Assembly: GCA_002726235.1 (NCBI GenBank)
Contig: PBSN01000008.1
Coordinates: 19,826 to 83,825, forward strand
Length of the DNA: 64,000 nucleotides
From: Nitrospiraceae bacterium
Lineage (GTDB): Bacteria > Nitrospirota > Nitrospiria > Nitrospirales > UBA2166
Reading direction: 5' to 3'
The stretch's first letter is position 1. Each line of letters opens with the position of its first letter. The translations under genes and the position numbers were made by a program. This document shows, piece by piece, positions 1 through 64,000 of this stretch. The notes below the pieces were generated by a model, which saw nothing but the letters and a program-made list of their open reading frames with translations, was not told the origin of the DNA and ran no database searches.

Positions 1-612
1 GTGCTGACCAGATTCAGGACGCAACTTGAATCCGAGCGACCGTTGCGTGAGTTAGCATTGCAAGACGATGAAGTGAAGCTAGTTTTGGGCTACGGGTTTC
101 TGTCCTTGAAACCGATGCTGTTTGTTCTAAACGTTGGTGAAGATGCGCTCGCAAAACCGGATCACGGTGAAACCATGGAGCAACTCAATTCATATGAGGA
201 TAAGGCGAATACGCGGATTTTATCCGTCTGTGCAAAAATTGAGGCCGAGTTGGCGCAGTTGAGTCCTGATGATGTTGCGATGTTCATGGCAGATCTTGGT
301 CTTGATGAGCCGGGACTAGATCGTTTGGCTCGGGAAGCGTATGGATTGCTTGGGCGCATCTCATTTTTTACGGTCGGACCAGATGAGGTTCGTGCCTGGT
401 CGATTCGACGAGGAACCATGGCGAAACAGGCAGCTGGTGCCATCCATTCAGATATCGAGCGTGGATTTATCCGTGCGGAAGTGGTGCACTATGATGATTT
501 TATGCAGCATAAATCGATGGCTGTATGCAAAGAGAAAGGGATTTTTCGCCTTGAAGGGAAGGAGTATTTGGTGAGAGAAGGCGATATTATTAATTTTCGA
601 TTCAATGTGTAG
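1..612 (+). CDS. ychF: YchF/EngD, redox-regulated ribosome-binding ATPase (3' part only)
   Basis: This is the C-terminal 203 residues of YchF, an Obg-family P-loop NTPase that prefers ATP and binds ribosomes in the cytoplasm. The reading frame is open at base 1 and the GTG there is only an internal codon, so the nucleotide-binding domain (about 160 residues) lies outside the window. What remains is the end of the helical region and the TGS domain. The TGS domain is recognised by the stretch GRISFFTVGPDEVRAW, the following TMAKQAAGAIHSDIERGF, and the family's typical ending EGDIINFRFNV. The product is not in doubt. It is followed by a 106-bp gap before pyrR on the same strand. Confidence 0.95.
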   Translation: MLTRFRTQLESERPLRELALQDDEVKLVLGYGFLSLKPMLFVLNVGEDALAKPDHGETMEQLNSYEDKANTRILSVCAKIEAELAQLSPDDVAMFMADLGLDEPGLDRLAREAYGLLGRISFFTVGPDEVRAWSIRRGTMAKQAAGAIHSDIERGFIRAEVVHYDDFMQHKSMAVCKEKGIFRLEGKEYLVREGDIINFRFNV

Positions 613-673
613 CATGATGTTGGCTGGAGGTCAGGATTCCAGTTGTCAGCAAAAGCCGAGTAAGCAAAAACTG

Positions 674-692
674 AGCGTTGTGGCTGAACGCT
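674..692 (+). promoter_or_regulatory. Hairpin in the pyrR leader
   Basis: AGCGTT (674-679) can pair with AACGCT (687-692) around a 7-nt loop, 26 nt before the pyrR start. There is no U-tract, so it is not an intrinsic terminator. PyrR proteins in Firmicutes bind leader-RNA hairpins, which makes the position suggestive. I cannot see the Bacillus PyrR binding-loop consensus here, so a regulatory role is only a guess. Confidence 0.2.
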
Positions 693-718
693 GATAACTT
701 TGTTACCTAGGAGTTGTC

Positions 719-1276
719 GTGAAAAAAAGTGTTTCCGTCGGGACCAGTGAAGCTGTGGTGATGGGTCGGTCAGCCATGTGCGAAGCACTTGACCGCATTG
801 CGGATGCTATTGTCGAGAATCACAAGGATGATGCTATGATGGCACTCGTTGGGATTCGGACCGGAGGTATCCATCTTGCTAGACGACTGGTTTCGACCAT
901 GCAAGAGCGGTTTGCTCGTGAGGTTCCTATCGGGACGCTAGATATCAATCTCTACAGGGACGACTTGGTGGGGCGGGCTCGCCAGCCTGTGTTGCGAACG
1001 ACTGATATTCCGTTTGATGTTACTGATCGGAACATTGTGCTCGTTGATGATGTACTTTTTACCGGTCGAACGATTCGAGCCGCCATGGATGGTGTCATGG
1101 ATTTGGGCAGACCGGCGCGCATTCAACTTGCTATCCTCGTCGATCGGGGGCATCGAGAACTTCCAATTGCAGCTGACTTTGTCGGGCGAGAACTTGTGAC
1201 GACCGAGAAGCAGATGGTCAAAGTCCGTCTTCAGGAAGAGGGACATCTAACTGATGCCGTCATCATCACGTCATAA
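719..1276 (+). CDS. pyrR: PyrR, pyrimidine operon regulator / uracil phosphoribosyltransferase
   Basis: PyrR is a type I phosphoribosyltransferase that in many bacteria binds pyr mRNA in response to UMP and also makes UMP from uracil and PRPP. The 185-residue length is normal. The PRPP-binding loop VLVDDVLFTGRTIRA is at about residues 107-121, and the N-terminal GIRTGG motif at 45-50 is also typical. The GTG start at 719 is preceded by TAGGAG with a spacer of about six bases. The gene overlaps pyrB by 23 bp, so the two are co-transcribed and probably translationally coupled. Whether this copy regulates by RNA binding cannot be told from sequence. Confidence 0.95.
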   Translation: MKKSVSVGTSEAVVMGRSAMCEALDRIADAIVENHKDDAMMALVGIRTGGIHLARRLVSTMQERFAREVPIGTLDINLYRDDLVGRARQPVLRTTDIPFDVTDRNIVLVDDVLFTGRTIRAAMDGVMDLGRPARIQLAILVDRGHRELPIAADFVGRELVTTEKQMVKVRLQEEGHLTDAVIITS

Positions 1277-2273
1277 ACAGGCCATCCGATCTACCAAAGC
1301 GCCCCTCGACTCTTCACAGGAAGGCTGGATAGCCGGGAAAGATCTTCTAACGATCAAGGCATTGGATGCACGCGATATCGAATTGATTATCGATACCGCC
1401 ACCGCATTCCACGAAGTGGCTGGTCGGGCAATGAAGAAAGTTCCAGTGTTGCGCGGAAAAACGATTGCAAATCTGTTCATCGAGCCGAGTACGCGGACAC
1501 GAACGTCATTTGAGCTTGCGGCAAAACGACTCAGTGCGGATGTGGTGAACCTCTCTGGAGGTTCAAGCAGTATCATGAAGGGTGAGAGTTTGGTCGATAC
1601 TGGACGAGCGCTCGAATGTATGGGGGTTGACCTGGTAGTCATTCGTCATTCTGCGGCGGGCGCGGCTCACACCTTGGCGCGAACGTTAAAGGCTGGAGTG
1701 GTGAACGCGGGAGATGGGGCGCATGAGCATCCTACTCAGGCTCTACTGGACCTTTTCACCATTCGTGCGTGCGGAAAGAATGTGGCCGGCCTGCGTGTGG
1801 TGATGATTGGCGATATTACTCGAAGTCGCGTCGCACGCTCGAATATTCATCTCTTGACAAAGCTCAACGCAAACGTGTGTGTTGTTGGTCCACCTACCAT
1901 GATTCCGCCGCATATCGAAAAATTGGGTGTGTCGGTGTCCTATGATTTAGAATCAGCACTCAAGGGAGCTGAACTGGTAATGATTTTGAGGGTCCAGCAT
2001 GAGCGTGAACAACGTAGCCTTTTTCCGAATGTCCAAGAGTATGCGCGGTTCTATGGGGTCACTAGAGAACGCTTAGCATTGGCTTCACCTGATGTTCTCG
2101 TTCTTCATCCCGGCCCGATGAATCGCGGGATCGAAATCGCCACTGAAGTAGCCGACGGGTTGTCATCAGTCATTTTGGACCAAGTCGCCAATGGGATTGC
2201 CGTGCGCATGGCCGTGCTTTATCTTCTGGTTGCCACACGCGAAACAACAAAAGGGGTAGGGGTGACACGATAG
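1254..2273 (+). CDS. pyrB: PyrB, aspartate carbamoyltransferase catalytic chain
   Basis: The enzyme joins carbamoyl phosphate and aspartate, the first committed step of pyrimidine synthesis. The carbamoyl-phosphate loop STRTRTSFE is at about residues 79-87, HEHPTQ at 157-162, and the C-terminal HPGPMNRG loop near residue 285. These are the diagnostic ATCase motifs rather than those of ornithine carbamoyltransferase. At 339 residues it is slightly longer than the usual 305-315 because of a 25-residue N-terminal extension. The ATG at 1254 lies inside pyrR with no clear Shine-Dalgarno, so the true start could be somewhat downstream. No pyrI regulatory-chain gene is adjacent. It is followed by pyrC. 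Confidence 0.95.
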   Translation: MPSSSRHKQAIRSTKAPLDSSQEGWIAGKDLLTIKALDARDIELIIDTATAFHEVAGRAMKKVPVLRGKTIANLFIEPSTRTRTSFELAAKRLSADVVNLSGGSSSIMKGESLVDTGRALECMGVDLVVIRHSAAGAAHTLARTLKAGVVNAGDGAHEHPTQALLDLFTIRACGKNVAGLRVVMIGDITRSRVARSNIHLLTKLNANVCVVGPPTMIPPHIEKLGVSVSYDLESALKGAELVMILRVQHEREQRSLFPNVQEYARFYGVTRERLALASPDVLVLHPGPMNRGIEIATEVADGLSSVILDQVANGIAVRMAVLYLLVATRETTKGVGVTR

Positions 2274-2304
2274 GTTCGCTACTTTGAACTTTCCGTGCAG
2301 AACC

Positions 2305-3606
2305 ATGGCGCAACGATATACTTCAGACATTCTGATCCAAAATGGAAGGGTTGTTCGTCCGGGCATGCCGACGATGACGGCAAACGTCTTGATTCAGTCT
2401 GGGACAGTTGTCGGCATTCGGCGTGGAATTAAAGCGTCAGCAAAATGTGTGGTGATTGATGCAAAAGGGAAACTTGTGTGTCCTGGGTTTATCGATCTGC
2501 ACACTCATCTTCGCGAGCCTGGATTTGAATATAAAGAAACTATCCAAACGGGATCAGCTGCGGCCGTGGCGGGTGGGTTTACCACTATCTGTTGCATGCC
2601 CAATACCAACCCGGTCAATGACAATAAGGTCGTGACGGAATTTATTCTTGGGAAAGCGCGGTTAGCCGGATTGGCACGGGTGTTACCCATTGGCGCGATT
2701 ACGACGCGCTTAGACGGGGATGAACTTGCGATGATTGGGGAACTCGCTTCGGCTGGATGTGTGGCATTGTCTGATGACGGCTACCCCGTTTCGAGTAGCC
2801 TGATCATGCGCCGAGCAATGGAATATGCTAAAGCGCTTGGTCTCACCATTGTCGATCATTGTGAGGACCGAGAGCTTTCAAAGCATGGGGTTATGCATGA
2901 GGGGCTAGTATCGACTACCCTTGGTTTGCTGGGAATTCCTTCTGCTGCTGAGGATGTAATGGTTGCGCGTGATATCGCATTGGCTGAAATGACAGGATGT
3001 CGCTTGCACCTTGCACATGTCAGTACTGCAGGGGCGGTCAGGCTAGTCCGAGAGGCGAAAGCGCGCGGGGTGCCAATTACCGCGGAGGCCTGTCCTCATC
3101 ACTTTATCTTGACCGATGAAGCGGTTGGCGAGTTTGATACTCAGGCGAAGGTAAATCCTCCTTTACGTGCCGAGTCTGACGTTCAGGCCATACGCGCTGG
3201 TCTTTCAGATGGAACCATTGAAGTGATTGCAACGGATCATGCTCCTCACGCTTCGGAGGAGAAAGAACAAGGATTTGATAGGGCCCCTTTTGGGATCACT
3301 GGGTTAGAGACGGCGCTTGGACTCACTCTTTCGCTTGTGGAAGACGGCGTTCTTGATCTTGAGTCGGCCGTTGGGGCATTAACCTCGAATCCGGCCAAGG
3401 CATTTGGCCTAGAAGGGGGGGACCTTCGAGAGGGGAGAACGGCCGATATCACGATTGTGGATCCAAAAGAGGAATGGGTGGTTGATCCGTCAACATTTCG
3501 GTCCAAAGGACGGAACACACCCTTCGCAGGACGGAAGCTTAAAGGCAGGGTTGTCACGACTATCGTTGGTGGAGAGGTGGTCTTTTCCACCAATGAGAAG
3601 CCATGA
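2305..3606 (+). CDS. pyrC: PyrC, dihydroorotase
   Basis: This zinc amidohydrolase interconverts carbamoyl aspartate and dihydroorotate, the step after PyrB. The metal-binding DLHTHLREPG is at residues 64-73. Further metal and active-site motifs follow in order: HCED, HLAHVS, CPHHF and ATDHAPH. These mark the class I (longer, Bacillus-like) dihydroorotase, and 433 residues fits that class. A TTG at 2284 would add seven residues, but I prefer the ATG at 2305 because homology begins right after it. The stop overlaps the sppA start as ATGA. Confidence 0.95.
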   Translation: MAQRYTSDILIQNGRVVRPGMPTMTANVLIQSGTVVGIRRGIKASAKCVVIDAKGKLVCPGFIDLHTHLREPGFEYKETIQTGSAAAVAGGFTTICCMPNTNPVNDNKVVTEFILGKARLAGLARVLPIGAITTRLDGDELAMIGELASAGCVALSDDGYPVSSSLIMRRAMEYAKALGLTIVDHCEDRELSKHGVMHEGLVSTTLGLLGIPSAAEDVMVARDIALAEMTGCRLHLAHVSTAGAVRLVREAKARGVPITAEACPHHFILTDEAVGEFDTQAKVNPPLRAESDVQAIRAGLSDGTIEVIATDHAPHASEEKEQGFDRAPFGITGLETALGLTLSLVEDGVLDLESAVGALTSNPAKAFGLEGGDLREGRTADITIVDPKEEWVVDPSTFRSKGRNTPFAGRKLKGRVVTTIVGGEVVFSTNEKP

Positions 3607-4586
3607 AAATTGTGGTCACGTCGGCTGGAATGGGAAAAGTATGTTTTCTTATGGTTGTGAGTGTTGTGGTCTGGTTGGCAGGATGTGTTTCGATATCTCT
3701 TGTCCCGCCCCTCCAACCATTGCAGGAAACTACCCTGAGTGGAACCGGAAAAGCAAAGGTGTTGCTGATCGATGTGTCTGGAGTGATTGCCCATAGGACT
3801 ACAGATCGTGGAGGTGTCTTCCCTGATCCTCCCGATATTGTTTCCCGGGTTAAAGAGGAGTTGGATTTGGCGGCGCAGGATGATCACGTGAAGGCGGTGG
3901 TTCTTCGGATTAACAGTCCCGGAGGCACAGTGACGGCTTCAGATCAGCTTTACTATGAACTGCGACGTTTTAAGGCTACACGTAAGATTCCGATCGTGGC
4001 AGTATTTATGGATGTAGGGGCTTCGGGAGCTTACTATGTGGCAATGGCGGCAGATTCCGTGATTGCACATCCAACGAGTGTCGTTGGAAGCATTGGCGTG
4101 GTGATGCTTCGAATGAATGTGGAGGGCCTTCTTGAAAAACTTGGACTTGAAACCTCTGCGATCAAGTCGGGAGCGATGAAGGATATGGGATCTCCATTTC
4201 GGACTATGACCGATGAGGAGTATCACGTCTTCATGGGTGTCATTATGGACTTCTACAATCGATTTGTGCAGGTTGTTGGTGAGGGGCGTCCGGGACTCAA
4301 GCGGGACAGAGTTCGAGAACTTGCGGATGGGAGGATTTATACTGCAGCGCAAGCACTTAAAGCAGGTCTTGTGGATGAGTTAGGCTACCTTGATACCGCG
4401 CTCGATCGTGCAAAGCAATCCGCAGAGCTTACAGAGGCGAGGGTCGTGACGTATCACCGGCCTGGCACGTACACTAACAATATCTACTCAGGGTTGCGTG
4501 ACTCATCTACCCTGCGTCGTATTGCAGATTGGAGTCAATTGCCAGTTGGTATGCCCCAGTTTCTTTACCTCTGGGGGGCATCATGA
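3603..4586 (+). CDS. sppA: SppA-type signal peptide peptidase (S49 family), probable lipoprotein
   Basis: S49 proteases cut leftover signal peptides in the membrane. The N-terminus has a hydrophobic segment (about residues 12-27) ending in a lipobox LAGC with Cys28, so the protein is probably lipid-anchored rather than held by a plain TM helix. The oxyanion region INSPGGT is at 103-109. The catalytic Ser is Ser141 in GASGAYY and the general-base Lys is Lys193 in KSGAMKDMGSP. The length of 327 residues matches the short (36K) SppA class. It overlaps pyrC upstream and the M48 gene downstream by ATGA, giving a pyrimidine-to-protease operon. Confidence 0.9.
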   Translation: MKIVVTSAGMGKVCFLMVVSVVVWLAGCVSISLVPPLQPLQETTLSGTGKAKVLLIDVSGVIAHRTTDRGGVFPDPPDIVSRVKEELDLAAQDDHVKAVVLRINSPGGTVTASDQLYYELRRFKATRKIPIVAVFMDVGASGAYYVAMAADSVIAHPTSVVGSIGVVMLRMNVEGLLEKLGLETSAIKSGAMKDMGSPFRTMTDEEYHVFMGVIMDFYNRFVQVVGEGRPGLKRDRVRELADGRIYTAAQALKAGLVDELGYLDTALDRAKQSAELTEARVVTYHRPGTYTNNIYSGLRDSSTLRRIADWSQLPVGMPQFLYLWGAS

Positions 4587-5437
4587 GGTTCAAGGACGTG
4601 CGTCTGTCTCCTTCGCTGTCCATTGTGCTATTGCTTCTCATTGCGGTTGTTGCCACCACATGCCAGAAAGCGCCGGTGACAGGACGTGATCAACTGATTT
4701 TCTACTCAGAGGAAAAAGAGATTGACATGGGCCTCAACGCCTTTCGAGGGTTTCTGCGGCAAGCTCCATTGAGTGATGATCCTGAGCTTCTCGCATTAGT
4801 AAATCGTGTGGGCGATCGGATTGCGGCGGTTGCTGATAAGCCTGAATATGATTGGGAATTTGCGGTCATTCAAGAAGATCGGGTTCCAAATGCATTTGCT
4901 CTTCCTGGCGGGAAAGTCGCTGTCTTTACCGGCATCCTCAAATATACGAAAGACGAAGACGGGCTTGCAACTGTGATTGGACATGAGGTGGCGCATGCGC
5001 TGCAACGACATGGAAACGAGCGTGTTAGTCGTGCTTGGATTGATCAGGCCCTCCAAGTAGGAGCCATTGCTGCTGCAGCGACCGGAAGCGTGGATCCTGG
5101 CGTTACCCAGGGATTTTTGAGCGCATATGGTGTAGGAGTGTCTTTGCCGTTCAATCGACTTCAGGAGTCGGAAGCAGATACCGTTGGTCTGTTATTGATG
5201 GCGAAGGCAGGCTATGATCCTCGGGCATCAGTAGATTTCTGGGAGCGGATGAGCGGATGTCCGCGCCGATGGATTGGGAAGCTCTGTTTCCGGTCGGGAG
5301 CGGGAGTTCCAGAGTTTCTTTCGACACATCCCTCTGATGAGAATCGCATCAGACACTTAGAGCGGCTAATTGACCGAGCCATGCCTTACTATGAGGCGGC
5401 GCAAAGAGGTCATCCTCCAAACGCACCTGAAGGCTAA
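4583..5437 (+). CDS. M48-family zinc metallopeptidase, lipoprotein (BepA/LoiP-like)
   Basis: The HEVAH zinc motif is at residues 134-138 and the third ligand lies in ESEAD at 195-199, defining an M48 peptidase. The N-terminus (hydrophobic 9-24, then ATTC with Cys27) reads as a lipoprotein signal, so the enzyme should act in the periplasm, where relatives take part in outer-membrane quality control. I choose the ATG at 4583, which overlaps the sppA stop and follows a G-rich stretch; a GTG at 4529 would place extra residues before the signal peptide. The C-terminal HPSDENRIRHLE is the usual family ending. There is no TPR domain, unlike BepA itself. Confidence 0.88.
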   Translation: MRFKDVRLSPSLSIVLLLLIAVVATTCQKAPVTGRDQLIFYSEEKEIDMGLNAFRGFLRQAPLSDDPELLALVNRVGDRIAAVADKPEYDWEFAVIQEDRVPNAFALPGGKVAVFTGILKYTKDEDGLATVIGHEVAHALQRHGNERVSRAWIDQALQVGAIAAAATGSVDPGVTQGFLSAYGVGVSLPFNRLQESEADTVGLLLMAKAGYDPRASVDFWERMSGCPRRWIGKLCFRSGAGVPEFLSTHPSDENRIRHLERLIDRAMPYYEAAQRGHPPNAPEG

Positions 5438-5527
5438 CGTTTCATCGTAATGCGGTATTGATCCACGCACCAACATTTTTTCCCATTTCCAGCGCGCGCG
5501 ACTGATTCTCCAATATCAGGGCATTCC

Positions 5528-5556
5528 TTGCTAGGATTTTTACCATATGGTATGGT
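5528..5556 (+). promoter_or_regulatory. Possible sigma70-type promoter of argS with a 12-bp palindrome
   Basis: TTGCTA (5528-5533) and TATGGT (5551-5556) are separated by 17 bp, each matching 4 of 6 consensus positions. The spacer and -10 contain the perfect palindrome TACCATATGGTA (5541-5552), which could be a regulator site. It lies about 100 bp before the preferred argS start. Confidence 0.3.
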
Positions 5557-5655
5557 GCCTCGGCGCTCGCCGGGGGATGCTGTATCCCTTGCCAGTTGCA
5601 AGTTTTTGTCGGTTTCAGTGTCGCATCTGGTGTTTTTTTTGCCTGGGAGATCTGC

Positions 5656-7347
5656 TTGTCAGAGGGTATTATTTCTACTGCGGTCACCTCCGCACTCCAT
5701 GAGGCTCTGCGTAAGGCTCAGACTGATGGCCAGTTGCGTCTAGCAGTTTGGCCGAGTCTCGTATTTGATATCCCTAAACGTGCGGAGTGGGGAGATCTTT
5801 CCACCACGGTGGCGATGGGATTGGCTAAAGGAGAAAAACGCCCACCTCGTGAAATTGCAGACGTTATTGCATCTCACCTCCAATGGAAAACTGATCTTTT
5901 TGACCATGTCGATGTAGTACCACCTGGATATATAAACCTCACCATCAAGCGAGATCAGTGGTTCCGCGTGCTGACGGAGATCGAGCAGCAGGGAACAGCA
6001 TATGGCGACTCGACTGTGCGTGCTGGTCAAAAGGTTTTGATTGAATTTGTCAGTGCAAATCCCACTGGGCCGCTTCATGTTGGCCATGGACGTGGGGCTG
6101 CTGTCGGTGATGCGCTTGCGCATCTTCTGACGCGAACTGGGGCTGATGTTACACGCGAATACTATGTGAACGATGTCGGCACTCAGGTCGAGACGTTAGG
6201 TAAATCTGTGCTCATGCGTGTGCCACAAGAGGGATTAGGTGTTGAACTCAAGGATGCGCCGTTGCCTGAGGGACTTTATCAGGGGCAGTACATTTCAGAG
6301 ATAGCGACAGCGTTTGTGGAGTCTCAACCGTTACCGGCTATGAAAAATGGTGAAGCTGATGTGGCCGAGGCAGGTCGTTTTGCGAAAGATCTTCTCTTAC
6401 GAGAGATCCTAGCAGACCTTCACCAATTCAATGTCCGTTTTGACGCAGTCTTTGAAGAACACACCTTGTACGACAATGGTGTAGTGCCAGATGCGCTTGA
6501 TGCATTGCGTGCGAAAGAGTATGTGTATACCTCGGAAGAAGCTGATTGGTTAGCAACCTCACGGTGGGGTGACGACAAGGATCGTGTCGTAAAGCGTGCG
6601 AATGGTCAATACACCTACTTTGCTTCTGATATTGCATACCATGTCCATAAATTCAACCGTGGTTTTCAGCAGCTTATCAATGTGTGGGGTGCCGACCACC
6701 ATGGGTATGTTCCGCGTATGAAGGCGATGATTCATGCGTTGGGATATTCGGAAAACAGTTTTCAGGTGTCATTGGTGCAGCTTGTCAGTCTTGTGCGCAG
6801 TGGAAAACCCGTCGCCATGTCGACCAGAGCTGGGGAGTTTGTAACGTTGCGTGAAGTGATGGACGAGGTGGGTGTCGATGCTGCACGTTTCTTCTTTCTC
6901 ATGCGGCGATCCGATACTCCCTTGGACTTTGATCTTGATCTGGCACAGCGGAAGTCGAACGATAATCCCGTTTTCTACGTACAATATGCACACGCGCGCA
7001 TTACAAGCCTGTTTAAGATGGCACAGGAGCAAGGGATGAACGTCCCTTCGGTTTCTGAAGTAGACCTAACCTTGTTGGGATTTCCAGAAGAGTTGGCACT
7101 GGTTAAGAAGTTGGCGGAATACCCGGAACTCATTAGCGAAAGCGCGCGATGTCTCGAACCCCACCGCGTGGCATACTATCTGCAAGACCTTGCCGGTTTG
7201 CTCCATTCCTACTATTACAAGCATCGTATTCTCCAAGTTAATGCCTCGGCGTTGACGTTGGCCAGATTGGTGCTCATGGGAGCCGTGCAGACAGTCGTTC
7301 GCAATGGCCTCACAGTATTAGGCGTATCTGCGCCGGAGACGATGTGA
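5656..7347 (+). CDS. argS: ArgS, arginyl-tRNA synthetase
   Basis: This class I aminoacyl-tRNA synthetase charges tRNA-Arg. The HIGH signature appears as HVGH at about residues 141-144, after the conserved SANPTGPL. The KMSKS equivalent is AMSTRAG near 387-393. An N-terminal Arg-tRNA recognition domain and a C-terminal helical anticodon domain are present, and 563 residues is normal. The longest frame begins with TTG at 5596 and would add 20 hydrophobic residues. I prefer the TTG at 5656, which has GGGAGA five bases upstream and leaves the usual N-terminus. It overlaps tgt by 4 bp. Confidence 0.93.
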   Translation: MSEGIISTAVTSALHEALRKAQTDGQLRLAVWPSLVFDIPKRAEWGDLSTTVAMGLAKGEKRPPREIADVIASHLQWKTDLFDHVDVVPPGYINLTIKRDQWFRVLTEIEQQGTAYGDSTVRAGQKVLIEFVSANPTGPLHVGHGRGAAVGDALAHLLTRTGADVTREYYVNDVGTQVETLGKSVLMRVPQEGLGVELKDAPLPEGLYQGQYISEIATAFVESQPLPAMKNGEADVAEAGRFAKDLLLREILADLHQFNVRFDAVFEEHTLYDNGVVPDALDALRAKEYVYTSEEADWLATSRWGDDKDRVVKRANGQYTYFASDIAYHVHKFNRGFQQLINVWGADHHGYVPRMKAMIHALGYSENSFQVSLVQLVSLVRSGKPVAMSTRAGEFVTLREVMDEVGVDAARFFFLMRRSDTPLDFDLDLAQRKSNDNPVFYVQYAHARITSLFKMAQEQGMNVPSVSEVDLTLLGFPEELALVKKLAEYPELISESARCLEPHRVAYYLQDLAGLLHSYYYKHRILQVNASALTLARLVLMGAVQTVVRNGLTVLGVSAPETM

Positions 7348-8528
7348 TGGAATTTCGTGTTTTGCATAGGGAGGAACGAACTGCCGCACGAGTTGGGCAA
7401 CTACAAACCACGCATGGTGTGATCAACACTCCAGCATTTATGCCCGTTGGCACCCAAGCGTCGGTGAAAGGCATTTCCCCCCAAGAACTGCGGGAGGTTG
7501 GAGCCCAGATGATCCTTGCTAATGCGTACCACCTCTACTTGCGCCCTGGGCATGAGCTCATTCGTGAACTTGGGGGGCTGCACCGATTTATGGCTTGGGA
7601 TGGGCCAATCCTCACCGATAGTGGAGGCTATCAGGTGATGAGTTTAGCTGCAAACTGTACTGTCACGGATGATGGGGCTGAATTTAAATCTCATCTCGAT
7701 GGATCTTTACATCATATGACTCCTGAACGATCGATGGAAATTCAAGAGGCGCTTGGGGCTGACGTCGCGATGGTATTTGATGAATGTCTTGCATTCCCAG
7801 CTTCTCGTGAGGTCGTAGAGCCATCAATGCGGCGCACAACTGCATGGGCACAGCGTTGTCGAGAGGTTCATCGTCGGCCTGACCAGGCTTTGTTCGGTAT
7901 TATTCAGGGTGCCCATTATCCGGATCTTCGCCAGAAGTCAGCCAGAGAGATTGTGTCAATTGGGTTTGACGGCTACGCGATCGGTGGGGTCAGCGTTGGT
8001 GAAGGAAAACCTCTGATGTATGAAATGGTCGAATATGCCTCGGCGGAGTTGCCTGAATCGAGCCCAAAATATCTTATGGGTGTCGGACTTCCTGAGGATC
8101 TTGTAGAATGTGCCGCTCGTGGCATCGATCTGTTTGATTGTGTCGCACCAACCCGTCATGGCCGAACGGGGTGGCTATATACGACGGCAGGCCGGATACA
8201 GATTAAGAACGCGAAGCATATTCATGAAGAAGAGCCGATTGATGCCGCCTGTGGTTGTTATACTTGTCGGCATTTTTCTAGGGCCTATCTTCGACATCTG
8301 TTTATAAGCTGTGAGCTTTTCGGATTGCGTTTGAATACGATTCACAACCTCCACATGCTCACGCAGCTGATGCGTGAGATACGTGAGGCCATCAATGGTG
8401 ACTACCTCGATGAATTTCGTGGGGCATTTTACGCTCGGCGTGGCATTACGTTGTCAGGAGACGAGGGGATCGTAGGCTCGACATTAGGTCAACCGACGTC
8501 CCAACGAGCATTGGAGGTGCCAGTATGA
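7344..8528 (+). CDS. tgt: Tgt, queuine tRNA-ribosyltransferase
   Basis: Bacterial TGT exchanges guanine-34 for preQ1 in tRNAs with GUN anticodons, an early step of queuosine formation. The active-site DSGGYQVMSL is at about residue 92. GGVSVGEG follows, then DCVAPTRHGRTG carrying the nucleophilic Asp region, then the zinc-binding CGCYTCRHFSRAYLRHL. The length of 394 residues is a little above the usual 370-380, through a short C-terminal tail. The start is GTG at 7344 or the ATG at 7347, both overlapping the argS stop. The stop overlaps the yajC start, the common tgt-yajC-secDF order. Confidence 0.96.
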   Translation: MMEFRVLHREERTAARVGQLQTTHGVINTPAFMPVGTQASVKGISPQELREVGAQMILANAYHLYLRPGHELIRELGGLHRFMAWDGPILTDSGGYQVMSLAANCTVTDDGAEFKSHLDGSLHHMTPERSMEIQEALGADVAMVFDECLAFPASREVVEPSMRRTTAWAQRCREVHRRPDQALFGIIQGAHYPDLRQKSAREIVSIGFDGYAIGGVSVGEGKPLMYEMVEYASAELPESSPKYLMGVGLPEDLVECAARGIDLFDCVAPTRHGRTGWLYTTAGRIQIKNAKHIHEEEPIDAACGCYTCRHFSRAYLRHLFISCELFGLRLNTIHNLHMLTQLMREIREAINGDYLDEFRGAFYARRGITLSGDEGIVGSTLGQPTSQRALEVPV

Positions 8529-8857
8529 TATGGAGTGACGGGGTTGCGTGGGCTCAGACAGCCGCAGGGGCTCCACAGGGAGGCCCAGGGCTCTTGGTTT
8601 CTCTCATTCCATTTGTCCTTATTTTCCTTATTTTCTACTTTCTCCTGATTCGTCCCCAGAAACAACGCTCTTCCCAACACAAAGCGATGTTGGATGCGCT
8701 CACAAAGGGGGATAAGGTGATTACGAGTGGGGGATTATGGGGAACGATTGCGAATCTTGGAAAAGAAACCGTAACATTGCAGATTGCGGACAGTGTCAAG
8801 GTGAAGGTTGAGCGAAGTCATGTGACTCAGCTCCAGCGTATAGACGATGAAGAGTAG
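8525..8857 (+). CDS. yajC: YajC, Sec translocase accessory subunit
   Basis: YajC is a small single-pass inner-membrane protein that associates with SecDF. The 110 residues contain one TM helix (about 22-43) followed directly by the family hallmark LIRPQKQR. The cytoplasmic domain has the usual GDKVITSGG motif. The start is ATG at 8525, overlapping the tgt stop by ATGA. Twelve bases separate it from secD. Confidence 0.95.
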   Translation: MIWSDGVAWAQTAAGAPQGGPGLLVSLIPFVLIFLIFYFLLIRPQKQRSSQHKAMLDALTKGDKVITSGGLWGTIANLGKETVTLQIADSVKVKVERSHVTQLQRIDDEE

Positions 8858-8869
8858 GATCGAAGACGT

Positions 8870-10510
8870 ATGAAACCAGTTCGAGGACGTTTGCTTGCGC
8901 TTGGAATTATTGTGGTGCTCTCCGGAGCGTTTTTTCTTCCGTCAACCCCGTACTTCGCGATGATGCCGGCGTGGTGGCAAGAGTACTTTCCGAGCAAGGG
9001 TACTCGATTAGGCTTAGATCTCCAGGGTGGCATGCATTTGGTCTTGGAAGTTCAAACAGATAAAGCGGTGGAAATTAATCTCGATCGAACGGCTGACGGC
9101 ATCAATGGATTATTGGAAGAAAATGACATCTTGGATGCAGAGGTGAAGCGCATTGATCAAACCAACGTGCAGGTAGTGGTATCAGGAGAGCACTTGGAGA
9201 GTGAAATTGAGACTGTGATATCGGAAACCTATGCAACCTTGATTAGGCGTTCCTCAGACGAGGAAGGCGTGTTGATCTTTGGAATTAGCGAGCAAGAAGC
9301 CAAGCGAATTAAAGAAGGGGCTGTTGAACAGGCGTTGGAGACAATTAGAAACAGGGTGGACGAATTTGGTGTAGCTGAACCATTGATCCAGACACAGGGG
9401 CTCAAAGAGATTGTCGTGCAGCTTCCTGGGATCAAGGATCCAAAGCGTGCGCTCAGGTTGATCAAGAGCACAGCCCAACTTGAATTTAAGTTGCTTGATG
9501 AGGATCATGTGTTAGCGCGGGAACTTCCTCAACTGATTGCGGCGGGACAGGAAGACTCAACCTTGCAGGAGTTTGCTGACCGAATTCCAGAGGAAGACGA
9601 AATTCTTTTTGAGCGGCAGGTGAATCTTGATAGCGGGGTTGTCAGTAAGGTTCCCTATCTCATAAAAAAACAAGCCATGCTGACGGGTGATTTGTTAACG
9701 GACGCGCGAGTACAGGTTGGAGAGTTTAATGAGCCATATGTTTCGATTTCATTTGATCGAACCGGTGGCAAGATTTTCGATACGGTCACGGCGGCAAACG
9801 TTCAAAAGCGTATGGCGATTATTCTTGATGATACCGTTTACTCGGCTCCGGTTATTCAGGAACGGATCTCTGGAGGACGTGCTCAAATTACAGGGTCGTT
9901 TACTCACCAAGAAGCGGCTGATTTGGCTATTGCATTGCGAGCGGGTGCGTTGCCAGCGCCAGTGGCCATTATTCAGAACCTGACGGTTGGTCCGTCGCTG
10001 GGACGCGATTCAATTGAAAAGGGTGCGACTTCGATGGCGATTGCCGCATTTCTCGTTGTCGTGTTCATGATCTACTATTATCGAATTTCCGGCCTGATTG
10101 CAGATGTCGCGCTGGTGTTAAATGTTGTGGGACTCATTGGAGCCTTGGGCGGACTTGAAGCAACGCTCACGCTTCCTGGTATTGCCGGGATCATCTTAAC
10201 CATTGGTATGGGGGTTGACTCCAACGTGCTCATTTTGGAACGTATTCGTGAGGAGATTCGACAGGAAAAACCGGTTCGATTAGCGATTGATGCTGGGTAC
10301 AACAAAGCCCTTCTGACCATTGTGGATGCTCATGTCACGACATTGATTACTGGGTTTGCACTATTCGTGTTTGGCACCGGCCCAATCAAGGGATTTGCGG
10401 TCACACTGTGCCTTGGTATCGGCATTAACCTGTTTACGGCGTTGGTTGGGACAAAGGTGGTTTATGATATTGGGAATAACCGCTGGAGGTTTAAGCGTCT
10501 TAGTGTTTGA
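8870..10510 (+). CDS. secD: SecD, protein translocase subunit
   Basis: SecD works with SecF to pull proteins through SecYEG using the proton gradient. The layout is typical: an N-terminal TM helix (about 8-28), a periplasmic P1 region starting with the conserved LGLDLQGGMHL, then a block of five TM helices from about residue 385. That block includes MGVDSNVLILERIREE, the membrane-domain motif shared with SecF. The length of 546 residues is normal for a stand-alone SecD. It is followed after 79 bp by secF, which has its own good ribosome-binding site. Confidence 0.96.
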   Translation: MKPVRGRLLALGIIVVLSGAFFLPSTPYFAMMPAWWQEYFPSKGTRLGLDLQGGMHLVLEVQTDKAVEINLDRTADGINGLLEENDILDAEVKRIDQTNVQVVVSGEHLESEIETVISETYATLIRRSSDEEGVLIFGISEQEAKRIKEGAVEQALETIRNRVDEFGVAEPLIQTQGLKEIVVQLPGIKDPKRALRLIKSTAQLEFKLLDEDHVLARELPQLIAAGQEDSTLQEFADRIPEEDEILFERQVNLDSGVVSKVPYLIKKQAMLTGDLLTDARVQVGEFNEPYVSISFDRTGGKIFDTVTAANVQKRMAIILDDTVYSAPVIQERISGGRAQITGSFTHQEAADLAIALRAGALPAPVAIIQNLTVGPSLGRDSIEKGATSMAIAAFLVVVFMIYYYRISGLIADVALVLNVVGLIGALGGLEATLTLPGIAGIILTIGMGVDSNVLILERIREEIRQEKPVRLAIDAGYNKALLTIVDAHVTTLITGFALFVFGTGPIKGFAVTLCLGIGINLFTALVGTKVVYDIGNNRWRFKRLSV

Positions 10511-10589
10511 TGTATGGCGTATTACCGTTGGCTTAGGACGTTCAAGTTAACCTGAATCCTGTTCGCTGACCCCTTAATTCGGAGGATTT

Positions 10590-11507
10590 GTGGTAGAGAT
10601 TGTTGGGAAAACAAATTTTGATTTCATGGGAAAACGTAAATACACCTTTACGGTTTCCGGGCTGATGGTGTTTATTGGCTGTGTTGCGTTATTCCAGATC
10701 GGATGGGGGACGGCAAACTTAGGCATTGATTTTGCGGGAGGTACAGCCGTTCAGCTCAGGTTTGATAACCCTATGCCCATTGATCAGGCCAGGGACGCCC
10801 TTGGAAAGAGTGGACTTGGAGATGCCGACCTCCAAGAGATCGTTCGTGAAAACAAACTGATGATTCGGGTGAAAGAGTCAACTACAATCGAGGAAGAGGT
10901 TGCAGACCGGATTGTCAAAGTTTTTGAAGATGCTTTTCCAGAAAATCAATTTGTCGTCGATTCTAGTGTTGAAATTGGACCGACCATAGGGAAGAAGCTT
11001 CAAAAAGATGCCCTTGTCGCAATTTTCATCTCATTGGTTGGGATTATTTTGTACATCGCAGCGCGCTTTGAAGTTCGTTTCGGTTTTGCGGCAGCGGTAG
11101 CCACCTTCCACGATGTGTTCGTCGTGTTGGGAATTTTCTACATTTTGGATAAGGAAATTACCCTGCTCGTTGTTACCGCACTGTTAACGTTGGCGGGTTA
11201 TTCATTAACTGATACGGTTGTTGTCTTTGACCGAATCAGGGAAAATCTTCGTATTCGTCGCCGGCAACCTATAGATCAAGTAATCAATGCCGGGATCAAT
11301 CAGGTGTTGAGTCGGACGATAATTACCACACTGACCATCGTATTGGTGTTGATTCCTCTGACTTTCTTTGGCGGGGAAGTGCTTCATGATTTTTCCCTTG
11401 CTCTGTTAATCGGGGTGTTGATCGGGACCTATTCCTCGGTATTCGTGGCAAGTCCAATTTTGGTCGTGTGGAAGGGGAGCCGAGGGAAACTTCTCAGCCG
11501 GATGTGA
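10590..11507 (+). CDS. secF: SecF, protein translocase subunit
   Basis: This is the partner of SecD, with six TM helices. The first TM is at about 19-38, followed by the periplasmic motif GIDFAGGTAVQLRF. The last four or five helices include SLTDTVVVFDRIREN, diagnostic of SecF. The length of 305 residues is normal. The GTG start at 10590 is supported by GGAGG at 10581-10585. It is the last gene of the argS-tgt-yajC-secDF run; the next 0.9 kb has no convincing gene. Confidence 0.96.
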   Translation: MVEIVGKTNFDFMGKRKYTFTVSGLMVFIGCVALFQIGWGTANLGIDFAGGTAVQLRFDNPMPIDQARDALGKSGLGDADLQEIVRENKLMIRVKESTTIEEEVADRIVKVFEDAFPENQFVVDSSVEIGPTIGKKLQKDALVAIFISLVGIILYIAARFEVRFGFAAAVATFHDVFVVLGIFYILDKEITLLVVTALLTLAGYSLTDTVVVFDRIRENLRIRRRQPIDQVINAGINQVLSRTIITTLTIVLVLIPLTFFGGEVLHDFSLALLIGVLIGTYSSVFVASPILVVWKGSRGKLLSRM

Positions 11508-11577
11508 TTCTATTGCGTCATTACGCGGGTTAGGCCAACCATCCAAGATTTTCTTCCCTAGCGACACAACAACAAGT

Positions 11578-11599
11578 ACCCAGTTATTTGCCACTGGGT
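11578..11599 (+). terminator. Hairpin downstream of secF
   Basis: ACCCAGT (11578-11584) pairs perfectly with ACTGGGT (11593-11599) around an 8-nt loop, 71 bp after the secF stop. There is no T-run after it, so it could be an mRNA-stabilising or Rho-assisted 3' end rather than an intrinsic terminator. Confidence 0.35.
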
Positions 11600-12228
11600 G
11601 TCATTTGGGTGTGAGTGTTTTCTGTTCGGTGCTCGAAGATAGTCGCTGGGCAGGTCCTCCCCGGGAAGGTGTCCATCCTCTAACACGCAGAACTCCCTAG
11701 CGCGATCGATATGGCCGATGGGGAGATGTTGCACCTTCGGTGCCATTTGTCGCAGTGCGATTGTTTGGCTGGTGTCAGCATTCAAGAAGAGAAATTTAGC
11801 CTGATGCTACCTGTCGTCTGTCCCAGATCAGACTTGAGCGATCGGGTGGCTGTGCGGAACATTTCAGAAAGCGAATCTAGTTAGGTGTAGGCTGAGCGTA
11901 CTTGGTGGCACAGTGGTGAGGGTTTTGGGTAAGACATCTCTTCGATGCTTGCACAGAATCTAACATTGATTGGCAATACTCGGGAACGTGGTGGAGCAAC
12001 TGCAGCGTTTGAAAGCTTCTCGGAGAGTCGCCAGAACGTGGCTAGCCAAGAGGCGCTAATGGCTTTAGGGGTCGCTTTGCAAGGCGGCAAGCCAGCATGT
12101 ATTGGGAATGTGTGCTTTCGCTCATGCTTTAATGCTCTGCCGCTAGTTTTAATTGTAATGATTATCACAGAACTTAAGTTAAAGCAAAAAGTAGTAACAA
12201 GTGTAGAACTTTTTGTTTAAAGTTTTTA

Positions 12229-12257
12229 TTGACACTACGTGTATGTGGTGATATAAG
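12229..12257 (+). promoter_or_regulatory. Strong sigma70-type promoter of the kelch gene
   Basis: A perfect -35 TTGACA (12229-12234) is followed after exactly 17 bp by TATAAG (12252-12257), 5 of 6 matches to the -10 consensus. The surrounding DNA is AT-rich. Transcription would start near 12264, giving a leader of about 165 nt before the GTG at 12431. Confidence 0.7.
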
Positions 12258-12299
12258 ACACAAAATACTTAAGGATGTGGGTGTCCGTTGTGGGTACTC

Positions 12300-12315
12300 T
12301 GTGATGTAGATCATA
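12300..12315. promoter_or_regulatory. Crp/Fnr-like palindrome in the kelch leader
   Basis: TGTGATGTAGATCATA fits the Crp pattern TGTGA-N6-TCACA with one mismatch and also contains the FNR core TGAT-N4-ATCA. It lies about 36 bp downstream of the predicted transcription start, a position that suits repression of that promoter or a second promoter. A Crp/Fnr regulator is encoded at 57536-58228 on the minus strand, but its target sequence is not known. Confidence 0.35.
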
Positions 12316-12430
12316 GTTTATGGAAGAGCTTAAAGTTATCGTTGACTGCCACATTAGGGAATTAATAGCTTAGCCAGCTTAACCTTAATCTAGGGTAAAT
12401 TAGAGCATATATAAAAAAGAGGGGGTACGC

Positions 12431-15400
12431 GTGATACGTACAATAAGCATTAGATCACTGTTTGTACTGGTAGCCGGTGTGGTTGCCATCTTTGGAAGTG
12501 CAGTGCTCGCCGTGGGCCAGACATTTACGTCTACTGGCACCCTTACCGCACCACGAATCTTTCATACCGCCACATTGTTGCCGGATGGACGAGTGCTCCT
12601 CGCCGGTGGCTCGGATGCGGGGGCGACAGCGGAGCTGTTTGACCCAACGATTGCAGCGTTTTTTCCCGCGGGTAGCATGCTTACGACTCGTACTCTTCAT
12701 TCCGCAACTCTCCTGAATAATGGGCAGGTGCTCATCGCCGGCGGCGTGGGTAGTGGCGCATCAGCGGAGCTGTTTGACCCGGCGACTGGGATTTTCACCC
12801 CGACAGGTAGTCTGATCACGGCCCGGAGTAATCATACGGCGACTCTATTGCCCGATGGACACGTGCTCCTCGCCGGAGGAACGGGCGCGGATGGGTTGCC
12901 TCGCGCGACGGCCGAGCGCTATGATCCGCTAACCGGAACCTTTGCCGCGACGGGTAGTTTGACCTCTGTGCGAACGTTTCACCGCGCCACAATCCTTACG
13001 AATGGGCAGGTGCTCCTAACAGGAGGCGCTGAGGATGCGACGACGACCGAACTTTATGACCCTGCCACCGAGATCTTTACCCCTGCCAGCAACATGACGG
13101 AAGCCCGTAGCAACCATACTGCCACCCTGTTGTCCACTGGACAGGTGCTTATTGCGGGGGGTGCGGGAGAAGGGGGGCGGACGTTATCCTCCGCCGAACT
13201 GTTTGATCCAACAATAAACGCCTCTGGCCGTTTTGGGGTGTTTACGTCGACGGGTAGCTTGCTCACTGAGCGGCGAGATCCGACGGCAACGCTCTTATCA
13301 AATGGTCAGGTACTCGTTGCAGGAGGCTTGGCGGGAGGATCTACCGCGGAGCTCTTTGATCCGGCGACAGGCGTATTTTCCCCGACGGAACCTTTGACCA
13401 CGGAGCGTGCATTTCAGACAGCCACCCGTCTGCCCACTGGACAGGTACTGATTGCGGGGGGCGTTGGTGGCAGCACGACTGCCGAGTTCTTTGAGTTTGA
13501 GCTCTCCGCCTCTGTGCCAGAGGTGCTGGTTTCGTCTGAGCCGGATGTTGCGCTTGAGATGCTCATCAATGGTCGCTTTCTCGAAGCGGACAGTATGAGC
13601 GCAGCTCGCCAGAGCCATACGGCGACTCTTTTGTCGACGGGGCAGATCCTTGTCGCTGGAGGGATTGGTGGCAGCGCGACGGCCGAGCTGTTTGACACTG
13701 AATCCGAATCGTTTTTCCCGACAGGGTCCATGGCTGTGGCACGCCACGAGCATACGGCAGTGTCGTTGTCGGATGGCCGTGTGCTGATTGCCGGAGGATC
13801 AGGCGGCGGCGCAACGGCCGAGTTGTATGGGCTGGACACGGAGTCCTTCACTGCAACCGGGAACTTGACGACCGCCCGAAGCCGTCATACTGCTACCCGG
13901 CTGACTGATGGCCGTGTCCTCCTCACCGGTGGAATTAGCGAGGACGGCCGCACACTTTCCTCGGCCGAGGTGTTCGACCCGATCACGGGATCCTTCACCG
14001 CGACCGGCACCTTGACGACCGCCCGAAGTCGCCATACCGCCACATTGTTGACGGATGGCCGCGTGCTTCTCACCGGCGGCCTGGGCAACATCTTTGCACT
14101 TGCGACGGCTGAGGTGTTTGATCCGACCACGGGATTCTTCACCGCGACCGGCACCTTGACGATCGCTCGGAGTTTCCATACCGCTACACTGTTGCCTGAT
14201 GGCAGTGTCCTCGTCGCAGGCGGGGTCGCGCAGGACGCTTCGGTTGGTAAGACGGCCGAGCTGTTCAATCCAAGTACTGAATCATTCGTTCAGGCCGCTG
14301 ATATGACGCTGGCACGCGAACTTCATACGGCCACGTTGCTTCCGAGTGGGCACGTGATTCTCGCGGGCGGAGTTAGCGGCGGCGCAGAGGCATTCGATCC
14401 GGTGACGGCCTCATTCACTGCCCTTGCTTCGATGATGACACCGCGTCAATTGCACACGGCCACCTTGCTTCCGAGCGGGCAGTTGCTCTTGACAGGGGGT
14501 ATTGGCATTCTCGCTACCGCGGAGCTATTCGTGAAGTCTGCGCCTGATCTTGCCATGACCATTACAAAACTGAGACTGAAGGCAAAGGAAACGGGTAACA
14601 AGCTTAAAGTTAAAGTGACAATCGGAAATCTCGGGACGGAAATAGCCAACAGTCCATTTTCCGTTTCCTTATTCCTGTCCGATAATGAGAGTTTGGATGA
14701 GCAGGATGCCATTCTCCAAACCATCGCGATGGATGATGTCAGAGCTGGTGAAGAAGTGAATATGCAGTTTAAGGTCAAGGGCCTTGGAGCTATTGGCGGC
14801 ATGTTCGCAATTGTCACCCTTGATCCCGTTGCCGGCGAAGAGAATATGCAAAATAATGTCTTGGCTCAGCTTGTCGAGGAGCCCGCCCCCGTTACCTCTC
14901 TCGTGGCCGTCAGTACTGCTGGAGCCGGGAGCGGTGTGGTCAGCAGCACTCCAGAGGGTATCTTGTGTCCCATCGTTGCTTGCAGCAGCAACTTTACAGC
15001 CAACGCAAGCGTTCTTTTCACGGCCACAGCTGATCCGGGTTCTGTGTTCACGGGGTGGCTCGGCGACACGTGTAGTGTTGCCGTTATCGCCGATAATGGA
15101 TTGAGCGGAACCTGTCAGGTCCTTCAGTTGCTTGAGGACAGGTCGGTGATTGCATCCTTCGAGCTTGTGCTTGCCGAGATCGTGCCTGTTGAGACCACGC
15201 CTGTCGAGCCGGTGCCTGCTGTTGCGGGGCTGATTCTCACGGTCACCACGACGGGTGCAGGGACGGTTACGAGTATACCGGGAGGTATTGCGTGTGGGGC
15301 GGATTGTGCAGAAACCTATTCCCCAGGAGCCATCGTTATTTTGCAAGCAACTCCAGATGAAGGGTCAATATTTGTCGGATGGAGTGGCGGTGGGTGCGTA

Positions 15401-15478
15401 GGCACCGGGGACTGTTTCATGGACATGACAGACAACCAAACCGTGCTCGCTCAGTTCATAGGGGCAACATCGCCTTAG
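12431..15478 (+). CDS. Secreted kelch-repeat protein with CARDB and C-terminal bacterial repeat domains
   Basis: This 1015-residue exported protein starts with a signal peptide (about 1-30). I count 14 kelch-type repeats between about residues 31 and 698. Each contains a version of HTATLLPDGRVLLAGG followed by TAELFDP. A longer linker (about 13490-13576) separates repeats 7 and 8, so two seven-bladed propellers are likely. After them come a CARDB-like beta-sandwich (about 702-815) and two related domains (about 820-905 and 930-1010). Each of these carries a GxVxSxPxGIxC motif, paired cysteines and an FxGW core, like InlB-type bacterial repeats. Kelch propellers and CARDB domains usually serve binding or adhesion; no galactose-oxidase catalytic residues can be claimed. 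The GTG start follows GAGGGGG. The coding GC is higher than the AT-rich upstream DNA. Confidence 0.85.
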   Translation: MIRTISIRSLFVLVAGVVAIFGSAVLAVGQTFTSTGTLTAPRIFHTATLLPDGRVLLAGGSDAGATAELFDPTIAAFFPAGSMLTTRTLHSATLLNNGQVLIAGGVGSGASAELFDPATGIFTPTGSLITARSNHTATLLPDGHVLLAGGTGADGLPRATAERYDPLTGTFAATGSLTSVRTFHRATILTNGQVLLTGGAEDATTTELYDPATEIFTPASNMTEARSNHTATLLSTGQVLIAGGAGEGGRTLSSAELFDPTINASGRFGVFTSTGSLLTERRDPTATLLSNGQVLVAGGLAGGSTAELFDPATGVFSPTEPLTTERAFQTATRLPTGQVLIAGGVGGSTTAEFFEFELSASVPEVLVSSEPDVALEMLINGRFLEADSMSAARQSHTATLLSTGQILVAGGIGGSATAELFDTESESFFPTGSMAVARHEHTAVSLSDGRVLIAGGSGGGATAELYGLDTESFTATGNLTTARSRHTATRLTDGRVLLTGGISEDGRTLSSAEVFDPITGSFTATGTLTTARSRHTATLLTDGRVLLTGGLGNIFALATAEVFDPTTGFFTATGTLTIARSFHTATLLPDGSVLVAGGVAQDASVGKTAELFNPSTESFVQAADMTLARELHTATLLPSGHVILAGGVSGGAEAFDPVTASFTALASMMTPRQLHTATLLPSGQLLLTGGIGILATAELFVKSAPDLAMTITKLRLKAKETGNKLKVKVTIGNLGTEIANSPFSVSLFLSDNESLDEQDAILQTIAMDDVRAGEEVNMQFKVKGLGAIGGMFAIVTLDPVAGEENMQNNVLAQLVEEPAPVTSLVAVSTAGAGSGVVSSTPEGILCPIVACSSNFTANASVLFTATADPGSVFTGWLGDTCSVAVIADNGLSGTCQVLQLLEDRSVIASFELVLAEIVPVETTPVEPVPAVAGLILTVTTTGAGTVTSIPGGIACGADCAETYSPGAIVILQATPDEGSIFVGWSGGGCVGTGDCFMDMTDNQTVLAQFIGATSP
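13990..14190 (+). repeat. Near-identical DNA repeats in kelch units 10-12
   Basis: Kelch units 10, 11 and 12 share long stretches at DNA level. For example, ACCGCGACCGGCACCTTGAC occurs at about 13999 and again at about 14142. The other kelch units are far more diverged. This suggests recent unit duplication or gene conversion in this part of the gene. Confidence 0.6.
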
Positions 15479-15829
15479 CAGATGGGACCGAAAGTACGCA
15501 CTGGTATTAGAACCGTCGCTTTGGACTGTACAAAGCTATTCGTGATTGGGTCGGCTGGCTCTGCTGTAGGCGGAGACAGTCGACCCTCACCATCTGGAGT
15601 GGTTTGAATGGTGTTCCAGTAGCCAATCTTACTATCGTTTAACTTCACGGTGCATAGTGCCTTGCGTGGACCCTGTAAAAAATTAAGGTGTTCTGCCGCG
15701 GGGGAACTTGCCAGAAGTAACCTTCCCTTTCCTTTGTATTAGCCAGTCAAACGCGTGATCAGTGTGATTGCGCATCTCATTGCTCTTGCGTTCTTGCTCC
15801 ACCGCGAATTTGCGTGCTACATTGTCGTG
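15479..15829. other. Intergenic stretch with a start-less open frame on the minus strand
   Basis: No complete gene is seen here. On the minus strand a frame is open for 87 codons, from about 15738 to a TAA at 15475-15477, which overlaps the kelch stop codon tail to tail. It has no ATG. Its translation is not low-complexity (it includes LNDSKIGYWNTIQ and VLIPVRTFGPIC), so it may be the remnant of a gene, but I recognise no family. The last 75 bp before 15830 hold no clear promoter. Confidence 0.4.
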
Positions 15830-16486
15830 ATGTCTGAAAATAGTCGTTTGATTGCAACGAAAGAGGAATGGGCTCGTAAGGGACGCGGGTTGCTGGAAGA
15901 TGGGGTTTTGCGTGATACTAGGCAACGATCACGGCGACTTCCTCCAGGACAGCATATGGCAAAAGGATGGCCCGTGATTGACCTTGGTATTCATCCGACC
16001 GTGGCACTCTCAGGGTGGATGCTGACCATCACGGGGTCTGTCGAGCGGCCTGTGATCTGGGACTGGGATATATTTCTCGAACAACCACAGGCGAAGTTCG
16101 TCTTAGACTTTCATTGCGTTACGACCTGGAGTACGTTTGATAACGAATGGGAGGGGGTCACGTTTGCACATCTGGCTGAGACTGTAAAACTGAAACCTGA
16201 AGCCGCCTATGTTTTTTTCACGTCCTACGACAACTACTCAACAAACCTTCCACTTTCGGTATGTCTGGACGATGATGTTCTGCTCGCACGAAGCTGGAAT
16301 GGTCAGCCATTATCTGTTGAGCATGGCGGACCGTTGCGGATGATTGTGCCAAAAGTCTACGCCTGGAAAGGGGCGAAGTGGGTCAAAGAAATACGATTTA
16401 TGGAACGCGATCGGCTTGGATATTGGGAGAACCGTGGCTATTCGAACACGGCTGATCCGTGGATGGATGATCGCTATTCGCTATGA
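15830..16486 (+). CDS. Sulfite-oxidase-like molybdopterin-dependent oxidoreductase
   Basis: The 218-residue protein is a single oxidoreductase molybdopterin-binding domain of the sulfite oxidase family (YuiH-like group). The presumed molybdenum ligand is the Cys in DFHCVTTWS. The GGPLRMIVPK and YAWKGAKWVKEIRF motifs that follow are typical. It lacks a Tat or Sec signal, the heme domain and the dimerisation domain, so it should be cytoplasmic with an unknown substrate. I choose the ATG at 15830; the frame upstream would only add a hydrophobic stretch from non-coding DNA. It stands alone between the kelch gene and tRNA-Cys, with no molybdenum cofactor genes nearby. Confidence 0.85.
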   Translation: MSENSRLIATKEEWARKGRGLLEDGVLRDTRQRSRRLPPGQHMAKGWPVIDLGIHPTVALSGWMLTITGSVERPVIWDWDIFLEQPQAKFVLDFHCVTTWSTFDNEWEGVTFAHLAETVKLKPEAAYVFFTSYDNYSTNLPLSVCLDDDVLLARSWNGQPLSVEHGGPLRMIVPKVYAWKGAKWVKEIRFMERDRLGYWENRGYSNTADPWMDDRYSL

Positions 16487-16501
16487 CAATTCCGTGTTTG
16501 A

Positions 16502-16577
16502 GGCGGCGTACCCAAGTGGTTAAGGGAGCAGTCTGCAAAACTGCGATTCAGCGGTTCGATTCCGCTCGCCGCCTCCA
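16502..16577 (+). tRNA. tRNA-Cys (anticodon GCA)
   Basis: A full cloverleaf can be drawn. The acceptor stem GGCGGCG (16502-16508) pairs with CGCCGCC (16567-16573). The anticodon stem GCAGT/ACTGC encloses the loop CTGCAAA with anticodon GCA at 16535-16537. A T-loop GGTTCGATTCC follows. The discriminator base is T and the CCA end is encoded (16575-16577). It lies 15 bp after the sulfite-oxidase-like gene. Confidence 0.97.
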
Positions 16578-16865
16578 TTAATTTTCTAGTCATATCAATG
16601 GGTTTGGGCTTGTTGAATTGGTAAGATTGGCTCAGGCCTTTCTCGTTACTTCTAGTTTTACCTCGCTCCAGAAAAACCCTTGGCTCTCCCTCATCATGAG
16701 GTGAGGGGAAATCGGGGCGTGCTCCGTAGCATTTTATGGTGAAAGAGATTGTTTCTTGATCACCCCTCAGATTGTGTATAGAATGATGCCGTTCGGGCAT
16801 ATTTTCGGGGTGTTGTGTGTGATTTATAGCGATTTTATTGTTTATTCGAGGGAGGCAATAACAGA

Positions 16866-18929
16866 ATGATGGAAATGGATTTGACGGGAATAACGGTTCT
16901 GGTTTCGATCGTGTGCAGCATGATTGGCATCGGGTATGCTGCGTATTTGACCATGTGGGTTCTGAAACGTGATGAGGGCAATGAAAAGATGAAGAGTATT
17001 GCGCGGGCTATTCAGGAAGGTGCACGCGCGTATCTTAATCGTCAGTACGGCACCGTCGCAGTGGTGGCAGCGGTCATGGCTGTGCTGTTGTGGCTTGTGT
17101 TTGACTGGCTGACCGCAGTTGGGTTTCTTATCGGGGCGGTGGCCTCGGCTTTTGCCGGCTATGTTGGGATGCATATGGCTGTTCGAGCCAATGTTCGGAC
17201 CGCACAAGATGCCCATGATGGCCTCGACCCAGCGTTGCGGGTCGCGTTTCGTGGGGGTGCCGTAACCGGATTGTTGTTGATCGGCCTTGGACTGCTCTCG
17301 GTGGCCGGATTTTACGCCTTCGCGGAGTTTATTACAGAAGGCCCGAAAGGCGCGGTGCATGCTCTTATCGGTTTAGCATTTGGTGGAAGCCTCATCAGCG
17401 TATTTGCTAGGGTCGGTGGGGGGATTTTCACCAAAGCGGCTGATGTTGGTGCCGATCTCGTTGGAAAAGTTGAAGCGGGTATTCCAGAAGATGATCCAAG
17501 AAATCCTGCGGTGATTGCGGATAATGTTGGGGACAACGTTGGCGATTGTGCTGGTATGGCGGCGGATCTGTTTGAAACCTACGTGGTCACGACTGTTGCT
17601 GCGATGGTATTGGCAGTCTCGTTATTTCCAGGTCAACTGGAACCCGTCCTCTATCCTCTGCTTTTGGGCGCTGTCGCGATTCTTGCCACCGTTGTTGGTA
17701 TTTGGTTTGTACGTGTGGGTGCAGGTGGGAGCATTATGGCGGCGCTCTACAAGGGGCTGGCGGTTGCAGGTATTGGATCCGGCATTGCATTCTATCCCAT
17801 TACGAACATGCTGATGGATGGCGTTGGTGGTTTTTCTGGTCTTGCATATTTTGGCACAGCAGTTATTGGACTCGTCGTTACACTCGCTATGGTCGTCATT
17901 ACGGATTATTACACGTCAACGGAATACGCTCCGGTGCGTGAAGTTGCACAAGCCAGTACCACCGGTCACGCAACCAATATCATCTCCGGGTTAGCGGTAA
18001 GTCTTCAATCCACTGCGCTTCCGGTCATCGTGATCGGGGCGGCGATCTTGGGAAGTTTTCATCTAGCAGGTCTATATGGTGTCGGTGTCGCAGCTGTAGC
18101 GATGTTGTCGATGGCAGGGATTATAGTTGCCATCGATGCGTTTGGTCCCATCACGGATAATGCGGGTGGTATTGCTGAAATGGCGGGTCTTCCTGAGGAG
18201 GTGCGCAATATTACCGATCCGCTCGATGCAGTGGGGAATACCACGAAAGCGGTGACCAAGGGATATGCGATTGGGTCGGCTGCTCTCGCCGCGATCGTGT
18301 TGTTTTCCGAGTATGCCCGCGAAGTGGTTCCCAGTGCGGAGGGGCAATCTGTGTCTTTTGATCTCGCTGATCCCTTGGTTATCGTGGGGCTGTTTCTCGG
18401 CGGGATGCTTCCGTTTCTCTTTGGCTCACTGTGCATGAAAGCGGTTGGTGAGGCAGGAGGCTTGGTTGTTGAGGAAGTCCGCCGGCAGTTTCGCGAGGTT
18501 AAGGGCATTATGGATGGAAGTGGAAAACCTGAGTACGGGAAATGTGTCGATATTGTGACCAAAGCCGCGATCAAAAAAATGATGATTCCTGGTCTTATTC
18601 CTGTCGTTGCTCCAATTTTAGTTGGGGTGATTCTTGGGCCAATTGCACTTGGGGCAATGCTCGTCGGCACGATTATCACGGGCCTGTTTGTCGCAATTTC
18701 CATGACGAGTGGCGGTGGGGCGTGGGATAACGCGAAGAAGTACATTGAAGATGGCCACCATGGTGGGAAACAAAGTCTTGCTCATCAGGCTGCGGTTACT
18801 GGGGATACCGTAGGAGATCCGTACAAAGACACGGCTGGACCGGCAATCAATCCGATGATTAAGGTTGTCAATATCGTTGCGCTGATGATTGTTGCCAAAC
18901 TGGGAGCCGATGGATTGCTCGGTCTATGA
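16866..18929 (+). CDS. hppA: HppA, membrane H+-translocating pyrophosphatase (K+-independent type)
   Basis: This integral membrane pump of 687 residues and about 16 TM helices couples pyrophosphate hydrolysis to ion transport across the cytoplasmic membrane. The catalytic [11 protein letters not shown] is followed by [12 protein letters not shown]. The C-terminal [18 protein letters not shown] block is also present. The subfamily marker region reads [14 protein letters not shown]. The Lys after GNTT, together with the following Thr, marks K+-independent H+-pumping enzymes; K+-dependent ones have Ala there. The ATG at 16866 has GAGGGAGG upstream. The gene precedes pup and recJ on the same strand. 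Confidence 0.95.
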
Positions 18930-19002
18930 TCGCGTGAGGATGTTTGCGGATGGTGTTTGTATGTAGCCTAATGTAGGGATCGCATACGAGGGAAGGCGGA
19001 AT

Positions 19003-19200
19003 ATGGAACAACGGCAGAAATCGTATGACGCAAGTAAGAGTAGCGATCCTGAACAGGATGCGACCCAAAGTCAGACCGTCATTGAGACGGGAGAAAAACT
19101 CAAGCAGGACATCGATTCCCTCATTGATGAGATTGACGCGGTCTTGGAGGAGAATGCCGAAGAGTTCGTGAAGAATTACATTCAGAAAGGTGGGGAATAG
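19003..19200 (+). CDS. pup: Pup, prokaryotic ubiquitin-like protein
   Basis: The 65-residue protein has every feature of Pup: a polar, disordered N-terminal half and a coiled-coil-forming core DSLIDEIDAVLEENAEEF. It ends in QKGGE, compared with LLDEIDDVLEENAEDF and QKGGQ in Mycobacterium. Pup is attached through its C-terminal Glu to lysines by PafA, and Mpa/ARC feeds tagged proteins to the 20S proteasome. Because this Pup already ends in Glu, deamidation by Dop should not be needed, as in Corynebacterium. The ATG at 19003 has GGAAGGCGG upstream. recJ starts 5 bp after the stop. None of mpa, dop, pafA, prcA or prcB lies in this window. Confidence 0.92.
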   Translation: MEQRQKSYDASKSSDPEQDATQSQTVIETGEKLKQDIDSLIDEIDAVLEENAEEFVKNYIQKGGE

Positions 19201-19205
19201 GGTTC

Positions 19206-20948
19206 TTGTCACGTGTTGTCCGTCAAAAAGAATGGAACATTCCACAACGAAATAGCGATGTAGAGCGGCAGCTTGTTGAGTTGGCGAATATCGGTTCCGT
19301 CACAGCGTCGGTCCTGGTGTCGAGGGGCGTGGTTACTGCGGAGCAGGCGCTGAGTCAACTTACCGGGCGTGGGGAAATTCTCCACGATCCCTTCCTCATT
19401 CCTGACATGGAGCGGGCAGTCGATCGTATGAGGCAAGCCATTCAAGGGCAGGAGCGTGTTCTTATTTATGGTGACTACGACGTCGATGGAATCACCTCAA
19501 CAAGCCTGTATGTTGAATTCTTTCGTGCGCATGGACTCGAAGTCGCATACCAACTGCCGCATCGATTTCGGGATGGTTATGGCTTCAATATGGATACCAT
19601 CACTCAATTTCGAGACCGTGAAATCTCATTATTGATTACGACTGATTGTGGCACGACATCTCGGAATGAGGTGGCATATGCTGGGACATGTGGGATTGAT
19701 GTGATCATTGCCGATCACCATGAGCCCGGCGATGATGGCCTGCCTCATGCTCTCGCCTTGTTAAATCCCTGCCGAGCAGATTCATCGTATCCCTTCCGAG
19801 GTTTGTGTTCCTGTGCCATTGCCTTCAAAGTCGCCATGGCGTACGACCAGAAATATAACGGCGATATTGATAGCCATGTCGTCGATTTTGAATTGCGAGA
19901 CGGCCTAGATCTTGTGGCGTTGGCAACCATTGCCGACATGGCACCATTGGTCAATGAGAATCGCACGCTGGTCTGTGAGGGATTAAAACGGCTCTCCACC
20001 GATGAACGTGTGGGGATCAAAGCATTGAAGAACGTTGCGAACGTGTCTGGTACCTGTCGTGCAGAGACGATTGGGTTTACGCTAGCACCTCGGATTAATG
20101 CTGCGGGCCGGATGGACGATGCAAAAATTGGTGTTCGTCTTCTCACAACACACTCGTTGGATGAGGCTCATGCGATTGCGTCCAAGATGAATCGTTTCAA
20201 TGATGAGAGAAAGCGGGCGCAGCATGAGACAGAACTAGAAGTCGAGGGAATGCTGAGTCAATTGCACGATGGCTCTGGCCCAATTGTTGTAAGCGGTATT
20301 GGGTGGCATATGGGTGTGGTTGGCATTGTTGCAGCTCACATGGCCGAACGATATTATCGCCCTGTCGTTGTCATTGCCCTGAATGAGAATGGGATCGGTC
20401 GCGGATCTGCGCGTAGCATTCCAGAGTTCGATCTGTTTCATGGAATAAACCAATGCCGCATGCATCTGGACGCGTTTGGAGGCCATAAGTTTGCCGCCGG
20501 ATTGACAATTCGGCAGGAAAAGATTCCGGCTTTTCGAGAGGCGTTTACTGCGGTTGTCCATGAGGCGATGAATGGAGCCGATCCTGTGCCTCGCATCAAT
20601 ATTGATGCCGAGGTTGATCTTGGCGAGATTTCCTTCGGAGTGGTTGATGAACTTTCAGCTCTTGGTCCATTTGGAACGAAGAACCCAGAACCCATTCTGG
20701 CCGCTAGTTATGTACACGTAAGTTCTTATCGACGCGTTGGCCAGGGGCATCTGAGCCTTACATTTCGTTCTCGGAGTGGGGCTACGTACGATGCGATAGG
20801 ATTTGGGATGAGTGGGCTGCTGGATGATGGTACGATTGCTCGAGGCCCTGTTGATGCTGCCTTTAAGGTGGGGAGGGATTCTTGGCGTGGAACTGATCGC
20901 TTGCGCTTACAACTTGTCGATGTTCGCCCGAGCTGTGGAATCGCATAG
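19206..20948 (+). CDS. recJ: RecJ, single-stranded-DNA-specific 5'-3' exonuclease
   Basis: RecJ degrades single-stranded DNA in recombination and mismatch repair. The DHH-family motifs appear in order: GDYDVDGITS (89-98), TTDCGT (145-150), ADHHEP (169-174), and NAAGRMDDAKIG in the middle. The DHHA1 motif GGHKFAAGLTI and a C-terminal OB-like domain complete the 580 residues, the usual length. The TTG start at 19206 is five bases after the pup stop and follows GGTGGGGAATAGGG, so recJ probably shares the pup transcript. Confidence 0.95.
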   Translation: MSRVVRQKEWNIPQRNSDVERQLVELANIGSVTASVLVSRGVVTAEQALSQLTGRGEILHDPFLIPDMERAVDRMRQAIQGQERVLIYGDYDVDGITSTSLYVEFFRAHGLEVAYQLPHRFRDGYGFNMDTITQFRDREISLLITTDCGTTSRNEVAYAGTCGIDVIIADHHEPGDDGLPHALALLNPCRADSSYPFRGLCSCAIAFKVAMAYDQKYNGDIDSHVVDFELRDGLDLVALATIADMAPLVNENRTLVCEGLKRLSTDERVGIKALKNVANVSGTCRAETIGFTLAPRINAAGRMDDAKIGVRLLTTHSLDEAHAIASKMNRFNDERKRAQHETELEVEGMLSQLHDGSGPIVVSGIGWHMGVVGIVAAHMAERYYRPVVVIALNENGIGRGSARSIPEFDLFHGINQCRMHLDAFGGHKFAAGLTIRQEKIPAFREAFTAVVHEAMNGADPVPRINIDAEVDLGEISFGVVDELSALGPFGTKNPEPILAASYVHVSSYRRVGQGHLSLTFRSRSGATYDAIGFGMSGLLDDGTIARGPVDAAFKVGRDSWRGTDRLRLQLVDVRPSCGIA

Positions 20949-20987
20949 GAACGTGTAGCAGGACGTAATATTTCGACGGATTATTAG

Positions 20988-23183
20988 GTGAGTGTCCTAG
21001 CATTAGAATGTGATCGTATTGAGGACGTGATTGGCCGAGTCCTCGCGTATCATCCGACCGCCGATGTCGATCTTCTTCAACGTGCCTATGACTTTTCTGC
21101 ACGAGCACATGAGGGGCAACAGCGTCTCTCAGGTGAACCATATCTCAAGCATCCGCTTGCGGTTGCGTCGGTCCTCTGCGCACTACGACTCGATGTTCCA
21201 CCTATTGCTGCTGGGCTTCTTCATGATGTGGTTGAAGATACGGTTTGCACCTTCGAGTGTCTTGAGAATGAATTTGGTGAAGAAATTGCTCGTTTGGTTG
21301 ACGGGGTCACCAAGATTGGAAAAGTCGAATTTAAGAGTGATGAAGAAAAACAAGCTGAGAATTTTAGGAAGATGCTTCTGTCGATGGCCGATGATATTCG
21401 AGTCATTATCATTAAGCTTGCCGACCGCCTTCACAATATGCAAACACTCAACCATCTACACCCAACACGTAAGGCAGAAATTGTCCGTGAGACGCTAGAG
21501 ATTTATGCCCCGTTGGCGAATCGTCTTGGGATTGGGTGGATAAAAAATTCACTGGAAGATTTGTGCCTCAAGTCGTTGTGGCCAGAGAAATATGAAATGC
21601 TTAGCAAGAAGGTGGCCAAACGGATTCAAGAGCGAGAAGCCTATGTCGATGAGGTTACGGAATTTGTCAGTCAAAAGCTTCTGGAGCAAGGGATCAAAGC
21701 AGATATCACAGGTCGACCAAAGCATCTTTATAGCATTTACCAGAAGATGGAGACGCAAGGGATTTTATTCGAGGAAGTATACGATTTGACCGCTATCCGT
21801 GTGACTACCGACACTCTGATTAATTGTTATGGCATCTTAGGGATTGTTCACTCACTGTGGCGGCCAGTTCCTGGTCGATTTAAGGATTATATTGGTGTCC
21901 CCAAGTCTAATCTCTATCAATCTCTCCATACCACGGTGGCAGGACCGAGTGGAGAGCATGTGGAGTTTCAGATTCGTACTGAGGCAATGCATCGTGTTGC
22001 GGAAGAAGGGATCGCTGCCCACTGGCGATATAAGGACAAAGGTAAAGTTAATACAAATGACGAAAAGATCTTTACGTGGTTGCGCCAATTGGTGGAATGG
22101 CACCGTGATCTTTCGGACAATCGCCAGTTTATGAATTCAGTCAAACTTGGTCTGTATGCCGATGTGATTTATGTCTTTACGCCTGAAGGTGCTGTCAAAG
22201 AGCTTCCCGCAGGTGCAACGTCAATCGATTTTGCCTATGCGGTTCATACCGAGGTCGGTCACCATTATTTTGGTGCGAAGGTAAACGGAAAGATCGTGCC
22301 GCCGTCCACGACGTTACATAGTGGTGATTCAGTGGAAATTCTAACTTCCACGACGAGTGTTCCAAGTAAGGATTGGTTGAAGTTTGTCCAAACCCCATCG
22401 GCTAAAACGAAGATAAAACACTGGATTCGTGATGCAGAGCGAGTGCGCAACGTTGCCCTTGGGAAGAAACTGGTTGAAAAAGAAATGCGTCGGCAAGGTA
22501 TGACGCATCGCGAATTGATAGAAATTCAGGAATTTTCTGTCCTCGCAAAACACATTGGGTTCCAGTCTACAGAGGAACTGCTAGGAGCTGTCAGCGTAGG
22601 AAAGGTTTCTGTTTCGCAAGTTGTAAAATGGATGATGGATAAGTTGAAAGGGGGGACTGGTGTCGATGATGGTGAACTCTTGCCGCATGATCGAAGCGTC
22701 AAGGTTCGAGGTGCGAGTGGGCTTCTATTTCACTTTTCGCGTTGCTGTAATCCTGTTCCCGGAGATCATATATTTGGATTTATAACCCGTGGACGTGGAA
22801 TTTCAATTCACGCCTCATGGTGTCATAACTTAGATATTTTAGAATGCCATAAAGAGCGGTTTGTGGATGCGGAATGGGATGTTTTGTGTGATCGCACCCA
22901 CCGAGCGGGCATCTCCGTCTTGACGGTGAATCGACCGGGCCTTTTGGCCAGCGTGTCCTCTACCATTACAGCGGGGAATGTCAATATTACTTCTGCTGAT
23001 ATCGCAGAGACCCATGATGCGAAGGCTGCACAGAATTTCGTCGTTGAGGTGCGGCATGCGTCTCAGTTGGAGCTAGTGATTAAAAGTGTTGCGGAACTTG
23101 AGGGCGTGTTTTACGCGAAACGCGTCCCAGTCCGTCCCTTTGGCTCTCATCGATTTCGACGTTCCCTTCCTCCCAAGTCGTAA
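20988..23183 (+). CDS. rel: Rel/SpoT bifunctional (p)ppGpp synthetase/hydrolase
   Basis: This 731-residue protein makes and degrades the alarmone (p)ppGpp. The hydrolase domain is intact, with LLHDVVEDT at 78-86 supplying the HD and ED metal residues. The synthetase region contains RFKDYIGVPK near residue 295; the RxKD form is that of bifunctional Rel/SpoT enzymes, whereas synthetase-only RelA has ExDD. A TGS domain (about 395-455), a zinc-finger-like segment with CCNPVPGD, and a C-terminal ACT domain (about 655-725) follow. The start is GTG at 20988. No second rel gene is seen here. Confidence 0.95.
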   Translation: MSVLALECDRIEDVIGRVLAYHPTADVDLLQRAYDFSARAHEGQQRLSGEPYLKHPLAVASVLCALRLDVPPIAAGLLHDVVEDTVCTFECLENEFGEEIARLVDGVTKIGKVEFKSDEEKQAENFRKMLLSMADDIRVIIIKLADRLHNMQTLNHLHPTRKAEIVRETLEIYAPLANRLGIGWIKNSLEDLCLKSLWPEKYEMLSKKVAKRIQEREAYVDEVTEFVSQKLLEQGIKADITGRPKHLYSIYQKMETQGILFEEVYDLTAIRVTTDTLINCYGILGIVHSLWRPVPGRFKDYIGVPKSNLYQSLHTTVAGPSGEHVEFQIRTEAMHRVAEEGIAAHWRYKDKGKVNTNDEKIFTWLRQLVEWHRDLSDNRQFMNSVKLGLYADVIYVFTPEGAVKELPAGATSIDFAYAVHTEVGHHYFGAKVNGKIVPPSTTLHSGDSVEILTSTTSVPSKDWLKFVQTPSAKTKIKHWIRDAERVRNVALGKKLVEKEMRRQGMTHRELIEIQEFSVLAKHIGFQSTEELLGAVSVGKVSVSQVVKWMMDKLKGGTGVDDGELLPHDRSVKVRGASGLLFHFSRCCNPVPGDHIFGFITRGRGISIHASWCHNLDILECHKERFVDAEWDVLCDRTHRAGISVLTVNRPGLLASVSSTITAGNVNITSADIAETHDAKAAQNFVVEVRHASQLELVIKSVAELEGVFYAKRVPVRPFGSHRFRRSLPPKS

Positions 23184-23346
23184 CAAAAGTACCTTTCGCA
23201 GCCCCTCTAGCGTATTGGTTGGGGCATGGGATGCCGCGCCTTTCAGCTTACAGATGAGTTGGTGGCTACCGCAGTCTACTACTCGTATATTTGCAGGGTG
23301 TTCAGTGCTTTTTTTGAATCAGGCATGTATGTGTTGTGGAACCGTG

Positions 23347-23835
23347 ATGCAAAGAAGGCATTCAGATTCCCATGACCGCGGCAAGTTGATCGTGGCGAGC
23401 AGAATTAGTGGATTCATCGTTCTAGTTCTATCGTTACTGCTATGTTTTGTTCCACCTGCGTTGGCCACGGTTTATGCTCTTCATATCCAGGACGATGTAG
23501 ATGGAGGGTTCCATGAGTCTCTGTATGTCATCGTTGTTGCTGAGGCCCCCGATGAGAATGTCGCACGGATGATGGCGTTTGTGATCCAAGAAGTAGTTCG
23601 GCGCCCTCTTCACCTCTATCGTGGTGATGACAGGGTCATGATTGTCCTCACTGGCCATCCCATTTCTTTAGCGGATGCGGAGATTATTGGAAGAGATCTC
23701 AAGTATCTTGCCCTCTTTCAAGATACCCCATATCCCCGCTTTCACCCTGTTCAATCAATTGACTATTGTGATCAGACTCGGCGTTGCCTTGATATCTCTG
23801 AATCCAATCAAGACCAGTCGAGGGCGGATATTTAG
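23347..23835 (+). CDS. Exported protein of unknown function
   Basis: I do not recognise the family. The 162-residue product from the ATG at 23347 has a basic N-terminus, a hydrophobic segment (about 18-37) and a plausible signal-peptidase site after ALA, so it should be exported. The mature part contains a mixed alpha/beta-looking region with EAPDENVARMMAFVIQEV and a C-terminal CDQTRRC pair of cysteines that could form a disulfide. The frame is open further upstream, into rel, but codon usage and the signal peptide support the later start. It has no partner gene; 0.4 kb of non-coding DNA follows. Confidence 0.6.
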   Translation: MQRRHSDSHDRGKLIVASRISGFIVLVLSLLLCFVPPALATVYALHIQDDVDGGFHESLYVIVVAEAPDENVARMMAFVIQEVVRRPLHLYRGDDRVMIVLTGHPISLADAEIIGRDLKYLALFQDTPYPRFHPVQSIDYCDQTRRCLDISESNQDQSRADI

Positions 23836-24007
23836 GACAACCACTCTCCCCCCATCTACACGATTTTGTTCCGATATTCCATCGTAACGAGGTTTGCCAG
23901 TAGTCCTTCGGAGGATTAGAGGGCTTGCCGAGGTAGAATTCTCGACCCTGTTCAGTGTTCGAACTTATGTCGACTGTGCGCTTATGCATGCTGTAATTTA
24001 TTGGATG

Positions 24008-24026
24008 TTATCCACGCTGTGGGTAA
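24008..24026. promoter_or_regulatory. Inverted pair of DnaA-box-like 9-mers
   Basis: TTATCCACG (24008-24016) and, one base later, TGTGGGTAA (24018-24026) are each one mismatch from the DnaA box TTATCCACA or its complement. Together they form an imperfect palindrome about 110 bp upstream of the dcw promoter. Confidence 0.45.
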
Positions 24027-24132
24027 AAGTGGTAGCTAGTTGATGTAGTTCTTTAACCTGTGCCATAAAAGGCGAAATCAAGTAGTAGCGCAATATACCT
24101 GTAAGTACGCTATAAATTTGACAATTTTTAGT

Positions 24133-24160
24133 TTGACATCCATGGGTGGTGGCGTATACT
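24133..24160 (+). promoter_or_regulatory. Sigma70-type promoter of the dcw cluster
   Basis: A perfect TTGACA (24133-24138) lies 16 bp before TATACT (24155-24160), 5 of 6 matches to the -10 consensus. A second TTGACA sits 16 bp upstream. Transcription would start near 24167, about 75 nt before rsmH. It is the only strong promoter I see ahead of the long cell-wall operon. Confidence 0.65.
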
Positions 24161-24168
24161 TTACGAAA

Positions 24169-24177
24169 TGTGGATAA
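24169..24177. promoter_or_regulatory. Perfect DnaA box at the dcw transcription start
   Basis: TGTGGATAA is the exact complement of the consensus DnaA box TTATCCACA. It falls on the predicted transcription start of the dcw promoter, where bound DnaA would be expected to block initiation. Confidence 0.5.
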
Positions 24178-24241
24178 AAGTGGGAGGTAATGGATTGGTT
24201 ATTTGGAGAAACTTTAAAGTTGTTTTAGCTCGTGTTGCATA

Positions 24242-25156
24242 TTGAATTTGGAAAATAGAGAAAAGCACGTACCGGTTCTGAAGGATGAAGTTATTGAGTG
24301 CCTTAAAGTCGGTCGTGGTGGTGTCTATGTTGATGGAACGGTTGGTGCTGGTGGACATGCCGAGGCACTCCTTCGGGCTAGTGCGCCGAATGGAATTGTC
24401 ATTGGGGTCGATCAAGATGACGACGCCATTAAAGTAGCCGAAGAGCGTCTAAAGGAATTTGGAACCCGTTTTCAGCTGATCCATGGAAATTTTGAGCAAC
24501 TTGCTCAATGTGTTCAATCAGCTGGGATCGATGCGGTGAACGGAATTGTTTTGGATTTGGGAATCTCCTCGATGCAGCTTGATGATCCCGCAAGGGGATT
24601 TAGCTTTCAGTCTGAAGGTCCTTTGGATATGAGGATGGATCAGAGGATTTCTCGGATGGCATCCCACGTGATTAACGATACTTCAGAAGTGGAACTTGCC
24701 AAAATCTTTGCTGAGTACGGGGAAGAACGATATGCACGACGCATTGCACGCGGTATCGTGCAACGCCGCGTTAAGCAGCCCATTCTCACGACGAGTGCAC
24801 TTAAGGATATTATTCGGTTTTCTGTGCCTTCGCAGTATCGGTCTGGACGCCTGCATTGCGCCACTCGGGTGTTTCAGTCATTGCGTATTGCGGTGAATGG
24901 TGAGCTTGATGTGTTGTCTCGTGGTATCCAGCAAGCGGTTTTGCTTCTTTCCCCGGGCGGAAGGTTGGGTGTGATTACCTTCCACTCTTTGGAAGATCGT
25001 ATTGTAAAGCAGAGCTTTCTGGCCATGGCTCGGGCTGCGCAACCAACGGTTGTTCGGCTATTCAAAAAACCGATCTGTCCCTCGGAGAAAGAACGACGCG
25101 AGAACCGAAGATCGCGGAGTGCAAAATTTCGTGTAATTGAAAAGGTGGCGGTTTGA
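24242..25156 (+). CDS. rsmH: RsmH (MraW), 16S rRNA C1402 N4-methyltransferase
   Basis: RsmH methylates the N4 of C1402 in 16S rRNA and is almost always found at the head of the dcw cluster. The SAM-binding DGTVGAGGHAEALL is at about 31-44. LDLGISSMQLDDPARGFSF and the C-terminal SLEDRIVKQ are family signatures, and 304 residues is typical. The TTG at 24242 is the only plausible start, since homology begins within ten residues (KHVPVL), but it has no clear ribosome-binding site. The stop overlaps ftsL (TTGA). Confidence 0.95.
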   Translation: MNLENREKHVPVLKDEVIECLKVGRGGVYVDGTVGAGGHAEALLRASAPNGIVIGVDQDDDAIKVAEERLKEFGTRFQLIHGNFEQLAQCVQSAGIDAVNGIVLDLGISSMQLDDPARGFSFQSEGPLDMRMDQRISRMASHVINDTSEVELAKIFAEYGEERYARRIARGIVQRRVKQPILTTSALKDIIRFSVPSQYRSGRLHCATRVFQSLRIAVNGELDVLSRGIQQAVLLLSPGGRLGVITFHSLEDRIVKQSFLAMARAAQPTVVRLFKKPICPSEKERRENRRSRSAKFRVIEKVAV

Positions 25157-25410
25157 AAGTCATCCTCGGCAGTGCATTGCTTCTTTTTCTGATGTTATTT
25201 AGCGTCTGGGAAGATCAAGAGATAGTCAATCTGGGATATGCGACCGAAGAGATGAGACTTGCCAAAGCCCATCAATACGAACGGCAACAGGCATTAATGG
25301 GGAAATACTATGGCCTCATTTCACTTGATCGCATTGAAAGACGTGCGATGACACAACTTGGGCTTGTACGGCCTCAGGCAGGTCAGGTTATTCTAATGTC
25401 CAAGCAATAG
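25153..25410 (+). CDS. ftsL: FtsL-like divisome protein
   Basis: The 85-residue protein has one N-terminal TM helix (about 3-18) and a short helical periplasmic segment. It ends in the pattern DRIERRAMTQLGLVRPQAGQ, which resembles the end of FtsL/FtsB-type proteins. Position between rsmH and ftsI is the standard ftsL site. FtsL joins FtsB and FtsQ to activate FtsWI septal synthesis. The TTG start overlaps the rsmH stop. It is short with a weak coiled coil, so identification rests mainly on topology and position. Confidence 0.8.
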   Translation: MKVILGSALLLFLMLFSVWEDQEIVNLGYATEEMRLAKAHQYERQQALMGKYYGLISLDRIERRAMTQLGLVRPQAGQVILMSKQ

Positions 25411-25420
25411 GAGGGTGTTC

Positions 25421-27154
25421 ATGGAATCACCACGTGCCATCCAGCGAAAGAATGGCCGCTTCACCTTTTCTATGGTGTGTGTTGTGGTTGGGTTTTGTGT
25501 GCTTGCGTTTCGTCTTGTTGAATTGCAAGTCGTTGATTCTCCAGATCTTGCTCGCGAGGCGAAAGACCAACACCGAAAAATCCACTTGATCGAGCCTGGC
25601 CGTGGTACCATCTATGATCGTCGAGAGACTGTCTTGGCAATCAATAGCGATGTGCCATCGATCTTTGGCGATCCCCCACAATGTCTTAATCCTCGCGAGA
25701 CAGCAGGAACTGTCGCGGCAGTGTTAGGGCTTGATGCCGATCATGTCGAGCAGAAGCTCCGTAGCCCTAAGTCATTTGTCTGGATTAAGCGCCGTATTGA
25801 TGATCACGCGGTCGAGGCGTTACGTCACATGTCGCTAGATGGAATTGGGGTGATCAGGGAACGGCAACGCGTTTATCCCAATGGCGCTCTGCTTTCACAT
25901 GTTCTCGGTTTTGCTGGTATTGATGGATATGGCCTTGAGGGGCTTGAATGGAAGTATGACCGATCCCTGCGTGGAAAACGCGGTCAGCTACTGATGGATC
26001 ACGATGCGGTAGGACAGCCAATATTTTCTGAAGTTTTAGCAGAGCAACTTCCAGCGGTCGGTCACGATATCGTCTTGACAATTGACATGGGTCTTCAGTA
26101 CATGGCGGAAAGCGCATTGGATGAGGCGATCGAGTCAACGCAGGCGAAAGGTGGAAACGTCATTGTGATGGATCCGTTTACGGGGGCCATCTTGGCCATG
26201 ACTGGTCGGCCGACATTTAACCCCAACGCCGTTAGACAGTATCAGCCTGAGCAGTGGCGCAACCGGGTGGTCACGGATCCATATGAACCTGGTTCAACGT
26301 TTAAGATTGTGGCGGCCGCAGCGGCGTTGAATGAAGAAATATTTCGTTCTGATGACCGTCTGTTTGCTGAAGATGGTCATTATGACGTCGGGGGAACTGT
26401 TGTCCATGATATTCACTCTCGAGGGTGGATGACGTTTTCAGAGGTTATTGAACACTCGAGTAATATTGGAGCGATAAAAATTGCACAGCGAGTAGGGGAG
26501 GAGACGTTTTCCGACTATCTCCACGCCTTTGGATTTGGGGAGAAGACCGGTGTAGATCTTAGTGGCGAAAGTTCCGGTATTTTGCGGCCACGAGATCGAT
26601 GGAGTGGTCGTTCATTGGCGTCACTCGCTATTGGACATGAAGTGGCGGTGACGCCGTTGCAATTGATCACTGCAGCGGCGGCTGTGGCCAATGGAGGATC
26701 TTTGATGCGGCCATATGTGGTTGCTGAAGTCAGGGATGGAGACGGATATACCGTAATGCGAACGGAACCACATGTTCGGAAGAAGGTAATCAGCATTCAA
26801 GCCGCTGCCGAACTGACTGAAATTCTCAGCCGTGTAGTATCTCAAGGCACGGCAGGGATGGCAGCATTGCCTTCCCACGCAGTCGCAGGGAAAACTGGCA
26901 CGGCTCAAAAAGCTGATCGGAAGCATGGAGGATATCTTAAAGATCAATACATAAGTTCGTTCTTTGGCTTCTTTCCTGCACGGTTTCCTCAGCTCATCAT
27001 TCTTGTGGTTATCGATGAGCCGAAGACGGAGTTCTGGGGAGGAAAAGTAGCCGCCCCGGTGTTTCGGAAAATTGCGGAGCAGGCTGTGCCCTATCTCAAT
27101 ATTTTGCCTGATGTTCCTGGACGTGACATCGCTGCGCTACTTGTCGCAAGCTAG
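25421..27154 (+). CDS. ftsI: FtsI (PBP3), septal peptidoglycan transpeptidase
   Basis: This monofunctional class B penicillin-binding protein cross-links septal peptidoglycan. It has a cytoplasmic tail, one TM helix (about 12-32), a pedestal domain and a transpeptidase domain. The active-site SxxK is STFK near residue 292, SxN is SSN near 346 and KTG is KTGTAQ near 491. There are no C-terminal PASTA domains, and 577 residues is normal for this type. I choose the ATG at 25421 because GGAGGG sits five bases before it and overlaps the ftsL stop; a GTG at 25415 would lie within that site. Confidence 0.95.
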   Translation: MESPRAIQRKNGRFTFSMVCVVVGFCVLAFRLVELQVVDSPDLAREAKDQHRKIHLIEPGRGTIYDRRETVLAINSDVPSIFGDPPQCLNPRETAGTVAAVLGLDADHVEQKLRSPKSFVWIKRRIDDHAVEALRHMSLDGIGVIRERQRVYPNGALLSHVLGFAGIDGYGLEGLEWKYDRSLRGKRGQLLMDHDAVGQPIFSEVLAEQLPAVGHDIVLTIDMGLQYMAESALDEAIESTQAKGGNVIVMDPFTGAILAMTGRPTFNPNAVRQYQPEQWRNRVVTDPYEPGSTFKIVAAAAALNEEIFRSDDRLFAEDGHYDVGGTVVHDIHSRGWMTFSEVIEHSSNIGAIKIAQRVGEETFSDYLHAFGFGEKTGVDLSGESSGILRPRDRWSGRSLASLAIGHEVAVTPLQLITAAAAVANGGSLMRPYVVAEVRDGDGYTVMRTEPHVRKKVISIQAAAELTEILSRVVSQGTAGMAALPSHAVAGKTGTAQKADRKHGGYLKDQYISSFFGFFPARFPQLIILVVIDEPKTEFWGGKVAAPVFRKIAEQAVPYLNILPDVPGRDIAALLVAS

Positions 27155-27183
27155 CAGGGTGAGTGTAATCACGGGTATTCTCG

Positions 27184-28695
27184 ATGAGGCTGAATGTGTT
27201 GCTTGATGGAGTTGAATCGTTGGTTGTATCTGGGTCAATGAATCCTGATATTAGGGCGATTTGTGATGATTCGAGAGATGTGCAGCCGGGAAGTCTCTTT
27301 GTGGCCATTAAGGGCCTGCAATCAGACGGAAATTGTTTTCTGGCCGATGCCGTTTCTGCTGGGGCGGCGGCGGTCGCAAGTGATAAGTGCTTAGAGAATT
27401 TTGGTGGAGAGTTTCCAGACATTGCTGCTGTGCAGGTACGTGACTCCCGACATGCGCTCGGAATTCTTGCGCGCAATTTTTATCGTGATCCGTCATCAAT
27501 GTTAATGATGTGCGGGATCACTGGGACTAATGGGAAAACGACTGTTGGGCATCTTGTCAAATCCATTCTCGAGGCGGCAGGGAGAAAGTCCGGGCTGATT
27601 GGAACCGTTGGGTATGAAATTGGAGATGAACGACTCACCGCGTCACATACAACTCCGAGTGCAGCGGTCTTGCAAGGTCTTCTTGGCCAAATGGTGCAGC
27701 GGGGCGTGACGGAGGCAGTCATCGAAGTGACGTCTCATGCGTTGGCGCTTTCGCGTACATCCGGTTGTTTGTTTGACATCGTGGTGTTCACAAATGTGAC
27801 ACGAGATCACTTTGATTTTCACGGCGATATTGAAACCTACTTCAATGTCAAGCTGAGACTGTTTTCATCGGAGTTGCTAAAACCTGTCACGGATTTCTCG
27901 GCCGTTCGAGCGTTCATCAATCTGGATGACCCCTACGGCGAACGAGTGCGTAGTGCATGTAGTGTTTTGGCGTGGGGCTATGCGATCGACTGTCATGCAG
28001 ATATACGCGCTGATGATATCGTTATCGCGTTTGAAGGAACTTCGTTTACCGCTCAGACTCCCATGGGCAGCTTTGAGGTTCAGTCGGCGCTGCTGGGACG
28101 CCACAATGTCTATAACATTCTGGCTGCAATTGGCGTAGGGTTGAGTCGAGGATGTTCTATTGAGTCTATCCAAGAAGGTATTGCGTCGTTGCGATGTGTG
28201 CCTGGGCGTTTTGAGAAAATTGATGAAGGTCAAGGGTACGGGGTGGTGGTTGACTATGCCCATACGGATGATGCACTGGATAAACTTTTGAATACGGCGC
28301 GTTCTTTAACTGCGGGGCGCCTTATTACCGTTTTTGGTTGTGGGGGCGATCGGGATCAAGGAAAGCGGTCTGCAATGGGAAAAACTGCATCCACGTTGAG
28401 TGATCTCCTGATCGTTACTTCTGACAACCCTCGAACCGAAGATCCAAATCAGATTATCCGTGATGTGATGGATGGAATTGCGTCTTCGGAAACCTCCTCT
28501 GCGTATGAGGTTATTCCGGATCGTAAAGAAGCCATTGTAACAGCCGTCCGGTCAGCCCGCCCGGGTGATTTGGTGGTCATCGCTGGTAAGGGACATGAAG
28601 CTTACCAAATTGTTGGAGATCGTCGGTTGCATTTTGACGATCGCTGTGTTGTGCGAGAAGCCATCGTGAGTGGCCATGGCCAGCTTCACAGTTGA
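27184..28695 (+). CDS. murE: MurE, UDP-MurNAc-tripeptide synthetase (meso-diaminopimelate-adding)
   Basis: MurE adds the third residue of the peptidoglycan stem. The ATP-binding GTNGKTT is near residues 113-119, the central-domain motif EVTSHALAL follows, and the specificity motif DNPRTEDP is near 414. DNPR marks enzymes that use meso-diaminopimelate rather than lysine, which agrees with a Gram-negative wall. The 503-residue length is typical. It overlaps murF by 26 bp. Confidence 0.96.
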   Translation: MRLNVLLDGVESLVVSGSMNPDIRAICDDSRDVQPGSLFVAIKGLQSDGNCFLADAVSAGAAAVASDKCLENFGGEFPDIAAVQVRDSRHALGILARNFYRDPSSMLMMCGITGTNGKTTVGHLVKSILEAAGRKSGLIGTVGYEIGDERLTASHTTPSAAVLQGLLGQMVQRGVTEAVIEVTSHALALSRTSGCLFDIVVFTNVTRDHFDFHGDIETYFNVKLRLFSSELLKPVTDFSAVRAFINLDDPYGERVRSACSVLAWGYAIDCHADIRADDIVIAFEGTSFTAQTPMGSFEVQSALLGRHNVYNILAAIGVGLSRGCSIESIQEGIASLRCVPGRFEKIDEGQGYGVVVDYAHTDDALDKLLNTARSLTAGRLITVFGCGGDRDQGKRSAMGKTASTLSDLLIVTSDNPRTEDPNQIIRDVMDGIASSETSSAYEVIPDRKEAIVTAVRSARPGDLVVIAGKGHEAYQIVGDRRLHFDDRCVVREAIVSGHGQLHS

Positions 28696-30121
28696 GGAGT
28701 TATTGCTAGCAACGGGAGGACATCTGTTGTCCGGCTCAAGATCAAGACGATCATCTCGTCTGAGCATTGATAGTCGGACAGCAAAACACGGCGAGTTTTT
28801 TGTAGCGATTAAGGGGCAGCGATTTGATGGACATGCGTTTGTTCCGAGCGCACTAAAAAAAGGGGTAATGGGTGCACTAGTGCATGGTGACTATAGACCA
28901 TCACTTGCGAGATTGAGACAACGATCTGCCCCGGTCTTGATTGGTGTCGATGATCCCGTTCGTGCGTTTCAGGATCTCGCCGGGTTTCATCGGAGGCGCT
29001 TCGATATTCCTGTGATTGCCGTTTCAGGAAGTAATGGAAAAACAACAACAACGCAGATGATTGGGAGCATATTGCAAGAAGAGTTTCGTCTTCTGCAGAC
29101 CAAAGAAAATTTGAACAATCATATTGGAGTGCCGCTGACGTTGTTGCGCTTGACTCGCCGACACCAGGCTGCTGTCCTCGAGATGGGGATTAATCAGTTT
29201 GGCGAGCTAACACGGTTGTGCGGGATCGCACGGCCAATGATTGGCGTACTGACGAATATTGGTCGAGCACACTTATCTGGACTCAAGCATCTTGATGGAG
29301 TGGCGCGTGCAAAGGGGGAGCTTGTGGCATCACTTCCCGCAGACGGGTCAATAATACTAAATGCAGATGATCCTTACTTTCCGTTCTTGAGTTCCATGGC
29401 GAAGGGTCGTGTCTCTTCGTTTGGTTTTGCGCCACACGCCGATATTCACATCATCTGGACGCGCTCACATCGATCACATCTATGGACCTTTGCTTTGCGT
29501 CGGCCTGGGTACCGGCGGCCGGTTGTAGTGCGACTCCCCGTTCCTGGCGGGCATAATATCGCCAACGCTGCTGCTGCGTCAGCCGTGGGTTTTGTAATGG
29601 GAGTGAAGCCAATGTCAATCCGCAATGGACTTGCGCGGTTTCGTCCCATGGCAATGCGAACAGAGATCGTGCAGTGGAATAATGTGAAGATTCTCAATGA
29701 TGCCTACAATGCAAATCCTTCGTCAATGTACGTTGCATTGGAGGCGCTGAGTCATATGCCTGGAAGAGGGAAGCGTATTGCTGTACTCGGAGATATGTTG
29801 GAACTTGGTCGTGCAGCCAAAACCGCTCATGAGGAAATCGGAGCTTTGGTCGCCAATTTTGGTGTAGATCATCTTATTGTTTGTGGCTCCATGGGGGTGC
29901 ATGTGGCTGCTGGTGCGGTCAAAGCAGGGATGTGTCGCGATCATGTTGAGGTTACGCGTGATGGCCCAAACACAGGCTATCCGATGCTTATTGCTTGCCT
30001 TACCGCGTGTCTTTCCCCTGGTGATATGGTGTTGGTGAAAGGATCGCGAGCCATGCGCATGGAACGCATTGTCGAGTGTTGGAAACAACAGTTCCCAATG
30101 GCGCGTACGAAAGCGAGATAA
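28670..30121 (+). CDS. murF: MurF, UDP-MurNAc-pentapeptide synthetase
   Basis: MurF adds D-Ala-D-Ala to the tripeptide. ATP-binding GSNGKTTTTQM is near residue 120, KENLNNHIGVPLTLL and EMGINQFGEL follow, and NDAYNANPSSM is the usual C-terminal-domain motif. The length of 483 residues is slightly long. The start is the GTG at 28670 inside murE or the ATG at 28676, two codons later. Codon use has somewhat more rare codons than its neighbours, but nothing suggests damage. Confidence 0.95.
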   Translation: MAMASFTVEELLLATGGHLLSGSRSRRSSRLSIDSRTAKHGEFFVAIKGQRFDGHAFVPSALKKGVMGALVHGDYRPSLARLRQRSAPVLIGVDDPVRAFQDLAGFHRRRFDIPVIAVSGSNGKTTTTQMIGSILQEEFRLLQTKENLNNHIGVPLTLLRLTRRHQAAVLEMGINQFGELTRLCGIARPMIGVLTNIGRAHLSGLKHLDGVARAKGELVASLPADGSIILNADDPYFPFLSSMAKGRVSSFGFAPHADIHIIWTRSHRSHLWTFALRRPGYRRPVVVRLPVPGGHNIANAAAASAVGFVMGVKPMSIRNGLARFRPMAMRTEIVQWNNVKILNDAYNANPSSMYVALEALSHMPGRGKRIAVLGDMLELGRAAKTAHEEIGALVANFGVDHLIVCGSMGVHVAAGAVKAGMCRDHVEVTRDGPNTGYPMLIACLTACLSPGDMVLVKGSRAMRMERIVECWKQQFPMARTKAR

Positions 30122-30130
30122 TACGATCCC

Positions 30131-31207
30131 ATGTTCTACCTTTTTTTATATCCCTGGGCTGACGAAGTTCCCCTCTTCAATGTATTTCGTTATCTTAGTT
30201 TCCGAACCATCTACGCGGTGGTGACCGCTTTTGTGATCGCGTTCGCATTTGCGCCAATTTTGACGAGACGTCTACAAAGGCTTGGATTTACGGAATCTAT
30301 CCGAGACGATGGACCGGAACGCCACATTGTGAAAAGCGGGACTCCAACGATGGGAGGAATTCTTATTGTCGGGGCTGTTGTGTGCTCGACGCTTCTATGG
30401 GCGGACCTTCGCAATCCGTATATTTGGCTAGCATTATTTACCATGATTGGGTTTGGGGCTTTAGGAATCCTCGATGATTATCGTAAAGGTGGTCAGAGAG
30501 CGAATCACGAACTTACTATTATGCCAAAGCTCATGATCCAACTTCTCCTTGCAAGTGTGATTGGGATCGCCCTGTACTTCCTGCCTGCATATTCCACGTC
30601 GCTGAATGTCCCGTTTTTCAAAACGTTTTCTCCCGACCTTGGGTGGTTCTATATTCCGTTTGCCATACTCGTAATTGTTGGGGCGTCAAACGCGGTGAAC
30701 CTGACTGATGGATTAGATGGGCTGGCTATTGGACCTGTTATGGTTGCAACGGTTGCCTATACCATCGTGGTCTATGTTTCTGGACACGTGGGTTTCGCAG
30801 AATATCTACTGATCCCCTATGTTGAAGGGTCAGGGGAGTTGGCCGTTTTTACTGGTGCCATGTTTGGGGCAAGTCTGGCATTCCTGTGGTTCAATACCTA
30901 TCCCGCGTCAATCTTCATGGGTGACGCAGGGTCGTTACCTCTAGGATCTGCGCTTGGTCTCGTCGCCATCGTAAGCAAGCACGAACTCTTGTTAATGCTG
31001 GTTGGAGGTGTGTTTGTCATTGAAGCTGTTTCAGTCATCTTTCAAGTCGCATCGTATAAGGCAAGAGGGAAGCGAATGTTTCTGATGGCGCCTCTCCATC
31101 ATCACTTTGAATTAAAAGGATGGGAAGAGCCAAAGATCGTTATTCGCTTATGGATTATTGCGATATTCTTTGCATTGTTGAGTTTAAGCACACTGAAACT
31201 TCGCTAG
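30131..31207 (+). CDS. mraY: MraY, phospho-MurNAc-pentapeptide translocase
   Basis: MraY moves phospho-MurNAc-pentapeptide onto undecaprenyl phosphate, making lipid I in the cytoplasmic membrane. There are about ten TM helices. Diagnostic motifs are GTPTMGG, LDDYRKGG (the first Asp pair), NAVNLTDGLDGLA and MGDAGSLPLG. APLHHHFELKGWEE carries the conserved triple His. The length of 358 residues is standard. It lies nine bases after murF and seven before murD. Confidence 0.97.
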   Translation: MFYLFLYPWADEVPLFNVFRYLSFRTIYAVVTAFVIAFAFAPILTRRLQRLGFTESIRDDGPERHIVKSGTPTMGGILIVGAVVCSTLLWADLRNPYIWLALFTMIGFGALGILDDYRKGGQRANHELTIMPKLMIQLLLASVIGIALYFLPAYSTSLNVPFFKTFSPDLGWFYIPFAILVIVGASNAVNLTDGLDGLAIGPVMVATVAYTIVVYVSGHVGFAEYLLIPYVEGSGELAVFTGAMFGASLAFLWFNTYPASIFMGDAGSLPLGSALGLVAIVSKHELLLMLVGGVFVIEAVSVIFQVASYKARGKRMFLMAPLHHHFELKGWEEPKIVIRLWIIAIFFALLSLSTLKLR

Positions 31208-31214
31208 GCGAGAC

Positions 31215-32618
31215 ATGAAAACCGTTGTACCGAATGTTGAGTCAGAACTTAAGGGAAAGCACGTCACTGTGGTTGGCCTCGCGCGCAGTGGGCGTAAGGC
31301 AATTGAATTACTCACGTGGCTTGGTGCGCTTGTGACGGCCGTGGACGTGAAGCCTCGTTCCGCGATGGGAGAAATCGTAGATCAGCTTGTGGACCAAGGG
31401 ATCCCGGTCTACTTTGGAGGGGAGAATCACTCAGCACTTACTACTGCGGATCTTATTGTCATTAGTCCCGGAGTTCCTCTAGTAGAGAAATCGCTTGACG
31501 ATGCGCGTCGCGCGGGGATTCCAATCATTGCTGAAATCGAACTCGCATTTCCGTATCTCCAAGGGCGGCTTGTCGGGGTGACCGGAACCAACGGAAAAAG
31601 TACGACCGTGACGATGGCGGGGACAATGTTGGAACAGGCGGGTATTTCAGTGCGGATGGGTGGAAACCTCGGAACGCCTCTGTCTCAGATCGCATTGGAT
31701 TGTTTGCGCGGAAACAACCAATCAGTCAAATATATTATTGCCGAACTTTCAAGTTTTCAACTTGAAGCAATCAACATGTTTGCCCCGTGGCTTGCGGTGG
31801 TTTTGAACATTACGAATGATCACATGGATCGATACTCGACGTTTGATGACTATGTCATGGCCAAGGCGAGAATATTTCGGCGTCAAAGACAAGGGGATTA
31901 CGGATTACTCAATCAAGATGATTCCGTTGTGAAAAAGTTGGCTTCCGTTGTCCTTTCCTCCCTAATGACGTTTAGTCACCGGCACGCTGTAGATTCTGGG
32001 ATGTACGTTGAGCGAGGTTGGTTTATGTGGCGTATCAACAATCGCACGGTGGAGATCTGTCCTCTTTCCGAGTTGCGGCTTCAAGGAGCCCATAATGTTG
32101 ATAATGCAATGGCCGCAGCGGCCATCGCATTGTTGTGTGGGTGCTCTGTGGACGTGGTTCGTCGGGTACTCCAAACGTTCTCAGGACTTGAACATGCCTG
32201 CGAGTATGTGAGAGATCGTCATGGTGTCACCTTTATCAACGACTCCAAAGCGACAAATGTTGCCTCAACAATTGGAGCTCTCGAAAGTATTGGACGGCCG
32301 ATTGTCTTGATCGCCGGAGGGCGTGACAAGGCTACTGATTTTTCTGAACTCGTACACGCTATTTCTCTGTACGTAAAATCGGTGATTCTGATTGGAGAAT
32401 CTGGTCATAAGATTAAGGAAGCCCTTGAAGACGCTGATGTGAATGCGATTCCGATGTACTTCGAAGATTCATTGGAAATGGCGATTCAACTTGCAAGTCG
32501 TGAAGCTGATTCTGGTGATGTTGTGCTCTTTTCTCCAACATGCACCAGCTTTGACATGTTTCAGGATTATCAACACCGTGGCAATCGATTCAAGGAGTGT
32601 GTTCATGCACTCTCGTGA
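31215..32618 (+). CDS. murD: MurD, UDP-MurNAc-L-alanine:D-glutamate ligase
   Basis: MurD adds D-glutamate to UDP-MurNAc-L-Ala. The N-terminal Rossmann motif VVGLARSGRKA is at about 19-29 and ATP-binding GTNGKST near 124-130. NITNDHMDRYSTFDDY and NDSKATNVAST (AMP-binding/ligase motif) follow. The length of 467 residues is typical. The last 14 bp overlap the preferred ftsW start. Confidence 0.96.
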   Translation: MKTVVPNVESELKGKHVTVVGLARSGRKAIELLTWLGALVTAVDVKPRSAMGEIVDQLVDQGIPVYFGGENHSALTTADLIVISPGVPLVEKSLDDARRAGIPIIAEIELAFPYLQGRLVGVTGTNGKSTTVTMAGTMLEQAGISVRMGGNLGTPLSQIALDCLRGNNQSVKYIIAELSSFQLEAINMFAPWLAVVLNITNDHMDRYSTFDDYVMAKARIFRRQRQGDYGLLNQDDSVVKKLASVVLSSLMTFSHRHAVDSGMYVERGWFMWRINNRTVEICPLSELRLQGAHNVDNAMAAAAIALLCGCSVDVVRRVLQTFSGLEHACEYVRDRHGVTFINDSKATNVASTIGALESIGRPIVLIAGGRDKATDFSELVHAISLYVKSVILIGESGHKIKEALEDADVNAIPMYFEDSLEMAIQLASREADSGDVVLFSPTCTSFDMFQDYQHRGNRFKECVHALS

Positions 32619-33780
32619 CGTTGAGGATCATCACGGGGTGCAGTCGCCGTTGTCGTGGTCGGCGTCATCAATGCGGCGTGACTCCTCAGGAGATCAGGTG
32701 CTCATTATCGTCACCCTACTGCTACTCGCCGTGGGAATTATGATGATGTACAGTTCAAGTGCTCTTCTTGCGCAACGGACATATGACGATGCCGCGTTTT
32801 TTCTTAAGCGACAGTCAATGTGGATCGCTGTTGGGTTGATCCTGTTGTATGCCTTCTCTCGTTTTCAACACCAATATTGGAAAAATGTGATTGGGCCATT
32901 GCTAGGTGTCGGACTTGCCCTGCTTGCGGTTGTGCTGCTTTCGCCGCTTGGGGAGCCGATTAATGGTTCGCGTCGCTGGCTTCGACTGGGTGTGATGACA
33001 GTTCAACCCTCGGAATTTGTCAAGGTAATGCTGATTATTTATCTGGCGTGTTATCTCGCTGGGCGAGGAGAACGTATCCGAAGCTTTGTTAGTGGGGCCC
33101 TTCCCGCAGTCCTCGTAGTCGGCGTATTTGTTGGCTTAATCGTGTGTGAGCCGGATCTTGGTACGGCAGTTGTTATTCTAATCGTCACCGCTGGAATGCT
33201 TTTTATTGGCGGCGTTCCAGCCTGGCATCTTGCGGGATTGTCAACGGCTACGCTGGCCATGTGTGTGTATCGTGTTACGCAGACCGCCTATCAGCGACAG
33301 CGCGTATTGACATTTTTGAATCCAGGGGAGGACCCGCAGGGTTCTGGATATCAGACCATTCAGTCTATTCTTGCCATCGGAAAAGGAGGTGTGTGGGGAT
33401 CAGGATTAGGAGAATCAAGTCAAAAACGCCTCTTTCTTCCAGAACCTCATACCGATTTCATTTTTGCCGTTCTTTCCGAGGAGCTTGGGTTAATTGGAGG
33501 AATACTTCTCCTCGGGCTTTATGGGCTGCTGATCTGGAGAGGCTTTCGGATTTCGTGGAGGAGCTGGGGGAGCAATGATCTCCTAGGGCACTACCTAGCG
33601 TACGGGATTGCGCTTCTGTTCGTGGTGCAGGTGTTAATCAATGTTGGTGTTGTATCCGGAATGCTTCCGGCAAAGGGATTGCCCCTTCCGTTATTGAGCT
33701 ATGGGGGCTCTTCGATCGTCATGAACCTTGCCGCTATTGGAATACTGATCAGTATCTCGCGATCGCAGGAGCGTGTATGA
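32605..33780 (+). CDS. ftsW: FtsW, septal peptidoglycan polymerase (SEDS family)
   Basis: FtsW is the glycan-strand polymerase that works with FtsI. The 391-residue product has about ten TM helices. SEDS motifs include MMYSSSALLAQ, GSRRWLRLG, CEPDLGTAVV, GLGESSQKRLFLPEPHTDFI (whose acidic tail is typical) and the final GLPLPLLSYGGSS. I choose the ATG at 32605, which has AGGAG 8 bases upstream; the frame is open back into murD, but those residues are not part of the family. The stop overlaps murG by ATGA. Confidence 0.95.
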   Translation: MHSRDVEDHHGVQSPLSWSASSMRRDSSGDQVLIIVTLLLLAVGIMMMYSSSALLAQRTYDDAAFFLKRQSMWIAVGLILLYAFSRFQHQYWKNVIGPLLGVGLALLAVVLLSPLGEPINGSRRWLRLGVMTVQPSEFVKVMLIIYLACYLAGRGERIRSFVSGALPAVLVVGVFVGLIVCEPDLGTAVVILIVTAGMLFIGGVPAWHLAGLSTATLAMCVYRVTQTAYQRQRVLTFLNPGEDPQGSGYQTIQSILAIGKGGVWGSGLGESSQKRLFLPEPHTDFIFAVLSEELGLIGGILLLGLYGLLIWRGFRISWRSWGSNDLLGHYLAYGIALLFVVQVLINVGVVSGMLPAKGLPLPLLSYGGSSIVMNLAAIGILISISRSQERV

Positions 33781-34883
33781 ACGTGTGCATTGCTGCAGGA
33801 GGCACTGGGGGCCATCTCTATCCCGGCATTGCGCTTGCACAAGAAATGATGCGTCAAGATGAAAAGAGCCAGATACAATTTGTTGGTACGCCACGGGGAC
33901 TTGAGGTACGTGTGTTGCCAGAGGTTGGGTTTGAATTGCGGTGCATTGCCGCGAGGGGGGTTATGGGAACATCCCCTATTAGGGCACTGGTTGCGCTTGC
34001 ACAACTTCCATATGCGATAGGGCAATGTATTCGTCTTCTGCGGAAAAAGAAATCTGACTTGGTGATTGGCATTGGTGGGTATACCAGCCCGCCACTGTTT
34101 TTTGCAGCGCTTTACTTGGGGATTCCACGAGTGCTTGTTGAGCCTAACGTCATTCCAGGAATGGCAAACCGGGTACTTTGCAGAATTGCCGATACTGTAC
34201 TTCTGGCATTTGAAGAGACTAAGCGTTCTTTCCGGGGAGTTCCAACATACGTTGTCGGAGTGCCATTACGACGTGGGTTCAAACGATTTCAAGACACCAA
34301 AACGGTGGATAGATGGCATGGTGATCGACACACCATCTTGATATTTGGAGGGAGTCAAGGTTCACGAACACTCAACCGGGTAGTCGTGCGTGCCGTATCA
34401 TTCCTCAACACGAATCGAGCAGGTCTTCGCATTGTGCACCAGACGGGAGGGTCCGATTGCCTTTTTGTTCGCCATGACTATGCGGAGAGACATCTTGACG
34501 CGACTGTTGTAACCTCGTTGGATGATATGGCCGCAGCTTATGCGGCGGCGGATGTTGTGATCAGTCGAGCTGGAGCAGGAACGATCGCGGAACTTACGGC
34601 GTGTGGAAAACCGGCTATTCTTATTCCGTTTCCTTCAGCCGCAGGTCAGCACCAGTTGCGCAACGCCGAGGTAATGGTGAATGCCGGTGCCGCAGTATTG
34701 ATAGAGGAAACTTGCTTAAGTGATCGATTACTTGCGGACACCATACAAACCCTTATCAGCGATACGGATCGCCTTGCAAGGATGGCGCGATGCAGTGCGG
34801 AGTTGGCCAAGCATGATGCGACAGAGCAGAGCGTCAAGTTTTGCAGAGAATTAGTCGAGCAACCGTCACGACGGGCTGTCTGA
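33777..34883 (+). CDS. murG: MurG, UDP-GlcNAc:lipid I GlcNAc transferase
   Basis: MurG makes lipid II on the inner face of the membrane. The N-terminal glycine-rich loop AAGGTGGHLYPG is at about 7-18. GIGGYTSPP, FGGSQGSRTLN and SRAGAGTIAEL, the donor-binding signatures of GT28 enzymes, are all present. It is 368 residues long, near the family norm. It overlaps ftsW by 4 bp. Confidence 0.96.
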   Translation: MNVCIAAGGTGGHLYPGIALAQEMMRQDEKSQIQFVGTPRGLEVRVLPEVGFELRCIAARGVMGTSPIRALVALAQLPYAIGQCIRLLRKKKSDLVIGIGGYTSPPLFFAALYLGIPRVLVEPNVIPGMANRVLCRIADTVLLAFEETKRSFRGVPTYVVGVPLRRGFKRFQDTKTVDRWHGDRHTILIFGGSQGSRTLNRVVVRAVSFLNTNRAGLRIVHQTGGSDCLFVRHDYAERHLDATVVTSLDDMAAAYAAADVVISRAGAGTIAELTACGKPAILIPFPSAAGQHQLRNAEVMVNAGAAVLIEETCLSDRLLADTIQTLISDTDRLARMARCSAELAKHDATEQSVKFCRELVEQPSRRAV

Positions 34884-34905
34884 TCTTATAACGCACATTG
34901 GATGG

Positions 34906-36276
34906 GTGATGTTCGGAAAAACACGGCACATACATTTTGTTGGAATAGGTGGATCTGGAATGAGCGGTATTGCGGAGGTCTTGATTGATTTAGGCTACGT
35001 GGTGACCGGTTCTGATGTTCGTGAATCGGTTACCACGAAGCATCTCCGTAATGTAGGCGCGACGGTGATGATTGGTCATGATGAGAAGAATATTGCGGGA
35101 GCCCAGGTGCTTGTTGCGTCGACCGCAGTGTCAGCGTTCAACCCTGAAGTTCGTGCTGCCGAAGGCAATAGGATCCCCGTTATTCCACGGGCGGAAATGC
35201 TGGCAGAGTTGATGCGTCTCAAGCAAGGCGTTGCGATTGCTGGTGCGCATGGGAAGACTACCACGACATCAATGATTGCAGCGATTCTTTCTGATTCTCA
35301 TCTTGATCCTACGATCGTCATTGGGGGTAGAGTTAATGCATTTGGTGGAGGTTCGCGGTCTGGTCAAGGCTCATTACTGATTGCCGAAGCTGATGAAAGC
35401 GATGGAACATTTCTGAAGCTCTCCCCTTCAATCGTTGTGGTAACCAATATCGATCGGGAACATTTGGATTACTATAAGAGTCTCGACAAGATTCTTGAAT
35501 CTTTTTCACGGTTTGTCGAGAAGGTGCCCTTTTATGGCCTGGTCGTCTTGTGCGCGGACGACCCACTCCTTCGGTCACTGATCCCATCCTTGCACAAGCG
35601 CTGTGTCACCTATGGGATACAGCAACATGCTGATTTTGTGGCGTCAGAGGTGGAATTGGGGCCATGGAAATCCACCTTTACTGTCCATGCTGAGCAACGG
35701 TTAGTCGGAAAATTTACAATCCCGCTTCCTGGGAGGCACTATGTCTTAAACGCCCTTGCCGCTATTGTGGTTAGCTTGGAACTTGATATTCCAGTGGAGC
35801 AAATCTCAGATGGCCTTGCAGGTTTTCGAGGAGTAGAACGTCGTTTTCAGTGTGTGGGAGAGAAATCCGGCGTGTTGGTGCTTGATGACTATGCTCATCA
35901 TCCTACGGAAATTCGGGCCACCGTTGCTGCTGTGAAGGAAGGCTGGGGGAGGCGATTCATTGTCCTGTTTCAGCCGCATCGTTTTTCTAGAACTCGTGAT
36001 CTGATGGATGACTTTGCGGTTTCCTTTGATGGCGTAGATGCGCTGTTTGTCACCGAGATATACCCGGCAGGAGAAGATCCTATCGATGGCGTAAACGGAA
36101 CTCGGCTTGTTGAGCAGATTAAGAGAACAAATCTTTCTGCTGTGTCATTTGTTGCAGAATCAGAAGCCATGGTTGATCAGGTTCTCCCGATGCTTCGTGA
36201 GGGAGATGTTGTCTTGACTATGGGGGCAGGGGATATCTGGAAAGTAGGACAAACCCTCATGGAAAGACTTCCTTGA
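34906..36276 (+). CDS. murC: MurC, UDP-MurNAc:L-alanine ligase
   Basis: MurC adds the first stem residue, L-alanine. The Rossmann-like HFVGIGGSGMSGIAE is at about 10-24 and ATP-binding GAHGKTTTTSM near 114. EADESDGTFL and DDYAHHPTEI are clear family motifs, and 456 residues is typical. The start is GTG at 34906 or the ATG one codon later, with GGATGGG just upstream. murB begins at its stop codon. Confidence 0.96.
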   Translation: MMFGKTRHIHFVGIGGSGMSGIAEVLIDLGYVVTGSDVRESVTTKHLRNVGATVMIGHDEKNIAGAQVLVASTAVSAFNPEVRAAEGNRIPVIPRAEMLAELMRLKQGVAIAGAHGKTTTTSMIAAILSDSHLDPTIVIGGRVNAFGGGSRSGQGSLLIAEADESDGTFLKLSPSIVVVTNIDREHLDYYKSLDKILESFSRFVEKVPFYGLVVLCADDPLLRSLIPSLHKRCVTYGIQQHADFVASEVELGPWKSTFTVHAEQRLVGKFTIPLPGRHYVLNALAAIVVSLELDIPVEQISDGLAGFRGVERRFQCVGEKSGVLVLDDYAHHPTEIRATVAAVKEGWGRRFIVLFQPHRFSRTRDLMDDFAVSFDGVDALFVTEIYPAGEDPIDGVNGTRLVEQIKRTNLSAVSFVAESEAMVDQVLPMLREGDVVLTMGAGDIWKVGQTLMERLP

Positions 36277-37175
36277 TGCTCGCAGCGTCCATGGCTTCAG
36301 CGCTTAATACTCTTCAGGGAGAAGTTCGTGTCAACGAGCCAATGTGGCGTCATGTCTCGTTTCGTATTGGTGGGAATGCAGATGCTCTGGTCATTCCGCA
36401 CAATATAGAGGATTTGCAAGGTCTTGTCGTGCAGACTAGAAGGGCGAAGATTCCAATGACTGTCATCGGCGGAACAAACCTTCTTGTCCGCGATGATGGC
36501 ATCGAAGGCATTGTCGTCTCTTTGCATCAATTTCAGGAGATCCAGTATGAAGGGGGATCTCGTCTCTACGTTGGAGGTGGCGTGCGAATGCCGCATCTGC
36601 TTAATGTCGCGACGAAACACGGACATGGGGGATTTGAATTTGCGGCAGGAATTCCAGGAACGGTTGCTGGTTCTCTAGTGATGAATGCTGGAACAGCGCG
36701 AGGTGAAATGAAAGATGTTCTTCAGGCAATTCATTTACTTGATGCGGAAGGCCAGCTTCATGTGATTCAAGCTGAGGCACTGGAGTTTGGATATCGACGC
36801 TCTTCTTTTCCTCCTGGTATCGTGGTTGGAGCGTGGCTCAACGTCATACCGAGTTCGGTGAAGCAGCTTGCTCTGAGTATTAAGTCTGCATTACGTAAGC
36901 GGAAGCAAACTCAACCTCTCACACTTCCAAGTGCGGGATGTGTGTTCCGGAACCCACAAGGGGACTCTGCCGGGCGGCTTATCGAACACGCGGGTTTCAA
37001 GGGATGTCGTGTGGGGGATGCAGCTATCTCGACTGTACACGCAAATTTTGCGGTTAATGTTGGGTGTGCGATGGCACGAGATGTGATTGCTCTGGTCGAT
37101 CAGGTACGCACTGGTGTTAAGGAAAAGACGGGAACATTGCTTGACCTTGAATTAACTATTGTGGGCCGTGAATAA
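36276..37175 (+). CDS. murB: MurB, UDP-N-acetylenolpyruvoylglucosamine reductase
   Basis: This FAD enzyme reduces UDP-GlcNAc-enolpyruvate to UDP-MurNAc. FAD-binding RIGGNADAL is near 28-36 and GGGTNLLVRD-like GGTNLLVRDDG near 62-72. GIPGTVAGSLVMNAG, YRRSSF and the C-terminal SAGCVFRNP follow. At about 299 residues it is the short MurB form. The ATG at 36276 overlaps the murC stop; a TTG one codon earlier is the alternative. Confidence 0.95.
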   Translation: MLAASMASALNTLQGEVRVNEPMWRHVSFRIGGNADALVIPHNIEDLQGLVVQTRRAKIPMTVIGGTNLLVRDDGIEGIVVSLHQFQEIQYEGGSRLYVGGGVRMPHLLNVATKHGHGGFEFAAGIPGTVAGSLVMNAGTARGEMKDVLQAIHLLDAEGQLHVIQAEALEFGYRRSSFPPGIVVGAWLNVIPSSVKQLALSIKSALRKRKQTQPLTLPSAGCVFRNPQGDSAGRLIEHAGFKGCRVGDAAISTVHANFAVNVGCAMARDVIALVDQVRTGVKEKTGTLLDLELTIVGRE

Positions 37176-37186
37176 CCATAGTCACG

Positions 37187-38110
37187 ATGGAAGGAAAACA
37201 CATTGGGGTATTGATGGGTGGACGGTCGGCGGAACGTGATATTTCCCTGAAGAGTGGAAAGGCCATTGCTGATTCACTGATGCGGCAGGGATATCGGGTC
37301 ACGTGTATCGATGCGAGTCCTAATGTTGGAGAAGAATTGCAGTGCAATCATATTGACGTGGCCTTTTTGGCTCTTCATGGTCCAGGCGGGGAGGACGGTG
37401 CAATTCAGGGGTTCTTGGAAGTGCTTGACCTCCCATATACTGGGTCAGGGATTGCGGCGAGTGCGGTGGGGATGAATAAAGTCTTGACCAAGTTGATATT
37501 AAAAGCATCGAGCTTACCGACTCCGCCGAGTGTGCTTCTCACTGCGAGTGCTCTTTCATCCATGATGCGGAATAAAATATCACTCCCGTTTTCATTTCCG
37601 GCCGTAGTAAAGCCGGTTGCTCAGGGTTCATCGATTGGAGTGAGTGTCATGCACGGTGCGGGCGACGTCCAGGTTGCATATGAAACCGCTATGCAGTTTG
37701 GTCATCAGGTTCTGGTTGAACAATTCATTGACGGTGCAGAATTTACGGTTGGGATTATCGGTGAAACACCACTACCGGTATTAGAAATTCTCTTGGCAAA
37801 AACGCTTTTCGATTTTGACACGAAATATGAAGTGAGCGCTACACCTCATGCTGTGCGCGCAACACTTTCTCCAACTCGCACACATGAGATGCAGCAACTG
37901 GCACTTCAAGTACACCAAGACATTGGGTGTCGTGGTGTTTCGCGTGTAGATATTCGGGTTGATGACGCAGGCAACCCCTTTGTTCTTGAAATCAATACGA
38001 TTCCAGGGATGACCAATGAAAGCTTACTCCCATTAGCTGCGCGTGAAGCGGATATCCAATATGACTGTTTGGTCAAGAAAATGTTGTCTGCAACTGTGGG
38101 AGAACAATGA
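37187..38110 (+). CDS. ddl: Ddl, D-alanine--D-alanine ligase
   Basis: Ddl makes the D-Ala-D-Ala used by MurF. It is an ATP-grasp enzyme. The N-terminal GGRSAERDISLKSG is followed by HGPGGEDGAIQG and KPVAQGSSIGVS (ATP-binding lysine region). The C-terminal FVLEINTIPGMTNESLLP provides metal ligands. It is 307 residues long, as expected. The stop overlaps ftsQ by ATGA. Confidence 0.96.
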   Translation: MEGKHIGVLMGGRSAERDISLKSGKAIADSLMRQGYRVTCIDASPNVGEELQCNHIDVAFLALHGPGGEDGAIQGFLEVLDLPYTGSGIAASAVGMNKVLTKLILKASSLPTPPSVLLTASALSSMMRNKISLPFSFPAVVKPVAQGSSIGVSVMHGAGDVQVAYETAMQFGHQVLVEQFIDGAEFTVGIIGETPLPVLEILLAKTLFDFDTKYEVSATPHAVRATLSPTRTHEMQQLALQVHQDIGCRGVSRVDIRVDDAGNPFVLEINTIPGMTNESLLPLAAREADIQYDCLVKKMLSATVGEQ

Positions 38111-38694
38111 ACGTTCGGATATGGAGTGAACAAAAATATCAAGAGCTGGGACGTCGTCCACGTGTCTTGATTGTGTTCATGGGTATGCTTTTGGTTATTC
38201 TCGGTACGACATATATTGGCTTGTTGCCGGGATGGTCGGCTGGGATAGACCGCGTGAGTATTTCGCAACCGTCGGTGTTGGTTGAGGCATCATATGCTTG
38301 GTTTTTGGTTGATGCGCATGGCATTGTCCGTGGGGCAATCGATCGCGATAGGCCTCAAATGCTGCCGAAGATTTCTGGGATCGACTCACGTGCATTGTTA
38401 CGGCAGGAGTTTTCTGCAGTGGACGCAGCCCAAAACGGGTATGAATTGGCCACACTCCTGTTGGATAGTGATGACCGTCAACTGCATGGGCGAGACCTAC
38501 GGATTGACTTTTCTGATCCTCAAAATATTGTCGCGACGTTTCATGGCACGACGATTCATTTTGGAAGCAACGGCTTCCGGGAGAAATGGGACAGGGTCAG
38601 GCGCGTTCGTGGTGCGCGAACAGGTAGCCTTTCAGCAGGGCATGAATTGGACTTGCGTTTTCCAAACACTGTGATTGTGCGTAAACCTCAATGA
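38107..38694 (+). CDS. ftsQ: FtsQ/DivIB-like protein, apparently without the POTRA domain
   Basis: FtsQ links early and late divisome proteins in the inner membrane. Position between ddl and ftsA, one TM helix (about 19-41) and a beta-domain-like region identify it. That region runs from about 48 on, with the pattern FLVDAHGIV then LPKISGID. Normal FtsQ is about 250-290 residues and has a roughly 70-residue POTRA domain between the TM and beta domain. Here the TM is joined to the beta domain by only about ten residues, and the whole protein is 195. The frame is intact with ATGA overlaps on both sides, so this is not an obvious frameshift. POTRA loss is my inference from alignment by eye. Confidence 0.75.
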   Translation: MNVRIWSEQKYQELGRRPRVLIVFMGMLLVILGTTYIGLLPGWSAGIDRVSISQPSVLVEASYAWFLVDAHGIVRGAIDRDRPQMLPKISGIDSRALLRQEFSAVDAAQNGYELATLLLDSDDRQLHGRDLRIDFSDPQNIVATFHGTTIHFGSNGFREKWDRVRRVRGARTGSLSAGHELDLRFPNTVIVRKPQ

Positions 38695-39947
38695 GAACAG
38701 GTGCTGGAAAAAAAGGCCGAATGACCAACATCATCGTCGGCCTTGATATTGGGACGACGAAAATCTGCTGCATTGTTGCGGCAGTAACTGATGAAGGCAC
38801 TCTTGATGTTATCGGACATGGGGTGAGTGCGTCTCGGGGTTTGCGAAAAGGCGCTGTGGTCAATATCGAAGATACTGTCGAGTCCATAAAGAAGGCGGTA
38901 AAAGAAGCTGAGCTAATGTCTGATGTACGGATAAGTTCAGTGTATGTGGGGATTGCTGGAAGCCATATCGTTGGTTTCAACTCCCTTGGGTATATTACTA
39001 TCCGAAATGAAGATGAGGGCGTTACTCAAGCTGATAAGACTCGTGTACACGCGAAAGCGAAACCACCAAAAGAAACATTTTCAAAAGATCGCGAAGAGCT
39101 CCATACTATTCCCCAGAGGTATATTGTGGATGATCAGGATGGCATCAAGGATCCGTTAAATATCTGTGGGGAAAGACTCGAAGTTGATGTCTATATCATC
39201 ACTGGAGCCAAGATGGCGGTGAAGAATATCAAACGGAGCGTTCACCGCGCGGGGTTGAGTGTCTCCCGTGTCATTCTTCAACCGCTTGCGTCAAGTAAGG
39301 CTGTCTTAACCTCCGAGGAAATGGACGTGGGTGTTGCGATGGTCGATTTGGGAGGTGGGACAGCAGATCTTGCGATTTATTCAGAGGGGAGCCTTGTGCA
39401 CACTGCTGTACTGGCAATTGGAGGCAACCACTTTACACATGATGTTGCTGTTGGGCTACGACTTTCGCATATTGAGGCTGAAAACGTAAAGGTTCAGCAT
39501 GGATCTGTCTCAAGTGAGTCGATTGAGGATGATGAAATGTTTGAGGCACGTGGTATGGGTGGTCGTCCTCCACAGCCGCGACTGCGGAAAGAGCTGTCCG
39601 GAATCTTGGAACTGCGTGCCGAGGAATTGTTCGAGCTCGTGGGAGAAGAGATCAAAAAATCCGGCCATGAGGAGAAAGTGGTTGCCGGACTTGTTTTAGC
39701 GGGAGGAGCGGCTTTGCTCGACGGAATTGAGAGTGTTGCTGAACGTGTTCTTGCTCTTCCTGTTCGTGTCGGGTCCCCACGCGAGCTTAGTGGACTACGC
39801 AGTATTGCCAAAAGCCCTGTTTACGCAACAGCGGTTGGGTTGATTCTGGAAGCATGGCAATCCTCGGACGGAGAAGACACTAGCTTAGAGGGAATATGGC
39901 AGAAACCACGTAGTGTGGTTCAGAGAATCAAGGAATGGTTTTTTTGA
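38691..39947 (+). CDS. ftsA: FtsA, actin-like FtsZ membrane anchor
   Basis: FtsA is an actin-family ATPase that tethers FtsZ to the membrane. GLDIGTTKICC (phosphate 1) is near residues 17-27. The 1C subdomain region follows, with SVYVGIAGSHI. MVDLGGGTADLAIY (phosphate 2) comes next, then GLVLAGGAALLDGI (adenosine). The C-terminal SVVQRIKEWFF is the amphipathic membrane-targeting helix. The length of 418 residues is typical. The ATG at 38691 overlaps ftsQ; an ATG at 38721 is a later alternative closer to the domain start. Confidence 0.95.
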   Translation: MRTGAGKKGRMTNIIVGLDIGTTKICCIVAAVTDEGTLDVIGHGVSASRGLRKGAVVNIEDTVESIKKAVKEAELMSDVRISSVYVGIAGSHIVGFNSLGYITIRNEDEGVTQADKTRVHAKAKPPKETFSKDREELHTIPQRYIVDDQDGIKDPLNICGERLEVDVYIITGAKMAVKNIKRSVHRAGLSVSRVILQPLASSKAVLTSEEMDVGVAMVDLGGGTADLAIYSEGSLVHTAVLAIGGNHFTHDVAVGLRLSHIEAENVKVQHGSVSSESIEDDEMFEARGMGGRPPQPRLRKELSGILELRAEELFELVGEEIKKSGHEEKVVAGLVLAGGAALLDGIESVAERVLALPVRVGSPRELSGLRSIAKSPVYATAVGLILEAWQSSDGEDTSLEGIWQKPRSVVQRIKEWFF

Positions 39948-39991
39948 GATCGCAATGATCTGTGTAAGGCTGCAACAATAGGGAGGCTACT

Positions 39992-41155
39992 ATGTCGAAA
40001 AATCATGAAGGATTCTTATTCAAGGAACCAGATGCGACATCGGCGAAATTAAAGGTGATTGGGGTTGGAGGCGGTGGCTGCAACGCCGTGAATTCAATGG
40101 TGGCGGATGGATTGACAGGCGTCGATTTTATCGCAGCCAATACCGATCTTCAGGCTCTTGAGAAGTCCTTGGCCCCTTCAAAAATCCAACTCGGGAAGGA
40201 GCGTACCAAAGGTCTTGGGGCTGGTGCTGATCCGGATATTGGAGCTGAGTCGGCACTGGAGCAGTCCGAGGAGATTCGTCAAGTACTTGATGGAGCCGAT
40301 ATGGTCTTTGTCACTGCTGGGATGGGTGGAGGCACAGGGACTGGTGCAGCTCCCGTGATCTCGAGTCTGGCTAGAGATCTAGGAGCCTTGACGGTCGCGG
40401 TGGTGACAAAACCGTTTCCGTTCGAAGGTGGGAAACGGATGTGCAGGGCAGAAGAAGGCGTTGCTCAGTTGAAAAGAAATACTGATACACTGTTAGCCAT
40501 TCCGAACCAACGGCTCTTGAAAATCATTGAGACAGGCACCCCGCTGACCGAGGCGTTTATCCAATCTAATACGGTGCTCCGTCATGCAATAGCGGGAATT
40601 GCTGACGTGATTACGACGCCCGGCCTCGTGAATGTTGACTTTGCTGATGTGCGTGCGGTTATGAACCATATGGGGCGAGCTGTGCTGGGAATGGGAAGAG
40701 CACGTGGGGAGGAGCGTGCAGTCATGGCGGCTCGGGATGCTATCTCTAGTCCCTTGCTTGAAGATGGAGGAATTGCAGGGGCTCGTGCGCTCTTGTTTAA
40801 TATTACAGGGGGTGCTGATCTCTCTCTTCATGAGGTAAGCGCAGCTGCTGAGGTTATTCATGAGGAAGCGGATAAGGATGCGAATATTATTTTCGGGGCT
40901 GTGGTAAACCCTGATTTCTCAGACGAAGTCGTGATCACAGTGATTGCGACTGGATTTGATCGTGAACTAGCGTTGGCGCAACCAGTGTCGAAGAATGTTT
41001 CTGCCTCGTCAACCAATGGTGCTGGGCGTGAACCTTGCCTGACAAGTGTTGGAAAAGGAGTAGTAAGTCCTGGACGAAATGTTCAACGCAAACTTCCTCT
41101 CATGGATGCCTATGAGACACCTACGTTTCTTAGGCAGGGGAAACATACATCGTAG
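39992..41155 (+). CDS. ftsZ: FtsZ, tubulin-like division protein
   Basis: FtsZ polymerises with GTP into the division ring. [13 protein letters not shown] is near residues 24-36. The tubulin signature [11 protein letters not shown] is near 110-120. Later comes the T7-loop region with [12 protein letters not shown] variable linker precedes a C-terminal peptide ETPTFLRQ, close to the usual DIPAFLR motif that binds FtsA. The length of 387 residues is normal. The ATG has GGGAGG upstream, so it has its own strong ribosome-binding site after the 44-bp ftsA-ftsZ gap. Confidence 0.97.
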
Positions 41156-41195
41156 GCTCCATGCGTATTGAGGCTGTAAAATTTGTGAGGTGATA

Positions 41196-41942
41196 TTGGA
41201 GGCAAATGAGCGTCGGGAACGGTATATCAGAGACGCCTTGGCACAAACCGTTGATGCGATTGCTGTGGCTGCGGGAAAGGTTGGACGGGATCCAACTTCA
41301 GTGCGTCTTATTGCTGCGACAAAAACTCTTTCCGTTCAACACCTGGTGATGGCCATCAATGCTGGCCTGAGAATATTTGGAGAAAATCGAGTACAAGAGG
41401 GGTTGGTGAAAATGCATGCACTGACCGCAAGGGATTTGCCGGAACAATTCTTCGCAAATCTCTCATGGCATATGATTGGACATCTCCAGAAAAACAAGGT
41501 CAAGTCCGTGGTTGGAAATTTTGATCTCATTCATTCCGTTGATAGTCTTGCGCTGGCTCAGGCCATTGATGATCGTGCACGATCAGTGGAGACATCGCAG
41601 CAGATATTGCTCCAAGTCAATGTGTCAGGTGAGTCGAGTAAGTATGGTCTGTCTCCTACTGTCGTCCGGTCAACTGTTCATGAGATCGCCTCCATGAAGC
41701 ATGTGCATCTACGTGGACTGATGACCATTCCCCCTTTTGCAGGGACCGAGAAACAGACACGAGCAATATTTCGTCGACTCCGATCTCTTGCGACGGAAAT
41801 AGAAAGTGAAGCAATTGATGGTGTGGAATTGACTGAACTGTCCATGGGAATGTCAGACGATTACGAAATAGCGATCGAGGAAGGTGCGACGATGGTGAGA
41901 ATTGGTCGTGGGATTTTCGGAGAGAGAAAGGTAGTGTCTTGA
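41196..41942 (+). CDS. yggS: YggS/YlmE-family PLP-homeostasis protein
   Basis: This PLP-binding alanine-racemase-fold protein has no known catalytic reaction; relatives buffer pyridoxal phosphate. The PLP lysine lies in LIAATKTLS near residue 42. FGENRVQEG, WHMIGHLQKNK and ELSMGMSDDYEIAIEEG are strong family signatures. I prefer the TTG at 41196, five bases after GTGAGG; a GTG at 41190 lies within that site. It follows ftsZ by 40 bp and overlaps proC (TTGA), the common ftsZ-yggS-yggT-divIVA arrangement. Confidence 0.94.
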   Translation: MEANERRERYIRDALAQTVDAIAVAAGKVGRDPTSVRLIAATKTLSVQHLVMAINAGLRIFGENRVQEGLVKMHALTARDLPEQFFANLSWHMIGHLQKNKVKSVVGNFDLIHSVDSLALAQAIDDRARSVETSQQILLQVNVSGESSKYGLSPTVVRSTVHEIASMKHVHLRGLMTIPPFAGTEKQTRAIFRRLRSLATEIESEAIDGVELTELSMGMSDDYEIAIEEGATMVRIGRGIFGERKVVS

Positions 41943-42763
41943 GCAAGGTATCCGCAAAGAAAAATATTGCGATTATTGGTTGTGGGGCGATGGGAGAGGC
42001 GCTGATCGCTGGCATTGTCGCTGCTGGAAACGTTGAGCTAGATTCAATATTTGCTTCGGATACCTTGGTGGAGCGAGTCGAGGTGATTGGTAGGCAGTAT
42101 GGGGTTCGGATCGGTACAGACAACATTAAAGCTGCAGCCTTTGCCGATGTTGTGGTGCTTGCCGTCAAGCCTGGCCTCATTAATAATGTGCTTGCTCAGA
42201 TTCGGGAAACTCTCACTGAGAACACGCTTGTGATCTCAGTGGCCGCTGGTGTTACCATTGGCCAACTTCTGAATGGATTACCGACAGGTGCTAAAATTGT
42301 CCGAGTCATGCCCAACATGCCTGCGCTTGTACGAGAAGGTATGTCTGTACTTGTTGGCGGCCCTGGTGTCCATGATCGTGACCTTGATATTGCGCAAGGA
42401 ATATTTCGTGCTGTCGGTAAAACCCTTGTTGTCGAGGAGCACATGATTGATGCGGTGACAGGTGTGAGTGGAAGTGGTCCGGCATATGTACTGCTTTTGA
42501 TTGAGGCGCTTGCAGATGGTGGTGTGAGAATGGGGTTGCCGCGTGACATTGCCATCACTCTTGCAACCCAGACCGTGAGAGGAACTGCGCATTTACAGCA
42601 TCAGACGGGAGAACATCCAGCTCGCCTCAAGGATCGTATTACCTCCCCTGGTGGTACTACCAGCGCCGCTGTACATGTGCTCGAAAAGGGAGGCTTTCGT
42701 GGATTGGTAAGTGCGGCAGTGGAGATGGCGACAAAACGGGCAACGGAGTTACGAAGCGAATGA
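41939..42763 (+). CDS. proC: ProC, pyrroline-5-carboxylate reductase
   Basis: ProC performs the last step of proline synthesis using NAD(P)H. The Rossmann motif IGCGAMGEALI is near residues 12-22, VKPGLINNVL follows, and VTGVSGSGPAYV and the C-terminal ITSPGGTTSAAVHVLE are diagnostic. It is 274 residues long, as expected. The TTG start overlaps the yggS stop and the stop overlaps the yggT ATG, so translation is probably coupled. Confidence 0.96.
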   Translation: MSKVSAKKNIAIIGCGAMGEALIAGIVAAGNVELDSIFASDTLVERVEVIGRQYGVRIGTDNIKAAAFADVVVLAVKPGLINNVLAQIRETLTENTLVISVAAGVTIGQLLNGLPTGAKIVRVMPNMPALVREGMSVLVGGPGVHDRDLDIAQGIFRAVGKTLVVEEHMIDAVTGVSGSGPAYVLLLIEALADGGVRMGLPRDIAITLATQTVRGTAHLQHQTGEHPARLKDRITSPGGTTSAAVHVLEKGGFRGLVSAAVEMATKRATELRSE

Positions 42764-43047
42764 CCGTCGCTGAGAACATGACAGTGTTGGTGGCACGGTT
42801 GCTGGATCTCGCACTCAATGTGTATATGTGGGTCATCATTGTGCGAGCGCTTATTTCTTGGGTGAATCCGGATCCCTATAACCCAATTGTGCAGTTTCTT
42901 CATCGAGTAACTGAACCCGTGCTCGGACCAATCAGGCGGTGGTTATGGGGTTTAATTCCGGCAATGAGATTTGGTATGGATCTGTCGCCACTGGTAGTTA
43001 TTATGATGATCATTTTTCTTCAATCATTGCTTATATCATTCAGATAG
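42760..43047 (+). CDS. yggT: YggT-family inner-membrane protein
   Basis: This 95-residue protein has two TM helices (about 8-30 and 68-93). Between them is the family pattern ALISWVNPDPYNPIVQFLHRVTEPVLGPIRR. YggT proteins are often encoded between ftsZ and divIVA and have been linked to division or osmotic tolerance, but their mechanism is not settled. The ATG overlaps the proC stop. Confidence 0.92.
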   Translation: MTVAENMTVLVARLLDLALNVYMWVIIVRALISWVNPDPYNPIVQFLHRVTEPVLGPIRRWLWGLIPAMRFGMDLSPLVVIMMIIFLQSLLISFR

Positions 43048-43059
43048 GAGGGGATTATA

Positions 43060-43578
43060 ATGAAACTTACCCCATTAGACATTCAGCAGATGAGGTTTTC
43101 GACACGTCTTCGCGGATACGATCGAGATGAGGTCGATCACTTTTTGGAAGTTGTGACGAGTGCATATGAAGAGATACTCAAGGGTCATCAAGCTCTTCAA
43201 GATCAGGTTTCTGGTGTGGAGCAGCAGTTGTCGGAGTGGCATCGAAAGGAAGAGACGATCAGTCAAGCCGTCCTTGCAACCCAAGATGTTGTTAATGATC
43301 TGAAGCAGAACGCGTGTCGAGAGGCTGAGATTATTGTCCAAGAGGCGGAATTGCGTGCCGAGACACTAGTTCGTGATGCTCAGGCTCAGGTTGTTAGGAT
43401 GGAGGGAGAGCTAGTTTCTCTTCGAAAACAGCGCTTGATTGCGATCGAGAAAATTCGAGGAGTCATGCAAATGTTCAAAATTGTTCTCGATACGGAAGAT
43501 GAGGAAGGGGTAGCAGGCCATATAGAAAATGGTACGCAGCGTGAATTACAAAGTGCCTCGCATTTTCACGCGGGATAA
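43060..43578 (+). CDS. divIVA: DivIVA-family protein
   Basis: DivIVA coiled-coil proteins gather at curved membranes such as septa and poles. The N-terminal domain is clear: LTPLDIQQMRFSTRLRGYD followed by RDEVDHFLE, then a long coiled coil (about 30-135). The 172 residues end in a short variable tail. The ATG has AGGAGGGG upstream. It closes the ftsZ-yggS-proC-yggT run. DivIVA is unusual in a Gram-negative with hopanoids but is known from several non-proteobacterial phyla. Confidence 0.92.
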   Translation: MKLTPLDIQQMRFSTRLRGYDRDEVDHFLEVVTSAYEEILKGHQALQDQVSGVEQQLSEWHRKEETISQAVLATQDVVNDLKQNACREAEIIVQEAELRAETLVRDAQAQVVRMEGELVSLRKQRLIAIEKIRGVMQMFKIVLDTEDEEGVAGHIENGTQRELQSASHFHAG

Positions 43579-43837
43579 GAACCCGCTACGATATAACATG
43601 AACAAATTGGCGAGATGATTGTGGAGTAAACGAAGGAGCAAAAAGAACGTATACCGGGAATATGTAAGCGATGAGCAACGCAGGCGTAGAAAAAGGTTTG
43701 GCCATTTGAGGAGGCCTTTGGCGAGTGACGTTGTTGTGCCTCGATCTCATAGTTTTTGCTATGGACTTTCGTTGTACCCTGCCGTAGTCTCAAACCTGGC
43801 CTCCCAATTTGTCCATGCTATTGCGTGACGAGTCCTA

Positions 43838-44128
43838 ATGGGAAGGCCCTTGGTTGCAACGTCACAGAACTCTACCATTGTGACGGTCCGTGTCCTCCCT
43901 CGGTCGTCTCATGACAAAATCTGTGGAGTCGTTGATGGAATTATTCGGTTGCGCGTGTCGGCCCCGCCTGTAGATGGGAAAGCCAATGCACGCTGTATCA
44001 CTCTGCTTTCCAAGGAACTTGGAATTCCTGTCTCTGCCGTTCAGATTATGCGTGGGGAACGTTCTCGTGTGAAACTTCTTCGTATCCAAGGGATGAGTGA
44101 GCACGAAATTTTTACGAAACTTGAGTAA
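43838..44128 (+). CDS. DUF167 (YggU-family) protein
   Basis: The 96-residue protein matches DUF167: an N-terminal strand with TVRVLPRSSHDKI, then RLRVSAPPVDGKANARCITLLSKEL and RGERSRVKLLRI. The function is unknown. The family is often encoded near yggT and proC, which fits this place. The 259 bp before it hold no gene I can support and no clear promoter. Confidence 0.9.
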   Translation: MGRPLVATSQNSTIVTVRVLPRSSHDKICGVVDGIIRLRVSAPPVDGKANARCITLLSKELGIPVSAVQIMRGERSRVKLLRIQGMSEHEIFTKLE

Positions 44129-44155
44129 CGTTTCCCCCATCGCCCTCTTTAATAC

Positions 44156-45280
44156 ATGATGTCAGCGGATCCAATTGACCTTAGGATGGATCGAGCGGTC
44201 ACCGACGGTGTGTTTCCAGGTGGAGTGTTGCTCGTTGAGTTCAAAGGAGAGACCGTACACCATGCCGCGTACGGTTTCGCATCTTGTGTTCCTACGCAAT
44301 TGCCGACAACTATCACTACGATTTATGATCTTGCCTCGCTAACCAAACCACTTGCGACAACACTTGCAGTGATGTTGCTGGTTCAGGATCAAGCCCTCAT
44401 TCTCGATAGGCCCATCTGCCAATATTTACCTCAGTTAAACAATATGGGAGTTGGCCAAGCAACTCCACGTCACCTTCTGTCTCATTCAGCCGGATTCCCC
44501 GCATGGAAGTCGTACTATCTCGAATGGGACAAAGAGAAGCTATCCACAACATCCCAGGTGGACTGGCTTGAAAATCGGCAGAGAATCTATGATCGTATCC
44601 ATCGTGAAAAACTGGAGTATCCTATTGGAGCTGGGACAACATATAGTGATCTTGGTTTTATACTGCTGACTGAACTCGTGGAAACCATCTCCAGAAAGAA
44701 TTTTGGAGAATTCTGCCTTTCTCGGATTTTTAACCCTCTTGCTACAGTAAATACGTTTTTTGTTGCACCGACAGGTCCGGTCTGTTCACTCCCCGCAAAG
44801 GATCGTGTCTATGCTGCGACTGAAGATGATCAGTGGAGAGGGAGAGTACTCTTTGGAGAAGTACATGATGAGAATGCTTATGTGCTTGGGGGCATCGCTG
44901 GTCATGCAGGGCTGTTCAGTACAGCGAGTGACGTGCTCAACATTGTTCGGGAGTATGGTGCGGCGGTTAGAGGGGAGGGACGGATCCTACGTGCTGATCT
45001 CGCACGCCTGTGTATCACTCGGCAGAAGCAGGTTTTGGATTCGACCCGTGCGCTTGGTTGGGATACCCCTTCGGACGTTTCCTCAAGTGGCCGATATTTC
45101 TCTGATCAGTCATTTGGTCATCTTGGATTCACTGGAACGTCAATCTGGGTAGATCCAATCATGGATCTGATTGTCGTGTTGTTAACCAATCGTGTCCATC
45201 CCAGCCGAGCCAATGAGCGGATTAGGGAATTCAGACCGTTGCTTCACGACCTGATTTATGAGTGGTGTGCCAAGCTTTGA
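44156..45280 (+). CDS. Serine hydrolase of the class C beta-lactamase / penicillin-binding fold
   Basis: The 374-residue protein carries the S12-type triad: SLTK with Ser61 and Lys64, YSDLG near residue 162, and GHLGFTG near 321. Relatives include esterases, D-amino-acid peptidases and peptidoglycan hydrolases; resistance to antibiotics should not be assumed. No signal peptide is evident, so it is probably cytoplasmic. The start is the ATG at 44156 or the next codon, also ATG. Its 3' end overlaps the convergent DHH phosphoesterase gene by 50 bp. Confidence 0.88.
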   Translation: MMSADPIDLRMDRAVTDGVFPGGVLLVEFKGETVHHAAYGFASCVPTQLPTTITTIYDLASLTKPLATTLAVMLLVQDQALILDRPICQYLPQLNNMGVGQATPRHLLSHSAGFPAWKSYYLEWDKEKLSTTSQVDWLENRQRIYDRIHREKLEYPIGAGTTYSDLGFILLTELVETISRKNFGEFCLSRIFNPLATVNTFFVAPTGPVCSLPAKDRVYAATEDDQWRGRVLFGEVHDENAYVLGGIAGHAGLFSTASDVLNIVREYGAAVRGEGRILRADLARLCITRQKQVLDSTRALGWDTPSDVSSSGRYFSDQSFGHLGFTGTSIWVDPIMDLIVVLLTNRVHPSRANERIREFRPLLHDLIYEWCAKL

Positions 45281-46265
45281 TGGCTTTCTCGATCTTCGGA
45301 ATAAAATCAGTCGGATCGTAAACGGGAGAAGCTAGTTGAAAGCCAGCTGCATTAGGGTGTCCTCCACCTCCTAGAAATGTAGCGATGCTTGCGAGATTGA
45401 TTTCGCACGCATTTGATTTGCGAAGACTATAACGACCATCAGACTCACTAAATAGAACGACAATACTGTTATGAATCGATGCTCGGAGTGCATTGCCAAC
45501 CTGACTTGCGTACTTGTTGCATCTAGCATAGATGATCGTCAGATCTAAAGCTTCCATGACATGTTGTTGTTTCGAACTCATAGCGAGAGAAAGGCTTGCT
45601 TGTAATTCCGTCTTCGCTTCGTCGTAGGCGCGTGTGAGTGTTGGTGTAAACGTCGCATCTGCATCAATGTCAAGCAGTGTTTGATAGCCATCAAGTCCAT
45701 TTCCTTGGCGCGCCAGTTGTTCGATAGCGAGGGCAAGCCGCATCGATTTCTCATCTTGGCCATTGTGGAGCCAGCGATCGTGTTCATCAGCAAGCATGAC
45801 GATATTCTGAAGACTGGATAACCATGCGGCTGCGTCTGGTGATGTTGGGGGTTGATCGAGGAGAAAATCAAACAGGAGCCGTGATGCGGCATATGTCGAA
45901 CTGATGACATATCCTGTTAGGTGAATATCGCGAATCTCTGACTTTGGCTTTTCAATAGCATTTCTGTGATGATCAATCCAGAATACTCTCCATCCATTTT
46001 CTATCAGTTGCCGAAGATGCTTATCTGTGGCGCGATGTTTCCAGGCCATATCGGTGATCCAAAGATCGTGAGGATCAGGAGTTGTGGCGATCATCGTTTC
46101 GATGACTGAGTCGAGTTGTGAAGGATGTGTAAACTGAGGGATAATCGTGCGCGTACCGTAATACCTGGCCACAGCGACTGCACAGGTCGTCCCATCAAAG
46201 CAGCCTGGGCCGTGTGATAAGAGAATAGGTAGTCTGTCAGGTTCCGGATTTGTTTTTGTCGCCAT
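45231..46265 (-). CDS. DHH-family phosphoesterase (NrnB-like)
   Basis: The protein belongs to the DHH phosphoesterases, which cleave short oligonucleotides or cyclic-dinucleotide breakdown products using Mn2+. SHGPGCFDGTTCAVAVA is near residues 13-29, FWIDHHRNAIE carries DHH, and GGGGHPNAAGF is the DHHA1 signature. The length is 344 residues. I choose the ATG at 46265; a TTG one codon upstream is possible. It is the last gene of the minus-strand block and overlaps the beta-lactamase-fold gene tail to tail. The substrate cannot be assigned. Confidence 0.87.
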   Translation of the reverse strand: MATKTNPEPDRLPILLSHGPGCFDGTTCAVAVARYYGTRTIIPQFTHPSQLDSVIETMIATTPDPHDLWITDMAWKHRATDKHLRQLIENGWRVFWIDHHRNAIEKPKSEIRDIHLTGYVISSTYAASRLLFDFLLDQPPTSPDAAAWLSSLQNIVMLADEHDRWLHNGQDEKSMRLALAIEQLARQGNGLDGYQTLLDIDADATFTPTLTRAYDEAKTELQASLSLAMSSKQQHVMEALDLTIIYARCNKYASQVGNALRASIHNSIVVLFSESDGRYSLRKSNACEINLASIATFLGGGGHPNAAGFQLASPVYDPTDFIPKIEKAIKAWHTTHKSGREATV

Positions 46266-46442
46266 CAAAGTAAGTCTGTGGGAAGTAAGTATTGTCCTTC
46301 GTGTCAGGTTTTTATCATAAGAGTGCCCAGCGCTTCATTTTAGGATACGGTTGATCTGATAAGGCATTTGCACTGCACAGTGGGTGAGGTGAGACGATGT
46401 TTGATGCAAGGAAAATTTCCCGGATGCTTCTCTTTGGACACG

Positions 46443-47576
46443 TCATAAGGATGAGGCGTGAGCCTCATTAATAGTTGAGTGATGTCCATTTTTCGTCTGT
46501 ACTGATTTCTTCCGACGCGAGCTTGCCAAGGCTTCCACCTCCTCGACCAAAACCTCTTCCAGATCGGCAGCTTTCACCTTACGCACAAGGTTTCCTTCTT
46601 TGAACAGGATGCCAACCCCTTGTCCTCCGGCAATGCCAATATCTGCCTCCTTGCCTTCACCGATGCCGTTGACTACGCAACCCAAGACAGAGACCGTGAT
46701 TGGTTCTTTTATGTGTGCAAGGCGGCGCTCGAGGTTATTTGCAATCTGGATGACATCAATTTCAAGGCGACCGCAGGTTGGACAGGCGATTACATTGATG
46801 CCACGATGGCGCAGCTCTAGCGCTTTAAGAATCTCAAAGCCAATACGGATCTCTTCGCAGGGATCGGCCGCAAGCGAGATGCGCAACGTATCTCCGATGC
46901 CATCCGCGAGTAAGAGACCAAGGCCAACTGATGACTTGACCGTACCGGTTATCGATGTCCCTGCCTCGGTAATACCGAGATGAAGAGGGTAGTCACTCGC
47001 TTCTGAAAACTGGCGATAGGCATCAACTGCAAGATGGACATCGGATGCTTTGAGCGAGACTTTCATATTGGTAAACCCAAAGTCTTCAATAACCTTTACG
47101 TGTGTTATTGCAGATTCGACCATGGCTTCTGCGGTTGGATACCCATACTTTTGGAGAAGTTCGCGTTCTAGAGAGCCGGCGTTGACTCCAACTCTTATTG
47201 GGATGGCTCTATCCTCTGCTGCCTTTACCACCTCCCTTAGTTTCGTACGAGATCCTATATTTCCGGGATTAATCCGAATACAGTCTACGATCTCTGTGGC
47301 AAGAAGTGCGAGGCGATAATCAAAATGAATGTCCGCAATCATCGGGATATGGGTTGCAGCCTTAATTTTTGGTAATGCGTGTATCGCTTCTTCGGTTGGC
47401 ACAGCTACCCTTACGATCTCGCACCCTGCTCTCTCAAGCTGGTGAATTTGCTCTATCGTGCCGTGAATGTCGCAGGTGTCAGTCGTGGTCATTGATTGGA
47501 CGACGATTGGCGCATTGCCGCCAATCGGGATTCCTCCTACCTGAATCTGGCGGGTTTTTCGGCGTTCTGGTTTCAT
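46443..47576 (-). CDS. ispG: IspG (GcpE), HMBPP synthase
   Basis: IspG is a [4Fe-4S] enzyme that converts MEcPP to HMBPP in the MEP isoprenoid pathway. VGGIPIGGNAPIVVQSMT is near residues 13-30. The cluster cysteines lie in ACPTCGRLEIDV (two) and LGCVVNGIGE (one). It is the short, 377-residue bacterial form. The ATG at 47576 has no good ribosome-binding site. It lies 222 bp downstream of dxs on the same strand, so two MEP enzymes are together. A 7-bp hairpin (46451-46468) lies within its last codons. Confidence 0.95.
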   Translation of the reverse strand: MKPERRKTRQIQVGGIPIGGNAPIVVQSMTTTDTCDIHGTIEQIHQLERAGCEIVRVAVPTEEAIHALPKIKAATHIPMIADIHFDYRLALLATEIVDCIRINPGNIGSRTKLREVVKAAEDRAIPIRVGVNAGSLERELLQKYGYPTAEAMVESAITHVKVIEDFGFTNMKVSLKASDVHLAVDAYRQFSEASDYPLHLGITEAGTSITGTVKSSVGLGLLLADGIGDTLRISLAADPCEEIRIGFEILKALELRHRGINVIACPTCGRLEIDVIQIANNLERRLAHIKEPITVSVLGCVVNGIGEGKEADIGIAGGQGVGILFKEGNLVRKVKAADLEEVLVEEVEALASSRRKKSVQTKNGHHSTINEAHASSL

Positions 47577-47798
47577 GGCATTGGCGGTGGTTGAAAGTCC
47601 GTCACGAAATCTGGACAGAGGTGATTCTGGGGTGAGCTAATAAGCAAAGAGCGAGAATTCCGGGAGTATGAAAGCGATAAACGATGCCAACAAAACCCAA
47701 AAGCATCCCAAGCATTGCAGAGAAGCCAAGCTTTGGCCCAGAGTGTCGGTACTCCTTGGTCACAGAGTCCCACAATGCTTTACTTATGAGGGAGTCTG

Positions 47799-49694
47799 TT
47801 ACTTCGTGACGGGCTCATTCTTAAAGGCTGGGTGCAGCTCTTTCGCGGTATGATAGATGCCGTCTGCGGTAATTCCGCATTGCTCTCGGAGACGGTGTTG
47901 TGGGCCTTGGTCAACGAAGATATCTGGGATCCCGACGCGCTTGATTCTGATATTGCTGACATTGTGGTCTGCAAGGCATTCAAGCACAGCACTTCCAAAG
48001 CCACCTTGAAGGACCCCATCTTCAACTGTAATCACGGCATTTGCTTCGCTTGCCACGGTAGTGATGAGTTCAATATCTAACGGTTTAACAAATCTGGCAT
48101 TCACCACTGTAACCACGATCCCTTCAGATTTGAGTCGCTGAGCTGCCTGCATTGCTGGCGCCACTCCGGCCCCAATCGCAATGATGGCGATATCTCTTCC
48201 AGACTGGAGGAGTTCACCTTTTCCAATTGGAATGAGTTTCAGTTCGCGGTTTAGTGGCACTCCAAGCCCACTTCCACGTGGATATCGTACAGATGCAGGA
48301 CCGTCAAGTGTGAGGCCGGTATAAATCATGTGTTGAAGTTCGTTCTCGTCTTTGGGTGCCATCACTGTCATATTGGGAATGTGTCGTAAAAACGCGAGAT
48401 CGTAGACACCATGGTGTGTCGCTCCATCTTCGGCTACTAAGCCACCGCGGTCAATGCAATAGAACACCGGCAAGTTTTGAATCGCAACGTCATGTAGTAC
48501 TTGGTCAAATGCGCGTTGGAGGAAGGTTGAATAAATGCCAACGACTGGTCGCATACCTTGGGATGCGAGGCCTGCAGCAAATGTGACCGCATGTTGTTCG
48601 GCGATCCCAACGTCGTAGAATCGTGAAGGGAATGCCTTGGCAAAACGGTCGAGGCCGGTGCCTCCAGCCATCGCAGCAGTAACAGCGATGATGCGCGAAT
48701 CTTTCTTTGCTTGACGAATGAGCGCGTTGCTCGCGATAGAGGTATATGATGGTGTCGAGCTGTCCTTTTTTGGTTTACCCGTTGCGCGGTCGAATGGTGA
48801 GCAGGCATGAAACCAGACGGGGTCTTTTGTTGCAGGTTCATATCCGGTGCCCTTTTTAGTCACCACGTGTAGAAGTGTTGGCCCACTGAGTTTTCCGATA
48901 TGTTCAAGTATGGGGAGCAGTTGATTGAAGTCATGACCTTCAATGGGTCCAACGTATCGGAATCCAAGCTCTTCAAAGAGGAGTCCAGGCAGAATGAGTC
49001 CTTTTGCTGATTCCTTCGCTCGTCTGGCCATTTTGAGCATTGGTTCGCCAATGCGAGGAATGGATTGCAAAGCAGTCTTCGCCTCTGCTTTTATCCATGT
49101 CGCAAAACTTCCTGTGATTGTCCGATTCAGGTACGCGGATATTGCTCCGACATTCCGTGAGATCGACATCTTATTGTCGTTCAGAATCACAATGGAGTTA
49201 TGCTGAAGCATCCCGGCATGATTGAGGCCTTCATAGGTCATGCCGGCAGTGAGTGCTCCGTCGCCAACGATTGTGATGACTTTATATTTCTGGCCGAGAA
49301 AACCTCTTGCTTCAGCAATGCCAACTCCTGCGGAAACCCCTGTTCCTGCATGACCAGCATTGAACACATCAAATTCGCTCTCTTCACGCTTACAGAAGCC
49401 GCTGATGCCTCCAAATTGTCTTAGCGTGTGAAAGGTGTCCCGCCGACCTGTAATGAGTTTATGTGTGTAACTCTGGTTGCCAGTGTCCCAGATAATTTTG
49501 TCATTCGGTGTGTCGAAAGCGTAATGCAGTGCCAAGGTGAGCTCAACAACCCCAAGGTTAGATGCAAGATGGCCTCCGACCTTCGAAGTGATATCAATGA
49601 GCCGTTCGCGAATTTCTACCGCAAGGGCTGGGAGCTGACTAGTGGAGAGATTTCTGAGTTCAGCCGGGCTGTTAATTGTGCTGAGAAGTGACAT
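47799..49694 (-). CDS. dxs: Dxs, 1-deoxy-D-xylulose-5-phosphate synthase
   Basis: Dxs condenses pyruvate and glyceraldehyde 3-phosphate with thiamine diphosphate, the entry step of the MEP pathway. GGHLASNLGVVELTLALHY is near residues 39-57, TPP-binding GDGALTAGM near 145 with the later Asn in ILNDNKMSIS, and VGIAEQHAVTFAAG in the second domain. The length of 631 residues is standard. The frame is open 38 codons further upstream, but the ATG at 49694 has GAGAGGA just before it and homology starts there. Confidence 0.96.
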   Translation of the reverse strand: MSLLSTINSPAELRNLSTSQLPALAVEIRERLIDITSKVGGHLASNLGVVELTLALHYAFDTPNDKIIWDTGNQSYTHKLITGRRDTFHTLRQFGGISGFCKREESEFDVFNAGHAGTGVSAGVGIAEARGFLGQKYKVITIVGDGALTAGMTYEGLNHAGMLQHNSIVILNDNKMSISRNVGAISAYLNRTITGSFATWIKAEAKTALQSIPRIGEPMLKMARRAKESAKGLILPGLLFEELGFRYVGPIEGHDFNQLLPILEHIGKLSGPTLLHVVTKKGTGYEPATKDPVWFHACSPFDRATGKPKKDSSTPSYTSIASNALIRQAKKDSRIIAVTAAMAGGTGLDRFAKAFPSRFYDVGIAEQHAVTFAAGLASQGMRPVVGIYSTFLQRAFDQVLHDVAIQNLPVFYCIDRGGLVAEDGATHHGVYDLAFLRHIPNMTVMAPKDENELQHMIYTGLTLDGPASVRYPRGSGLGVPLNRELKLIPIGKGELLQSGRDIAIIAIGAGVAPAMQAAQRLKSEGIVVTVVNARFVKPLDIELITTVASEANAVITVEDGVLQGGFGSAVLECLADHNVSNIRIKRVGIPDIFVDQGPQHRLREQCGITADGIYHTAKELHPAFKNEPVTK

Positions 49695-49814
49695 ATTCCT
49701 CTCAATATAAACTGTTGCTACATGACAAAATGACGAGGAAAAACGCCATGGTGCACCCCGAAATCGACCGGAGTCTCCCACAAAGCTGAATGGGCTGTCA
49801 ATGGCCATTTAACC

Positions 49815-49827
49815 CCGCCATTGGCGG
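49815..49827 (-). terminator. Short GC hairpin after the Omp85 gene
   Basis: CCGCC and GGCGG pair around a 3-nt loop immediately after the stop codon of the Omp85-like gene, read on the minus strand. No T-run follows, so it is a weak terminator candidate. Confidence 0.25.
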
Positions 49828-51030
49828 TCAAAACGGGAAATCGAGGCCAGCAAAGACGCCTACGCCTTCGGTTCCGAAGCCGACATCGACTCTGGCAGCG
49901 ATGTTGGGTGCAGCAATGGCTCTGAAGCCGATTCCAGGGTTCAGTTGCCACTTGTCAAAAGTATCGGATCCAAATGTATCAAACACTGTACCTACATCCA
50001 CAAATGGCGCGATTTCAAATTCGGTCATTGTTCCAGCGATTTGCTTCTTGGTGACTTGAATTCGCTCCTCAATATTGAAAAGCGCGGAATGATAACCGAT
50101 GAAACGGTCGATCCCAAATCCTCGGAGTGTTGATTCTCCGCCGAGACTGCTTTGCTCGAAGAATGGAATCTCATCTCCAAAGGCCGTTTGAATTTGGGCG
50201 TGGGCCACGAATATGAATCGCTCTGATAGTTGACTTGGATAGAGCCCTGTGTATTCGACGTGGTATCGCTGGAAGGTGGTGCCAAAATTTTTTCCAATGT
50301 TTTGGTTCAACTCGGCAAACGCCGTCATTAACGTACCACGAGTGGGGGTTTCCCGATCATCCCTTGAATCGTAGAGAGCTCCCAAGCGATGTCCGACGAT
50401 TGTTGCGCCGCCAATTCCCGGCACGAGAGAAAAGTTGTCAGTGATAAAGGGAAGAGAGTCTACGCCGCCGCGTTGGATATCGACATCTCGAAAACGCTCT
50501 GTCAGTTGAACCTCAAAGTGATCGGTGAACCGGTATCCGATCATAATACGCATGATACCTTCCTGATTTGTGTAGTTGGTTTGATCAGATTCGCGACTTT
50601 TGTTTGAAAGCCCAAAGAAGCGTGCAGTGGCATCTTTAAAAAACCCGCCTTCAGCTTCAAAGGTAATACGTGGGTGCCCAAATGCATAATTGCGATATCG
50701 AGCAACAAGTTTTCTTTCGATGGTCTCAGTGTATGATGCGATCAGGCGATAATCGCTGTCATTAGTCGGAAATCCTATCAAATTAAGGCTTGCTCGTGAG
50801 CCAAGGAATTCATTGAAAATATACATAGGAGCGACAATTGTCTGTATTTCATCATTCTCGTTGCTCGATACGAACACTGGGAGAGCGCCGTATTCTGTGC
50901 CACCGTTTTCTGAGGTTGCGAGGACAGGGAGCAAAAAATGTGAAGTTTGGATTTCTGAGGCGTGGCAGGTCCCAGTAAACAGCAATATGCTGGAGAGAAG
51001 CCAAGGCCAGAGCCATGATAGGGAGAGCAA
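49828..51030 (-). CDS. Omp85-superfamily outer-membrane barrel without POTRA domains
   Basis: A signal peptide (about 1-24, ending CHASE) is followed almost directly by beta-barrel strands; 400 residues leave no room for POTRA domains. The Omp85 loop-6 signature appears as GGESTLRGF near residue 300. The ending FAGLDFPF has the terminal aromatic needed for barrel insertion. BamA and TamA proteins with POTRA domains are 550-800 residues, so this is a single-domain Omp85 (surface-antigen D15 type). Its job is unknown. Position between dxs and the hpnM/hpnN genes suggests an envelope lipid role, but this is inference. Confidence 0.83.
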   Translation of the reverse strand: MLSLSWLWPWLLSSILLFTGTCHASEIQTSHFLLPVLATSENGGTEYGALPVFVSSNENDEIQTIVAPMYIFNEFLGSRASLNLIGFPTNDSDYRLIASYTETIERKLVARYRNYAFGHPRITFEAEGGFFKDATARFFGLSNKSRESDQTNYTNQEGIMRIMIGYRFTDHFEVQLTERFRDVDIQRGGVDSLPFITDNFSLVPGIGGATIVGHRLGALYDSRDDRETPTRGTLMTAFAELNQNIGKNFGTTFQRYHVEYTGLYPSQLSERFIFVAHAQIQTAFGDEIPFFEQSSLGGESTLRGFGIDRFIGYHSALFNIEERIQVTKKQIAGTMTEFEIAPFVDVGTVFDTFGSDTFDKWQLNPGIGFRAIAAPNIAARVDVGFGTEGVGVFAGLDFPF

Positions 51031-51230
51031 TTGTCTACTTGGCTAGTTCCGCAATCTTCTAGGGTGAATTAAAACGAAGAAGTGCGGATGTTGTCCATAC
51101 GTGTCGGCGATACGGTCTGCACATGCCCAGCAACTAACCGTATAAATTTTTAGTATGAATATGGCAAAGCGTCATTATACATTAAGCCGCAGTGGAAGCG
51201 GACCAAGGCATGGAATTAAACACTGACTGT

Positions 51231-51893
51231 TTATGGAGGCGGAGAAATCGCTATCTTCTCTCTCAATTGGCTGGTTAAGGTGGCAAAGGACTTTGAGCGA
51301 ATGATACGATCAAATTGTTTACGAAAGTTTCTCACAACGCTGACACCGTCAATGACGACATCATAGACTCGCCATTTCCCATTCTTCTCTCGCATCCGGT
51401 ACTCCACAGGTATTGTTCCTGACTTGTTTATGATTTGGGTTTTTACTTGGCTGAAATCACCTTTGATTGTTTCGTCAAGGTAGTTCACCTGTGAGTCTGT
51501 TCTAGATTCGACTGTTGTGATGTATGAACTCATAAGGAGTTTACTGAGAAGTGAAATGAATTCTTCTTTTTCATCGGCAGACCGTTTTTTCCAGTGCTGT
51601 GCAAGAGTTCGTCTGGCCATTTCTCGATAATCAAATCGCTTAACGAGAATATCATATAGGCGCGTTCTGCGGTCGGTAGCCACCTCATGTGGCGAAAGCT
51701 CAGGATCAATAGGGTACGAAAAAGTAAGTACGGTTAGGAGTGCGTTTGTGGTTTCTTGGATTGCCTGCGTTGGACTGATTGCTGCGGAAGCGTTGGAAAA
51801 ATATCCACCTAGGACAAAACACCCTATGATGAAAATCCGTTTATAAATATGAGTGGTTGTGGAACTCATGTGCATGTTTTCCCGATCAGGCAT
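51231..51893 (-). CDS. hpnM: MlaC/Ttg2-family periplasmic lipid-binding protein (HpnM-like)
   Basis: The 220-residue protein has a signal peptide (cut after about residue 37, SNASA) and an MlaC-type domain. Typical motifs are LVKRFDYREMARRTLAQHW near 85-103, EFISLLSKLLMSSYI, and the C-terminal WRVYDVVIDGVSVVRNFRKQF. MlaC carries phospholipids between membranes; the version found with hopanoid genes is called HpnM. No mlaD, mlaE or mlaF is present, and the neighbour is an RND transporter, so the HpnM label rests on context. The start could be the ATG at 51875, which has a slightly better upstream sequence. Confidence 0.82.
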   Translation of the reverse strand: MPDRENMHMSSTTTHIYKRIFIIGCFVLGGYFSNASAAISPTQAIQETTNALLTVLTFSYPIDPELSPHEVATDRRTRLYDILVKRFDYREMARRTLAQHWKKRSADEKEEFISLLSKLLMSSYITTVESRTDSQVNYLDETIKGDFSQVKTQIINKSGTIPVEYRMREKNGKWRVYDVVIDGVSVVRNFRKQFDRIIRSKSFATLTSQLREKIAISPPP

Positions 51894-52004
51894 GACAATG
51901 TGTTGGGTTCCATAAGCTAAGTATGGTGAGTTTTATCGAATGGGTTTGTTTTACACAAGCGATCTACAATGGGATAACAAGTCTGCGAATTATATCATGG
52001 GAAA

Positions 52005-54530
52005 TCATGTTGTTGGGTGAATCATAGTAGTTTCGTTTGGGCCAAGGGGTCTAAACGCCATCAGGAGTGCCGGCAGCAGTGTGAGGTTGCTCATCAGTGC
52101 GACAAGCATAGCTAGTCCTGTGAGTACGCCAAAATAGACCGTGGGGACAAAATTGGAGAAGAGAAGAATTGAAAATCCAATCGTGATCGTGAGTGCGGTG
52201 TAATAGATGGCTTTTCCAATGCTGCCGTGACAGCGATTAATGGTCTCCTCATATTGGAGTGTGGTAGAGAATTCGAGTTGAAAGCGGTGCACGTAATGAA
52301 TTGCATGGTCAACGGCGATCCCAACAGTGATAGCAGCGATAGTAATCGTCATCATGTCTAGTGGAATTCCAAAAAATCCCATCAAGCCGAGAACAGCGCT
52401 TGCTGCAAGTAGATTTGGAATAATGGCAAGAACTGCAAGGTATAGACTTCTGAAAAGAACGATAAACATGACAAGAATACTGAAAAATACAACGCCAATA
52501 GTCGTGATTTGAGACGTATAGAGGCTTTGCAACATGTTGTTGTACAGTACAACCATCCCGCTAAACTGAATATCCTGTTCGGCAAAGTCCATATCTTCAA
52601 GGAGAAAACGTTTTATATTTTCAATGAGTGTTTTTCGTCGAAGGGTTGGGGACGAATCAATGAGTCGCATCACGAGACGTATCTGATTGCCATCCTCTGA
52701 AAGGTAGGGTGAAACGAGTGCCTGTTTCACTTCCTCAGGCATACGTTTTTGTATCAGCTCGAGCTGGTAATCATCTGGTATTTGATCATCATTGAGTTGT
52801 TTTAAGATCTTGAACGAGGTGGCGAGAGAGAGCACTTTTCCAGCTTCAGGTAGTTGATCAAGGTGATCGTGGATGCGCTCGATTTTAGTGAGCATATTGG
52901 GATGGAACCAATAGGTGTCTTGTGCAGTTTCTTCCTCTGCAAAGGGATCATCAAATGGATCCTCAGGTAGTATCTCGTCATGTTCTCGGGTAGAACTCTC
53001 AAGGTATGCTAAAAACTCTTGGTCTGGGTTGATGATGATTTCGAGTGGTGTCGTACCCCCAAGTTGTGTATCGATAAGCTCCATTCCGCGGTAAATCTCT
53101 GTTGAGCTTTTGAAGTTGTCGATGAAGCGATTTTCAACGTCGAGTTGTGTGATGCCAAATAAACTTGTCAGGACGAGGACCGCACACAGTGCGAAAATGA
53201 GGTATGTGTATCGATGGGTGAATGAGGCAACTGCGAGGGTAAACAAGCGGGTGAAGTCAGAGCTGGAGTCTGGATGTTCCGGTTTGAGTAATACAAGTGC
53301 GGCAGGAAAAAAAAGAAAGTTCAGGACAAACGCAAGCGTAATGCCTATTGTCATCATCCAGCCAAAATCGATGACCGGTCGTATTCCACTAACGACAAGA
53401 GACCCAAAAGCCACGATTGTCGTAATCGCAGTATAAAAACATGGTTTGGCCATAATTTGTATGGTTTTGTGTACTAATGTTCGCTGATCTTTCTGAGGAT
53501 AGGCTGTCTGCATAATGCGAAAACGGACAATCAGGTGGATGGAAAGTGACATGGTGATAATGAGGAGGAGTGATATAAAGTTCGATGAGATGACGGTCAC
53601 TTTCCAATCTAACAATCCGAGCATGCCTACCATGACCCATGCAGTGATAGAGCAACAGGCTAATGGGAGGACGACCCAACGCATTTTCCTGAAGAACAAT
53701 GTAAGTGCAAGGATCAAGAATCCAAGAACGCCGGCACCAAACACGACTAGGTCATGTTCAATAAAACTAATCATGTCTGCTGTAATCATGGAAATCCCAC
53801 CCAGGTACATCTCGGCGCGATCAGCGTGGTGTTCCATGATGTTCCGTATTGCCGTGATTTCTTCGCGCTCTCGTTTGAGGGTTTTTGCATGGGCGATGGT
53901 GAACGCGTCAAGAACCTTATTGAGTGCAGATGCTTCATCCGCGGTAAGTCCAGTCTTGCGTTGTTTATCGCGAAGGTGATTACGTTGGTGGAGAAGGGAG
54001 TGGTATTGCTCGTCGCGGTGCAAATTTATAATGAGGGCGGTCGTTGTTCCATCTTGGCTGACGAGGTGATTTCGGTAGATCGGGCTTTCCAGAAATTCTT
54101 GTCTGACAAGGTCTTTATCAATTCCAGGAGTTTCAAGTGTTCTGACTTGTGAGTTCATCTCAGAAAGAGCGACATGCGGACTCTGTAAGAGTGGAACGTC
54201 GAGTATGGTGAGAACTGACTTGATTCTTGGAATGGTGGATAGCGCGTCACGAAGGGATTTGATGTTTGCGAGGGTGCCATCAGACAATAAATCGTCCATT
54301 GGGCGATAGGCAATGATGAGAAAATCATCTGCCCCATATCGCTCTCTGAGTATCCGGTAATATTGGAGGTCGGCATCGTCTTCGAGAACGAGAGATTCCG
54401 CTGAAGCATCAAGCTTAAAGTTGGGAATATGGAATCCGAAAAAGACGACAGCTAGTGCGACGAGTGATAAGGCGATGAGAGGGTGTTCGATAACGATTGT
54501 ACGGTAGAAATACCCAAGGTAAGCACGCAT
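52005..54530 (-). CDS. hpnN: RND-family (MMPL) lipid transporter, HpnN-like
   Basis: The 841-residue membrane protein has two repeats. Each has an N-terminal TM helix, a periplasmic loop and a block of five or six TM helices (about 240-410 and 690-830). The first loop starts with LDASAESLVLEDDADL, typical of the COG1033 RND exporters that include HpnN. HpnN moves hopanoids to the outer membrane in Rhodopseudomonas. Context here is strong: squalene-hopene cyclase lies upstream and an HpnM-like protein downstream on the same strand. The second loop holds an acidic stretch near residues 520-540. The ATG at 54530 has no clear ribosome-binding site. Confidence 0.85.
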   Translation of the reverse strand: MRAYLGYFYRTIVIEHPLIALSLVALAVVFFGFHIPNFKLDASAESLVLEDDADLQYYRILRERYGADDFLIIAYRPMDDLLSDGTLANIKSLRDALSTIPRIKSVLTILDVPLLQSPHVALSEMNSQVRTLETPGIDKDLVRQEFLESPIYRNHLVSQDGTTTALIINLHRDEQYHSLLHQRNHLRDKQRKTGLTADEASALNKVLDAFTIAHAKTLKREREEITAIRNIMEHHADRAEMYLGGISMITADMISFIEHDLVVFGAGVLGFLILALTLFFRKMRWVVLPLACCSITAWVMVGMLGLLDWKVTVISSNFISLLLIITMSLSIHLIVRFRIMQTAYPQKDQRTLVHKTIQIMAKPCFYTAITTIVAFGSLVVSGIRPVIDFGWMMTIGITLAFVLNFLFFPAALVLLKPEHPDSSSDFTRLFTLAVASFTHRYTYLIFALCAVLVLTSLFGITQLDVENRFIDNFKSSTEIYRGMELIDTQLGGTTPLEIIINPDQEFLAYLESSTREHDEILPEDPFDDPFAEEETAQDTYWFHPNMLTKIERIHDHLDQLPEAGKVLSLATSFKILKQLNDDQIPDDYQLELIQKRMPEEVKQALVSPYLSEDGNQIRLVMRLIDSSPTLRRKTLIENIKRFLLEDMDFAEQDIQFSGMVVLYNNMLQSLYTSQITTIGVVFFSILVMFIVLFRSLYLAVLAIIPNLLAASAVLGLMGFFGIPLDMMTITIAAITVGIAVDHAIHYVHRFQLEFSTTLQYEETINRCHGSIGKAIYYTALTITIGFSILLFSNFVPTVYFGVLTGLAMLVALMSNLTLLPALLMAFRPLGPNETTMIHPTT

Positions 54531-55279
54531 CGTATTTCAATCGCAATCAAAAATGGGAATAAAATTCATCAGCAATAGGTTCGAGTGTGATGCCGCGACG
54601 TTGGTTTGATCTTTAAACATGTTCAGTGACATGCAACGTGTGGGGTGCCGAATGAGGTTTGTCTCAGCACGGATAGTCCCAACAGGAGCATTGAAGGGAT
54701 TAAAATCGAACGGAAGGTCTTTATCAAGCAAATCAGATACATCACGAACGATGAGATTCGGTGTTTCTTGGACAGTGACTATCTTGGCAAGTGCCGCGCT
54801 TTCCATATAAAGTCCGTGTGGCTAGGTTGCTGACAGAAATTTCCCGTTTCTCACTGGCTTTTCAGATAATGTGGTTTGGCTGTGACAATGGTACTACGCA
54901 ATGATAGGATCCCTGTTTGCCGTTGCAAGTGCTCTGCACAGTCGATAAAGGTTGAAGTAGACGAAAAAAATATGTGGCGACGTTTTGCCAAGACGAAACG
55001 TCTGGGCGTCTTATGATGCGATCCTCGATCGACGCTGGTTTCAACGCACAGGTACAGTCCATGATACTGACAGCATGAAGTGGAAATTCCTCAAGAGCAT
55101 TTTTCTTGGAGTGGCGAGTGTTATAAGGCCAACTGCTTGTCTGAATGAGCGGGACCAGGATATTTTCACATTGGCTAGATTTGTATTGGTATGTGTGCCT
55201 ACGGCCACATTTGCGTATCGATAATTTCTGACAACTGTGCAGGAATTCTTGTGTGGACGCGGTAAAAGACCAACCGTCG
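54531..55279. other. Sparsely coding gap between shc and hpnN
   Basis: This 749-bp gap separates two genes that would be expected in one transcript. Apart from the small frame at 54537-54806, I see no gene. An imperfect inverted repeat (GACGTTT ... AAACGTC, about 54978-55000) lies inside it, without a T-run. It may hold the hpnN promoter, but no clear -35/-10 pair stands out on the minus strand. Confidence 0.45.
54537..54806 (-). CDS. Small ORF of unknown function upstream of hpnN
   Basis: This 89-codon frame begins with ATG at 54806 and stops only six bases before the hpnN start, a spacing consistent with coupling. The product has no signal peptide or TM helix and matches no family I know. 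There is a weak GGA before the ATG. It may be a chance frame or the remnant of a longer gene in the 0.75-kb gap between shc and hpnN. Confidence 0.3.
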   Translation of the reverse strand: MESAALAKIVTVQETPNLIVRDVSDLLDKDLPFDFNPFNAPVGTIRAETNLIRHPTRCMSLNMFKDQTNVAASHSNLLLMNFIPIFDCD

Positions 55280-57415
55280 TCATGTTTTGTTGAAGTGCTG
55301 GACATACCACTTTTGGGCTTTGTTGCGTTTCGCAATATCATCGGCCCTAAGTCGAGTGTTGGTCTTCAGGCTTTGGTACATTGAGAGAGCCCACAAGGGA
55401 AAATATTGACCATACCAGTGGTAGCGGAGATAAAAAACACGAGGGAATCCGGTTCCCGTATGAAAGCTCTCTTCCCACGAACCATCGGATTTTTGTGATC
55501 GGATTAGTGATTCGATTCCGCGAGTGACATTGTCGGATTTGACCTCTCCAGCACACAATAGGCCGATAAGTGCCCACGCGGTTTGAGATGCGGTACTTTC
55601 TCCCACACCAGCTAAGCTTGGGTCAGTATACGACTGGCATGATTCTCCCCATCCACCGTCATCGTGCTGGGTTTCTTTTAGCCAATGTATTGCCTTACAG
55701 ATGTATGGCTGGGAAAGATCTTCGCCGATACTACGCAGTCCTGCTAGCACGGACCATGTGCCGTAAATATAATTCACGCCCCAACGGCCATACCATGATC
55801 CATTGGTTTCTTGAGCATTTTTGAGGTACGCAATCGCTTCTTGGGCTGGAGGGAATGTCTGATCAAATCCGAGCACACCTAGCAATTCCAATACGCGACC
55901 GGCAATATCCGCGGTACTGTGATCGATCAGGGATTTGTGATCGGCGAACGGGTGTTCATTGAACATTGTGGCGTTGTTGTCTTTGTCGTATGAGGCCCAG
56001 CCGCCATCATGGCTTTGCATTGCCAATAACCAGTGAAGGCCACGAAGAATAGCTTGCCGCTGTTCGGCTTTGTTAGGAAAATTCAACTTTGCAAGTGCCA
56101 TAAGGACGACAGCTGTATCGTCGCAATCTGGGTAAAGTTCATTTTCAAACTGGAAACTCCATCCACCAGGTTGAGCTTGTGGGGCAGAAATCTTCCAATC
56201 TCCAACTTTCTTGGTTTGTTTTGACAACATCCAGTGCCCAGCTTTGAGGAGTGCCGGGTGTGCCTGAGATAGCCCAGATTCTACGAGCGCATTAGTCAGC
56301 AAACAGGTATCCCAAATTGGAGAAAAACAGGGTTGAAGGTGAAGCATATCATCTGATTCAACTTCGAGTTCTTCAATTTCAGATAGCGCCTTGCCAATCA
56401 ATGGGTGGTCAGTTTCATATCCAAGAGCATGCAAGGCAAGGACAGAGTTTGCCATGGCTGGATAAATGGCTCCGAGGCCGCCATTTCCTTGCATACGCTC
56501 TAGCATCCAATCTGTTGCTTTCTTTATTGCGAATCCGCGAAGCGGGAGCAGTGGGCGCTGACTGTACAGATGAAGGGCAAAATCAACGAGTAGAAAAAGA
56601 TTTCGCCAACTCACAAGGCGTGGGTCGGTTTCGAATGGGGGTCCCTTTCGGATGCGTACTTTATCGCGTGGGACGACGTATAATTCATCAATCGAATTCT
56701 CTTTTGGGATCTGTTTCACTGGCTGTGATGCATAAATGATGAGAAGAGGTACTAGGACAACTCGCGACCAATAGGAAACGGAGTGAATGTTGCCTGGGAA
56801 CTGTTTCGGAAGTAGGATGATTTCCGGAGGTATACTGGGGATCCCATGCCAGTCGTATTGATCAAACAAGGCTAGGGCGATTTTGGTAAACACATTGGTT
56901 TTGACAACACCACCCATTTTTAGAATGATTTCTCGCGCATTGAGCATCAATGGCTCATCAGGCGAGATGCCAGCGAGCTTCAATGCAAAATATGCTTTGA
57001 CTGAAGCGCTGATGTTGCTTGGTCCGCCATAATAAATTGGCCAACCACCGTCTGCACACTGCGCAGCCTTAAGATAGCTTACCTTTTTTCGCTCTTTGTC
57101 TGGATCGACCTTATGCAACATACGCCTTAACATGATGTATTCCGAGGTCAGTGTTGAGTCGGCCTCAAGTTCGGCAACCCAAAATCCACGCGGATCCTGC
57201 TGGTTGAGAAGATAGTGAATGCTCTGTTCCATATGCTTGTTGCATGTCTTCAACAATGCCCAGCTATTTGTAGGCGAGGAAACCGAAGAGGCTGGTAACG
57301 GCGTTGTTGTGAGCGAGTGCTTAGGGGAGGTACTGAAGTGGCGTGGGAGTACGGTGGTTTTTGAGGCGTGCTCCAGCGTAACGTCTTTCAATGACGTATG
57401 ATCTTCGGTTTCCAT
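55280..57415 (-). CDS. shc: Squalene-hopene cyclase
   Basis: The enzyme cyclises squalene to hopene and is membrane-associated. The catalytic DxDD motif is DCDDTA near residue 430, preceded by LYP. Several QW repeats are visible, including QSHDGGWASYD, QETNGSWYGRWG, QHDDGGWGES and QKSDGSWEES. The 711 residues include a poorly conserved 60-residue N-terminal extension compared with the usual 630-660. The DxDD form marks squalene-hopene cyclase rather than oxidosqualene cyclase. It lies 120 bp downstream of the Crp/Fnr gene. Confidence 0.95.
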   Translation of the reverse strand: METEDHTSLKDVTLEHASKTTVLPRHFSTSPKHSLTTTPLPASSVSSPTNSWALLKTCNKHMEQSIHYLLNQQDPRGFWVAELEADSTLTSEYIMLRRMLHKVDPDKERKKVSYLKAAQCADGGWPIYYGGPSNISASVKAYFALKLAGISPDEPLMLNAREIILKMGGVVKTNVFTKIALALFDQYDWHGIPSIPPEIILLPKQFPGNIHSVSYWSRVVLVPLLIIYASQPVKQIPKENSIDELYVVPRDKVRIRKGPPFETDPRLVSWRNLFLLVDFALHLYSQRPLLPLRGFAIKKATDWMLERMQGNGGLGAIYPAMANSVLALHALGYETDHPLIGKALSEIEELEVESDDMLHLQPCFSPIWDTCLLTNALVESGLSQAHPALLKAGHWMLSKQTKKVGDWKISAPQAQPGGWSFQFENELYPDCDDTAVVLMALAKLNFPNKAEQRQAILRGLHWLLAMQSHDGGWASYDKDNNATMFNEHPFADHKSLIDHSTADIAGRVLELLGVLGFDQTFPPAQEAIAYLKNAQETNGSWYGRWGVNYIYGTWSVLAGLRSIGEDLSQPYICKAIHWLKETQHDDGGWGESCQSYTDPSLAGVGESTASQTAWALIGLLCAGEVKSDNVTRGIESLIRSQKSDGSWEESFHTGTGFPRVFYLRYHWYGQYFPLWALSMYQSLKTNTRLRADDIAKRNKAQKWYVQHFNKT

Positions 57416-57535
57416 TGCAAATTGGCTGGGGAAAGCTGGAAAGGTACTTGTAAGGAAAAGATTGAAGCTATTGCTTAAAGACCGTTCGTCTTTTAAAGTC
57501 GCCGAAGGGTGTTAATCGTTTTGTAGTTGGTGCGC

Positions 57536-58228
57536 TCACATCAACCGTGTTAGGCCCTTTTCATTCAAAATAGTAATTTGCCGTCTCTCCATGGCGATCA
57601 GTCCAGCTTGCCGAAACTGTCCAAGCGTGAGGCTTACCGTCTCACGGGTTGTCCCGATAAGGTTGGCAAGTTCCTGATGTGTCATCTTTGTTTGAATGGC
57701 GCAACCGTCCGTGCCTTCTCTGCCAAGTGAGTTTGCGAGATTAAGCAGAAGATGTGCCAAGCGGGCTGGCGCATCTCGGAATACGAGATCTTCGATGCGG
57801 TTTTCGATCTGCTTCATTCGAAGGCCAATCAGTTTGGTAAGCTTGAAGCTGCATTGCGGCCGGCTTTTCAGAAGCCGCTCGAAGTCTTCTCGGCGAAGCA
57901 TGCATATGCTAGCATCGTCAAGCGCCTCCGCAATTGTATCTCGAGGCGTCTCTTCGAGCACCTCAAGCTCGCCAAAAATCTCACCTGCCTCAAGAATGGC
58001 CAGTGTGAGTTCCTTTCCATCGTCGCCGATTTTGGAAATTTTAACCCGCCCTGATTTTAGCAGATAGACAAAATCGCCAGGATCGCCAGGAAGGTAGATT
58101 GGTTGTTTCTTTTTAAAGGCTTCCATACGGGTCATTTTCTCCATCTCATCCATTTCTGAATCGTTGAGATCAGAGAACAATTTGACCTGTTTGAGGTACC
58201 AGAGCTTGCTCTTAGCAGGGGATTCCAT
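57536..58228 (-). CDS. Crp/Fnr-family transcription regulator
   Basis: The 230-residue protein has an N-terminal cyclic-nucleotide-binding-type beta-roll (about 14-130) containing GEIFGELEVLEETPRDT in the phosphate-binding region. The dimerisation helix follows, then a winged HTH with THQELANLIGTTRETVSLTLGQFRQ near 182-206. There is no N-terminal cysteine cluster, so it is not an oxygen-sensing FNR. The binding pocket keeps GEL and an Arg but has Asp-Thr where Crp has Ser, so cAMP binding is uncertain. Being directly upstream of shc on the same strand, it may influence hopanoid genes. Confidence 0.93.
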   Translation of the reverse strand: MESPAKSKLWYLKQVKLFSDLNDSEMDEMEKMTRMEAFKKKQPIYLPGDPGDFVYLLKSGRVKISKIGDDGKELTLAILEAGEIFGELEVLEETPRDTIAEALDDASICMLRREDFERLLKSRPQCSFKLTKLIGLRMKQIENRIEDLVFRDAPARLAHLLLNLANSLGREGTDGCAIQTKMTHQELANLIGTTRETVSLTLGQFRQAGLIAMERRQITILNEKGLTRLM

Positions 58229-58580
58229 AGCCTTGAGTTTAGGGCTCGTTACGAGATAACACGGAGAAATTAGTCAAGACGACTGCAGAGCGAGTCAAGG
58301 AGTGAAGAGGACTCACATCAAAAGTTTGAAAGCGATGAGCGACGGAGCAAGATCCTAAAATCGCTTGGCTCCCTCGGAAGGAGATCTTTATTTTGTGGTA
58401 TTGTTGCTCGACAGTCACGGAATACCGCTATGCGCTTTCGTCGTGCCCAACCTCAGTCCACGCTACCGCGTGCAGGGTCACAGAGAAACTGCCCACCCAT
58501 CGTGCGGCAGGAGTATACAAGAAGCAATGTTAAGAAGCAATATTTGCATTCAAGCAAATCAGATAGTGTGGAGGGGAAGG
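58229..58580. other. Intergenic stretch between smc and the Crp/Fnr gene
   Basis: I see no gene here. The only structure is a 10-bp direct repeat AAGAAGCAAT (58519-58528 and 58532-58541) with 3 bp between copies, just downstream of the smc 3' end. A promoter for the regulator is expected here but none stands out. Confidence 0.5.
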
Positions 58581-61500
58581 CTATCGTGTGTTTTCGAGGG
58601 CTGCAGATAGGAGGATGGTGATTCCTGGTTCCGCCATGGTAGTTCCATAAAGTTTATCGGCAGCAGTCATGGTCTGTTTGTTATGCGTGATAATTAGAAA
58701 CTGAGCGGAGGATGATACCTCTTGAAGGAGTCGAATAAATCGCGCGATGTTCTCGTCATCTAGTGGTGCATCGGTTTCGTCCAACACACAGAGTGGTGTC
58801 GGACGCATCAAGTAACTTGCGAGAATCAGCGCAAAGGCAGTGAGGGCCTTTTCCCCTCCCGAAAGTACTGAGAGTTGTTTCAGGCGTTTTCCTGGGGGTT
58901 GAGCGACAATGTCGACTCCCGCGGTGATGGGATCTGGGTTGTCGAGAACAAGGTCAGCCATGCCACCCTCGAAAAGACGTCTGAAGAGATCGTTAAAGGT
59001 TTTTCGAAGTGTTTGAAAGGTTTCTTGAAAGAGCTGGCTCGTAGTGTCATTCAATCGAGTCATGATATCTTCGAGTGAGGCGATAGACTGAAGAAGATCA
59101 TTCTCTTCGGTAGTTAGAAAAGATAAACGTTCGTCGAGTGCTTGTGACTCTTCGGCTGCAGCGAGATTGATAGGGCCGAGACGGTCACGCCGTTGTCGTT
59201 GTTGGGAAAGGATGGCGCGCGTTTGCTCGGCATCGATACGAACGTCTCCAAGTTGTTCCTGTAAGACTTCCATCGTTGAAATTTCATAGGTCTCGGAGAG
59301 TAAGGTTGCAATATGTTCAAGGCTGGTGGTGTGTTCTGCACGACTCACAGCAAACTCGCTGTGTTTCTGGCGAATCTCTTCCAGGGCCGTTTGGGTATTC
59401 GTGTGTGCGATGTTGTGTGTTCGCGTGAGTGCTGTCATTTGGTCTAGGTTGGCTTGTGCGGCTGCCACAGCGGTATCTTGGGATGCTACCTCTGTATTCA
59501 ATGCATGAATCGATTTTTCAAGTTGAACAACATCGGCTTGTGCTGAGCGCCATTGCTCGGTCATATGACAATGTTCGCGTTCGAGTTGTGCCTTTTTCTC
59601 CTTGCGATCGAGTGTTGCCTGTTCTAGGTTTGCCAATTCCAATTGTAGCCCATCGCGTCGTGAGAGGAACATCTGTTGCGTAAGTCGCGTGTTGTTTACT
59701 TGTTCAAGGTTGGTCTGAAGGGTCTCTTCGCTTGCCACGCCTTCTTGCTGGCGTTGGGTGAGGAGCTGGTCAATGGCCTGGCGGTTTTTCGTGAGTGTCT
59801 CTTTGCGTCTGTGTGTATCGGTGAGTTCTTGGTCGATAGATGCTAATGCGTGTCGATTTGTTCCGATGGACTGTGTAAGTCGTTGGTGATCTGCTTGGAA
59901 CCGATGCAGCTCGTGATCAGTCCGTTCTTTATCCTTTTGAAGATTCACTAGTTGGATCTCTTCCGCTCTGGCGTTTGCTTCATGTTCCCGTTGTTGACGT
60001 GTATGTTTCTGAATTTGCTCGGCAAGCTCTTCTCGCTGATTTCGTGCCGCTGTAGCGTGCATGCGTGCATCGGTAAGCTGTGTCTCGATTTCTTTGACCT
60101 CACGCTGGCGTTGCAGAAGGCCCATCGCTGAGAGGACTGAGCCCACACCGACGATCCCTCCAGCGTCAACATATTCTCCGGCGAGAGTAACAAAAAGCAT
60201 TGGGTGAGAGGGATTATCGTGGGGATGATTGCCATTGTATTCCCACAGTTTGAGCGCATGGCTAAGGTCCTCAACAATCATCACGCGATCCAGCAAATAG
60301 TCGATGACTTGGCTGAACTCCAGTGTAGTGCTTACCACGTCTCTGGCGATGGCAATGATTCCAGGCAGTGTGATAGCAGGGTCGTTTCCGTTGGTGTGGA
60401 GACGTGGGTAAAGAGGGATAAAGGTTCCCAGAGATAGCCCTTGGGTGCGGAGTAAGTTAATTGCTTCTTGTGCTTGGAGGTGTCCGTCGACAACAACACC
60501 ACGAAGCCGTTCACCCAAAGCGACTTCGATCGCGCGCTCGTATTGCGGTGGAACCTGAAGAATCTCCGCAATAGCACCTTGAATGCCTGTGCCGGAAAGT
60601 TTTGGCCCTTGTTCGCCATATGATGACCATTGTTCTGCTAGGACCCCCTGAAGTGCAGAGCGGCGAGACTGGAGCGCTGTGGCGTGTTCGTTGGTAGTTC
60701 GCTCTTCACCTGTGAGGCGTGTATGCGATTCATGGAGTGTCTGAAGCATGGAAGCGTGCTCATGTGCGCTTGCTTGCTGCTGTTTCCACTGTTGTTCCAC
60801 CTCTGATATTTGTGCGACAAGATCATGTTGTCGTTTGGTCGCATGTGCGATGGTGTGGGTTAATGCCTCATGCTCCTTTGTGTCGTGCTCTTGTCTGATG
60901 ATGCACTCTTGTTGTCGTGCTTCCATTGCACTGATGGATTGTGCCTCGGTGCTCTCCGTGGTGATGTTTTCCGTCACCTTTGCGTGTAGTTGCTCGATCT
61001 CTGCATAAATCATGCGTTGGTGCTCTTGTGCATGGTTCAAGTCTGACTCTTGGGACGTGAGCATCACCTCTGTTGCCTCTACGTCATGCTGTACGTCATC
61101 CAGTGTGTCCTGACAGGTGTGTCGTCGCACGTCGTCGTTGTGATCGTCGTTCTCGATTTGAGTGAGTGACGTTGTGGCTTTCTGTAGTTGTGCTTGGCAC
61201 ATTGATGTCAGTGTGCGTTGACGTTCTAACGCTTCTAATGTGCGTTCAAGGCGAATTTTTGAGGCAGTTGCGGCGTCTTTTGCTCGTGAAAGTTGTGCGG
61301 TGCCTTTAGCCTCACGATTTTGGGCATGTTCACGATCAGTGTCGATATTTGAGAGTCTGGCGCGTAGCTTAACATCCTGCTCCTCTGCTAGGGCCAACTG
61401 GGTTTCGATGGTGTCTAAATTATCACGGTGGCTGTCATGGTCATGCTTCAAGAGAGAGAGCTCAAGAGTGCGTATTTCATCGTGAACTGTTTTGTACGTT

Positions 61501-62123
61501 TTTGCGGCGCGGGTCTGTCGCTTCAAGGTTCCTTGTTGGCGTTGGAGTTCGCCGATTAGATCGCGAAGTCGAAGGAGATTGCCTCGACTAGCCTCGATTT
61601 TCTGCATTGTCGCGGTACGCTGTTTCTTGTAGCGCATAGTGCCAGCCGCTTCCTCAATCATCGTGCGACGTTCCTGAGCAGAGCTTTGTAGGAGTGAGTC
61701 TAATTTACCTTGTTCGATGACAGTACACCCTTTAGAACTTGCACCGAGGTCAAAAAACAGGTCACGGACATCGCGCAGGCGGCATGGCTTTTTGTCGATG
61801 GCATACTCGCTTTGGCCGTCACGGAAGAGTCGGCGTGAGATGGTCACGTCCGGTCGACCCTCAGGCAGGTCAGTTAAGGTAAGGGCGACTTCAGCCATTC
61901 CAAGTGGAGGTTTGGAGGCAGCGCCATTAAAAATTGTGTCTTCCATGCGCTCAATCCGAAGGGATTTCGGGGACTGTTCCCCCAGTGCCCAAAGCACGGC
62001 GTCGACAAGATTGCTTTTTCCGGTGCCGTTTGGACCGACAAGAGCGGTGATGCCAAGTCCAAAGGTGACTGAGGCCTCAACGAAGGATTTGAACCCGATG
62101 ATATCGAGTTGCTTTAAATGCAT
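58581..62123 (-). CDS. smc: SMC, chromosome condensation/segregation ATPase
   Basis: SMC forms ring-shaped dimers that organise the chromosome. Walker A GPNGTGKSN is at about residues 32-40, after GFKSFVEASVTF. Two long coiled coils (about 170-490 and 665-1000) flank a hinge (about 510-650, with the sequence LRGVVVDG). The signature LSGGEKALTAFALILAS is near 1085 and Walker B LCVLDETDAPLDD near 1105. At 1180 residues it is full length. No scpA or scpB lies next to it. The divergent gene upstream is arsM-like. Confidence 0.95.
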   Translation of the reverse strand: MHLKQLDIIGFKSFVEASVTFGLGITALVGPNGTGKSNLVDAVLWALGEQSPKSLRIERMEDTIFNGAASKPPLGMAEVALTLTDLPEGRPDVTISRRLFRDGQSEYAIDKKPCRLRDVRDLFFDLGASSKGCTVIEQGKLDSLLQSSAQERRTMIEEAAGTMRYKKQRTATMQKIEASRGNLLRLRDLIGELQRQQGTLKRQTRAAKTYKTVHDEIRTLELSLLKHDHDSHRDNLDTIETQLALAEEQDVKLRARLSNIDTDREHAQNREAKGTAQLSRAKDAATASKIRLERTLEALERQRTLTSMCQAQLQKATTSLTQIENDDHNDDVRRHTCQDTLDDVQHDVEATEVMLTSQESDLNHAQEHQRMIYAEIEQLHAKVTENITTESTEAQSISAMEARQQECIIRQEHDTKEHEALTHTIAHATKRQHDLVAQISEVEQQWKQQQASAHEHASMLQTLHESHTRLTGEERTTNEHATALQSRRSALQGVLAEQWSSYGEQGPKLSGTGIQGAIAEILQVPPQYERAIEVALGERLRGVVVDGHLQAQEAINLLRTQGLSLGTFIPLYPRLHTNGNDPAITLPGIIAIARDVVSTTLEFSQVIDYLLDRVMIVEDLSHALKLWEYNGNHPHDNPSHPMLFVTLAGEYVDAGGIVGVGSVLSAMGLLQRQREVKEIETQLTDARMHATAARNQREELAEQIQKHTRQQREHEANARAEEIQLVNLQKDKERTDHELHRFQADHQRLTQSIGTNRHALASIDQELTDTHRRKETLTKNRQAIDQLLTQRQQEGVASEETLQTNLEQVNNTRLTQQMFLSRRDGLQLELANLEQATLDRKEKKAQLEREHCHMTEQWRSAQADVVQLEKSIHALNTEVASQDTAVAAAQANLDQMTALTRTHNIAHTNTQTALEEIRQKHSEFAVSRAEHTTSLEHIATLLSETYEISTMEVLQEQLGDVRIDAEQTRAILSQQRQRRDRLGPINLAAAEESQALDERLSFLTTEENDLLQSIASLEDIMTRLNDTTSQLFQETFQTLRKTFNDLFRRLFEGGMADLVLDNPDPITAGVDIVAQPPGKRLKQLSVLSGGEKALTAFALILASYLMRPTPLCVLDETDAPLDDENIARFIRLLQEVSSSAQFLIITHNKQTMTAADKLYGTTMAEPGITILLSAALENTR

Positions 62124-62434
62124 GAAGGCTTCATGTTTGCGTTCTGTGAACGTCCTCGCCGAGAGTCACTCTCGCAACAATAACATGCATTGAAAGCACT
62201 TGCAAAACCGACCTCTGTCTTGTTTGGGGTGCCGCACGTGGGCATTTTGTGGGCAAAATAAAGAGATTTTAAGCGCTAGCACAAGTGGCCAGAGTATCTC
62301 ATGTTGCTATGATGGGTCCGAGAAAACTGTAAGACATATAACGATATCTCTATATATTTTAGTGTATTATTTGTTGCCGTGCGGCGGGAGTGACATCGCC
62401 GTAGACTGCAGAAGATGATGAAGGGGGCGTTACG
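62124..62434. other. Divergent intergenic region between smc and arsM-like gene
   Basis: The region must hold promoters for both divergent genes. An AT-rich stretch (about 62335-62372) with imperfect dyad symmetry around CATATAACGATATCTCTATA lies 60-100 bp before the methyltransferase start and could be a promoter and ArsR-type operator. It does not match a known ArsR consensus closely, so I leave it unassigned. Confidence 0.35.
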
Positions 62435-63646
62435 ATGTCAGATGATTTCCTGAGCAAGTCGGTAATGGAGCTGTATGCTCATGCAGCGCGCAACGGTGAG
62501 CAGGTTTGTGTTCCGGATGGATATGACATGGAATTTCTCGCCACATACATTCCTCAATCGGTGCTGCAAATAGCAATGGGTTGTGGTGTTCCCGTTGGAT
62601 TGGGAACCGTCCGCCTTGGTGAGACGATTCTTGATGTTGGATCTGGGGGAGGAATCGACTGTTTTGAAGCTTCTCGGTTAACGGGTAAAGATGGCCTCGT
62701 TATTGGCGTCGATATGACTGATGAAATGTTAGAGATTGCGCGTAATTCTGCTGCAACTGTTGCGACCAATTTGGGGTATCCACAATCGAATGTGGAGTTT
62801 CGAAAAGGCAGAGCTGAAAAACTTCCTGTCGATGACCAAACGATTGATCTGATTATCTCGAATTGCGTCATTAATTTGGCTCAGGACAAACAAAGGGTGT
62901 TTCAAGAGATGTATCGTGCATTGAAAATCGGTGGAAGGTTTACTATCTCTGACGTTGTTGCTGACACGTCAGTCCCCAACTATTTGCTGAACGATCAAGA
63001 GCGGTGGGGTGCGTGTCTTTCAGGTGCTATGTATACCCGTGACTATCTTCGAACGATTCGTGGTACAGGGTTTGTCGGGGTTCACCAGATTGGCGTGGCG
63101 CCGTGGGGAATGATTGATGGCGTGCATTTCTCTGCGCTGACGGTGACGGGTTACAAGGTTGCCGTTCCGCCTTCCAAACCCTCTAATGAAGAGCAATTTT
63201 CAGGGTATGCCGTGCTCAAAGGGCCATTTAAGTGGGTCATTGATGAGTATGATCAGACGTTTGTTCGGGGCCTCTGGCGCTCGATCGATCAGAAGACGTT
63301 GGATTTGTTGCATTTGGATCCGTTTCGACCGTGGTTTCTGTTTTCTAAGGACGTAGTATCGGGGAAAATGCTAAACGATGACGATCCAGAATTGCTACGA
63401 ATTATTCCTGAAGATAAGCCGTGTGTGTGGCAGGGACATTTTGCGACAATGACGAGTCTTTTTGAACGGGCTGAGGACGATGACCATCATCAATTTGAAA
63501 GTGGCGTTCCGATCGAAATTTGCTCGAAAACAAATGCTGTGTTGGCGACTCCACAGTACGCGTCATTTTTTCATATTCTTAACCGTTCGCAACAATCTGT
63601 GTCTGGTGAGGCTGTCTCTTGTAGCCCAAACGGAGAGTGCTGCTAG
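62435..63646 (+). CDS. arsM: Arsenite methyltransferase-like SAM enzyme (ArsM family)
   Basis: ArsM methylates As(III) using SAM. SAM-binding ILDVGSGGG is at about 65-73. The two As(III)-binding cysteines of the core are present: Cys144 in SNCVINL and Cys194 in GACLSG, each in its typical setting. The protein ends in CSPNGECC, a Cys-rich tail seen in some ArsM proteins. At 403 residues it is longer than the usual 280-350, and the C-terminal half seems to contain two related copies of the small C-terminal domain (see findings). The ATG follows GAAGGGGG. An ArsR-family gene starts 5 bp after its stop, which supports an arsenic role. Confidence 0.82.
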   Translation: MSDDFLSKSVMELYAHAARNGEQVCVPDGYDMEFLATYIPQSVLQIAMGCGVPVGLGTVRLGETILDVGSGGGIDCFEASRLTGKDGLVIGVDMTDEMLEIARNSAATVATNLGYPQSNVEFRKGRAEKLPVDDQTIDLIISNCVINLAQDKQRVFQEMYRALKIGGRFTISDVVADTSVPNYLLNDQERWGACLSGAMYTRDYLRTIRGTGFVGVHQIGVAPWGMIDGVHFSALTVTGYKVAVPPSKPSNEEQFSGYAVLKGPFKWVIDEYDQTFVRGLWRSIDQKTLDLLHLDPFRPWFLFSKDVVSGKMLNDDDPELLRIIPEDKPCVWQGHFATMTSLFERAEDDDHHQFESGVPIEICSKTNAVLATPQYASFFHILNRSQQSVSGEAVSCSPNGECC

Positions 63647-63651
63647 CCATT

Positions 63652-63978
63652 ATGACACGGTCGGTGAGCGCAAAACCCATACGAAGCTCTAAGGATTGTG
63701 CTGGTCTGTTGCGGGCGATGGGGGGTGATACACGTCTCCGAATTCTTCGGTCATTATTCAATCGAGAAAAGTGTGTTACCGAGATTGCACATGAACTTGC
63801 TTTATCTCAGCCCCATATCTCTCACCACCTTCAAATTTTGAGAAATGCTGGCCTTGTTGAAGGGCGACGAGATGGCCAACGTATTTGTTACCGGCTCTTT
63901 TCTGAAATTGGGGAGGGTCTCACTAATCATGAAAAAAAAGAAATTGATTTCGGGTGTTGTCGTATCTCTTTTCGATAG
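63652..63978 (+). CDS. ArsR/SmtB-family metalloregulator
   Basis: The 108-residue protein is a winged-HTH repressor. The recognition region is CVTEIAHELALSQPHISHHLQIL, followed by the wing AGLVEGRRDGQRICYRL. Classical ArsR binds As(III) through CVCDLC in the first of these helices; here only one Cys is in that position. Other cysteines are at DCAGLL near the N-terminus, RICY in the wing and GCC near the C-terminus, so the metal site may be of a different type. I choose the ATG at 63652, which is 5 bp after the arsM stop. The gene ends 22 bp before the window end. Confidence 0.85.
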   Translation: MTRSVSAKPIRSSKDCAGLLRAMGGDTRLRILRSLFNREKCVTEIAHELALSQPHISHHLQILRNAGLVEGRRDGQRICYRLFSEIGEGLTNHEKKEIDFGCCRISFR

Positions 63979-64000
63979 TTTTCTGATTTTACCCGTAAGA

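Follow-up and report, generated by a model that had tools for sequence, protein, structure and literature searches.

A pup gene located between hppA and recJ–relA in Nitrospirales, apart from its likely proteasome cluster

Genes for the prokaryotic ubiquitin-like protein Pup are expected beside the enzymes and proteasome subunits that use the tag. The window analyzed here (the whole stretch of 64,000 nucleotides) carries instead a pup gene between hppA and recJ. Which machinery, if any, does this gene serve, and how did it come to stand where it does? Judging from the genes and relatives compared below, it is very probably the sole functional pup of its genome, which left the dop–prcB slot once, on the stem of the Nitrospirales, an order of nitrite oxidizers, and most likely provides the tag for a machinery encoded on a distant contig, C7.

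The pup gene and the distant proteasome cluster

The pup gene and its neighborhood in the window comprise the following elements:

16866–18929, + strand: hppA, membrane pyrophosphatase (PF03030, 898 bits), the upstream neighbor in most of the order
18930–19002, + strand: hppA–pup spacer of 73 bp, whose purine-rich stretch (gggaaggcgg) upstream of the pup ATG resembles a ribosome-binding site
19003–19200, + strand: pup, prokaryotic ubiquitin-like protein, 65 aa, ATG start, core VLEENAEEF, C-terminus QKGGE
19206–20948, + strand: recJ, single-strand-specific exonuclease (TTG start; TIGR00644, 516.4 bits), downstream neighbor with no functional part
20988–23183, + strand: relA/spoT, (p)ppGpp synthetase/hydrolase (TIGR00691, 757.7 bits), downstream neighbor

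The first-pass annotation had recognized Pup by its core and C-terminal end, and the translated protein (MEQRQKSY...VLEENAEEFVKNYIQKGGE) indeed matches the Pfam family PF05639 (E=6e-21, 75.6 bits with a cut-off of 27) and the NCBIfam family TIGR03687 (61.8 bits with a cut-off of 41.45), as well as the solved Pup chain 3m9d in a phmmer search (E=8e-11). PF05639 is its only Pfam match, and the UBact model (PF20513) does not recognize it. Besides scoring above the curated cut-offs, the protein falls within the Pup size range of 50–90 aa and carries the C-terminal G[EQ] signature (PMC2588565). The occurrence of Pup in Nitrospirae, also stated in that annotation, was already known (PMC2588565, PMC7947786). 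The C-terminal half of Pup is almost invariant between genera, and codon substitutions between three genomes of the window's genus (G000, which is the window's own assembly, G001 and G002) give a pup dN/dS of 0.07–0.11; since this shows purifying selection within the genus, the gene is not a chance ORF. We regard the window Pup as genuine and probably active.

The placement of pup 5 bp before recJ was likewise correct, with hppA ending at 18929 and recJ starting at 19206. A pattern scan identified neither a terminator-like nor a + strand sigma-70-like site in the hppA–pup spacer, and no convincing promoter or terminator candidate close to pup. A tRNA gene at 16502–16574 lies directly upstream of hppA and might mark a point of recombination close to the relocated pup. 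Positions 12431–15478 of the window encode a 1015-aa protein with many Kelch repeats and InlB-type repeats at its end.

The absence of partner genes around pup, as first described, holds for the window, where no prcA/prcB, dop, pafA or arc was recognized by reading among the ORFs of at least 230 aa, but not for the genome. Genome-wide family searches mapped dop, pafA and prcBA to another contig, C7, on which an intact arc/mpa–dop–prcB–prcA–pafA cluster occupies positions 71136–77261 on one strand and almost without gaps:

L007:5137–6873 (G000, C7): arc/mpa, proteasome ATPase (TIGR03689, 714 bits, over the cut-off)
L007:6908–8416 (G000, C7): dop (TIGR03688, 544 bits, over the cut-off)
L007:8331–9221 (G000, C7): ORF of prcB, 20S beta subunit (TIGR03690, 282 bits, over the cut-off)
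L007:9218–9898 (G000, C7): prcA, 20S alpha subunit (TIGR03691, 286 bits, over the cut-off)
L007:9895–11262 (G000, C7): pafA, Pup ligase (TIGR03686, 546.8 bits with a cut-off of 551.3)

All the genes that the first-pass annotation proposed to look for (pafA, dop, mpa/arc and prcAB) are therefore present, and its suggestion of a dispersed pathway agrees with this intact cluster and with the lack of a second pup. TIGR03686 is the best NCBIfam match of PafA, though the score lies 4.5 bits below the strict cut-off. The two PF03136 genes on C7 are those of Dop and PafA, and both proteins retain the G-h-E-x-E motif and an LYxD...HPEY stretch that aligns with the solved Dop. The ATPase and both 20S subunits are recognized by their bacterial proteasome families (TIGR03689, TIGR03690 and TIGR03691). 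The ARC protein ends in GHYL, close to the C-terminal GQYL of Mpa.

Between dop and prcB on C7 there is no pup, nor is there room for a hidden one, because the two genes overlap. The assembly lacks a pup adjoining pafA, dop or prcB: its single pup lies on contig C8 and the cluster on C7, in an assembly of 1.87 Mb and 27 contigs with an estimated completeness of 90.65%, so that a second pup could still be present in the missing sequence. No second copy was found in any relative of the order. The two observations named beforehand as arguments against an active tag, namely a second pup at a standard proteasome locus and a missing pafA, were not made in this assembly, in which pafA resides on C7.

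Order-wide position and a likely single relocation

Among 57 genomes of the same order, pup was detected in 55, the window's own included, which represent 16 genera. In all 55 it is followed by recJ or relA: recJ lies downstream in 50 genomes, while in the other five relA is the next recognized gene and recJ was not seen. An hppA gene is located at most 1 kb upstream of pup in 42 of the 55, was not seen upstream in 12, and is far off in one. Neither dop nor prcB occurs in the flanks read around pup in any of these genomes (0/55), and in the corresponding Nitrospirales proteasome clusters dop runs into prcB without pup. The same pup neighborhood was found, wherever the contig reaches, at 80 loci of named genomes from Nitrospira and other Nitrospirales/Nitrospirota records, for example in Nitrospira moscoviensis (NZ_CP011801). 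These nitrifiers would be mistaken for Pup-less by any search limited to the proteasome locus. A literature search that did not extend to the original UBact paper, where a prior mention is possible, found no description of this position; the gene organization is new, while the system itself was already known.

Candidate pup losses in G208, G377, G010, G022, G280 and G390 were rejected, as relA and/or recJ in these genomes was not detected, is incomplete or lies at the edge of a contig; they are not counted as losses because assembly gaps are the likelier cause. In the single-contig genome G024, pup (L060, 3095–3310, − strand) has a small duplication-like insert (ALGENAVKENAAEF) and a lower score of 43 bits.

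The Pup-proteasome systems of Actinobacteria and of other Nitrospirota (arc/mpa–dop–pup–prcB–prcA–pafA) share homologous Pup, Dop, PafA, ARC/Mpa and PrcBA with the Nitrospirales, as well as the G[EQ] end and, apart from pup, the gene order, whereas across the Nitrospirales pup lies outside the cluster, between hppA and recJ–relA. Within the class, pup is found between dop and prcB in families f5 to f13 where this region was read, and the same slot is occupied in families f14, f21 and f22 of the phylum; in family f26, pup adjoins only a divergent pafA (L258). The recJ–relA pair already exists in outgroups, with neither pup nor hppA in the approximately 1.4 kb read upstream, and is preceded in one of them by a der-like GTPase gene. 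We built a tree of PafA; Pup, at 65 aa, carries little tree signal. The PafA tree contains 36 rows, seven of them assigned the relocated state (five of these show pup; G022 and G280 do not, owing to contig ends), and this state forms one side of a single branch with an SH-aLRT of 97. One change of place is sufficient, which makes a single relocation of pup, at the stem of the Nitrospirales, the most likely history. As for an acquisition of pup from another lineage, the tree of its partner PafA is consistent with vertical descent.

The most probable scenario is that pup left the dop–prcB slot once, was set between hppA and recJ–relA, and stayed there. The gene would now be expressed from the hppA–recJ–relA region, and PafA would link the C-terminal Glu of Pup to lysines in target proteins, from which Dop would remove the tag. 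ARC/Mpa would recognize Pup and feed the targets to the PrcBA 20S proteasome for presumed degradation.

Possible meanings of the new neighborhood

Pup may have been kept in the hppA...relA region of energy and stringent-response genes so that tag output follows signals of starvation, with the enzymes under separate regulation. The retention of pup beside relA when recJ is lost, and beside hppA in most genomes, agrees with this idea, and in mycobacteria the Pup-proteasome system supports amino-acid recycling under nitrogen starvation (PMC8223512). However, hppA was not seen upstream in a dozen genomes and is remote in another, and the old recJ–relA pair may simply mark a stable region, so we consider this explanation unlikely. 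Similarly doubtful is its more specific form, in which tag supply, rather than enzyme level, would set pupylation under energy or amino-acid starvation through co-expression with hppA–recJ–relA, with UBact acting in parallel in many of these bacteria.

The first-pass annotation linked Pup to DNA repair through co-transcription with recJ, which might coordinate tagging with repair; alternatively, RecJ might be a dedicated target. Within the window's genus, pup–recJ spacers of 4, 5, 5 and 15 bp (the last by alignment) would fit such a link, as would the presence of recJ downstream in most of the order; in mycobacteria, PafBC connects pupylation with the DNA-damage response (PMC8223512). The spacing of 4–5 bp, however, is confined to the window's genus. 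Elsewhere it is mostly 80–230 bp or more, with median values of 184 bp in family f3, 178 bp in f4 and 663 bp in f2, where a gene for a 174-aa protein separates pup from recJ. Moreover, two single-contig genomes without detectable recJ (G042 and G052) keep pup before relA, recJ stays open beside a decaying pup in G003 (see below), and the recJ–relA pair is older than its association with pup, being present without it outside the order. A tie to RecJ is accordingly very improbable. The adjacency is probably a matter of positional history, although their spacing makes co-transcription of pup and recJ plausible within the window's genus.

With the TIGR00644 model, recJ was undetectable in genera g13 and g16 (G042, G052, G029 and G048), while 13 of 14 control genomes matched; these four genomes have apparently lost a widespread repair gene. 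The 174-aa protein of family f2 (L199:4706–5230 and L058:3280–3804) has a signal-peptide-like start, and its L199 copy has no match in Pfam or NCBIfam.

Losses of the tag, the UBact system and the C-terminal residue

Two relatives have lost the cluster, and since the flanking genes are assembled in both, the losses are taken to be real. In G003, which belongs to the window's genus and is 96% complete, arc, dop, prcB, prcA and most of pafA were deleted in place, between intact hemE–hemY–thiG–thiE genes on one side and M23–dsrE–znuBCA on the other. A stop-ridden 105-codon end of pafA remains between thiE and the M23 peptidase gene (L203:9976–10348), and the sole proteasome-family match in this genome appears, from its score and length, to be of the HslV type. 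The pup gene of G003, located on a contig apart from the cluster site, has a GTG start, two lost residues, an altered core and the end QQGRG, so that its product lacks the terminal Glu or Gln required for ligation. Its identity to the window pup is 49%, compared with 77% for recJ and 91% for relA. In the second genome, G327, from another family and 91% complete, the Pup cluster is absent, and neither pup nor a recognizable remnant was found in the hppA–recJ spacer, while hppA, recJ, relA and a UBact cluster are retained.

As the two machinery-less relatives have also lost a usable tag, pup appears to still serve the distant enzyme and proteasome cluster; its fate follows that cluster rather than recJ or UBact, a link based on two natural losses that arose independently, of which that in G327 comes from a genome 91% complete. 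Tag and pupylation machinery can therefore be genetically separate across a whole order and yet be kept together by selection, and the cluster-less relatives represent natural knock-outs.

The UBact system resembles the Pup-proteasome system in that a short tag suited to ligation goes together with genes of the PafA/Dop-like, ARC-like and 20S types, but it belongs to another tag family, has its own enzymes and encodes the tag inside its own cluster. In many Nitrospirales a UBact-type cluster co-exists with Pup in one genome, which makes tag–ligase specificity testable; the two systems also occur together in further orders of the phylum. An example is the second cluster arc2–dop2–UBact–prcB2–prcA2–pafA2 of G038 (L117:7655–14430), also seen at L118, L119, L279 and L283–L290.

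The presence of two PafA/Dop pairs in many relatives, one of them with UBact, could suggest that the window Pup is a second or stand-alone tag, as the first-pass annotation had alternatively proposed, or the conjugation partner of UBact-type enzymes instead of those of the Pup cluster. This is extremely unlikely: no UBact tag (PF20513 / NF033388) was found in the window's assembly, which has a single PafA/Dop pair and in which this pup is the only one; the complete genome G009 has pup and one pair but no UBact; every UBact-type cluster examined has its own tag gene; and of the cluster-less relatives, G327 keeps UBact without pup, whereas the pup of G003 is eroded. That the window ORF, short and remote from its cluster, arose by chance or is a non-functional relic can be practically dismissed, given its profile scores well over the cut-offs, the purifying selection, the near-invariant C-terminal half and the very different look of the true relic in G003.

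By the established chemistry of the tag, Pup ending in Glu should not require deamidation, and the Glu terminus first noted in the window is real. Dop is kept in this genome although its Pup ends in Glu, as expected for depupylation. The C-terminal residue is Glu in 48 of the 54 intact copies of the order and Gln in six, the latter from four different genera, of which g3 is mixed. Because of these six Gln-ending copies, the Glu terminus is a variable trait in the order.
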